Of a stretch of 37,949 nucleotides of DNA, positions 1 to 37,949 are shown in pieces. Each line of letters starts with the position of its first letter. The stretch's first letter is position 1. The stretch comes from Deltaproteobacteria bacterium. Its GTDB lineage: Bacteria > Myxococcota_A > Polyangia > Polyangiales > Polyangiaceae. Under the pieces are notes generated by a model. It did no database searches and had not been told where the DNA came from. It saw only the letters and a list, made by a program, of their open reading frames with translations. The DNA lies in NCBI GenBank assembly GCA_016875405.1, contig VGRJ01000038.1:1-37949 (forward strand), read 5' to 3'. Position numbers and translations under genes: made by a program.

Positions 1-84
1 GATGCGTGGATCGTACCCGGCCCGTTCGCGCGCGGCGCCTGGGTGGTGCAGGCGAGCGGTGCGGCGCCCCCCGTGGAGGAATAA
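1..84 (+). CDS. C-terminal end of an unidentified gene (partial)
   Basis: The first frame is open from the window edge to a TAA at 82-84 and encodes 27 residues beginning DAWIVPGPF and ending PPVEE. The composition is protein-like, but it is too short to assign to a family. It lies directly before a transposase remnant in the same frame, so it could also be part of that debris. Confidence 0.3.
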   Translation, partial: DAWIVPGPFARGAWVVQASGAAPPVEE

Positions 85-117
85 TGATGTGGGTCGCCCT
101 ACTCTCGTCGGTTGTGG

Positions 118-300
118 CCCGTCGATGTGCACGTGCTGGCGCTCGACGGCGCGTAGGTGCGAGGCACCGGCGGGATGCTCGCGTTTCACGCGCTCCCGCT
201 GCCGACGCCGGCGGAGGTGAAGCGGGTGGCGGCGCGGATGCACGGGCGGCTCGCGCGTCTCTGCGCGAAGCACGGCGTGGCGGGGGTGGCGCAGAGGCGA
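118..300 (+). pseudogene. IS801/IS1294-type transposase fragment
   Basis: The frame reads DVHVLALDGA, then a TAG at 154-156, then GMLAFHALPLPTPAEV and a basic helix ending LCAKHG. This pattern (HVLALDG-x-Y, then FHALPPPT, then a helix rich in Arg and Ala) is familiar from IS91-superfamily IS801/IS1294 transposases of myxobacteria. The stop sits where those proteins usually have Tyr. Both the N-terminal zinc-ribbon part and the catalytic Tyr region are missing, so this is an inactive fragment. The frame continues past 300 without similarity I recognise. The family call comes from remembered family patterns, not a search. Confidence 0.55.
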
Positions 301-315
301 AAGTATGAGTCTTCG

Positions 316-333
316 ATGCAACATGGCTGCAAG
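316..333. promoter_or_regulatory. Zur-like box 1 (distal, before merC-like gene)
   Basis: The sequence ATGCAACATGGCTGCAAG matches the box at 3298-3315 at 15 of 18 positions, with one mismatch in the right half-site (GCTGCA instead of GTTGCA). It lies 73 bp upstream of box 2. On its own it would be weak evidence; as a neighbour of box 2 it suggests two-dimer cooperative binding. Confidence 0.45.
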
Positions 334-406
334 AAGGTCGAGCTTCGCGTAGCTCTGTGCCGAGATAACGAGCCACATTCGTGTCGACGGGTGCCCTGGG
401 GCGCAC

Positions 407-424
407 ATGCAACCGAGTTGCGAG
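407..424. promoter_or_regulatory. Zur-like box 2 (before merC-like gene)
   Basis: ATGCAACCGAGTTGCGAG contains the perfect palindrome GCAAC-CGA-GTTGC. It ends 30 bp before the chosen start of the MerC-like gene (455), a position where a bound repressor would block transcription initiation. Because the box overlaps the upstream in-frame ATG at 407, that ATG is unlikely to be the true start. Confidence 0.6.
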
Positions 425-454
425 TCTCCGCGACCTCGGATACCTTCAGGGCGC

Positions 455-901
455 ATGCGTCTCAAGCTTCACGACCACAGCCACGCGTGCGATTGCGCTG
501 CCCATCGAGCCCCAAAGGCCACGGCTCCGAACGCCAGCATGTGGTCCGCGATTCTGCCCGTGCTCGCTTGCGCCGTTTGCCCAGCTTGCCTGACGACGTA
601 CGCGAAACTGTTCTCCGTGCTCGGCGTCGGGTTCGGGCTGAGCGAGTTTCACCACCTAGTGCTTCTCGTCGTCGCGATCAGTGCGTCCATCGGCGTGAGC
701 GCCTGGCGCTCCTGGCGTACGCGGCGCGTGTGGCCGATCGCCATCGCGCTCGCGGGCTCCGCGCTCGTCGCCACCGGGCACTTTGGGGGAGACCTCCACG
801 CGGTTGAGTGGGCAGGCGTGCTCCTGCTGCTCGTCGGTGGCCTCACCGAGCATTTCCGGCTGCGTCGGCAGCAAGCGTCGCTGGTGCCGTCGGCCGCGTA
901 G
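455..901 (+). CDS. MerC-domain inner-membrane protein, putative metal transporter
   Basis: This 148-residue protein has a His/Cys-rich N-terminus (HDHSHACDC) and then a membrane segment carrying CAVCPAC, the paired-cysteine signature of MerC-type transporters. Three more hydrophobic segments follow (around FHHLVLLVVAIS, PIAIALAGSALVATG and AGVLLLLVGG), giving the four-helix MerC layout. MerC proteins carry Hg(II) or other soft metals across the inner membrane; chromosomal MerC-like genes without mer genes often sit in metal-homeostasis clusters. The ATG at 455 was preferred over 407 because 407 lies inside a regulatory box. It converges with the dihydroorotase gene, leaving a 20-bp gap. With boxes 1 and 2 upstream, it is predicted to be induced by metal limitation. 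The substrate is unknown. Confidence 0.75.
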   Translation: MRLKLHDHSHACDCAAHRAPKATAPNASMWSAILPVLACAVCPACLTTYAKLFSVLGVGFGLSEFHHLVLLVVAISASIGVSAWRSWRTRRVWPIAIALAGSALVATGHFGGDLHAVEWAGVLLLLVGGLTEHFRLRRQQASLVPSAA

Positions 902-921
902 AACAGCACGGCGGCCGTCGT

Positions 922-2274
922 TCATCCCGAGCCGAGGGTCTCCTCGAACGCGAAGACGCGGCCCGTTGGCGGACCGACCAGCTCCCCGTCTCGCATCGCG
1001 ATCCGGCCGCGAAGAAGCGCAGCCACGGGGAACCCTACGACCTCCATTCCATCGAAGGGGGTCCACCCGCAGGCCGAACGCATCATCGCGTGCGTCAAGT
1101 GCACGCGCCGCTTGAGATCCACGACCGTGATGTCAGCATCCGCTCCGACGGCGATGCGTCCCTTTCGAGCGATGCCGTAGACGCGCGCCGGCCCACTCGC
1201 CACGAGCTCGACCAGCCGAGACAACGACAGACGGCCCTCGTGGACGTGGGTCAGCATCACCGGCAAGAGGGTCTGTACGCCCGGCATGCCGGAAGGAGAC
1301 GCCGGGTATGGGCGAGCCTTTTCCTCGCGCGTGTGGGGGGCGTGGTCGGAGCCGATGACATCGACGAGACCGACGCGCACGGCGTGCCAGAGGGCCTCGC
1401 GGTGGCGCGCCTCCCGGATGGGCGGGTTCATCTGCGCCAGCGTGCCGAGGGTCTCGTAACAGCCCGGCGCGCTCAGCGTGAGATGTTGTGGCGTGACCTC
1501 GAACGTTGCGAGGTCACGATGCTCTTCGAGCAGGTCCAGCTCCTCGGCCGTGGTCACGTGGAGGATGTGCACACGGCGACCGAAGCGCCGGGCGACGCGC
1601 AGGCATCGTTCGGTCGCGCGCTCTGCGCTGCGCTCGTCGCGCCACACCGGATGAGCCTCAACGCGGGTCCCGGGTGCCTCGACGAGGTGACGCCGCGCGC
1701 GCAGACGGGCCTCATCCTCTGCGTGAACGGCGACCCGCCGCCGGCCGTGGCGCATCACGTCGGTGAGCGCCGCCTCGTCGTCCACGAGCAGGCTGCCGGT
1801 CGAGCTCCCCATGAACAGCTTGACTCCGGCACAACCCGGCAGGCGCTCGAGCGAGGCGAGCGCCTCGGCGTTCGCCTCGGTCGCACCGACGAAGAACGCG
1901 ATGTCGGTCGACGCGCGACCGGGGACCCGTGCGAGCTTGTCGGCGAGGGCTTCGGGTGAGGTGGTCGGCGGCACCGTGTTGGGCATCTCGAGCACGGTCG
2001 TGACACCCCCAAGGAGCGCCGCCGCCGTCCCCGATGCGATCGTCTCCTTGTGCTCCAGACCGGGCTCGCGAAAGTGAACCTGTGAGTCGATGATGCCGGG
2101 CAGCACGTGCAGCCCGTGAGCATCGAACCTCTCCGCGGCGACCCTGCCGCTCAAGGGCCCGAGCTCGGCGATCCTTCCGTCTCGAACGCCGAGGTCCGTC
2201 TCGAGCGCGCCCCAGGGCGTGACGCACGTGCCTCCGGTCACGACGAGGTCGAAGTCTCGCGAAGCGGGTCTCAC
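922..2274 (-). CDS. pyrC: Dihydroorotase-family amidohydrolase (PyrC/PyrQ-like paralogue)
   Basis: This 450-residue class I dihydroorotase catalyses cyclisation of carbamoyl-aspartate to dihydroorotate in de novo pyrimidine synthesis. The metal-site motifs are IDSQVHFREPG (63-72), K152 in GVKLFMGSSTG (carbamylated Lys), H184 in VAVHAEDE, H239 in HILHVTT and D310 in IGSDHAPH. The normal first HxH histidine is Gln65 here, so one ligand of the alpha zinc is missing. The GTG start overlaps the TGA of cobW1 (GTGA, 2271-2274), so the two are translationally coupled. Pseudomonas PyrQ/PyrC2 is a Zur-controlled dihydroorotase paralogue; linkage to CobW and the box at 3298 suggests the same role here: pyrimidine synthesis when zinc is scarce. 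It might instead be the only housekeeping dihydroorotase, or an allantoinase/hydantoinase relative. Confidence 0.88.
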   Translation of the reverse strand: MRPASRDFDLVVTGGTCVTPWGALETDLGVRDGRIAELGPLSGRVAAERFDAHGLHVLPGIIDSQVHFREPGLEHKETIASGTAAALLGGVTTVLEMPNTVPPTTSPEALADKLARVPGRASTDIAFFVGATEANAEALASLERLPGCAGVKLFMGSSTGSLLVDDEAALTDVMRHGRRRVAVHAEDEARLRARRHLVEAPGTRVEAHPVWRDERSAERATERCLRVARRFGRRVHILHVTTAEELDLLEEHRDLATFEVTPQHLTLSAPGCYETLGTLAQMNPPIREARHREALWHAVRVGLVDVIGSDHAPHTREEKARPYPASPSGMPGVQTLLPVMLTHVHEGRLSLSRLVELVASGPARVYGIARKGRIAVGADADITVVDLKRRVHLTHAMMRSACGWTPFDGMEVVGFPVAALLRGRIAMRDGELVGPPTGRVFAFEETLGSG

Positions 2275-3275
2275 GAGCTGGCCTCAACAGGTTGTCGTGC
2301 GGTTGCGCCGACCCGTGCCGCCGGCGCGTTCAGCAGCCCGTCCAAACTCGAGCGAAGCTGCTCAACGAGCGCGACCGGCATCCCGCGGGTGATGACCATG
2401 ACGCGAGACGACCGGTCCTCGCTCGGCCAACGCGGCATCGGGTAGGTCGGGTAGACGACGTGCTGAACTGCTTGCACGACGACCGGCCCATGCTCGTCTT
2501 CTACACGCAGCAGGCCCTTCACGCGGAGCAGGGTCTCGCCATGGAACTGGCTCACCATCGAGAGCCAGTGCGCGACCGAGCGAAAGTCGACGGCGCGATC
2601 CGCGCGCACGGAGAACGACCGAACCTCGTCGCTGCCATGGGATGGGCCCGAGCTCGCGACGTCGAGCCGCGACGAGACGGTGGACGGCGTCCACTCGAGA
2701 ATCGGTCGCCAATCGAGGACGCCGCGTTCGGCCAAGAAGAGTCGCGCCTGCGGGTTCAGCTCTCGCGCCGCCGCGCGTGCGGCGCAGAGCGCGCGCTCGC
2801 CAACGATGTCCACCTTGGTGATGACGAGGTCATCGGCGAGGAGTACCTGCTTCTTCGCCTCATCGTGACGCCCCAGGGTCGTCGGGGCGTGCTCGCCGTC
2901 GACCGCGGTCACGACGGCGTCGAGGTGGTAAAGCCGTGCCAGCTCCGGGTGACGCACGAGCGTCGCGACGATCGGGGTCGGATCTGCGAGCCCCGTCGTC
3001 TCGATAAAGACGCGGTCGAAGCGCGCCTCAACGCCCGATTGCGCGAGCAGCGCGTCCACGAGGTCTCCCCGCATCGAGCAACAGACGCAGCCGGAGTCGA
3101 GGAGCAGCACGTCCTCGCGCACCTCCTTGACCAGCAGATGGTCTAGCGGCACCGCCCCGAGCTCGTTCACCACGACCAGGGCGCGCGCGAGCATCGGCCC
3201 CCGCAGCGCATGATTCAGCAGCGTCGTCTTGCCCGAGCCGAGGAACCCGGTGAGGATGGTGATCGGGACCGTCAT
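2271..3275 (-). CDS. COG0523 CobW/ZigA-type GTPase metallochaperone (cobW1)
   Basis: This 334-residue G3E GTPase has Walker A GFLGSGKTT (10-18), VNELG near 36-40, the metal-binding CVCC (63-66), ETTGLADP (92-99) and the guanine-specificity motif TKVD (153-156), plus a C-terminal CobW_C domain (about 215-320). COG0523 proteins deliver metals to client enzymes with GTP-dependent metal release; subfamilies linked to Zur serve zinc-starved cells. The ATG at 3275 was chosen because the open frame upstream runs through the operator box at 3298-3315; the box ends 22 bp before this start. It is the first gene of a two-gene operon with the dihydroorotase, which makes that enzyme a candidate client. 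It is diverged from cobW2 at 23089, which is longer. Confidence 0.92.
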   Translation of the reverse strand: MTVPITILTGFLGSGKTTLLNHALRGPMLARALVVVNELGAVPLDHLLVKEVREDVLLLDSGCVCCSMRGDLVDALLAQSGVEARFDRVFIETTGLADPTPIVATLVRHPELARLYHLDAVVTAVDGEHAPTTLGRHDEAKKQVLLADDLVITKVDIVGERALCAARAAARELNPQARLFLAERGVLDWRPILEWTPSTVSSRLDVASSGPSHGSDEVRSFSVRADRAVDFRSVAHWLSMVSQFHGETLLRVKGLLRVEDEHGPVVVQAVQHVVYPTYPMPRWPSEDRSSRVMVITRGMPVALVEQLRSSLDGLLNAPAARVGATARQPVEASS

Positions 3276-3297
3276 CGGCCAGCGCACCGTCGCACAG

Positions 3298-3315
3298 ATG
3301 CAACTCGGTTGCAAG
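3298..3315. promoter_or_regulatory. Zur-like box 3 in divergent cobW1/orf155 promoter
   Basis: ATGCAACTCGGTTGCAAG is near-palindromic (TGCAAC-TCG-GTTGCA). It is almost exactly central between the divergent start codons at 3275 (leftward) and 3345 (rightward), only 69 bp apart, so one bound dimer should silence both operons. It is the best full-length consensus of the five sites together with 14054-14071. Confidence 0.7.
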
Positions 3316-3344
3316 ACGGATGGCCTTGCGGTAGAAGCGTCGCG

Positions 3345-3812
3345 ATGAAAGTCCCTCTCGAACCGTCATCGACCGCCCCGAATCGAACTTCGGGAGTCTA
3401 CCTGAACGTCGGCCCGGTCGACGAGCGCGAAGGTGGGCGTGTCGTTCGTGCCGGCGTGCTGGCGCTCGCGGATGGCCTGGTGGCGCCGCGCTCCTTCTGG
3501 GAGCTGCTCCAGGTGCTCGCTGTTCGCGCCGAGTGGCTGCGCGCGACATTCGCGCTCACGAGCACGCAAACGTGCTTCGGCGTCGCGCGCTCCGACGGTG
3601 TATCGCCCGTCGCAGGACTCCGGGGCACGTTGCAGTCGACGCCGCGACCGACGTTGCTCGTCGCCGGTAAGAACCTCGTTTCCGAGGAGACGCTCGAGTC
3701 GGACCTTGCGGCGTGCTTCTCGACGGCCCTCGGACTGCGCGACGACGATCCGTTCCCTCACCGGCAACCGGGAGATCGTTGGCTCTCCTTCTTCTGGGAG
3801 CGCGCATGCTGA
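3345..3812 (+). CDS. Unrecognised 155-residue protein, first gene of metal-regulated operon
   Basis: I do not recognise this family. The product is soluble-looking, with no signal peptide or membrane helix. Visible blocks are GVYLNVGPVD (N-terminal strand), SFWELLQVLAVRAEWL (helix), TLLVAGKNLVSEETL (strand-turn-helix) and a tail with PGDRWLSFFWERAC. It has three cysteines: one in TQTCFGV, one in AACFST and the last residue. The ATG at 3345 is 29 bp from the operator box, and the stop overlaps the DUF1826 start (3806) by 7 bp, so it is translationally coupled to a known zinc-associated family. Position and coupling argue strongly that it is a real member of the system; its function is open. 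Confidence 0.72.
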   Translation: MKVPLEPSSTAPNRTSGVYLNVGPVDEREGGRVVRAGVLALADGLVAPRSFWELLQVLAVRAEWLRATFALTSTQTCFGVARSDGVSPVAGLRGTLQSTPRPTLLVAGKNLVSEETLESDLAACFSTALGLRDDDPFPHRQPGDRWLSFFWERAC

Positions 3813-4462
3813 GCACGCAGACTCGTAACCTGTCGACCCTCCGGCGAGCCGACGCGGAGGCGGAGGCCAGCGAGCGACTCGCGCACGGCGAGGTCAACCT
3901 CGTGTCGTGGCATCGCGAGCTTCCTCTTGGCCTCGACGCGCAGCTCGTGGAATGGGCGGAGCGCTTTCCCGCCAAGTTCGACGAGGTGGTGGCCATGCCG
4001 AACTACGATCTCTCGGCGGCCACACGCGGTCTCGCCGAGCCGGCGCGTACGTGGCTGACGTTGGACGTCGCCGGCCTCATCGCCCGTCTTTCGCTCCTCG
4101 CGGACGCTCGCCGCTTGCGGGTCTCGCTCGGCGCAGTCCGTACGGACCAATGCCGCAAGTTCCACGTCGACTACGTTCGATACCGTCTCATCACGACGTA
4201 CGTGGGGCCCGGTACGGAGTGGGTCCCCGACGCAGCGGTACGTCGCGAAGCGCTCGACCATCCACCGGACTGTCCGTGCGATGCGAACAAGGAGATCGTC
4301 CAAGATGCCTCTGCGATCCGTCATGCGGTGCCGGGCGAGGTCATCGTGATGAAGGGCGCCCTTCATCGGAACCATCACGGCGCGGTTCACCGCTCGCCGC
4401 CGATCGAGGGCACCGGCCGAGTCCGCGTCGTGCTGGTCGCGACCACGGTTGACCGCTCGTGA
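3806..4462 (+). CDS. DUF1826 family protein
   Basis: This 218-residue protein has the typical DUF1826 core: CRKFHVDYVRYRL (116-128), TYVGPGTEWV, DANKEIV, then PGEVIVMKGA and AVHRSPPI (193-200). The family has no proven activity; it is repeatedly found beside COG0523 GTPases and in Zur regulons. I see an HxD pair (H120, D122) followed about 75 residues later by H195 and R197, an arrangement like the Fe(II) facial triad plus Arg of 2-oxoglutarate oxygenases; this is an inference. Cys156 and Cys158 (CPC) could also bind metal. The start ATG lies inside the end of the preceding gene and the stop overlaps the next GTG (GTGA), so it is central in a tightly coupled operon. Confidence 0.85.
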   Translation: MLSTQTRNLSTLRRADAEAEASERLAHGEVNLVSWHRELPLGLDAQLVEWAERFPAKFDEVVAMPNYDLSAATRGLAEPARTWLTLDVAGLIARLSLLADARRLRVSLGAVRTDQCRKFHVDYVRYRLITTYVGPGTEWVPDAAVRREALDHPPDCPCDANKEIVQDASAIRHAVPGEVIVMKGALHRNHHGAVHRSPPIEGTGRVRVVLVATTVDRS

Positions 4463-4842
4463 GCGCTCCTCATCATCTGTTCGTATGCACGTCGTGCCGG
4501 CAGACGGGTGAAGGTAAGGAGCCTCGCGAGCTGCGCGCGGGTGCACGGCTCTTTCGCAACCTGAGCGAGCGCTTCGCGAGCTGGGCCCGGCGCGAAGGCT
4601 TCGTGATCCTACCGACCGAGTGCCTGAGCGTCTGCCCGCGCCCGTGTGGCATCGCTATGCGAGCGCCGGGAAAGTTTACGTACGTCTTCGGCGACCTCAA
4701 ACCAGGGGAGGCCGAAAGCGCCGTCATCGAGTGCGCGGCGCTTTACCGCCGAGCCCCTACCGGTTTCCTCCCGAGGGAAGACCGTCCGCACGTGCTGCGC
4801 GCCGGCATTCTCTGTCGCGTCCCTCCGCTGGAGAGCCCATGA
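4459..4842 (+). CDS. DUF1636 (COG5469) predicted metal-binding ferredoxin-like protein
   Basis: This 127-residue protein has a CX2C at 10-13 (VCTSCR) and a second cluster C55-X3-C59-X3-C63 (TECLSVCPRPC), the hallmark of DUF1636, which resembles thioredoxin-fold [2Fe-2S] ferredoxins. The middle GKFTYVFGDL is the conserved strand of the family. The GTG start overlaps the DUF1826 stop by 4 bp, and the stop overlaps the next ATG (4839). DUF1636 commonly accompanies CobW-type and cobalt/zinc genes, so it fits a role as a small metal-binding or electron-carrying partner. No partner can be named from sequence alone. Confidence 0.85.
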   Translation: MSAPHHLFVCTSCRQTGEGKEPRELRAGARLFRNLSERFASWARREGFVILPTECLSVCPRPCGIAMRAPGKFTYVFGDLKPGEAESAVIECAALYRRAPTGFLPREDRPHVLRAGILCRVPPLESP

Positions 4843-5472
4843 CCGGCCTGTCGGTGCTGCTCCTCGGGATCGGGCTCGGTCTTCGCCACGCCACCGACGC
4901 CGACCACGTGCTCGTCGTCTCCGCGCTCGTTCAGCGAGAGCCCGGGGTGTTGAGGGCGCCCGCATCGCGGCGCTCTGGGGCGCTGGGCACACCGTCGCGT
5001 TCCTCGCGTTTGGGCTGCTCATCGTGCTCGCCGAGGTGCGCATCCCCGAAGCCTTCGAGCGAGGAGCGGAGCTGCTCGTAGCACTGATGCTCGTTGGCTT
5101 CGGCATCTGGCACCTCGTGCGAAGTCGCGGGATCAACGGCGGCGCGGTTCAGCCCTTGGTAGCCAGCGCGTCGACGCGACCGCTGGCGCTCGGCCTGGTT
5201 CTCGGGCTCGCGGGCTCGGCCGGGATCGCGCTGCTCGCAGCAACCACGGTCGGCTCGCGTCTGCTCGCAGTCGTGTACCTGGGGCTCGTTGCGCTCGGGA
5301 CCGTCATCGGTATGGTCGCCCTGACCGTCTTGATGTCGCGCCCCATCAGCTGGACGATGCGCCGAGAGGGGCGTCTGCGAAGCGCCATCACCGTGCTCGC
5401 CGCGATGCTCAGCATCGGCTTGGGGCTCGCGGTGTTGCTGCGAGTGGCGGCCTCGGGGGGGGGGCGCCATGA
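4839..5472 (+). pseudogene. NiCoT/UreH-type metal permease, frameshifted twice
   Basis: The gene starts at ATG 4839 (overlapping the previous TGA). It encodes GLGLRHATDADHV, containing the nickel/cobalt-transporter signature H17-X4-D22-H23, then leaves frame after QREPGV. The homologous reading resumes one frame away with EGARIAALWGAGHTVAF and continues through about five more hydrophobic helices to [14 protein letters not shown] single missing base near the G run at 4946-4951 explains the first break. At 5455-5464 a run of ten G is again one base short: with one more G the gene would end at a TGA overlapping the ATG of the next gene (5469-5472), like every other junction in this operon. Both breaks therefore look like homopolymer errors or very recent mutations. 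Likely role: inner-membrane divalent metal (Ni, Co or Zn) uptake. Confidence 0.75.
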
Positions 5473-5951
5473 TCCTGTCCGATCGCGACCTTCGTCAGAG
5501 GCTGCGCGACCGTTGCATCGTCGTCGAGCCGCTCGCCGATCTCGAGCTCCAGCTTCAGCCCGCCAGCATCGACCTGCGTCTGGGCCGCCAGTTGCGGCGC
5601 GCGGTCAGGGCCTCCGAGGACGTCGAGGAGCTCTCCGAGGGCGTCGACTTTGTCCTGGGTCCGGGCGAGTTTGCGCTCGGGACGACGCTCGAGCGCGTGC
5701 ACGTTCCAAATGACCTCGTCGCTCGCGTCGAGGGTCGCAGCAGCATCGGCCGGCTCGCGATCCTGGTTCACGCCACCGCTGGTTTCATCGACCCCGGGTT
5801 CGAGGGCGAGAGTACCCTCGAGCTCTCGAACCTCGGGCCGACGCCAGCGTCCCTGCGGGTCGGGTCCCGCATCTGACAATTCGCCTATCGCATGCTGACG
5901 AGCCCCGTCGGGCGCCCCTACGGTCCGGCGCGCGGGAGCAAGCATTCGTCC
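5469..5951 (+). pseudogene. dcd: dCTP deaminase, interrupted by a TGA codon at 5874
   Basis: The open part encodes 135 residues with [12 protein letters not shown] at the N-terminus, [29 protein letters not shown] and [14 protein letters not shown] (catalytic Glu region) of trimeric dCTP deaminase (dCTP to dUTP, supplying dTMP synthesis). Normal length is about 185. The stop (5874-5876) falls in RI*QFAYRML, where homologues read KICQL or KIGQL; translation in the same frame restores SPVGRPYGPARGSKH, the nucleotide-gripping C-terminal segment. It is thus a single nonsense change (TGC, TGG or GGA to TGA), real or an error. If real, the lid is lost. dCTP deaminase needs no zinc, unlike cytidine and dCMP deaminases, so its place in a zinc-type operon makes sense. 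Confidence 0.8.
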
Positions 5952-6346
5952 CCGCGGTTCGGACCACGCGGCGTCGGCTCCACCCTTGCCACCGGTGCTA
6001 CGTCGACGGTCGCGATAGCTCCGGAGCCCGCGCCGCGTCGGTCAGGGAGTGAACAAGACGTCGCATGGCGCGCCGTGACTCCCGCGCACACTTCGCGACT
6101 GTGATGTCATGGGTGGCGCAGCATCGAGCCGCCGCTACGCTCTCGCCCGGAACGGAACAGGCGCGAATCATGAGTGATGGGACGCGACGGGCTCCTCGAC
6201 GCGAACGTCGATGCGTGCGTGGCACAGGCCTTGCTGGCCTTGGCGCTGTCGTGCCACAACCGGTGAACTTCCGCACTTTGATCACCTCGTTCTTCGGCTC
6301 GCCTCGATGCAATCCTTCTTCGCTCGTGAGGCCCAAACGAATCGCG
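5952..6346. other. Gap without a recognisable gene
   Basis: The first part is the degraded end of the dcd frame (stop at 6102-6104). From 6105 to 6346 I see no convincing gene; the frame running into the next lipoprotein upstream of 6347 is rich in Arg and lacks a signal sequence. The promoter of the lipoprotein gene should lie here, but no clear -35/-10 pair stands out. Confidence 0.4.
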
Positions 6347-7792
6347 ATGACCGCGCGCTCGTCGCTCGTCGCGCTTTCGCTCGCGCTCGCGGCCTGCGGC
6401 GGCATCAACTTCGGCTCGAGCGACGGTGGCCAGCGCGGCTGCAGCGTTGACGGTGGCGCGAACGAAGGCGTCAAGCAGCCTGGCAACCAGCCCGGCGGCG
6501 TCGATCTCGCGTACGGCGACCTCGCGGTGGCCCCCGACGGAAGCTTCGTCGTCTTCGAGCAAGACGCGCGGCTCGCGGTGGCCTGGACCAAGAGCGGCGT
6601 CGTCGAGGTGCTGCCCGTGGCATTGCCGAGCCGGCTTGCGTTCGCACAAGCGGCGCATGTCGTCTACGTGAGCTCGACCTTCGACGGCGCCGTGCATGCG
6701 ATCGACGTCGACGCGGGCGAGACACTGTGGGCCGCTCCGGTCGGCGCGCTCGACGATGGCTTCCTCGCGGTGACCGAAGACGATGCGCACGTGGCCTTCG
6801 CGGCCTCCCGCACGCTGTGGGTGCTCGAGGGTAAGGACGGTCACGTCGTGAAGAAGGTCGCGCTCGAGAGCCCGGTGGTCGACCTCGAGATTCTGCCCGA
6901 CGAGCGCCGCGTCCTTGCGGTCGAGATGCACGTCTTCGCGCCGAATGCGGAGTTGGATCGCGGGGCTCCCGTCGCAACGACGCGCATCGACGTGCTCGAT
7001 CTCGAGACGGGCGACCTGCGCGTGCTGTCGGTGCCGAACTGCAGCGACGACGTCGTCGTCACCGGCGACGGAAAGCGCGCGTTCCTCGCGCCGACGTTCT
7101 GCCCGAAGGATCCCATCAGCGTCATCGAACTCACAGCAGGCAAGGAGTCGTTCGTGAAGAACCTGCCTGGCTTCGGCCCGGTCGTGCTCGCCCCCGATGG
7201 CAACACCGCCGTCGGCTTCTTCGACGCAAACCAGGTCGACGCGGCGCTGTTCGACGACCCGTCCGCGATCCCGCCGAAGGGCGCCTTTCACCTCATGGTG
7301 ATCGAGCCCGCTAAGCTCACCTACGCCTTCTACGAGTACGGTCCGGTCTGGCCGCGCTACGCTACGACGCCCAACGGCAAGCTCCTGCTCGTCGACGACG
7401 ATCTCGGCTCGACGCCGGCGCGGCTCTTCGACCTCGAGACGCGCGCCTTCGAGGCGATCGAGGGCCCTGCGCTCGGCTTCGAGCAGCTCGCGCTGTCGAG
7501 CGACTCGCGGCACGCCTACGTGCTGTCGAAGCTCGAGTCGCCAAGGCGTCGGCGCGGGCGCGGACGAGCAGGGCGCGCCACCACGGCCGCGCTGAACGAG
7601 CACGATCTCTACGACCTCGACCTCGCTGCTGCGAAGGCGAGCCCGCTGCCCGTGGGGTTCCGGCCGTGGAACGTGAACATCGCCCCCGACGATCGCTCGC
7701 TCTTCCTTCGCAAGGATGACCACGACCTGTGCGTCTTCTCGCTCGAGACGCTCTCCTGCGAGCGGAACCTCGTGCTCACCATCGGGCTTTGA
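6347..7792 (+). CDS. Putative lipoprotein with beta-propeller repeats
   Basis: The 481-residue product starts MTARSSLVALSLALAACGG, a short signal peptide with lipobox LAAC (Cys17), so it should be lipidated. The rest is a series of WD40/YVTN-like blades: VAPDGSFVVF, VHAIDVDAGETLW, LAVTEDDAHVAFAA, VTGDGKRAFLAP, VLAPDGNTAVGFF, LSSDSRHAYVL and IAPDDRSLFLRKD. A strongly basic stretch (SPRRRRGRGRAG) interrupts one blade near residue 400 and may be a surface loop or a locally shifted frame. The ATG at 6347 was chosen for the signal peptide; upstream Met codons give no signal. The function is unknown; such propellers are common myxobacterial surface proteins. It converges with the FN3 lipoprotein gene. 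Confidence 0.8.
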   Translation: MTARSSLVALSLALAACGGINFGSSDGGQRGCSVDGGANEGVKQPGNQPGGVDLAYGDLAVAPDGSFVVFEQDARLAVAWTKSGVVEVLPVALPSRLAFAQAAHVVYVSSTFDGAVHAIDVDAGETLWAAPVGALDDGFLAVTEDDAHVAFAASRTLWVLEGKDGHVVKKVALESPVVDLEILPDERRVLAVEMHVFAPNAELDRGAPVATTRIDVLDLETGDLRVLSVPNCSDDVVVTGDGKRAFLAPTFCPKDPISVIELTAGKESFVKNLPGFGPVVLAPDGNTAVGFFDANQVDAALFDDPSAIPPKGAFHLMVIEPAKLTYAFYEYGPVWPRYATTPNGKLLLVDDDLGSTPARLFDLETRAFEAIEGPALGFEQLALSSDSRHAYVLSKLESPRRRRGRGRAGRATTAALNEHDLYDLDLAAAKASPLPVGFRPWNVNIAPDDRSLFLRKDDHDLCVFSLETLSCERNLVLTIGL

Positions 7793-7907
7793 CGCCTCGC
7801 GGCCACGTGAGCTCTCGGCGCCGCCGCCGAAGGCAACGGCAGCTCGCCGCCGATGACGAGGGCTGCCGCAAGGCTGGCGGAAAACGTTCGGAGTCGGCTA
7901 CGCGACC

Positions 7908-9398
7908 TTACGGATTCTTCAACACCATCACTGCGGGCTTCGGCAGCGCCTTCCCGTCCGTAATCACGACATAGGCGAGCTGAAAGTCGAGGTCGCCGGT
8001 GGGAACGAGAAACACGAAGTCGTCGATGTATCCCTCTTCTCCTGCGGTCATCGCGGTGCCGTCGGGCCACAGCACCGTTAGGTCGTGGGCCGTCGTCTCC
8101 CAATCCGTGAAGTCCACCCGCGCCGCGTCACCGCTGCGCGCGCCATCACCGTAAAACACGCGCTTCGGTCCCAGAAATGGCAAGGGCGAGCCGCTTAACG
8201 CCCCAGTACGGTCCGACGGATCGCCATGGTACATCTTGTAGCGTACGCCGCCGACGTGCACCGGAGCTGGAGCCTGAACCTTCTCGATGGCCGCCGGACA
8301 GCCGTCGCCGCGCAGCTCCGGCTCCCACTGGGTGCCGTCCCACACTGCATAGGCTTGGTTCGCGAACCCTGAGTAGCCGCAGGCACCCCCCTGATCGACG
8401 GTGAAAAACATGAACGTTCCCGCCGCGCCGTCCCATCGCCAGTCGTCGAGGGTTGGGTAACCGATCTTGAATTGACGGATGTTGGCGACCTTGGGGACTG
8501 CATGCTCGGTATCGCCGGTGACACCCAGCTCGACGCGGTATGGGCAGCCACCGTCCGCCGCGTAGTCCGACGAGGTCTTGCACACCGTCGCCGTGCCGGT
8601 GTTGAAGTCGACACCCGTGTAGCCGTCCGCCGATCCCACCGACAAGATGCGGGCATGCCCGTCGGAGCCGTTCGACTCGAAATAGAGACGCACGCCGCCT
8701 GACCGCAGCGGCACCGCCTGGCCGGTCATGATGTCGCCGAGCACCGACGTCTTGGGGTTGGGGGTCACCAAGCCGGACCCCGACGGGTAGTTCGTCAACG
8801 GGTACCAGGTCGTCGTGTCCGATGCCGAAATCGCCTTCGTACCGGTCGCGACCGCCAGCGACTGGCCGGAGTACACCGTGCTCATCGTCGTGCCGTAGTA
8901 GAGCTGGACCTTGCCTGCCAACGCCGTCCCCGCATCGGCTCCGAGTGTGAGGCCCCAGATCTTGGCATTGCCATCCGACACGATCTGCGCGAGCGACGCG
9001 TACGTGTGGCCAGTGCCCATCAGTTGCCACGTCTCCTCGGGGGTCGTGAGCGTCGCCGAGACCGTGTCGGCCGGCGTCACGCAAGCGGCGTCGGCGCAGG
9101 CCTCCACCGTCACGGTGTACTCGGTGGCGCTTTGGAGCTCACCGATCGTCGCTGGGCTCGCGTCCGCCTGCCCGGACGCCGTGTGCACCGCGTTGCTCGC
9201 TGTCCATCGGATGTGGTGAGCGCCGGGCGCCGCCCACGTCACGGACACTCGGGTACTTGAATCAACCCCGGCAACCTTCGACGGAGCCGGCGCCACGGTC
9301 GCGCTGAGCTCGATCGGAGCCTCGCCGGCCTTGGGCGTCGCATCGGACGCGCACGCCGGCAAGAGCGCCAAGCCAAGCCAAAGCCCTACACTGCGCAT
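7908..9398 (-). CDS. Putative lipoprotein with fibronectin-III-like domain
   Basis: The 496-residue product begins MRSVGLWLGLALLPACASD: signal peptide and lipobox LPAC (Cys16). Residues about 35-125 look like one FN3 domain (STRVSVTWAAPGAHHIRW ... ATEYTVTVEACADAACVTP). The remainder is Gly/Thr/Asp-rich beta structure with scattered Cys (GGCPYRVELG, GGACGYSGF, GDGCPAA) that may form disulphides. I recognise no enzyme motif. The start at 9398 has GAGGT just upstream; the in-frame ATG at 9413 lacks a good ribosome site. It is likely exported to the cell surface. It is divergent from the hydrolase lipoprotein at 9712. Confidence 0.8.
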   Translation of the reverse strand: MRSVGLWLGLALLPACASDATPKAGEAPIELSATVAPAPSKVAGVDSSTRVSVTWAAPGAHHIRWTASNAVHTASGQADASPATIGELQSATEYTVTVEACADAACVTPADTVSATLTTPEETWQLMGTGHTYASLAQIVSDGNAKIWGLTLGADAGTALAGKVQLYYGTTMSTVYSGQSLAVATGTKAISASDTTTWYPLTNYPSGSGLVTPNPKTSVLGDIMTGQAVPLRSGGVRLYFESNGSDGHARILSVGSADGYTGVDFNTGTATVCKTSSDYAADGGCPYRVELGVTGDTEHAVPKVANIRQFKIGYPTLDDWRWDGAAGTFMFFTVDQGGACGYSGFANQAYAVWDGTQWEPELRGDGCPAAIEKVQAPAPVHVGGVRYKMYHGDPSDRTGALSGSPLPFLGPKRVFYGDGARSGDAARVDFTDWETTAHDLTVLWPDGTAMTAGEEGYIDDFVFLVPTGDLDFQLAYVVITDGKALPKPAVMVLKNP

Positions 9399-9523
9399 GA
9401 GTACCTCGTGCATTCCGTCGCTTGGGTCACCAACATCGTAGAAAAGAGTATCCCCCTGCAGACGCTGCCTCAACCCTGCCGAGGAGCCTCGCACAGGTGG
9501 CCGCGAAGCACGCTCTCCCTTGA

Positions 9524-9547
9524 GTGTCACCATGTGCCACGTGACAC
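9524..9547. promoter_or_regulatory. Inverted repeat in divergent promoter region
   Basis: GTGTCAC and GTGACAC form perfect 7-bp arms separated by 10 bp. They lie in the 313-bp region between the FN3 lipoprotein (start 9398, leftward) and the hydrolase lipoprotein (start 9712, rightward). The half-site spacing fits a dimeric regulator. It is unrelated to the TGCAAC boxes. No regulator can be named. Confidence 0.35.
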
Positions 9548-9711
9548 GCCGTGAAGCGAGCCGACGTGTCCTAAGTGCAGGTGATTCATAGGGATTTCGA
9601 CGGTCTCGCCGCGGCACGAATGGTGCAAGGAGAATGGTCAGGACAGACTCCCTGCCGCCCCAACGCTCTGCGATGCCGGCGGCGTTGATCGACTTGAAGC
9701 GAGGAACTCAA

Positions 9712-12700
9712 ATGAACAGACAAGCCGCATGTGTGGTCGCCGTGTCGTTCGTGGCATGCCACGGAGCGCCCGAGGCGCCCGTCGAAGGCAGTCATGATCT
9801 CGCCACGAGCTTGGTCACCGCGTCACCCGCGGTCCCCGAGTTCCCCGAGAGCTGCGTAAGCTCCACGCCGACGGGCAATGGGTTGCCCTTTCGAATGGCA
9901 AAGGGGCTCTCCGCCGCAGGGTATGGCCTCAACACCAACGACGACGGCGTGCAGAACTACGGTGAGGTCGCCGTGGACTGTGGCGGCGCGGGCGCCACGG
10001 CCTGTACCGACGTCGCCCTCGACGTGCAGATCAACACCGACGTGCTCCTCGACCCGAAGCGCTACGCCGGCTATCACATTCACCTCGCCACCGGGACGCT
10101 CAACGGCCACATCTTTCAGCTCACCTATCCCGAACCGAAGCAGGCGGGGCTCAGTCGCAGCAATGCCGGCATCGTGACGCAGTGGCCGACGCATATGGGG
10201 CACCCGCATGGCCCGAACGAGCCGCCGTACGTGATGAACGACTTGGGCTTCGGGCAGGAGCTCGGCGCCACGGCGATCGCGGTTCAAGGCGTCTCTGGCG
10301 GCCACCCGTACGTCACGAGCGCGCAGCTCGCGGTGCTCGCCTCGCGTTACCTGCGCCAGCGCGGGCTCGACACGATCGTCGTCGCTGGCGGCTCCTACGG
10401 TGGCGCGAGCTCGCTTGTCGCCGCGGCCGCCTATCCCGAACACTTCGACGGCGCTGTATCGTTTCACGCGCCTTATGACGGGCGGGCGTTCCTGGCCATG
10501 TCGGAGCTCGGCGGCTTGCGTTCCGCCGCTGGCGGTCTGCCGGTCGTTCACCCGCTTCATTATTCGGCTCGCGACGCGCTCGAGATGGCGACCGCGCAAG
10601 CGGGGCTGAGCGTCGACTCCATGGACTTGACGCGCCTCGGTAACGCCATCGTGCCGACGATCGTGCTCCTCGGTGAGGTCGACACGGTGTGGTACCCGGG
10701 CTGGCGTGTCGCACAGGACGAGCTGCGCATGGCCGCCGAAGGCATCGATTGGGTGCGAATCAAGAACATCCCCGAGGCTGGGCACGGCGGCATCGAGACG
10801 GAAGCGGCGGCGTACGCCGCAATCGAGGAGCTCTTCACGATGATCGATGAGCGGCGCGAGAGCGGCCTAGTCAATGAGCCTGCGCACTGCGCGCGGCCAC
10901 GCTCGCGCGCGAAGGACTACGACGCGGTGCTGCGCGCCCGGCCCCGGCTGTTGGCCTCGCCCGCGATGGAAGAGCTCTGGTCCGACGTCACGCTCATCGA
11001 ACCGGGCCACACGAACAGCGCGACGTTCACCGCAGGAAACATTCTGTACACAGGGAGCCTGCAGGGCTTCGTCACACGACGCAGCTGGCAGAAAGGCAGC
11101 TTCGTCACCGAATGGTCCGTGCCCGTGGGGCGTCAGGTCGAGTCCGTCGAGCTCGCTGGCGACAGGCTCATCGTGGGCAGCAAGCGCGGCATCACCGTCA
11201 TCGAGGCGAAGTCGGGGACCATCGTGCGCGAGAGCACCGACCTCGGCAGCGTCTCCGATGTCGAGGTTGGCGACATCCTCCCCGCCGTGCCTGGGCTCGA
11301 GATCGCCGCGAGGGTCGACCAAGACATTCTGCACGTCGAGTCGCTGAGCTCTGGAGAGCGCCTGTCGCACACGGTCATCGGTACGGGCGGCGCCATGCGC
11401 TTCGTCTCCTACGGCGGAGCGCCGCGCCTGTTCGCGCCGGTCGCCCGTGGTCACGTCGTGGGCTTCGAGTTCGTCAAAAGCGACGCCGGGGAATGGCTGC
11501 CCGAGGCGACGTGGCTCTCCGCGTATCTCCAGCACGAGGTCAGCGCGATCGCCTTGCTCACGACTGCGGACGGAAGCAAGCGCCTCGTGGCGGGCGGAGA
11601 GTTGCACGACAAGCTGCACGTCTTGGGAGAGCAGGGGGAAATTGAGTCGTCGATGACGCTCCCCATCGGCAGCGTTGACGCGATTGCAGACTTGGGTCCG
11701 GCGAGGCTGCTCGTCGGCGGCTGGGGCGGGATCGCCGCTGTCGACGTGAGCGTCGGTGCCGCGCAAATCTGGTCGACGACCCGCGGTTCGCACGTCGCCG
11801 CCATCGATGTCGACCAGGATGGCCGCCCCGAGGTGCTGACCTTCGAGCGAAGCTCCGGGCACGCTCCGGCCATCACGCTGCATGACGCGCACGGCCAGAC
11901 GCTCTGGGAGACACGCGGCCGCGATACCTCTCCAGCGATGGACGTGAGCTTCATCGACAACTCCGGGCAGTGGGAGCTCTCGGTGATGAATCACGGGTGG
12001 AGCGTCGACCGATTCGACCTTTTGAGCGGGGCTCCGCTCGGGAGCACTGGCTCGCTGCGGCCCTCGTTTGCTGTGATGCCGCCGCGCCGTCTCGTCCGCG
12101 ACGCAACCGCGGCTGTGCCACGCTACGAAGCCTTCCTGCATCACGGCGACGTGCTCGGCGAGGGCCCGGGGGCGATTCGCGTCGGCACCCGCTGCGGCGC
12201 GTGGGTCGCATCGCACTCGATCGACGATGAGCAGTTGACGCTGCTCGCTTCGACCGACCGCGTTTTCCAAAACTGCGCTTGGGATGAGTCGAACAAGCAG
12301 ATCCCGAGCGGTACGCCCGGCCTCATCTCCGAGCGGATCGGCGGCTCACTCGCAAACCCCGCCAGCCAACCGACTGGCGCGCTTCGGTTTGTCGACGTAA
12401 CGGAACCGAGCAGCCACGCGGTGATGACCACGGGTGGTGGACAGATCGCCCTCTACGCCGTCGCCGGAGGCAACTGGAACACCTACCCGGTGCCAGTCGC
12501 GACGGTCGACCTCGCGGGGACGCAGACGACCCTCGCGGTGGGTAAGGGCAACAATGGAGCGATCCTCTCGGTGGGCTCGTGGCTGCGCAACGCGCAGAAC
12601 CACTCGCTGCACCTGCTCGAGGCCGCGACGCTGAAGCCGCTCGCCGCGATCGACGCGGGCTTCGTCACCAGCACTGAGCTCCTCGACGTGAACGGCGACG

Positions 12701-12900
12701 GCATCGATGAGGTCCTCGCCGGCACCCACGACGGCATGCTGCGTGTCTACGACCAGGAGCTGAAACTGCTCGCCGAGTGGTCCGCGGGAGACTTGAACCT
12801 CGGCGAGAACGGCGCGCTGCTGGGCGCGGTGACGAGCAAGGGTCCGGTCGTGGCCTTCGCGGTCAATGGCGGCTTTCGCGTGCTGCGCATCCAGCTGTGA
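9712..12900 (+). CDS. Lipoprotein fusing an alpha/beta hydrolase to an FG-GAP beta-propeller
   Basis: The 1062-residue product has a short signal with lipobox FVAC (Cys16). Residues about 100-385 are an alpha/beta-hydrolase of prolyl-oligopeptidase/acyl-peptidase type, with nucleophile elbow VVAGGSYGG (Ser228), VLLGEVDT (Asp324) and AGHGG (His358) as a plausible triad. From about 430 to the end are propeller blades, including FG-GAP/VCBS calcium-loop motifs AIDVDQDGRPEVL and LLDVNGDGIDEVLAG. The ATG at 9712 has GAGGA upstream at good spacing. The substrate is unknown; the propeller probably displays or gates the hydrolase on the outer surface. No neighbour gives a pathway. The two-domain structure is clear; the chemical role is not. 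Confidence 0.85.
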   Translation: MNRQAACVVAVSFVACHGAPEAPVEGSHDLATSLVTASPAVPEFPESCVSSTPTGNGLPFRMAKGLSAAGYGLNTNDDGVQNYGEVAVDCGGAGATACTDVALDVQINTDVLLDPKRYAGYHIHLATGTLNGHIFQLTYPEPKQAGLSRSNAGIVTQWPTHMGHPHGPNEPPYVMNDLGFGQELGATAIAVQGVSGGHPYVTSAQLAVLASRYLRQRGLDTIVVAGGSYGGASSLVAAAAYPEHFDGAVSFHAPYDGRAFLAMSELGGLRSAAGGLPVVHPLHYSARDALEMATAQAGLSVDSMDLTRLGNAIVPTIVLLGEVDTVWYPGWRVAQDELRMAAEGIDWVRIKNIPEAGHGGIETEAAAYAAIEELFTMIDERRESGLVNEPAHCARPRSRAKDYDAVLRARPRLLASPAMEELWSDVTLIEPGHTNSATFTAGNILYTGSLQGFVTRRSWQKGSFVTEWSVPVGRQVESVELAGDRLIVGSKRGITVIEAKSGTIVRESTDLGSVSDVEVGDILPAVPGLEIAARVDQDILHVESLSSGERLSHTVIGTGGAMRFVSYGGAPRLFAPVARGHVVGFEFVKSDAGEWLPEATWLSAYLQHEVSAIALLTTADGSKRLVAGGELHDKLHVLGEQGEIESSMTLPIGSVDAIADLGPARLLVGGWGGIAAVDVSVGAAQIWSTTRGSHVAAIDVDQDGRPEVLTFERSSGHAPAITLHDAHGQTLWETRGRDTSPAMDVSFIDNSGQWELSVMNHGWSVDRFDLLSGAPLGSTGSLRPSFAVMPPRRLVRDATAAVPRYEAFLHHGDVLGEGPGAIRVGTRCGAWVASHSIDDEQLTLLASTDRVFQNCAWDESNKQIPSGTPGLISERIGGSLANPASQPTGALRFVDVTEPSSHAVMTTGGGQIALYAVAGGNWNTYPVPVATVDLAGTQTTLAVGKGNNGAILSVGSWLRNAQNHSLHLLEAATLKPLAAIDAGFVTSTELLDVNGDGIDEVLAGTHDGMLRVYDQELKLLAEWSAGDLNLGENGALLGAVTSKGPVVAFAVNGGFRVLRIQL

Positions 12901-12907
12901 GCTGGTC

Positions 12908-12982
12908 GGGTCGCGTGCCTCTCCGAGAGTGGACAGTCCCCGCCAAGCTCGCGCGGCGGCTCGTCTTGGAGAGGCGCGACCC
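12908..12982. repeat. Imperfect long-loop inverted repeat after the hydrolase gene
   Basis: GGGTCGCGTGCCTCTCC (12908-12924) pairs with GGAGAGGCGCGACCC (12968-12982) apart from a 2-base bulge, with a 43-bp loop. It starts 7 bp after the hydrolase stop. No T run follows, so it may be a transcription-end structure or the edge of a lost mobile element. Confidence 0.35.
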
Positions 12983-13065
12983 GTCGAGCGAGTGTCAAGC
13001 GGCCAAGGGTGCCACGTTTTCCGGGGCGCGCCGTTTGCGTGGTTGCGGCGGCGCCTGGGGCCGAG

Positions 13066-13164
13066 TCGCGCGGGCGTGCGCGGGAGCGGGACCGGGAGAC
13101 GATCGTCATCCACGAGGCCACGATGAAGCTCTATCGTGAGGCTCGCGAGCGGTTGATGACATGA
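13066..13164 (+). pseudogene. Possible 3' remnant of a lost gene
   Basis: This frame is open upstream and ends RETIVIHEATMKLYREARERLMT with a TGA that overlaps the next ATG as ATGA (13161-13164). The coding-like sequence and the coupled overlap suggest the tail of a gene whose body was deleted. No start codon or domain can be given. Confidence 0.25.
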
Positions 13165-13883
13165 GCTTGAAGCTGCCCATCTATGGCCTCGTCGGGGACC
13201 GCCCCGTGAAGGCCGTGAGGACGCCCGACGGAGGGATGGAGGTCTTGGCGTTCGATTGGAAGACCGGCGAGCTCGAGCGGGACATGAGCTACACGCACAC
13301 GCTCGTCCACCCGCTGGACGAGGACGTCGACGTCGTGGACGAGGCCGAGTTCGAGCGGCGCGTTCACGCGCTGCGGGTGTCGACGGAGCACGACGTCATC
13401 CACCTCCAGCACCACGACATCCACGACCGCGTTCTGGCCTACCACCCGGCGGACGGCGACTTCCGCGAGCACGAGCGGCAGTCCCTGCCGGCGAGTACCC
13501 GGCTGTGGACCGGCTTTTACCTGACGCTCAGCGGACACGCGGTCGGCACGTATTCCACCGCGCACGGTCCGGTGTACTTCATGGACGCCGCGCGGAGCTG
13601 GCTGCCGCAAGGGCGCACCCAGGCCAGCGTCATGCGCAGCGTCCAGCCTGGCTTCAACCGCTTCGAGCTCACCGTGGAGGGCCGGGAGGTCGCGCGGTTC
13701 GACTACACGGCGCCCACCTTCGGCGCGAACCCCTTCGACCCCTACGAAGACGAAGCGATGGTCGACTTCTTCGTCTGGCTGGCAGGGTGCATCTCGACCG
13801 GTGGGATCTTCGTCGCCTACCGAGTGGACGGCGAGGCGGCGCTTTGGGACGAGCCCAAGCCGCCGTCGCCTCCCGCTGCCTGA
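13161..13883 (+). CDS. Conserved hypothetical protein (240 aa)
   Basis: I do not recognise a named family. The protein starts MSLKLPIYGLVGDRP, followed by a conserved-looking GGMEVLAFDWKTGEL segment and an acidic stretch (HPLDEDVDVVDEAEF). The second half has beta-rich blocks (RLWTGFYLTLSGHAVG, GFNRFELTVEG) and ends in a Pro-rich tail. There is no signal peptide or membrane helix. I have an impression of similar proteins near type VI secretion genes of myxobacteria, but nothing here supports that; the upstream partner is reduced to a remnant. Confidence 0.65.
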   Translation: MSLKLPIYGLVGDRPVKAVRTPDGGMEVLAFDWKTGELERDMSYTHTLVHPLDEDVDVVDEAEFERRVHALRVSTEHDVIHLQHHDIHDRVLAYHPADGDFREHERQSLPASTRLWTGFYLTLSGHAVGTYSTAHGPVYFMDAARSWLPQGRTQASVMRSVQPGFNRFELTVEGREVARFDYTAPTFGANPFDPYEDEAMVDFFVWLAGCISTGGIFVAYRVDGEAALWDEPKPPSPPAA

Positions 13884-14053
13884 TTCGCGTCACGATGTCC
13901 GCCAGTCATGGCGCGAGGGCATTGAAATGACTTCTCTGCGTCGCTAGCGACCGCCAGACCGGGCCCACCCCAAGTCGGCTCGACGCTGATGTTCGGAGCG
14001 AGCGTGAGCGACGGTGGTCGGAGCCATCTCTTCGCAGAAGCGACCTTGGCGAG
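13884..14053. other. Gap before the receptor operon, no gene seen
   Basis: No frame here looks coding. It probably holds the end of the preceding transcript and the promoter controlled by the box at 14054; I cannot identify a clear -35/-10 pair. Confidence 0.35.
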
Positions 14054-14071
14054 ATGCAACTTGGTTGCAAG
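14054..14071. promoter_or_regulatory. Zur-like box 4, upstream of the TonB-dependent receptor
   Basis: ATGCAACTTGGTTGCAAG differs from box 3 at a single base (17 of 18 identical). It lies 360 bp before the chosen receptor start. The stretch 14072-14431 contains no gene that I recognise, so either the leader is long or an undetected small gene or RNA lies between box and receptor. Confidence 0.65.
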
Positions 14072-14431
14072 ACGAGGCGAGAAGTGGTAGCAGGCGGTTC
14101 CAATGAATTGGTCATGCCCCATTCGTGCCGCCGAGCGACGTCAGGCGCTGCCGCGTTACGCGGCGGTTTGGACGAGGCTGGTTTGACTCAATACTTCGTT
14201 CGCAAGAGCTTTGCGCCTGCTGCTCGTTCGGCGATCGCGGTGTGTGCGGCACGGAGAGTTCGTTCACGCAATCGATGACAACCCCGAGGATGTTGAAGGC
14301 GGTCCGATGATTCGTTGTGAATGACTGTGCAGAGCTGCGACCGGAGCGAGACTTTGAACGAGAAGCCGATACTGCATTGTGAGCACAGCCGACTTGCTCG
14401 GCCGGGCGGTGCATGCGCCAGTTTCCGGCGA
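14072..14431. other. Long leader region between box 4 and receptor gene
   Basis: Short open frames exist (for example one starting MNWSCPIRAAERRQAL near 14104) but none has a convincing ribosome site or family pattern. No riboswitch signature was recognised. It could be a 5' untranslated leader or remnant DNA. Confidence 0.35.
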
Positions 14432-17005
14432 ATGCTACCGAGGTGCGGCGCAGGCTTTCAGCGTTGCGCCGTGGTCTGCGTCTGTGTGCTCTACGCACAG
14501 TCCGCGTGGGCGCAGGAGCCGCCGCCGCCGGCATCCGGTGAATCGAGCGCGCCCGTTGCTGAACCGGTCGCCGTCTCACCACCACGGGCCGTTTTGTCGA
14601 CCGAGGCTGCGTACCCCCCGGAAGCTTTGACTGCCCGCCGCGAAGCGCGCGTCGAGGTCTTGGTCACGGTGCTCGCCAATGGGAGCGTCGGCGAAGTTTC
14701 GGTTGCCATCTCGGGCGGGCAAGCGTTCGACGACGCAGCTGTCGCGGCGGTCCGCCTGTGGCGCTTCGAGCCCGCTCGGCGGGGCGAGCAGGCTATCGAC
14801 AGCCGCATCAGAGTCCCGTTCCAGTTCACGCTTCCTCGAGCTGATTCCGTTCCTGCTCCCCCTCCCTCGACAGAGGATGCCGGGCCTCGTGCCGACCAGT
14901 CGCCGGCGGCCGTGGCGACAATTGATGTGACGGTTCGAGGAGAGAGGCAGAGCCGAACGGAGGACCGCAGCGTCAGCGACTTCCGGATAGAGCGTGACGT
15001 CATCGTGGCGGCCCCCCGTCAGGAGGGTGCGGACGTTCTCCGTGCTGCTCCGGGCCTGTACATCGGCCGCGCCGAAGGCCCTGCCGTGGCGCACAACTAC
15101 ATGCTGCGAGGATTCGATGCGGACCATGGCCAGGACATCGAGTTCCGTGTGGGCGGGCTTCCGATCAACATGCCGTCGCACATCCACGGCCAGGGCTATT
15201 CGGACCTCGGATTTCTCATCGGCGACACCATTCGAGAGCTGCGAGTCACGGAGGGCGTCTACGACCCGCGCCAAGGAGACTTCGCGGTTGCTGGCTCCAT
15301 CGACCTGCGGCTCGGAGTAGAGGAACGTGACCGTGGCGTGAGGCTGCGGTCTGGCTACGGCTCGTGGAACACCTTCCGCCAGCTCGTACTGTGGGCCCCG
15401 CGCGAGGCACCCGAGGAAACTTTCGGCGCGGTCCAATACATGCGGACCGATGGCTTTGGTGAGAACCGTGCTGGGCAAAGCGGCAGCGGCATCTTCCAGC
15501 ACCGCTTCGGCGACGGTGAACTGACCTTCCGCGCGATCGGCATACTGCACGCCGCCCGTTCCGACCTCGCGGGCGTCGTTCGGCAAGACGACGTCGACTC
15601 GGGTCGAGTGTGCTTCACCTGCGTCTATCCGTATCCCACAGCCCAGGCGCAAAACGCGCTGGCAAATCGCTTCCTGGCCGGGCTCTTCGCCGACTATTCC
15701 GGAAGCGATGGGGCGAACGGCCAGGCTGGCCTCTGGCTCGGCTACGACAACCTTCGCATCCAGGAGAACTTCACCGGCTTTCTGCAGCAGTCTCGAGTGC
15801 TCGAGCGCGTCGGGGGTCGCGGCGACCTGATCGAGCAGCAGAACCGCACCTTCTCCCTGGGCCTGACGGGCCGCTATCGCACTTCGCCCTTTCGTCCCGC
15901 GTCCGGGGCGCATGGCACGGTCGAGGTGGGTGCAGACGGACGCCTCGATGTCATCGATCAGGCGCAGAACCTCCTCGATGCATCGGTGCGCAACCAGACG
16001 TGGGACCGCAGGGTGGACGCGAGCATCCGAGGCGTGGACCTTGGCCTTTGGGGAGACCTTGACTGGACGTTCACCAAGTACGTGAGAGTTCGGGCAGGCC
16101 TCCGTGCCGATGTTCTCTCCTACGACGTCGAAGATCGGTTAGGGAACTTCGCGCCGCTCGTAAGGCCTCAGGGCAGCTTCATCCCAGGTTTTCGTCGGAG
16201 CGCGCTCGGGCTCGCCTGGGGGCCGCGAACCAGCGTCAAGGTAAAGCCCTCCGAGTGGCTGTCGATCTTGGCCGCCTATGGCGAGGGGTACCGTTCGCCG
16301 CAGGCTCGCCTCTTGGAGGACGGAGAAGAGGCTCCCTTCTCGAAGGTCAGGTCCGCCGACTTCGGCCTTCGCTTTAACTGGGGTGACCCGCTTCGTCTTA
16401 CGGTTGGCGGTTTCTATACTCACTTGTCCGACGACGTTGCGTTCGACGCCGCGGAGGGAAGGCTCGAGAGAATCGGCGCGACGCAGCGGCTCGGCGCGGT
16501 CGCTCACGCGGTCACCCGTCCGCTCCGCTGGCTGGTGGGATCGCTGTCCTTCACGTTCGTCGACGCCACGCTGCTGGAGCCACCGCCTCCGTCGGCCGAG
16601 GAACCACAGCCCCCCTTCGTCGAGGGGCAGAATCTGCCCTTCGTCCCCCCCATCGTCATCCGCGCCGATCTCGGTGCGCGGCACACGTTCATCGAGCGCC
16701 TCGGTGGGCAGCCGTTCGGCGGGCGGTCTGGGCTTGGATTCTCGTTCCTTTCCCCGAGGCCTCTGCCCTACGGAGACCTCGCAGACCCCGTGGCCTTGCT
16801 CGACGCATCTGCCGCGCTCTCATGGGGCCCGATCGAGCTGGCATTCGAGCTCTTCAATGCTCTGAACTCGCGCTACGCCGCCGTTGAGTACTCTTTCCCC
16901 TCCGACTGGGATCCCAACGACGGCGTCCGTCCGCGTACACCAGCGCGGCACACCGCAGCCGGCGCGCCGCTGTCTTGGATGTTGTCACTGGGGGTGACGC
17001 TATGA
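14432..17005 (+). CDS. TonB-dependent outer-membrane receptor with N-terminal TonB-like domain
   Basis: With the start at 14432 the product has 857 residues: a signal peptide ending SAWAQ (about 28), a TonB C-terminal-type domain (about 50-134: AAYPPEALTARREARVEV ... AAVRLWRFEPARRG), a Pro linker, a plug (about 180-295, with EGADVLRAAPGLY, YMLRGFDADHGQDIEFRV, HIHGQGYSDL) and a 22-strand-type barrel. The barrel ends GAPLSWMLSLGVTL, close to the usual aromatic-terminated last strand. Upstream Met codons (from 14321) give no signal peptide. It should import a metal or metallophore across the outer membrane, powered by ExbBD-TonB (19324-21386). The plug His residues (H250, H252) could touch the cargo. 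Box 4 and the rest of the regulon suggest zinc; iron, nickel or cobalt are possible. Its stop overlaps the next ATG. Confidence 0.88.
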   Translation: MLPRCGAGFQRCAVVCVCVLYAQSAWAQEPPPPASGESSAPVAEPVAVSPPRAVLSTEAAYPPEALTARREARVEVLVTVLANGSVGEVSVAISGGQAFDDAAVAAVRLWRFEPARRGEQAIDSRIRVPFQFTLPRADSVPAPPPSTEDAGPRADQSPAAVATIDVTVRGERQSRTEDRSVSDFRIERDVIVAAPRQEGADVLRAAPGLYIGRAEGPAVAHNYMLRGFDADHGQDIEFRVGGLPINMPSHIHGQGYSDLGFLIGDTIRELRVTEGVYDPRQGDFAVAGSIDLRLGVEERDRGVRLRSGYGSWNTFRQLVLWAPREAPEETFGAVQYMRTDGFGENRAGQSGSGIFQHRFGDGELTFRAIGILHAARSDLAGVVRQDDVDSGRVCFTCVYPYPTAQAQNALANRFLAGLFADYSGSDGANGQAGLWLGYDNLRIQENFTGFLQQSRVLERVGGRGDLIEQQNRTFSLGLTGRYRTSPFRPASGAHGTVEVGADGRLDVIDQAQNLLDASVRNQTWDRRVDASIRGVDLGLWGDLDWTFTKYVRVRAGLRADVLSYDVEDRLGNFAPLVRPQGSFIPGFRRSALGLAWGPRTSVKVKPSEWLSILAAYGEGYRSPQARLLEDGEEAPFSKVRSADFGLRFNWGDPLRLTVGGFYTHLSDDVAFDAAEGRLERIGATQRLGAVAHAVTRPLRWLVGSLSFTFVDATLLEPPPPSAEEPQPPFVEGQNLPFVPPIVIRADLGARHTFIERLGGQPFGGRSGLGFSFLSPRPLPYGDLADPVALLDASAALSWGPIELAFELFNALNSRYAAVEYSFPSDWDPNDGVRPRTPARHTAAGAPLSWMLSLGVTL

Positions 17006-17868
17006 GGAGACGCGCACTCGCGTTGATCACGGTCGTTGCTGCAGGCTGTGCCGAGACCGGACAAGATCGCATCAGCGTTCCGCTGTTCGTTGCGGGAGCC
17101 AACGTGACCGAACCGGTCGTCGCGGCGTTTGACGTACCGCTCACCATCGAGCGCGCCGACCTCGCCTTTGGACCGCTGTATCTCTGCGCCGGAGCAACCG
17201 CGGGAGACCTCTGCGACACGGCTCGCCTCGAATGGCTCGAGACGGTCGTCGTCGATACGACGCTCGATGAGCCAGCGCGCGCAGGGGAGCTATCGGGCGT
17301 CACCGGCATGGTCCGCTCGTGGATGTACGACCTCGGCATCAGCTCCCAGCTGACCGGAACGCAGCCCTTCATCCTCGATGCAGCAAGCCAGCTTGGCGGC
17401 GCGTCTTTGGTCCTGGAGGGGCGAGTTGTCGTCGATGGCATCGAGGTTCCCTTCACCGCCTCGGTGCCGATCCAGCAGACCGATGAGACCGAGATCGGCG
17501 TGCCGGTGGTGCGCAAGAGCACCTCCGAATCGTTCTTCCGAGACGTCGACTCTGATGAGTCCGGTCTATTGCTGCGATTCGATCCGTCAGCATGGGTGCG
17601 AGGCATCGACTTCCGTCCGTACGTGTCCCGCGAGACCTGCACCAGCGGCGGACCGACCATCGCTTGCGACGGTGGGCTCGAACGCACCTGCGACGGCGAA
17701 ACCGAGCTGTCGACCCGTGACTGCACCGCGATGGGCCACGTGTGCATTCCACAAGCAGGCTGCCGAGAGCGGCTCACTATTGACGACCGAAGCGAGGCGT
17801 ACCGCAGCTTGCGGAACGCTCTCGTGAGCGGATGGCGACCTTCTTTCAACTGGGACTACGTCCCGTAA
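17002..17868 (+). CDS. Cys-rich lipoprotein coupled to the receptor
   Basis: The 288-residue product begins MRRRALALITVVAAGCAE with lipobox AAGC (Cys16). The central part is beta-like and negatively charged. A Cys cluster near 215-260 (ETCTSGG, IACDGG, RTCDGE, RDCTAMGHVC, QAGC) resembles a small disulphide-knotted module. The ATG overlaps the receptor stop (ATGA), so receptor and lipoprotein are made together. I do not know the family. By analogy with TonB receptors that work with a surface lipoprotein, it may capture the cargo for the receptor; this is inference from gene order. Confidence 0.75.
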   Translation: MRRRALALITVVAAGCAETGQDRISVPLFVAGANVTEPVVAAFDVPLTIERADLAFGPLYLCAGATAGDLCDTARLEWLETVVVDTTLDEPARAGELSGVTGMVRSWMYDLGISSQLTGTQPFILDAASQLGGASLVLEGRVVVDGIEVPFTASVPIQQTDETEIGVPVVRKSTSESFFRDVDSDESGLLLRFDPSAWVRGIDFRPYVSRETCTSGGPTIACDGGLERTCDGETELSTRDCTAMGHVCIPQAGCRERLTIDDRSEAYRSLRNALVSGWRPSFNWDYVP

Positions 17869-17901
17869 CCGACCCCTCGGGGTAACAACAAGGAGTTAGA
17901 A

Positions 17902-18909
17902 ATGGCAAAGCGGAAACTCAATTTGACCTCATGGAATCGCGCTGTCGGAGCAATGATCTGCCTCGGCACGTTCGCCGGGGGGTGTGGCAGCGAAGACGAG
18001 GCCGGGACGGGCTCTCTGACCGTGCTTGTCGAGTCGGAGGATGTCATCGTCGAGGGAATCGCGCCGGGAGACGATGTCGAAAATATCCGTGATGGCTGGG
18101 GTGTAAAGTTTGACAAGTACATTGCCACCATCGGCGATATTGATGTGCACTACTCTACGAATGATTCTTTGGCGGCGGAAGCGGGTGACGTCTTCGTCGT
18201 CGACCTGACGAAGGTTCCGTCTGGGGGGCTCGCACTCTGGACTCTTGGGGGTCTCAATGCGGGTCGGTGGGAGTTCAACTATCGGACGCCTGGTGCTGCT
18301 GACGGCTCGACGCGACACGACAGCGTCTCGCAGGCGGACTACGACGAGATGGTCGCCGAGGACTGGACTTACCACATCGACGGTCTGCTCCAGAAAGCCG
18401 ACGGTCAATCCTGCCCGCCGGCGGCGCTTGCGAAGCCCGGAGGCAAGACGCCCAACGGCAAGATGTCAGGCGGCAATGCGTGTTACGATGCGCCGAGCGT
18501 CCGCTTTACTTTCGGTGCTACTGCCGAAACGAACTTTGGTCCGTGTGAGATCGACGAGGTGCCTGGCTTTGCAATCTCCGCTGGGGGAACTCAGACGGTC
18601 GCAGCGACGATCCACGGGGATCATCTCTTCTTCAATGGGTTCCCTGAGGGCGACGAAGGCGGCGTCACTCGGCTGGCCCAGTGGCTCGCGGACTGTGACC
18701 TGAACCTCGACGGAACGGTTACCGGAGCGGAGCTCAAGGAGATCGCTCCGTCGCAGCTACCGGAGCTTGACGAGAGGTACCAGCTCGGCGGGTCGCCCAT
18801 CACGCCTCTCAATAACATGTTCGACTACGTGGTCGGCCAGCTCAAGACCCAGGGGCACTTCCAGGGCGAGGGGGAGTGTCCGTTGGACGGGGTCGGGCAT
18901 CACGATTGA
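17902..18909 (+). CDS. Lipoprotein with His motif and EF-hand-like loop, putative metal binder
   Basis: The 335-residue product has lipobox AGGC (Cys28), so it is probably a lipoprotein. It contains TYHIDG (H158), IHGDHLFF (H238, D240, H241) and DLNLDGTVTGAEL (266-278), which fits a calcium-type EF-hand loop. The tail ends in His-His-Asp. An AAGGAG ribosome site lies 7 bp before ATG 17902, and the gap to the previous gene is 33 bp, so it belongs to the receptor operon. Composition and context suggest a surface metal-binding partner of the receptor. The downstream 414-bp gap separates it from exbB. Confidence 0.75.
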   Translation: MAKRKLNLTSWNRAVGAMICLGTFAGGCGSEDEAGTGSLTVLVESEDVIVEGIAPGDDVENIRDGWGVKFDKYIATIGDIDVHYSTNDSLAAEAGDVFVVDLTKVPSGGLALWTLGGLNAGRWEFNYRTPGAADGSTRHDSVSQADYDEMVAEDWTYHIDGLLQKADGQSCPPAALAKPGGKTPNGKMSGGNACYDAPSVRFTFGATAETNFGPCEIDEVPGFAISAGGTQTVAATIHGDHLFFNGFPEGDEGGVTRLAQWLADCDLNLDGTVTGAELKEIAPSQLPELDERYQLGGSPITPLNNMFDYVVGQLKTQGHFQGEGECPLDGVGHHD

Positions 18910-19323
18910 GCCGAGCAGATCCGTGCGGCCATAGGCGCTCGTTACGGGTCATTCGCTTCGCCGCCTGCCAGGTACGGGGCTCTCGCTGTTTTCGCGCAGC
19001 CAATCTGAAAGATTCGCTCGGGCGAACAGGACCCCCGTACACGAATATCGCCGTTACAGCTTTGTTACGATGATGTTCTACGCGGAACTCGCCCTCCTCT
19101 CCTAGGGGCGGGCGGGTCCGCGCTCGACGACCAGCTGGGTGCTCTGCCGTGGGCTTCGCGGGCCACGGCGTACTCCGTCGTCCCCGCGGGCGAGGAGCTC
19201 GAATGCGCTGAGTTTCTTCAGTTGCCGCTCGCCGCCTTTCAGAACATCCTGCGTCGCCGCTGGCGCCAAGGGGACGAAGCTCTTGTGCGCGGCGAAGGCC
19301 TAGTCTGCTTGGAGTCATGAGTC
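18910..19323. other. Gap holding a possible degraded reading frame
   Basis: From 19009 to the TGA at 19318-19320 one frame is open and reads protein-like (ALDDQLGALPWASRATAYSV, LQLPLAAFQNILRRRW), yet it has no ATG, GTG or TTG start. It ends 3 bp before the exbB GTG. It may be the 3' remnant of a gene once coupled to exbB. I saw no TGCAAC box here, so whether exbB-exbD-tonB is transcribed from the receptor promoter or its own is unclear. Confidence 0.35.
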
Positions 19324-20064
19324 GTGAACACGGTTGAGTCCATCAAGCATCTTTTCCTCGCGGCCGGGGCGGGATGGGTGTTGTGGCTCCTCGCTTCGTT
19401 GTCGGTCGCGAGTCTCGCCATCGCGCTCGAGCGCTGGTTTTTCTACCGTCGCGCAGCCGGGAGCCTGCACGAGCTGGCGGCGGGACTTCATGAGCAGCTT
19501 GCGGCGCACGGGGAATTCAAGGCGGCCCAGTGGCTCGACGCTTCGAACACGGTCGCGGCGCGGGTTGCGGCGGCGGGGTTGCGGCTCGCCGAACGAGGGC
19601 CCGGTGCCGCGAGCAAAGCGATGATGAGCCGCACCGCTCTCGAGCGCGAGGACCTGGACCGTCGCCTCGCGTTCTTGGGAACGCTCGGCAACAACGCGCC
19701 GTTCATCGGTCTGTTCGGAACGGTCATCGGAGTCATCCAGGCGTTTGAGGAGCTGGGGCACAGCGCCGCCGGGCACGCCGGGGTCGGCGCGACGAGTCAG
19801 GTTGCGTCAGGTGCTGTGATGTCGGCGATCGCCGAGGCGCTGGTCGCAACGGCAGTAGGGATCGCCGTCGCGCTCCCAGCCGTCGCTGCCTACAATTACC
19901 TGCAGCGTCGTGTGGAGCATGTGCTCGCGGGTGTTGAGGTGCTGTCGAATTTGGTCCTTGCGTATTTGGAAGGCGACGAGCTGGCAGCTCCGCCCGAGAG
20001 CGCCGACCGCGAACCTGAACGGAGCCCCGCCGCACCGATTGTGTCGGTGGTTGCGAGGCGCTGA
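19324..20064 (+). CDS. exbB: ExbB/TolQ/MotA-family proton channel protein
   Basis: This 246-residue protein has three membrane helices: near 14-34 (GWVLWLLASLSVASLAIAL), near 118-140 (LGTLGNNAPFIGLFGTVIGV) and near 165-195 (ALVATAVGIAVALPAVAAYN). The GNNAPFIGLFGTVIGVI block is the classic ExbB/TolQ signature. With ExbD it forms the inner-membrane proton channel energising TonB. The start is GTG at 19324, since the ATG at 19316 is in another frame and quickly stops. It is followed at 3 bp by exbD. Its partner receptor is probably the one at 14432. Confidence 0.92.
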   Translation: MNTVESIKHLFLAAGAGWVLWLLASLSVASLAIALERWFFYRRAAGSLHELAAGLHEQLAAHGEFKAAQWLDASNTVAARVAAAGLRLAERGPGAASKAMMSRTALEREDLDRRLAFLGTLGNNAPFIGLFGTVIGVIQAFEELGHSAAGHAGVGATSQVASGAVMSAIAEALVATAVGIAVALPAVAAYNYLQRRVEHVLAGVEVLSNLVLAYLEGDELAAPPESADREPERSPAAPIVSVVARR

Positions 20065-20067
20065 ATC

Positions 20068-20496
20068 GTGGCGGGAGGCACCAACAGCCGGCGGGGGATC
20101 ATCGCAGGAATCAACGTGACGCCGCTCGTCGACATCACGTTGGTCCTGCTGGTCGTCTTCATCGTGACCGCGAAGATCGTGGTCGCTCCGGCGGTCCCAT
20201 TGGATCTTCCGCGCGCGAGTCAAGGCCAGGAGGTGCAGGTCATCTTCTCGGTCTTGCTCCCGCGAGACGGCCGCCTACTCGTCAACGGCACGCCCACGGC
20301 GAACGTCGCGGCCCTCGAGGAACGAGCCCGCTCTGCGCTCGGGGGGAACAGCGAGCTCAGGGCCGTGATCCAAGCGGATGGAGCCGTGCCACACCGCGAG
20401 GTGGTTTCCGTGCTCGATACGCTGAAGCGCGCCGGGGTCACGCGTATTGCTTTCGGGGCGCTGCCAGACGCGACGCTTGGGGTGAAAGCCGAGTGA
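20068..20496 (+). CDS. exbD: ExbD/TolR-family biopolymer transport protein
   Basis: This 142-residue protein has a short cytoplasmic N-terminus, then INVTPLVDITLVLLVVFIV, with the conserved Asp (D26) in the single membrane helix that carries protons, and a periplasmic ExbD/TolR domain ending in LDTLKRAGVTRIAFG. The GTG start is 3 bp after exbB; the stop overlaps the tonB GTG (20493) as GTGA. It works with ExbB and TonB. Confidence 0.92.
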   Translation: MAGGTNSRRGIIAGINVTPLVDITLVLLVVFIVTAKIVVAPAVPLDLPRASQGQEVQVIFSVLLPRDGRLLVNGTPTANVAALEERARSALGGNSELRAVIQADGAVPHREVVSVLDTLKRAGVTRIAFGALPDATLGVKAE

Positions 20497-21386
20497 AGGC
20501 CGCGCGACGGACGAAGGTGCGCCGGAGTGCGGCAGCGCTGTTCGACACCGTCCTGGGCGATCGCCGTTCCGAACCGCGTCTTCCGCGATGGGGGGTTCAT
20601 TCGGCGGCTTGGGCTCTCGCGCTCGGGCTGCATCTCGCTCTCTGGGCGACGGCCAACCGCGCGGAGCCCTCCCTCGAAACCTGGAGCGCTCGAATGGCCG
20701 CCCTGATCCACGAGGATCTTGTCGCGCGGGCGCCCGTCGCAATCGAGGAGCCACCACCGCCGGAACCAGAACCACAGCCAGAGCCCGTCGCCGCGCGAGA
20801 GCCACCGCCTCATTCCGAGCGCGCGCCGCAGCGCGAGCTTCGGGCATCAAGCCGACCGGAGACGCCGCTCACCCCGCGCGCCACGCCTCCGGGGCAAGTC
20901 GCGCCGCCGGCGGAATCGGGACGCATCATTGCGGAAGAAGCCGAGCTCACCGGCCCGGTTGACCTGACCGACAACACCTTCGTCATGGGCACCGCGAGCG
21001 CCTACGTCGGAGGCGCGAGCGCCAGCGGCGGTACGAATCGAGAACCCGTGCCGCGAGGTCTTGTCGCTCAAGACGCAGCACCAACGGCCACGCGAGGCCG
21101 CCCCTCTCTCTCGCGTCCCGTTCAGCTGGACGGAAGTGAATGGCGCTGCGACTGGCCCGCGTCCGCCGTCGCACAGGACATCTACCAGCAGTTCGTAGTG
21201 TTGCGCGTCGTGGTGCGGGCGGATGGCTCCGTCGAGCGAGCGACGCTCTTGAGCGATCCGGGGCATGGCTTCGGCTCGGCGGCGGTCGGGTGTGCTCGTC
21301 ACACGCGCTTCTCGCCAGCGCGAGATGCAGGCGGCGAAGCCATCCGCGCCACGTCGCCTCCCATCCGAGTGAGGTTCACACGATGA
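20493..21386 (+). CDS. tonB: TonB energy-transducing protein
   Basis: This 297-residue protein has one N-terminal membrane helix (near 33-52, HSAAWALALGLHLALWATA), a long Pro/Glu/Arg-rich periplasm-spanning region (EEPPPPEPEPQPEP near 85-98) and a TonB C-terminal domain (about 215-297: VVLRVVVRADGSVERATL ... RFSPARDAGG). Two cysteines (CDWP and GCARH) flank the domain, as in other myxobacterial TonB proteins, and may form a disulphide. It overlaps exbD by 4 bp and the next lipoprotein by 4 bp (ATGA). It delivers the proton-motive force to outer-membrane receptors. Confidence 0.9.
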   Translation: MKAARRTKVRRSAAALFDTVLGDRRSEPRLPRWGVHSAAWALALGLHLALWATANRAEPSLETWSARMAALIHEDLVARAPVAIEEPPPPEPEPQPEPVAAREPPPHSERAPQRELRASSRPETPLTPRATPPGQVAPPAESGRIIAEEAELTGPVDLTDNTFVMGTASAYVGGASASGGTNREPVPRGLVAQDAAPTATRGRPSLSRPVQLDGSEWRCDWPASAVAQDIYQQFVVLRVVVRADGSVERATLLSDPGHGFGSAAVGCARHTRFSPARDAGGEAIRATSPPIRVRFTR

Positions 21387-21676
21387 GACGCCTGACTCTG
21401 TTGATGGTCTTGACGACTTTGCTGCTCGCCGGGTGCAGCAATGAAGGAGCGTCCATGGAGCAGTGTCGCGCGATCTTCGATCGGCTGGTCACTGTCGAAC
21501 TTGAGGAGATGGGATTCAGAGATCCCGCGCTAGCCGAGTTGACGCGCGCGGAACTTTCAGCACGTCACCGTACCGAAATCGCCAAGTGTGTGGGGAGGCG
21601 CTTGCCGCCGCGCGCCATGAGCTGCGTGATGGCAGCCAACAACGCCGAAACCGTGAGCCATGAGTGCCTTCGCTGA
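21383..21676 (+). CDS. Small lipoprotein at the end of the exbB-exbD-tonB operon
   Basis: This 97-residue product starts MRRLTLLMVLTTLLLAGCSN, with a lipobox LAGC (Cys18). The mature part has four cysteines (EQCRAIF, IAKCVGR, SCVMAANN, HECLR) and is helical and charged. I know no function; small four-Cys lipoproteins of this kind follow TonB systems in myxobacteria, to my recollection. The ATG overlaps the tonB stop, which makes it a genuine member of the operon. Confidence 0.75.
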   Translation: MRRLTLLMVLTTLLLAGCSNEGASMEQCRAIFDRLVTVELEEMGFRDPALAELTRAELSARHRTEIAKCVGRRLPPRAMSCVMAANNAETVSHECLR

Positions 21677-21783
21677 TTGATCTCGCGCACGTTGCGCGTA
21701 CATGAGCGTCGAGGGGCGGCACTGACATCGCGCTGGGCATGGGTACGAGCACGAGCAGAGCGCCATCGTGGTCGGCGTAGTCA

Positions 21784-22716
21784 TCATCCGAGGGCGACGT
21801 GACCATGGCCTTCTTCGCACCGCTGCACCTCGATGGTGAGATGCGTGAGCTCGAAGCGCCCCAGCGCCTGCCGGTAGCGCCGCGTATCCTGGGGAGCTGC
21901 TGTCACCAGAGTGACGACGCAGCTCTTCTTGCCACCACCCAGCGACCACACATGGAGGTCCCTGACCCGAACGTCGTCGAGCGCCTCGAGCACCACCCGG
22001 ATTTCGTCTTCGACGGCTGACGACAGGGACACGTCGAGCAACTCGTACGCGGCGCTACGCGAGAGCCCTACGCCCCACTTGAGGATCACGAAGCCCCCGA
22101 CGATCCCCGAGACCGCGTCGAGCCAGGCCCAGCCGAGAAACCGACCGGCGAGCAGCGCCGCGATCGCGAGAACGCTGGTGAACGCGTCCGCGACGACGTG
22201 CATGAACGCCGCGCGGTGGTTGTGATCGTGCTCGCCGTCATGGTCGTCGTCGTCGTCGTCGTCGTGCGAGTGCAGCAGGAAGACGCTCACGAGGTTCACG
22301 ACGAGGCCCAGCACCGCGACCGGGAGGGAGCTCACGAAGTCAATCGCGTGGGGACGCAGGAGCCGCTCCACCGATTCAACCACCATGGCGATGGCGACCA
22401 GTCCGAGCGCTACTGCGCTGGTGTAGCCCGCGAGCGCGCGTACCTTGCCGGTACCGAAGGCGAAGGCTCGATGCCCCGCGAAGCGTCGAGAGACCCAGTA
22501 TGCGACGCTCGCGAGCCCGAGCGCTCCGACGTGCGTGGCCATGTGCCAGCCGTCGGCCAGCAGGGCCATCGAGTGCGTCGCGTACCCGACCACGATTTCG
22601 ACGCCCATCATCGCCGCGGTCAACAACACGACCAACTGAACCCCGCGCTCTCGTCGCCGTGGGGACGGCACCTGTCGCGCGGCGCAACTCTCGGGTGTCG
22701 CGAGCTGGTCGTGCAT
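21784..22716 (-). CDS. Cation diffusion facilitator, DmeF-like metal exporter
   Basis: This 310-residue CDF transporter has six membrane helices. Helix 2 carries SMALLADGWHMATH (D55, H58) as in DmeF-type Co/Ni/Zn exporters, helix 5 carries H173-VVA-D177, and the cytosolic loop between helices 4 and 5 is extremely His/Asp-rich (HSHDDDDDDDHDGEHDHNH, 149-167). The C-terminal domain (about 230-305) has DLHVWSLGGGKKSCVV, the usual dimer and metal-sensing domain. It exports divalent metals in exchange for protons. It starts 6 bp after the RcnR/CsoR-like gene and is surely co-transcribed with it; the operator at 23004 should control both. Confidence 0.9.
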   Translation of the reverse strand: MHDQLATPESCAARQVPSPRRRERGVQLVVLLTAAMMGVEIVVGYATHSMALLADGWHMATHVGALGLASVAYWVSRRFAGHRAFAFGTGKVRALAGYTSAVALGLVAIAMVVESVERLLRPHAIDFVSSLPVAVLGLVVNLVSVFLLHSHDDDDDDDHDGEHDHNHRAAFMHVVADAFTSVLAIAALLAGRFLGWAWLDAVSGIVGGFVILKWGVGLSRSAAYELLDVSLSSAVEDEIRVVLEALDDVRVRDLHVWSLGGGKKSCVVTLVTAAPQDTRRYRQALGRFELTHLTIEVQRCEEGHGHVALG

Positions 22717-22722
22717 GCTTGG

Positions 22723-22995
22723 TTACCCTACGAATTGGCGGATGACGCGCGCGAGCTCCGTCGCCGCGACCTCGCGCTCTCCCTTGGAGATGCGCGGCGC
22801 GGCCAGGTGGTCCTCGAGATGGTCACATAAAACTTCGGCCGCGAGGGCGTTGATGGCTCCCCGCGCCGCCGCGATGGTGCGCACAACCTCCTCGCACCCG
22901 CGCTCCTCGGTGAGCGCCCGCTCCACGGCCTCGATCTGCCCTTTGACTCGGCGGATCCGCGCCACCAGGCTCTTCTTATGCCCGACCGTGTGCAT
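22723..22995 (-). CDS. RcnR/CsoR-family metal-sensing repressor (DmeR-like)
   Basis: This 90-residue all-helical protein reads MHTVGHKKSLVARIRRVKGQ and then ERGCEEVVRTIAAARGAIN. Cys34, His59 and His63 match the Cys-His-His ligand pattern of RcnR (Ni/Co), with an N-terminal His2 as the extra ligand; Cys57 is an additional candidate. Such repressors leave DNA when metal binds and derepress an efflux pump, here the CDF exporter 6 bp downstream. The ATG at 22995 lies 8 bp from a palindrome typical of its family (23004-23021), so it should be autoregulated. Confidence 0.88.
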   Translation of the reverse strand: MHTVGHKKSLVARIRRVKGQIEAVERALTEERGCEEVVRTIAAARGAINALAAEVLCDHLEDHLAAPRISKGEREVAATELARVIRQFVG

Positions 22996-23003
22996 GACGA
23001 CAG

Positions 23004-23021
23004 GATACCCCGGGTGGTATC
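23004..23021. promoter_or_regulatory. RcnR/CsoR-type operator
   Basis: GATACCCCGGGTGGTATC has perfect GATACC/GGTATC arms around a GC-rich core, the form expected for CsoR/RcnR family operators (TACC, G/C tract, GGTA). It lies 8 bp upstream of the repressor start on the leftward strand and 12 bp from the Zur-like box on the other side. Confidence 0.7.
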
Positions 23022-23033
23022 GCATGTCGAGGA

Positions 23034-23050
23034 TTGCAACAGAGTTGCAA
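23034..23050. promoter_or_regulatory. Zur-like box 5, before cobW2
   Basis: TTGCAACAGAGTTGCAA is a perfect 7-3-7 palindrome, the most symmetric of the five sites. It lies 38 bp before the cobW2 ATG (23089). Together with the 12-bp distance to the CsoR-type operator, this puts two metal sensors on one 93-bp divergent promoter. Confidence 0.7.
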
Positions 23051-23088
23051 CGGGTGTAGGAGCCGACAATTCGTCTGCAAGGTCCGCC

Positions 23089-24429
23089 ATGAAAAAGATC
23101 CCCGTCACTGTGCTCACCGGCTTCCTCGGCTCTGGGAAGACCACCCTGCTCAACCGAATCCTCACCGAGAACCACGGCAAGCGCATCGCCGTCATCGAGA
23201 ACGAGTTCGGCGAGATCGGGATCGATCAGGCCCTCGTCATCAACGCCGACGAAGAGGTCTTCGAGATGAACAACGGCTGCATCTGCTGCACCGTTCGCGG
23301 AGACCTCATCCGCATTCTCGGTAACCTCATGAAGCGTCGCGACAAGTTCGATCACATCCTGGTCGAGACCACGGGGATGGCGGACCCCGGACCCGTCGCA
23401 CAGACCTTCTTCGTCGACGACGACCTTCGCGATCTCTTCTCGCTGGACGGCATCGTCACTCTTGTCGACGCCAAACACGTTCACCTGCACCTCGAGGACT
23501 CGAGCGAGTGCAAGGAGCAGATCGCCTTCGCCGACGTGCTCGTGCTCAACAAGACCGATCTCGTGAGCGAGCACGAGCTCGAACAACTCGAGCGACGGGT
23601 GACGAGCATGAACTCGATGGCGAAGGTGCTGCGTGCCCAGAACGCGAACGTGCCGATCCCTGCGGTCCTCGACGTCGGCGGGTTCGATCTCGGGCGTGCC
23701 GTCGCCACGAAGCCCACGTTCCTCGAGCCGGAGTATCCCTTCGAGTGGGCGGGAACCTTCGAGGTCGAGGAGAGCGTGTACGAGGTCGCACTCGAGGACG
23801 GTCCCGACCCGAGCATGGACTTGGTCGTGAAGTACCTGGAGAGCGACGAGCAAGCGGAGACGCGCGCTGCGGCCGAACGCGCCGTACGCACCTGGTCGGA
23901 GCCGGTGCTCACGGTCGCACCGGCGGGCCGGATCGAGATCGGGGCGAGCAGGCCCGTGAGGCTGCAGCTCGACGCTGCCGGCTCCAAGCGGTTCGAGCTT
24001 CGTGCGCCTCGTGGGGGGCGCATTGGCCTGTACACGCAGCACCTGCCGTCGGAGTTCGGGTTGCAGGTGCTCCGTGGGGGCATTGCGGTCCGACCGAGCG
24101 GCGAAAATGAGTTTGCCGCCGGACACACGCACGACGACCAGGTGACCTCGGTGGGCATCCACCTCGAAGGTGAGATCGACGGCGAACGCCTCAACAAGTG
24201 GGTGTCGCAGCTGCTGCGCGACAAGGGAACCGACATCTTCCGCATGAAGGGCATCCTGAACATCAAGGGCTCGCCCAGTCGGTTCGTCTTTCAGGGCGTT
24301 CATATGCTCTTCGACGGGCGCGAGGATCGGCCGTGGGGCGCGGAGCCGCGCGCCAGCGATCTCGTCTTCATCGGTCGGAAGCTCGATCGCGAGGCGCTGA
24401 CGGAAGGGTTCAAGCGATGCTTGGCGTAA
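23089..24429 (+). CDS. COG0523 CobW-type GTPase metallochaperone, long form (cobW2)
   Basis: This 446-residue G3E GTPase has GFLGSGKTT (11-19), IENEFGEIGID (37-46), CICC (64-67), ETTGMADPGP and NKTD (154-157). The stretch KHVHLHLED (His 130, 132, 134) is an extra potential metal site. Compared with cobW1 it has an insert of about 120 residues before the CobW_C domain, containing GHTHDDQV. The C-terminal domain ends with GILNIKGSPSRFVFQGVH. The ATG at 23089 has AAGG upstream; the upstream frame runs through box 5. The 3' end overlaps the WD40 gene by 13 bp. Long-form COG0523 proteins of this kind are found in zinc-starvation gene sets. Confidence 0.93.
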   Translation: MKKIPVTVLTGFLGSGKTTLLNRILTENHGKRIAVIENEFGEIGIDQALVINADEEVFEMNNGCICCTVRGDLIRILGNLMKRRDKFDHILVETTGMADPGPVAQTFFVDDDLRDLFSLDGIVTLVDAKHVHLHLEDSSECKEQIAFADVLVLNKTDLVSEHELEQLERRVTSMNSMAKVLRAQNANVPIPAVLDVGGFDLGRAVATKPTFLEPEYPFEWAGTFEVEESVYEVALEDGPDPSMDLVVKYLESDEQAETRAAAERAVRTWSEPVLTVAPAGRIEIGASRPVRLQLDAAGSKRFELRAPRGGRIGLYTQHLPSEFGLQVLRGGIAVRPSGENEFAAGHTHDDQVTSVGIHLEGEIDGERLNKWVSQLLRDKGTDIFRMKGILNIKGSPSRFVFQGVHMLFDGREDRPWGAEPRASDLVFIGRKLDREALTEGFKRCLA

Positions 24430-25457
24430 CGATCGGTGCGCCGCGCGGGAAGACGGAGCTGGTGCCGCGCTGGAAATGCGATGCGGGCGACTACGTGGCC
24501 GCCGCCGAGATCTCGAAGGACGGTCGTTTCTGCATCGTTGGCGTAGGTGATGGTCGCGTGCTCGGCATCGACCTTGCGACGGGTCGTGAGCTGTTTCGGC
24601 AGCTCGCGCACGAGGGCGGTGTTCTAGGGGTGAGTCTCTCGCCCGACGGGACCCAGTTCGCGACGTGCGGGCAGGAGCCGAACGCCAAGCTCTGGCGCGC
24701 TACGGGCGAGCTGGTCCGCGAGCTGCCGGGCGGCGGCGCGCAATGGGTCGAGCAAGTCGCCTGGGCTCCGGCAGGCGGGCGCATCGCCACCGGCGCCGGA
24801 CGAAAGGTCCGCGTCTGGAACGCCGAGGGCGAGCTGATCGTCGAGACCGAGCCGCTGTCGAGCACCGTGAGCAACCTCGCCTGGCGCGCCGACGGCACAG
24901 CGCTCGCTGCGACCTGCTACGGAGGGGTGCACATTTGGCCGTTCGTGCCCGGCGCCAAGACCCGACGCTTCGAGTGGAAGGGCTCGCTCATCTCCCTCGC
25001 GTGGAGCCCCGATGCCAAGGTCATCGCCTGCGGGAGCCAAGACAGCTCGGTCCACTTCTGGCGCCTCGCCTCGGGCCAGGACTCGCAGATGACCGGTTAC
25101 CCGTTCAAGCCCAAGGCGCTCGCGTGGGACAGCGAGTCGAAGCTCCTCGCCACCTCCGGCGATGCGACCGTCACGGTCTGGGACTTCCGTGGGAAAGGAC
25201 CGGAGGGAACAAGGCCACTGCAGCTCAAGTCGCACAAGGGCGTCTGCACGCGGCTCGCCTTCAGTCCAAAAAAGGGGGTCCTTGCCAGTGGCTCGCAGGA
25301 TACGTCGGTGCTGCTGTGGGAGCCTCGTCGTGGGACGCAGCCGATTCGCTACGCGTTCCTGGAAGATGAGGTGACCGCGCTGTGTTGGCACCCCGAGCAC
25401 CGTGGCCTGCTCGGCGGAGACGCGAGCGGCAACCTCTGCTTCTGGGAGGTGAGCTGA
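24417..25457 (+). CDS. WD40-repeat protein coupled to cobW2
   Basis: This 346-residue soluble protein has seven WD40-type blades, for example VSLSPDGTQFATCGQE, VAWAPAGGRIATGAG, LAWSPDAKVIACGSQD, FSPKKGVLASGSQD and LCWHPEHRGLLGGD, several ending in VW, LW or FW. There is no signal peptide, so it should be cytoplasmic. It begins inside the end of cobW2 (13-bp overlap) and ends at the first base of the next gene's ATG. WD40 proteins give docking surfaces; the tight coupling suggests that it binds CobW2 or brings a client to it. That is inference. Confidence 0.88.
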   Translation: MLGVTIGAPRGKTELVPRWKCDAGDYVAAAEISKDGRFCIVGVGDGRVLGIDLATGRELFRQLAHEGGVLGVSLSPDGTQFATCGQEPNAKLWRATGELVRELPGGGAQWVEQVAWAPAGGRIATGAGRKVRVWNAEGELIVETEPLSSTVSNLAWRADGTALAATCYGGVHIWPFVPGAKTRRFEWKGSLISLAWSPDAKVIACGSQDSSVHFWRLASGQDSQMTGYPFKPKALAWDSESKLLATSGDATVTVWDFRGKGPEGTRPLQLKSHKGVCTRLAFSPKKGVLASGSQDTSVLLWEPRRGTQPIRYAFLEDEVTALCWHPEHRGLLGGDASGNLCFWEVS

Positions 25458-25735
25458 TGTTCGGGCCGCGCAACGACGAGCGACGGTCCGCGGCAATCCG
25501 CGCCTTGAAGGCGGCGGCGCGCTCGCTCTTCGACGCCGGCGAAGACGACGCGGTCGTCGTCAACGAGCTGCAGTGCACCGAGCCAGGCTGTCCGCCCATC
25601 GAGACCGTGGTTGCCCTTCTGCGGGCAGGGAGCGCGCCGCGTCAGGTGAAGGTCCACAAACCCGCGGTGGAGGTGACTCAAGAGGACCTTCGCGTCGCGA
25701 TGCTGCACGGACACGCTCACGAGCTGAAGTCGTGA
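25457..25735 (+). CDS. Small conserved protein with CTEPGCPPIE motif
   Basis: This 92-residue protein has a central block NELQCTEPGCPPIETVV (about 38-54) with two Cys, and a C-terminal HGHAH. The CX4C plus His could form a metal site. The ATG shares one base with the WD40 stop (TGATG). I recall similar small proteins next to CobW-type genes, but no function is known. It ends the cobW2 operon; hairpins follow at 25921 and 25955. Confidence 0.75.
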   Translation: MFGPRNDERRSAAIRALKAAARSLFDAGEDDAVVVNELQCTEPGCPPIETVVALLRAGSAPRQVKVHKPAVEVTQEDLRVAMLHGHAHELKS

Positions 25736-25920
25736 CGGCGCTCGGCCCCGCATCCGTCGCGGGACGGAGCGAACTCAAGAGAGCGTCCCGGCTCGCGTCG
25801 CGCAACCACGTGGATTCGCCGCCGTTCGCATTTCCGGGACCGTGCGAGCAGAGCGAGTCCGTCCCGCTGAGAGCCCTGCGAACCGGACGGTGAACAACTC
25901 CGAAACCGGCGCCAATCTTT

Positions 25921-25943
25921 CCCGTCGCAGCAATGCCGACGGG
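25921..25943 (+). terminator. Candidate terminator hairpin after cobW2 operon
   Basis: CCCGTCG and CGACGGG pair with a 9-base loop, followed by TTCGTTT. It is a moderately T-rich tail for a GC-rich genome. Confidence 0.45.
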
Positions 25944-25954
25944 TTCGTTTCACA

Positions 25955-25986
25955 GAAGCCCTCGAGGAGAAATCCTCGGGGGCTTC
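25955..25986. terminator. Strong 14-bp hairpin with GAAA loop
   Basis: GAAGCCCTCGAGGA pairs with TCCTCGGGGGCTTC (one G-T wobble) around a GAAA tetraloop. On the plus strand the tail is GTCGTTTCT. The stability suggests transcription termination for the rightward operon, perhaps with the preceding hairpin. Confidence 0.55.
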
Positions 25987-26092
25987 GTCGTTTCTGGCAT
26001 TGTTTCCGAGGGTTTGCGGCGCGTATGGCGTTGGATCTCCCCGCGCGGCGGCGAAGGCGCGGGCGAGGGTCCAGGTGACGACGATGCCCTCT

Positions 26093-26396
26093 TCATGCGG
26101 AACGCTGCGGTGCGGGAGCGCGGCGAGGAAGTAGGCGAGGGTGGTGATGGCCTTGACGCACGGGAACGAGGAAGTCGCACTTCTCGCTGCACCCGGTGAC
26201 CACTGTCCGGCGCGCGGAGCGCGAGGCGGCGACGAAGGCTGCCATGTCCATCAGCGCGAGCGCTTGACCGCCGAACAGCGTCCCGTAGGGGTTGGTCCGC
26301 TCCGGGAAGACCACCTCGATGAGACGGCGCTCCGCGATGCAGCCCGCGTGAAGCTTCTCGCGGAAGGTGTGGTCGCGGTCGCGGTTCAGACCGTTC
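26093..26396 (-). pseudogene. Acyl-CoA thioesterase (hotdog) fragment
   Basis: The reverse strand reads REKLHAGCIAERRLIEVV, then FPERTNPYGTLFGGQALALM and DMAAFVAASRSARRTVV, then EKCDFLVPVRQG. This is the N-terminal half of a single-hotdog acyl-CoA thioesterase (conserved N-x-x-GTLFGG-x-A-L-x-x-MD). After VRQG the similarity stops; the frame continues with an unrelated Arg/Pro-rich tail to 26093. No start codon is present in front of the first conserved residues. Both ends are therefore broken. Confidence 0.6.
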
Positions 26397-26425
26397 TCCG
26401 CGGCTCGACGAGGGCATGGCCGCCT

Positions 26426-27730
26426 TCAGAAGGCTGCATCGAGTAGTACCTCCCCCGTGACACCGACCTGGTAGGCCGACACGCGGCGCTCGAAGAAATT
26501 GGTGACCTCTTGAACGTCTTGCAGGTCCATGAATGCGAAGGGGTTCTTCGCGTGGTAGCGCTTGCCGAGGCCCAGCGTACCGAGGCGCTGGTCGGCGCAA
26601 AACTCAAGATACTGACGCACGTTCTCGACCGACAAACCGGCAACGCCGCCCGCGAGTAGATCCGCGGCGAACTGGGTCTCGCAGTCGATCGCCTCGTCGA
26701 GCATTGCGGCGACATCGCGCTCCATCTCGGCGTCGAACAGCTCGGGCTCCTCGCGTCGCACGGTGTTCACCACCGCGAAGGCGAACGCCATGTGCGCGCT
26801 CTCATCGCGGAACACCCAGTTGGTGCCTGCCGCGAGGCCGTGAAGGAGACCCTTCGAGCGCAGGAAGTACACGTAGACGAACGCTCCGAAGAAGAAGAGC
26901 CCCTCGATGCACGCGGCGAAGCAGATGAGGTTCAAGAGGAACTTCCGCCGCTCCTCACGTGTCTCGAGACGGTCGATGACACTCGTCTGATCGAGCCAGC
27001 GCATGCAGAACGTGGCCTTCTTCCGAATCGACGGGATGTTCTCGATGGCGGCGAACGCGGCGGCGCGCTCGGCCGGGTCGGGCACGTAGGTGTCGAGCAG
27101 CGTCAGGTAGAACTGAACGTGGAGCGCCTCCTCGTAGAGCTGCCGCGACAGGTACATGCGCGCCTCGGGCGCGTTGATGTGCTTGTAGAGGTTCAGGACC
27201 AGGTTGTTGGCGACGATGGAGTCGCCCGTTGCGAAGAACGCGACGAGCCGCTGCACGAGGTGGCGCTCGGCGTCGGTCATCTTCTTCTTGAGATCACCGA
27301 CGTCGGTCGCGAAGTCGACCTCCTCGACGCTCCACGTGTTCTTGATGGCCGCCCGGTACATCTCGAAGAAGGTCGGGTACGCCATTGGGCGCAGCGTCAG
27401 GCACAAGCCCGGGTCCAGGATGCGCGCAGGGCGCGAGACCATGCTGCTCCCTTCGGCCGTCACTGCGGCTGTCGTGCGCTCGGGGGGGGGCTTCGCAACG
27501 ATTGGCGCGGCGATCTCGGCGGCAGGCACCGCGACGATTGGGGCGGGCGCGGGCGAGGCGATTGGCGCCGTGGCCACCTTTGGCGCGACCTCGCGAGGCT
27601 GCTCGAACACCGGCAGGGCCTTTGCTTCGAGCATGGGCGTCGGTGCGGGCGGCGGCACCACCACGGGCGCCGTCGCCCGCGCGTCGAAGAAGCTGCCGAA
27701 CGGGTCGTCGGGGAAGGTCTCGAGGCTCAC
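26426..27730 (-). CDS. nrdB: Class I ribonucleotide reductase small subunit (R2)
   Basis: This 434-residue R2 protein carries the di-iron ligands D170 (FATGDSIV), E201 and H204 (EEALHVQFY), E276 (CIEGLFF), and E310 and H313 (RDESAHM), plus Tyr208, four residues after H204, as the expected radical tyrosine. Residues 1-100 are an unusual Pro/Ala-rich extension absent from standard R2 proteins. The core (GLCLTLRPMAYPTFFEMYRAA) resembles actinobacterial class Ia-type R2 that is under B12 riboswitch control. The GTG start overlaps the nrdA stop (GTGA). It needs oxygen to form the cofactor, and supplies the radical for NrdA. Confidence 0.95.
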   Translation of the reverse strand: MSLETFPDDPFGSFFDARATAPVVVPPPAPTPMLEAKALPVFEQPREVAPKVATAPIASPAPAPIVAVPAAEIAAPIVAKPPPERTTAAVTAEGSSMVSRPARILDPGLCLTLRPMAYPTFFEMYRAAIKNTWSVEEVDFATDVGDLKKKMTDAERHLVQRLVAFFATGDSIVANNLVLNLYKHINAPEARMYLSRQLYEEALHVQFYLTLLDTYVPDPAERAAAFAAIENIPSIRKKATFCMRWLDQTSVIDRLETREERRKFLLNLICFAACIEGLFFFGAFVYVYFLRSKGLLHGLAAGTNWVFRDESAHMAFAFAVVNTVRREEPELFDAEMERDVAAMLDEAIDCETQFAADLLAGGVAGLSVENVRQYLEFCADQRLGTLGLGKRYHAKNPFAFMDLQDVQEVTNFFERRVSAYQVGVTGEVLLDAAF

Positions 27731-30249
27731 TGGCAGGCCTCACAGCTCTCGGGATTTTCGAGCGAGCACGCGATTGCGGCTTCGTCCTTCGTACGCACCT
27801 CGTCCTTCGTGGGCGCTGCCGCCTTTGGCGGCGCCGGCGTCCAGCCGGCCTGCTTCGTGGTCACCTCAGCGCCGGGCGTCGGTCGTGTCGGCGTCTCCAC
27901 CGTCGCCTTCGCGATGCGCGTCGCCGGGCGCGAGCGCAGGTAATACGTGGTCTTCAAGCCCTTCTTCCACGCGTAGAAGTACATGCTCGAGAGCTGCCCG
28001 ATGTTGGGGCTCTCGACGAAGAGATTGAGCGACTGGCTCTGGTCGATGAACGCACCACGGGCGGCGGCCATGTCGATGAGCGAGCGCATCGGCAGCTCCC
28101 AGGCAGTCCGGTAGATGAGGCGCAGCTCCTCCGGCAGCTCGGTGAGCGACTGCACGGAGCCCTCGGCGAGCTTGAGGCGAGTCCGCGTGTCGTCGTTCCA
28201 AAGCCCTTGCGCCTTCAGCTCGGTGACGAGGTAGCGGTTCACCTGGATGAAATCGCCCGAGAGCGTCTCTCGCTTGAACAGGTTGGAGACCTGCGGCTCA
28301 ATGCACTCGTAGGCGCCCGCGATGGACGCGATGGTGGCCGTCGGCGCGATGGCGACGATGAGCGAGTTGCGTAGCCCCGATGTCTGGATCTGCGCGCGGA
28401 GCCTTGACCAACGCTCGGCGTCGGTCGGCGTCACGCCCCAGGCATCGAACTGCAGCTCGCCCCGCGCAGCGCGCGTCTCGGCAAACGCGGCGTGCGCTCC
28501 CTTCTCGAGAGCGAGCTCGTTCGAGGTCACGAGCGCATGGAAGTAGACCTCCTCGGAGATGCGCCTGGACACCTCGCGCGCCACTTCGGAGTCGAACGGG
28601 ATGCGCATCTGGAAGAACACGTCCTGCAGGCCCATGAGCCCGAGGCCCACCGGACGCCAGCGCATGTTCGACGCTTTCGTCTGCGGGATGGGGTAGAAGT
28701 TCAGGTCGATCACGCGATCGAGCTGGCGCACCGCCGTGCGCACCGAAGCCGCGAGCTTCTCGAAGTCGAAGGCCATGTGCCCGCGCTCGTGCTTCGTGTG
28801 TCGGGCGAGATTGATCGAGCCGAGGTTGCAGACCGCTACCTCATCCTCATTCGTTACCTCGATGATCTCGGTGCAGAGGTTCGAGAGGTGGACCGTTCGC
28901 CCCTCGAGCGCGGTCTGGTTGCACGCGAGGTTCGATTTGTCCTTGAACGTCATCCAGCCGTTTCCGGTCTGGGCGAGCGTTCGCATCATGCGCGCGTAGA
29001 GGTCACGAGCTTTGACCGTCTTCATCGCGAGCCCGGCCTCCTCGGCCTCGACGTACGCCTTCTCGAAGGCCTCGCCATAGAGGTTCGGCAGGTGCGGGAC
29101 GACCTTCGGATCGAAGAGGCTCCAGTCGGCGTTGGTCTCCACCCGACGCATGAAGAGATCGCTGACCCAGTTGGCGAGGTTCAGGTTGTGCGTGCGGGCT
29201 TGCTCGTCGCCAGTGTTGTCACGCAGCTCGAGGAACTCCTCGATGTCGGCGTGCCACGACTCGAGGTAGACGCAACAAGCGCCCTTGCGCTTGCCGCCCT
29301 GGTTCACCGCCGCGACGCTGGCGTCGAGCGTCTTGAGCCAAGGCACGATGCCGTTCGAATGGCCGTTGGTGCTCTCGATGAGCGAACCGCGCGAACGCAC
29401 GCGGTGGTAGGCGAGCCCGATGCCGCCTGAGAATTTCGAAAGCTTCGCGACGTCGGAGTAGCAGCTGTAGATGTCCTCGAGGTGGTCCCGCGGCGAATCG
29501 AGCAGGAAGCACGACGAGAGCTGCTCGTGACGCGTGCCCGAGTTGAAGAGCGTCGGCGAGCTGGGGAGGTACTCGAGCCGCGAGAAGAGGCCGTACAGCT
29601 CCAGAGCGTCGCCGACGTTCTCGGCTAGCGCGCATGCGACGCGGAGGAAGAACTGCTGCGGCGTCTCGATGACGAGGCGGGTCTTGGGGTGCTTGAGGAG
29701 GTAGCGGTCGTAAACCGTGCGGAGCCCGAAGTACTCGAACTCGTGATCACGCTCGGCGAGGACGGCATCATTGAGCTTGCGCGCGTTCGTGGTCACGAAC
29801 GACATCAGGCGGTCGTTCACGAGCCCGAGCCGATGCGCGTTCGCGACCGACAGCGAGAACGCATGGATGTCCTGATTTCGGACCTCTTTGTCGATGTACG
29901 TGGCGAGCAGGCGCGCGGCGAGCTTCGCGTATTGCGGCTCCTCGGCGATGAGCCCGGCGGCCGTCTGAATGGAGAGCCGGTCGAGCTCCTGCGTCGTCGC
30001 GCCGTCGTAGAGGCCGCTGATTGTTTTGGTGGCGACCCTCAAGGCGTCGACGTCCGAGAGATCGACGCAACAGCGGTTCACTGCGCGGACGATCTTGTTC
30101 ACGTCGACCAGCTCGGTGGAGCCGTTGCGCTTCCTGACCCGCATCGTGGATTGCGGATGAGTTTCGTCGTGCGCCGCGGTGGTCGTCGGTCGGGCGGGAC
30201 GCAAAGGCGCTGCGCCGTTGGCCTTCGTGGTGGTCGTCTCGTTCAGCAT
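27727..30249 (-). CDS. nrdA: Class I ribonucleotide reductase large subunit (R1)
   Basis: This 840-residue R1 protein reduces ribonucleoside diphosphates. An ATP-cone (about 36-125, MRVRKRNGSTELVDVNKIV) indicates allosteric activity control. Active-site motifs include SSCFLLDS, SNLCTEIIE (radical Cys region), CNLGSINLARH and PTATIASIAGAYECIEP. The C-terminus ends ESCEACQ, the swinging Cys pair reduced by thioredoxin. ATG 30249 is preceded by GGAGG at ideal spacing; earlier in-frame starts lack a site. A leader of about 430 nt with a cobalamin riboswitch and a terminator-like hairpin precedes it, so expression should fall when B12 is plentiful. Confidence 0.96.
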   Translation of the reverse strand: MLNETTTTKANGAAPLRPARPTTTAAHDETHPQSTMRVRKRNGSTELVDVNKIVRAVNRCCVDLSDVDALRVATKTISGLYDGATTQELDRLSIQTAAGLIAEEPQYAKLAARLLATYIDKEVRNQDIHAFSLSVANAHRLGLVNDRLMSFVTTNARKLNDAVLAERDHEFEYFGLRTVYDRYLLKHPKTRLVIETPQQFFLRVACALAENVGDALELYGLFSRLEYLPSSPTLFNSGTRHEQLSSCFLLDSPRDHLEDIYSCYSDVAKLSKFSGGIGLAYHRVRSRGSLIESTNGHSNGIVPWLKTLDASVAAVNQGGKRKGACCVYLESWHADIEEFLELRDNTGDEQARTHNLNLANWVSDLFMRRVETNADWSLFDPKVVPHLPNLYGEAFEKAYVEAEEAGLAMKTVKARDLYARMMRTLAQTGNGWMTFKDKSNLACNQTALEGRTVHLSNLCTEIIEVTNEDEVAVCNLGSINLARHTKHERGHMAFDFEKLAASVRTAVRQLDRVIDLNFYPIPQTKASNMRWRPVGLGLMGLQDVFFQMRIPFDSEVAREVSRRISEEVYFHALVTSNELALEKGAHAAFAETRAARGELQFDAWGVTPTDAERWSRLRAQIQTSGLRNSLIVAIAPTATIASIAGAYECIEPQVSNLFKRETLSGDFIQVNRYLVTELKAQGLWNDDTRTRLKLAEGSVQSLTELPEELRLIYRTAWELPMRSLIDMAAARGAFIDQSQSLNLFVESPNIGQLSSMYFYAWKKGLKTTYYLRSRPATRIAKATVETPTRPTPGAEVTTKQAGWTPAPPKAAAPTKDEVRTKDEAAIACSLENPESCEACQ

Positions 30250-30413
30250 CAGGTCCTCCATCTCGTTCGAGCGGTCCAGACCGCTCGGGGCCAAACCCGG
30301 GAGAGAGAGGAGTCGGCCGTTGCCGAGGATGGAGCCTCAGTGCGGACCGACCTTCGCCCCCTCGGGCCACTGGAGAACCGCGCAGGGAACGGGACGGAAC
30401 CGGGACAGGCGCG

Positions 30414-30443
30414 AAAAGGCGGTACCTGCTCGGACCTACCGCC
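30414..30443 (-). terminator. Terminator-like hairpin in the nrdA leader
   Basis: On the reverse strand GGCGGTA (30443-30437) pairs with TACCGCC (30424-30418), followed by TTTT. It lies about 45 nt downstream of the riboswitch and 165 nt before nrdA, where a riboswitch-controlled intrinsic terminator is expected. Confidence 0.6.
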
Positions 30444-30489
30444 CTCCCACGAGGCTTCCAGGTCGAACTGGTCCGCGTGTCTCTCCGGA

Positions 30490-30682
30490 ACCAGATGCAG
30501 GCAGGTCTTCGGACTCGTGAGCGCTTCGGCCTTCGCCGGATCCCTACCACCCACCGCTTCCCAGTCCCGAAAGACCAGTGCGACCTGTGGGTTTCGCTCT
30601 CACATACCGCTGCGGGGCAGCCCCGGATTTTCACCGGGTTCCCTTTTAATCCGCTGAGCTTTTGCTCAGAGGCACCAGCATA
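30490..30682 (-). ncRNA. Cobalamin (adenosylcobalamin) riboswitch controlling nrdAB
   Basis: Read leftwards the sequence has the cobalamin riboswitch landmarks in order: GGTGCC near the 5' end, AAAAGGGAACCCGGTG with AAAATCCGGGGCTGCCCCG and CAGCGGTA (30605-30648), the B12-box-like CGCACTGG (about 30575-30582), GGGAAGCGGTGGGTGGTAGGG, and the 3' GAGTCCGAAGACCTGCCTGC (about 30495-30514). Binding of adenosylcobalamin normally switches expression off. Its target here is the oxygen-dependent class I reductase, the same logic as known for Streptomyces nrdAB. Confidence 0.92.
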
Positions 30683-30688
30683 AAGGGT

Positions 30689-30718
30689 AACGTAGTGTGG
30701 TGTAGGGCTCCCTGTCAA
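30689..30718 (-). promoter_or_regulatory. Sigma-70-type promoter of the riboswitch-nrdAB operon
   Basis: On the reverse strand a perfect TTGACA (30718-30713) is followed after 18 bp by TACGTT (30694-30689), a 3-of-6 match to TATAAT. The start of transcription would fall near 30682, at the 5' edge of the riboswitch. The -35 is striking, the -10 weaker. Confidence 0.6.
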
Positions 30719-30743
30719 CCCATATCTTGGGGTTTTGGCGAGG

Positions 30744-31519
<776 letters not shown>

Positions 31520-31735
31520 AGAGAGGCGGCGCACGAAGAAGACGGTGCGAGAGCCCCGAGCCTCGAGGGCCGCATCGTAGCGCCTCAGCCATGAGGAGAC
31601 GCGCGGCGCGAGCCAGTTGCGGGCGACGAAGCGAGCGAACGTGAAGCCGACGACGCTCGCCGCCATCGTGCTGGCCATCGAGAGCGCGAAGGCGACGGGC
31701 CACGGCCAGATGAGCGAGGCGGCCTCTCGGCTCAC
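31520..31735 (-). pseudogene. 5' part of a VTT/DedA-like membrane protein gene, truncated
   Basis: The GTG start at 31735 overlaps the acyltransferase stop (GTGA). The product begins MSREAASLIWPWPVAFALSM and continues through a Gly-rich helix (ASVVGFTFARFVARNWL) and EARGSRTVFFVRRLS, as in VTT (SNARE-associated, DedA/TVP38) proteins. At about 31520 the homology stops and terminase sequence begins. The C-terminal helices are lost. It was probably co-transcribed with the acyltransferase. Confidence 0.5.
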
Positions 31736-32574
31736 CGCGTCGCGCGCGAGCCCGGCGACCAGGTCTTCATGAACGCGCGGTCCTGCTCGCCAAGTGCCGC
31801 GATCGCTGCCATCACGCGGACTGAGGCCTCGCGCTCGGCGTCACGCTCGCCGGCATGGGGGTAGAGGTCGTCGAGCGGCACGGGCGCCCCTAAGAAGGCC
31901 CGCACGGGCTCGGCGTCGGCACGCAGCCGGTCGCGCACGAGCGCGCCGAAGCTCGCCGGCAGACCGTTGACGAACGAGGGAACGACCGGCGCGCGCGAGG
32001 CGAGGGCGATGCGGCCGATGCCGGACTTGGGAGGCAGGAGGGCGTACGGATCGTCGCTCGGGTTTCGGCGCCCCTCGGGGTGGAGGGCGACCACGGTGCG
32101 CGGCGACCAGTCGAGCAGGCGAACGCACGCGTCGACGACGCTTCGGTTCAGCGCGGGCCCGCGTTCGTCGCGAAAGACGGGCGGGTACATCGCGTTGCCC
32201 GACACGGCGAGGTTCAAGAGCACGCCGAGCGGACGGTCGTAATAGAACGCGTTTCGCACCGGGCAGTAGAGGTACGGAGGCTTGGGAAAATGCTCCCAGA
32301 GCGCGATCATGAGGGCAAACTGGTCGAACCAGGTGCGGTGGTTCGACGCGAGCAGCATCGACCGGCGCGGGAGGTGCTCGTGGCCCTCGAGCCGGATGCG
32401 GTTGTCGATGGTGAGCCCGAGCCCCGGCTGCGCGACGTGGTGCCCCCACTGCATGGCCAGCCGCTTGCCGAGGTGCGTCTCATTCAGCTGCGTTCCGACC
32501 CAGTACGCGGCTCGCTCGAAGGAGGAGAGCGAGGCGAACGGATCGGCCTCGTCATCACGGAGAGTTCGGCTCAT
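31732..32574 (-). CDS. PlsC-type 1-acyl-glycerol-3-phosphate acyltransferase family protein
   Basis: This 280-residue protein has the acyltransferase motif I NHRTWFDQ (H79-X4-D84), then PPYLYCPVRNAFYYD, GNAMYPPVFRDE and motif III HPEGRRNPSDD, then APVVPSFVNGL. These enzymes transfer fatty acyl chains to lysophospholipids at the inner membrane; the exact acceptor is not visible. It has no clear N-terminal membrane helix. It overlaps the VTT-like gene by 4 bp. Confidence 0.88.
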   Translation of the reverse strand: MSRTLRDDEADPFASLSSFERAAYWVGTQLNETHLGKRLAMQWGHHVAQPGLGLTIDNRIRLEGHEHLPRRSMLLASNHRTWFDQFALMIALWEHFPKPPYLYCPVRNAFYYDRPLGVLLNLAVSGNAMYPPVFRDERGPALNRSVVDACVRLLDWSPRTVVALHPEGRRNPSDDPYALLPPKSGIGRIALASRAPVVPSFVNGLPASFGALVRDRLRADAEPVRAFLGAPVPLDDLYPHAGERDAEREASVRVMAAIAALGEQDRAFMKTWSPGSRATR

Positions 32575-33060
32575 CAGGACCTCGCGCGCGGGTAGCGACG
32601 AGGGGCCGCGAGGACGTTCGCGGACACCCGAGGCTCCAGCCGATTGTCATCGCGACCGACACAAAAAGCCATAGCGCGGCGAGCTGATGGCGTCCCCCAA
32701 ATAGGGCCGCGGTGGCGAGGCCCTCTTTCAACTCGTCGTCCGCTCTCGATGGCACGTTGACGCGCGAGGGGCGCCGTCTCCGACGAGAGCGCGCGGCGCA
32801 AGTTCGGGGTCTTCGCGCGCATGGAGCGTTTCGAAAAGCCTTGGTGGCCGAGCTCGCGACGCTCGGTTCTGCGACGTGCGCGTCATCGAGCCTCGCGGAG
32901 GAGCTGCTCGAGCGGCCTCGTGTCCACGTCTACCGCGCGTTCCTCACGACGGCGCGGATCCATCCGACGAGCCCGGGCAAGGGCTGCGAGCTGTGGGTGA
33001 CGCGCTCCGGCCTCCAGCCGGCGCGCCGACGCGTCGGGGGCGTCGAGGCGTACGCACGAG
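32575..33060. other. Gap with no assured gene
   Basis: On the reverse strand a 66-codon frame (32555-32755) has one hydrophobic helix (LAALWLFVSVAMTIGWSLG) and overlaps the acyltransferase start; it might be a small membrane protein but lacks other support. On the forward strand a frame ending in HVYRAFLTTARIHP and ELWVTRSGLQPARR may be a decayed gene. I would not annotate either with confidence. Confidence 0.35.
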
Positions 33061-33804
33061 TCACCGTGAAGGAGACGGCCCTCGTCGCCGCCCCGGCGCG
33101 CGCGGGACGTTCGCGTCGGTCTTGGTCTTACGAGCCGACTGCGCGAGGTAGACGAGGTGCACGCGACCGCCGTGGCCGGTGCGCTTCATCTCGAAGGTGA
33201 AGCCTACGGTTCGGAGCGCCCGCTCGAAATCCGCCGAGCGCTGCTCGCACCACACCGCGAAGGTGCCGCCCTCGACGAGGGCCCGCCGCGTAGTGGCGAC
33301 GGCCTCGGCGCCGTAGAGCGGGTGGTGCCGAGGGACGCGCTGCTGCGGGCCCTCGTACATGTCGAGGACGACGGCGTCGAAGCGTCGCGCCTCGGCGCCC
33401 TCGGCCACCTCTCGGAGCACCTCGGTGACGTCGCCAACGACGAGTCGGACGCGCCGATCGCGGAGGGCGTGGTTCGTCAATACGCCGAGCGGCCCCTCGC
33501 ACCAGCGGGCGACGATCGGGTTGAGCTCCGCAACGACGACCCACGCTCGCGGGCCCAGGACATCGAGTGCCGCACGCAGCGTGAACCCCATTCCGAGGCC
33601 GCTGACGAGCACGCGCGCCGGTGCGTCTTTGCCAAGGCCCTCGCAGGCGAGCCTCGCGAGGTCATCCTCGGAGCGGTGCGCCGCGCTCGTCATCAGCACG
33701 CGGCCGCGGATCGTGAGCAGGAAGTCGCGCTCGCCGCGGCGCATGAGCGTCAGCGGTCCGTCGGGGGTGTCCACCGTCTCGAGCGGCTGCCAAGGGAGGG
33801 CCAT
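33061..33804 (-). CDS. Spermidine-synthase-like SAM-dependent methyltransferase
   Basis: This 247-residue protein has a Rossmann motif VLVSGLGMGFTLRAALD (near 67), the acidic strand end VVVAELNPIVARW (near 93), GDVTEVLRE and VVLDMYEGPQ. This matches the spermidine/spermine synthase-like methyltransferase group. The N-terminal beta region (PDGPLTLMRRGERDFLLTI) also fits. Whether it makes polyamine or methylates something else cannot be told. The ATG at 33804 was chosen because the upstream frame is Arg/Pro-rich and unlike protein. It is divergent from the SDR gene. Confidence 0.8.
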   Translation of the reverse strand: MALPWQPLETVDTPDGPLTLMRRGERDFLLTIRGRVLMTSAAHRSEDDLARLACEGLGKDAPARVLVSGLGMGFTLRAALDVLGPRAWVVVAELNPIVARWCEGPLGVLTNHALRDRRVRLVVGDVTEVLREVAEGAEARRFDAVVLDMYEGPQQRVPRHHPLYGAEAVATTRRALVEGGTFAVWCEQRSADFERALRTVGFTFEMKRTGHGGRVHLVYLAQSARKTKTDANVPRAPGRRRGPSPSR

Positions 33805-34051
33805 CGCGCGCGGAGTGTGGCACGGCAGGCGCCCAGAGTGGCCTCGATCGAGCGATGCCTGGGCGTCGCGACTCACCATCGAGCCTCGAGCTCGGGGTTT
33901 CCCGACCGAGCAACTTCCGGGGCGATCTCCGACAGCTGGCTTGTGCACGCACTCTCTGCTTGGGGCCTCGGGCTCGTTCGTTGCCTCGGGCTTCCTCGTG
34001 AATTCGGCGCGCGAGGCTGGCCTCGGCTCCCTTCGTGAGTCACCCTCCGGC

Positions 34052-34795
34052 ATGAGCGATCGTCCCGTCTTCTTCGTCGTGGGTGCCGCAGGTGGGGTCG
34101 GGTCGGCGCTGTGTCGCCGTCTCCATGCGCGCGGGTTCGAGCTGGTTCTCGCCGGCAGGAACGAGCCTCCGCTCACCGCGCTCGCGAGCGAGGTCGGCGG
34201 CGAAGTGGTGGCCTTCGACGCGCGCGACTTCGACAGGACGAGCGCGGCGATGGAGCAGGCTCATGCGCGGCACGGGCGCCTCGACGGGGTGGTGAACCTC
34301 GCCGGCTCGATCTTGCTAAAGCCCGCGCACCTGACCTCGGCAGCCGACTGGGAGCAGACCCTCGGCGCGAACCTCGGCACGGCGTTCTCGGTCGTGCGGG
34401 CGGCGGCGCCCCTCCTCGGCAAGAGCGGCGGCGGCGCGCTCGTGCTCGTCTCGTCCGCGGCGGCGCGCCTCGGGCTCGCGAACCACGAGGCGGTCGCGGC
34501 GGCCAAGGCGGGCGTCGTCGGTCTCGCGCTCTCCGCGGCGGCCACCTACGCCTCGCGCGGCGTGCGCGTGAACGTGGTTTCTCCCGGCCTCGTGCGCACG
34601 CCCCTCGCCGAGCGCATCGTCTCGAACGAGGCGTCTCTCAAGGCGAGCCAGGGCATGCACGCGCTCGGCCGCATCGGTGAGCCGGACGACGTCGCGCGCG
34701 TCCTCGAGTTCTTGCTCGACCCCGCGCAGAGCTGGATCACCGGGCAGGTGTACGGCGTCGACGGCGGGCTCGGTACCGTGCGGTCGCGGGCCTGA
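34052..34795 (+). CDS. Short-chain dehydrogenase/reductase lacking the catalytic Tyr
   Basis: This 247-residue SDR has the nucleotide-binding VVGAAGGVGSALCRRL, the NLAGS motif, VLVSSAAARLG (catalytic Ser) and NVVSPGLVRTPLAERI. At the YxxxK site it reads NHEAVAAAKAG: the Lys is kept but Tyr is Val. A subgroup of bacterial SDRs shares this NHEA-x-AAAKAG form to my recollection, so it is probably an old change rather than decay. The activity is uncertain. It lies 6 bp before the DNA glycosylase gene. Confidence 0.88.
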   Translation: MSDRPVFFVVGAAGGVGSALCRRLHARGFELVLAGRNEPPLTALASEVGGEVVAFDARDFDRTSAAMEQAHARHGRLDGVVNLAGSILLKPAHLTSAADWEQTLGANLGTAFSVVRAAAPLLGKSGGGALVLVSSAAARLGLANHEAVAAAKAGVVGLALSAAATYASRGVRVNVVSPGLVRTPLAERIVSNEASLKASQGMHALGRIGEPDDVARVLEFLLDPAQSWITGQVYGVDGGLGTVRSRA

Positions 34796-34801
34796 CGGCC
34801 G

Positions 34802-35614
34802 ATGCCCGAAGGCCACACGGTCCACCGCGCGGCGCGCGACCACGACGGCGACTTCGCCGGGCAGCGCGTACTCGTCTCGTCGCCGCAAGGGCGGTTTCCC
34901 GCCGAGGAGCTCGTCGATGCCGATGGTCGTGCGCACCTCGAGCGCGTCGAGGCGTACGGCAAGCACCTCTTCTACGTGTTCGAGGGTGAGCGCGTCGTGC
35001 ACGTGCATCTCGGCCTCTTCGGAAAGTTCTTCCGGCGGCGCACCCCCGCACCCGCGTCGCGGTCGAGCACGCGCCTGCGGCTCGAGGGCGAGGCGATGAC
35101 GCTCGAGCTCGTCGGGCCGACGGCGTGCGAGCTCGTCTCGGTCGAGGACATGCGGGCGATCACCGCGCGCCTGGGCCCCGATCCGTTGCGCGAGGACGCG
35201 AACCCTCGACGCTTCTACGCGTACGTCGCGCGCGCGAAGGCGCCGATCGGGGCGATCCTCATGGATCAGAGCCGCATTTGTGGGGTCGGCAACGTCTACC
35301 GTGCCGAGGTGCTGCACCTCTTGCGCGTCCACCCGGAGACACCGGGCAAGGCGCTCCCGAAGGCCACCCTGCGCGCGATGTGGCGCCTCACCGCCGGTCT
35401 CTTGCGCCGCGGCGTCGAGGAGAAGCGCATCGTCACGACGCGCGGTCTCACCCTCGCGAAGCCGCGCGAGCGCGTCCCGAGGCACGACAGCACCCACGTC
35501 TACCGCCGGCGCTGGTGCCGCACCTGCGAAGGGCCGGTGTCGACCTACACGCTGAGGGCGCGGACCGTTCACTACTGCGATGCGTGCCAGCCGCTCGAAG
35601 CGGCCGCGGAGTGA
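34802..35614 (+). CDS. Fpg/Nei-family DNA glycosylase (Nei-like)
   Basis: This 270-residue base-excision repair enzyme starts MPEGHTVHR, giving Pro2 as the Schiff-base nucleophile and Glu3. YGKHLFY contains the conserved Lys, and SRICGVGNVYRAEVL is the helix-two-turn-helix. The zinc finger is C239-X2-C242-X16-C259-X2-C262. MPEGH (rather than MPELP) points to the Nei branch, removing oxidised pyrimidines. It is likely co-transcribed with the SDR. It converges with the DUF1963 gene, 9 bp apart. Confidence 0.92.
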   Translation: MPEGHTVHRAARDHDGDFAGQRVLVSSPQGRFPAEELVDADGRAHLERVEAYGKHLFYVFEGERVVHVHLGLFGKFFRRRTPAPASRSSTRLRLEGEAMTLELVGPTACELVSVEDMRAITARLGPDPLREDANPRRFYAYVARAKAPIGAILMDQSRICGVGNVYRAEVLHLLRVHPETPGKALPKATLRAMWRLTAGLLRRGVEEKRIVTTRGLTLAKPRERVPRHDSTHVYRRRWCRTCEGPVSTYTLRARTVHYCDACQPLEAAAE

Positions 35615-35623
35615 CGGCGACGT

Positions 35624-37474
35624 TCAGTCTCCCACGCGCACGTCGACCTTCGAGAACTCGCTCGCGGCGAGCGCCTTGTCGCCGATGAAGAAGGCGAGCT
35701 CGTCGAGGTCGCCCCACTGAAAATTCGCCTGCGGATCGCTCGTCACGAGGAGGAGCAAGCGCTGCCCACGCTTCACGGCGGCGTCGTAGCGATCGCGGTG
35801 GCCGAGGAAGTGCGAGACCCGCGGCAGGCCGAGCGATGCGTGGAGCGCGCCGTAGGCCTCGGCCAAGAGCGCCGACAGCCCGTGGGTGACCGCTCGGTTC
35901 GTGGGGTGCACGAGCCGCAGGGTGGGCACGAGCTCGACGCGGCAGGCCGGGGCGAGCGCGCGACCCTGGTCGACCATGGCCTTCGGTACGCCGCGGCGGA
36001 CGAGCGGCGAGCCGGCCTCGGTGAGGAGCACGGCCCCCTTTTGCCCGTAATTCTCGGGGTCGGAGTCGTGCACGAAGAACGAGAGGAGGCCACTCGCCGG
36101 GGCGAGCTTCGAGCCCCCTGTGCCCGCGAGCTTCGCGATCTCGGCGAGGTCGAGCTGACCCACGAACGTCATCGGCGCCTTCTTCACCGCGGGCCACGGG
36201 GTCGACTCCGGGAGATCCGGCGGGCCGCCGAAGCGGCTCGCGCCCACGGCGAACGTCGCGAGGTCGGCGCGCTCGAGGAGGAGCGCCACCGCGGGCGAGA
36301 CGAGCTCCGCCTGGTGCGACGCGAGGCCGGCATCCGCGAGGGCCTTCGTCAGCGTGGCCTCGAGCGCGGCGTAGGGGGGCAGGTTCGGTCGCACGACGGG
36401 CGGCGCGGGAGGAGGAGGGGGCACTTCGACGGCGGGTGCAGGCGCGGCCTTCGCCTTCTTCGGCGGCTTCACGCCGAAGCGGGGGCCGAGCACCTTCGCG
36501 AGCTTCGCGTAGCGCTTCACGCGCGAGCCCTGGTTCGGCAGCGCCTCGAGGGTGGCGACGATGGCGAACACGGTGTGCGCCGCCTCGACGTGAGCGCTCT
36601 TCTCGAGGGCTTCCAGGATGGGCGTATCGGCGAAGGAGCTCTCCGCGGCGAAGGTGACGAAGCGCGGGAAGACCTCGGGCGTGTCGTGCCTCGCGAGGAG
36701 CATGGTGTGCTCGCGCGTGCGTGGCGCCTCTCGGAGCAAGTCGGCGAGCAGCTCCTCGTCGGCGGGGAAGCGCGCGAGCAAGGTGTAGCCGAACTGGGCG
36801 AACGGCCCGCCGCTCTCGAGGACGCGCAGCGCGAGGCCTCGCCAGCGTCGATCGGGCAGCGCTCCGGGCGCGAGGCGCCTGTTGACGGCGATCAAGACGC
36901 AAGCGAGCCACGACACGTCACGGGCGTCCGCGAGGTGCGAGCCCCAGGCGGGGTCGAGGTCGAGTCGGGCCTGCGCGGCGAGCACGCCCGTCGGATGCGG
37001 GGTGTTCTCGGGCACCGCGTTCGCGACGGCCTCGAGATCCTCGCGTGACCCATCGACGACGAGCGCGGCCGCGAGCTCGAGGCGCTCGGGCCAGCCCTCG
37101 CTCCGGGCGAGGGCGTCACGCAGCACGGCGCGGCCTTCGGGAGCCGCCGCGATCGCACGGACGAGGACCCCTCGCAGGTGCCTTCGCCCCATCCGTTGCC
37201 GGTAGGCGAGGTCGGCCGCCTGCTTCAGCGCGGTGCGCTCGGCGACGGGCAGCGCGTTCACGGCCACGTCGTCCCACACGGTCTCTCCGGGGTCGAAGAG
37301 CTCCTTCGTCACGCACGAGGCGAGCGCGGCGCCGTGGCCCGCGAAGGGCTCCTCGTCGACCCCGCGCCCCTCGGCGGTGGTGGCGTAGGCCTCGGCGAGC
37401 AATGCGTCGAGCGCGGCATCGCCGGTCGCAGGGGCAGGTAGGGGCGGCGGCAGACGGACGTAGGGGGTGGGCAC
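35624..37474 (-). CDS. DUF1963-domain protein with helical repeat N-terminus
   Basis: This 616-residue protein has an Ala/Leu/Arg-rich helical region (about 1-330, HEAT-like repeats such as RHLRGVLVRAIAAAPEGRA), a Pro/Ala linker (KAAPAPAVEVPPPPPAPP) and a DUF1963 (YwqG-type) domain from about 370: ASRFGGPPDLPESTPWP, MTFVGQLDLAEIA, LLSFFVHD, HFLGHRDRYD and ANFQWGDLDELAFFI. The last blocks are the recognised DUF1963 signature. The function of the family is unknown. The GTG start at 37474 has an AGGGTGGT ribosome site. Confidence 0.85.
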   Translation of the reverse strand: MPTPYVRLPPPLPAPATGDAALDALLAEAYATTAEGRGVDEEPFAGHGAALASCVTKELFDPGETVWDDVAVNALPVAERTALKQAADLAYRQRMGRRHLRGVLVRAIAAAPEGRAVLRDALARSEGWPERLELAAALVVDGSREDLEAVANAVPENTPHPTGVLAAQARLDLDPAWGSHLADARDVSWLACVLIAVNRRLAPGALPDRRWRGLALRVLESGGPFAQFGYTLLARFPADEELLADLLREAPRTREHTMLLARHDTPEVFPRFVTFAAESSFADTPILEALEKSAHVEAAHTVFAIVATLEALPNQGSRVKRYAKLAKVLGPRFGVKPPKKAKAAPAPAVEVPPPPPAPPVVRPNLPPYAALEATLTKALADAGLASHQAELVSPAVALLLERADLATFAVGASRFGGPPDLPESTPWPAVKKAPMTFVGQLDLAEIAKLAGTGGSKLAPASGLLSFFVHDSDPENYGQKGAVLLTEAGSPLVRRGVPKAMVDQGRALAPACRVELVPTLRLVHPTNRAVTHGLSALLAEAYGALHASLGLPRVSHFLGHRDRYDAAVKRGQRLLLLVTSDPQANFQWGDLDELAFFIGDKALAASEFSKVDVRVGD

Positions 37475-37538
37475 GGCGTGACCACCCTAGGCGAGTTCGA
37501 CGCGCTCGAGCAACGCGCGGATGGGTGTGCCCGCTCGC

Positions 37539-37949
37539 TCAGAGGGGCTTCCACGCCGGGTCGAACTTCGAGATGTAGGGGTCGACGAAGCTCGCGGCGA
37601 ACGTGTCGACTCGGGTCGACCAGTTCGTGCCGCTGCAGGTGAGGTTTCCGTGGGAGTTCACTCCGACGATGCGCGGCACGCCGCCGAGCGTGACGAGGCC
37701 GGGGCCGCCCGAGTCGCCGTTGCAGGTGAAGGCCTTGCCGCCACCCTGACTCCCCACGAGGCCGGTGGACACCGCGCTCACCGTGAGCCACGCGGAGCGC
37801 CGGGTCCCGAGGGAGCCAGCGTCGTTTGCGACCGACTTTCCGTAGCCGACGAAGCGGATCGGCGCGCCGAGGTTCGCGGCTCCGAGCGCGGTGCGGTTCA
37901 TCGGGATCGCCGGGCGGCCGAGGTCCGCCTTCGTGATGACGACGCCGAG
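37539..37949 (-). CDS. Trypsin-like serine protease (S1), C-terminal part, cut by window edge
   Basis: The frame is open from the window end and gives 136 residues beginning LGVVITKADLGRP. It has the S1 features IRFVGYGKS, a CNGDSGGPG active-site Ser block, RIVGVNSHG and a final DPYISKFDPAW helix. The Cys pair around the active site is present (FTCNGDSGG, NLTCSG). The His and Asp of the triad must lie beyond the edge. It is probably secreted. Confidence 0.85.
   Translation of the reverse strand, partial: LGVVITKADLGRPAIPMNRTALGAANLGAPIRFVGYGKSVANDAGSLGTRRSAWLTVSAVSTGLVGSQGGGKAFTCNGDSGGPGLVTLGGVPRIVGVNSHGNLTCSGTNWSTRVDTFAASFVDPYISKFDPAWKPL

Follow-up and report, generated by a model that had tools for sequence, protein, structure and literature searches.

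The dCTP deaminase gene (dcd) in a 37,949-nucleotide stretch of DNA from a bacterium of the family Polyangiaceae (hereafter the window) appears, with moderate likelihood, to be a broken copy of a short-loop dcd that serves in a Zur-like regulon as a zinc-free bypass. While dCMP and cytidine deaminases are zinc-dependent, dCTP deaminase (Dcd) works without zinc.

The dcd copy of the window and its lesions

The dcd gene lies in the following neighbourhood, with L113 and L121 being the loci of two relatives:

922 to 2274, minus strand: pyrC-type dihydroorotase (profile search, alignment)
2271 to 3275, minus strand: COG0523 (CobW/G3E) GTPase (PF02492, 1.3e-41)
3345 to 3812, plus strand: first ORF of the dcd operon, no Pfam match
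3806 to 4462, plus strand: DUF1826 protein (PF08856, 8.8e-40)
4459 to 4842, plus strand: DUF1636 protein (PF07845, 6e-35; 117 of 117 positions, whole model intact)
4839 to 5470, plus strand: nicO/NiCoT-like transporter gene, frameshifted near 4950, its end overlapping the dcd start
5469 to 5876, plus strand: dcd codons 1 to 135 and TGA stop, a truncated short-loop dCTP deaminase (PF22769, TIGR02274, clade with L113 and L121)
5877 to 5942, plus strand: dcd codons 137 to 158 past the stop (QF...RPYGPARGSK), recognised by conservation in relatives and a GC3 of 0.86
5943 to 6104, plus strand: open frame 3′ of GSK in place of the lost dcd 3′ end, without homology to the Dcd C-terminus and without coding signal

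As the genes preceding dcd overlap (3806–4462, 4459–4842, 4839–5470, with dcd starting at 5469), DUF1826, DUF1636, nicO and dcd are taken to form one operon. In the product of the divergent pyrC, Gln replaces the first His of the HxH metal motif (DSQVHFREPG), and the same exchange is found in the L113 copy (DTQVHFREPG), which is 80% identical.

The 135 residues upstream of the TGA match PF22769 with an E-value of 1.4e-36 in a profile search, and the protein reaches 138 bits against the NCBIfam model TIGR02274 (cut-off 92.8). According to alignments with the dCTP deaminases of M. tuberculosis (2qxx) and E. coli (1xs1), the catalytic core is shared, namely Arg, Ser and Arg of the GRSS.GR motif and the catalytic Glu of the LE motif, a column in which one E. 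coli Dcd entry (2v9x) has Asp. Unlike these enzymes, however, the window copy has a loop between "DLRL" and "FVL" that lacks about 16 residues compared with ordinary Dcd, it stops at residue 135, and it lacks KYxGQ even past the stop.

The reading frame starts with an ATG at 5469 and is interrupted by a TGA at 5874–5876 (codon 136), with QFAYRMLTSPVGRPYGPARGSK being present in frame 3′ of it. The first-pass annotation had described exactly this arrangement, i.e., a TGA at codon 136 with PYG-x-x-x-GSK intact in the same frame downstream, and indeed GSK is reached at 5942. As the TGA precedes it, the C-terminal tail with its Y, K and Q, by which Dcd encloses the triphosphate, is missing from the window protein, whereas the L113 and L121 proteins retain it. 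If the frame is translated past the TGA, Y and K are present, but KHSSP stands where KYxGQ would be expected, and the Gln equivalent to E. coli Q182, a residue which presumably has a role in triphosphate binding, is lost. Codons 137–158 are identical to each short-loop relative at 14 of 22 positions, which compares with 13–15 of 22 between intact pairs. Directly after GSK (residue 158) Dcd similarity ends abruptly in nearly every alignment, the KYxGQxxPxxSR end of the relatives being missing, and at the nucleotide level no homologue remains similar beyond 5942 or a few bases from it. There, GC3 drops from 0.86 (5877–5942) to 0.67 (5943–6104) and thereby below the GC2 of the latter segment (0.74). 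A frameshift 3′ of GSK that would restore the tail was rejected, the other two frames from 5943 showing by eye no KYxGQ-like end, and so was a 3′ end copied from elsewhere, with 5943–6330 being unmatched among the other loci compared, which cover part of the genome. The frameshift near 4950 in nicO, directly upstream of dcd, resembles the loss of a single base close to short runs of G; the nicO homologues of L098, L077 and L034 read through this junction unbroken. The lost end, this frameshift and the shortened loop had escaped the first-pass annotation.

Judged from these sequence features, the window dcd is probably a recent pseudogene which lost its function by the TGA and the lost end after codon 158. 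With two lesions in the gene itself and a frameshifted gene preceding it, this copy probably is inactive and yields no dUMP. The first-pass annotation had also raised the question of another dcd elsewhere in the genome. No second Dcd was found in this genome (G000; 5.02 Mb, 218 contigs, 99% complete), and a search for the dUTPase family matched only the window dcd and one true dUTPase.

Among the alternatives to a recent loss of function, the main one is that errors in sequencing or assembly produced the stop, the lost end and the nicO frameshift and that the true gene is an intact zinc-regulon dcd. This appears unlikely, although not strikingly so. The draft genome consists of 218 contigs and has 2.3% contamination, the form of the nicO lesion would fit such an error, and the codons before and just past the stop are well conserved. 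Yet, three separate lesions of differing kinds (a substitution, a frameshift and a replaced 3′ end) fall inside 1 kb, while the adjoining DUF1826, DUF1636, cobW and pyrC genes are intact. Assembly errors in metagenome-assembled genomes are able to mimic one lesion.

The predicted operator and its putative signal

By comparing intergenic regions, the palindrome TGCAAC-N3-GTTGCA was found, which constitutes a box (TGCAACNNNGTTGCA) that is a candidate target of a Fur-family protein. The dcd operon is preceded by this predicted operator, which is shared with further sites in the window:

317 to 331: operator-like site, one mismatch, upstream of the MerC-like gene 455–901
408 to 422: operator-like site, one mismatch, upstream of the same MerC-like gene
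3299 to 3313: predicted operator TGCAACTCGGTTGCA, between the divergent cobW-pyrC (minus strand) and the operon leading to dcd (plus strand)
14055 to 14069: predicted operator, exact, upstream of 14594–17005 (plus strand)
23035 to 23049: predicted operator, exact, upstream of the second COG0523 gene (23089–24429)

With up to two mismatches, the window contains five palindrome sites, compared to 0.80 expected from shuffles. If a single mismatch is allowed, the palindrome occurs at nine places in the whole genome (5 Mb), of which five are inside the window, versus one for the reversed pattern. In the DUF1826 loci of the order (n = 40, 549 kb) 44 boxes were counted in 22 loci and none for the control pattern. 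Known zinc genes stand behind the same box: genes scoring over the cut-off for the ZigA zinc metallochaperone (NF038288) were found there in G000 (contig C162, where the box is exact), L113 and L117, whereas the COG0523 proteins encoded in the window itself score below this cut-off. Another exact box of G000 lies near a Fur-family gene on contig C176, whose product exceeds the cut-off of no NCBIfam equivalog and reaches 23 of 167 bits with the Zur model. Gene content and box together point to zinc as the putative signal of the box-bearing clusters, lending the link to metal more support than was available to the first-pass annotation.

It is rather improbable, even more so than an assembly error, that the regulon is Nur-like and responds to nickel or cobalt instead of zinc, with dcd having a different function there. 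A signal of this kind is favoured by nicO in the dcd operon, cbiM in the L113 cluster and the half-site spacing of the box (TTGCAA-N5-TTGCAA), which resembles that of the Streptomyces Nur (nickel) box. On the other hand, the ZigA genes behind the same box score over a curated cut-off, and in L113 a single-Cys ribosomal protein L28 adjoins zigA. Cobalt import would also be compatible with zinc starvation, as Cupriavidus starved of zinc is reported to be able to use cobalt (PMC11340326).

Several other genes adjoin boxes. Close homologues of the MerC-like membrane protein (455–901) do so in L098 and L077 as well, and this gene probably is a further member of the regulon. At 14594–21386, downstream of the exact box at 14055–14069, a long gene is followed by ORFs which by eye resemble ExbB, ExbD and TonB, making a regulated outer-membrane metal uptake unit possible. 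A cation diffusion facilitator-like gene (21784–22629, minus strand) is located near the second COG0523 gene (23089–24429, plus strand) with its exact box at 23035. Elsewhere in G000, the exact boxes of L229 (C162) and L231 (C176) are followed by the same short segment (MNALI.xPLSQLARPPALGPRRRAIDAAVARTL), which continues differently in each, and in L231 what begins like zigA goes on as another protein; these are chimeric genes, which perhaps arose when copies of the box region recombined. Finally, an exact box precedes a gene that has a haem-binding-like CxxCH motif, resembles di-haem cytochrome c peroxidase and is possibly an unexpected member of the regulon (L230, C169:2508).

Box-bearing dcd loci in relatives

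Within 93 distinct dcd loci, six exhibit a box within 3 kb upstream, i.e., the window, L113, L121, L117, L269 and one haloarchaeal locus, which looks like noise; the control pattern gave none. Three of the four other Myxococcota loci have zigA nearby, and dcd is accompanied by the same box and COG0523/ZigA, pyrC2 or DUF1636 genes in up to four other Myxococcota genomes. In L113, zigA (628 bits, cut-off 600) and dcd are divergently oriented, two boxes lie in the region that separates them, and the cluster includes the pyrC homologue downstream. L121 contains a 63% identical DUF1636, a box one gene upstream of dcd and a partial zigA. The Dcd of L117 and L269 have an ordinary loop; the former locus includes DUF1826 and zigA, with the box being located 2.9 kb upstream in a run of genes ending in dcd, and the latter has a box 257 bases away and a divergent DUF1636. 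These positions weaken the case for a dcd regulated by the box.

L113 and L121 were the two loci at which a scan of genome contigs yielded further Dcd with the shortened loop. The loop comprises 23–25 residues in the window, L113 and L121 and 38–40 in all others except one, which is a partial hit. In a Dcd tree these three form one clade with a support of 98/94 and long branches.

A dcd following DUF1826, DUF1636 and NiCoT genes in relatives, as considered in the first-pass annotation, did not prove to be a fixed arrangement. No dcd was found near DUF1826 in any of the 40 loci of the order examined, and dcd as a standard neighbour of DUF1826 was hence rejected for this order. The closest syntenic relative, L098, has the order box-DUF1826-nicO, then a membrane-protein gene instead of dcd. 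A plasmid origin was likewise discarded, the best plasmid Dcd matches being less than 60% identical and mostly haloarchaeal, streptomycete, azospirillum or enteric.

It is improbable that mere chance brought an ordinary dcd, whether housekeeping or derived from a phage, next to metal genes, and this reading ranks behind a nickel or cobalt signal. Plasmid matches indicate that dcd is mobile, most Myxococcota dcd loci have no box, and dcd was not found in the genus mates searched. Against chance, however, stand the short-loop clade, which occurs in box-bearing metal clusters in three genomes, and the box at five Myxococcota dcd loci versus none for the control pattern.

A decoding of the TGA as selenocysteine, which would give a selenocysteine-containing dCTP deaminase, is highly unlikely: although SelB (two genes above the cut-off) and a tRNA-Sec (68 bits) are encoded in the genome, both short-loop relatives have Cys at the TGA codon and codons 137–158 are still conserved, no SECIS-like stable fold was found after the TGA (folding z-scores +0.7 to +1.2), intact homologues with Ser at this codon have equally strong hairpins in the same position (L117), the residue at this column is not a catalytic thiol, as 81 of 94 aligned Dcd have Ser, and the C-terminal tail would be absent even with the TGA being read. 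The two genes exceeding the SelB cut-off are separate within this one genome (L019 on C85, L020 on C12).

A proposed zinc-free route to dUMP

According to the proposed mechanism, some Myxococcota would have placed an ancestral short-loop dcd under a Zur-like (Fur-family) operator, together with COG0523/ZigA, pyrC2, DUF1826 and DUF1636. Under zinc shortage the repressor would dissociate from the operator, allowing dcd to be expressed. Dcd would then convert dCTP to dUTP, from which dUMP would be formed via dUTPase, and this route would bypass the zinc-requiring dCMP deaminase and sustain dTMP synthesis. In the genome of the window the function would have been lost through the TGA at codon 136 and the absence of the end beyond codon 158, with nicO being frameshifted just upstream.

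The dCMP deaminase of the ComEB type also leads from deoxycytidine nucleotides to dUMP, but has an unrelated fold and depends on zinc. In G000 a ComEB-like enzyme with HAE and PCxxC zinc motifs is encoded away from the window (C48), the genome of L113 (G489) contains a ComEB-like deaminase, too, and related zinc deaminases are present in the genomes of L117 and L121. Overall, dCMP-type zinc deaminases were found in G000, G489, G490 and G491, and dUTPase in five of five genomes searched. As the genomes checked keep both enzymes, a zinc-free bypass to dUMP seems to be the best and simplest reading of the short-loop clade. The bypass may be non-essential, since dUMP can also be made via reduction of UDP and dUTPase, a route that likewise spares zinc at the deamination step. 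We give about even chances to the wider idea that a dedicated short-loop Dcd clade serves zinc starvation in Myxococcota, with a non-homologous zinc-free enzyme replacing dCMP deaminase at a different step, and that recruitment to the regulon happened once for the clade and, in the case of ordinary Dcd, perhaps on two further occasions (L117, L269).

The role as a zinc-sparing route to dTMP that the first-pass annotation had assigned to dcd thus stands in part: dcd recurs in a zinc-type regulon (box, COG0523/ZigA, pyrC2 or DUF1636) in genomes that also encode a zinc deaminase, but the window copy carries two lesions behind a frameshifted gene. Zur-linked COG0523, PyrC paralogues and DUF1826 were described previously (Haas et al., 2009; PMC2770081). 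With the Zur-regulated zinc-sparing sets reported there (COG0523/YciC, PyrC paralogue, FolE2, DksA2, Cam, HisI) the clusters have COG0523, a PyrC paralogue with changed metal ligand and DUF1826 in common. However, neither a deaminase nor dcd is mentioned in that study, and dcd would not be a zinc-free paralogue of the zinc enzyme but a bypass by a non-homologous one. In agreement with the first-pass annotation, which knew of no dcd in such a regulon, the open-access literature searched yielded no link of dcd to zinc limitation, zinc homeostasis or a Zur regulon, which is weak evidence of novelty.

For the window itself the lesson is modest, the local dcd copy being probably dead. Known zinc-sparing sets mostly exchange a zinc enzyme for a zinc-free paralogue. 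If dcd is truly under the same switch, thymidylate supply would be one zinc bottleneck, which could be relieved by a different reaction. This gives a testable prediction for bacteria with intact copies, as well as an operator motif by which the regulon could be mapped in Myxococcota.
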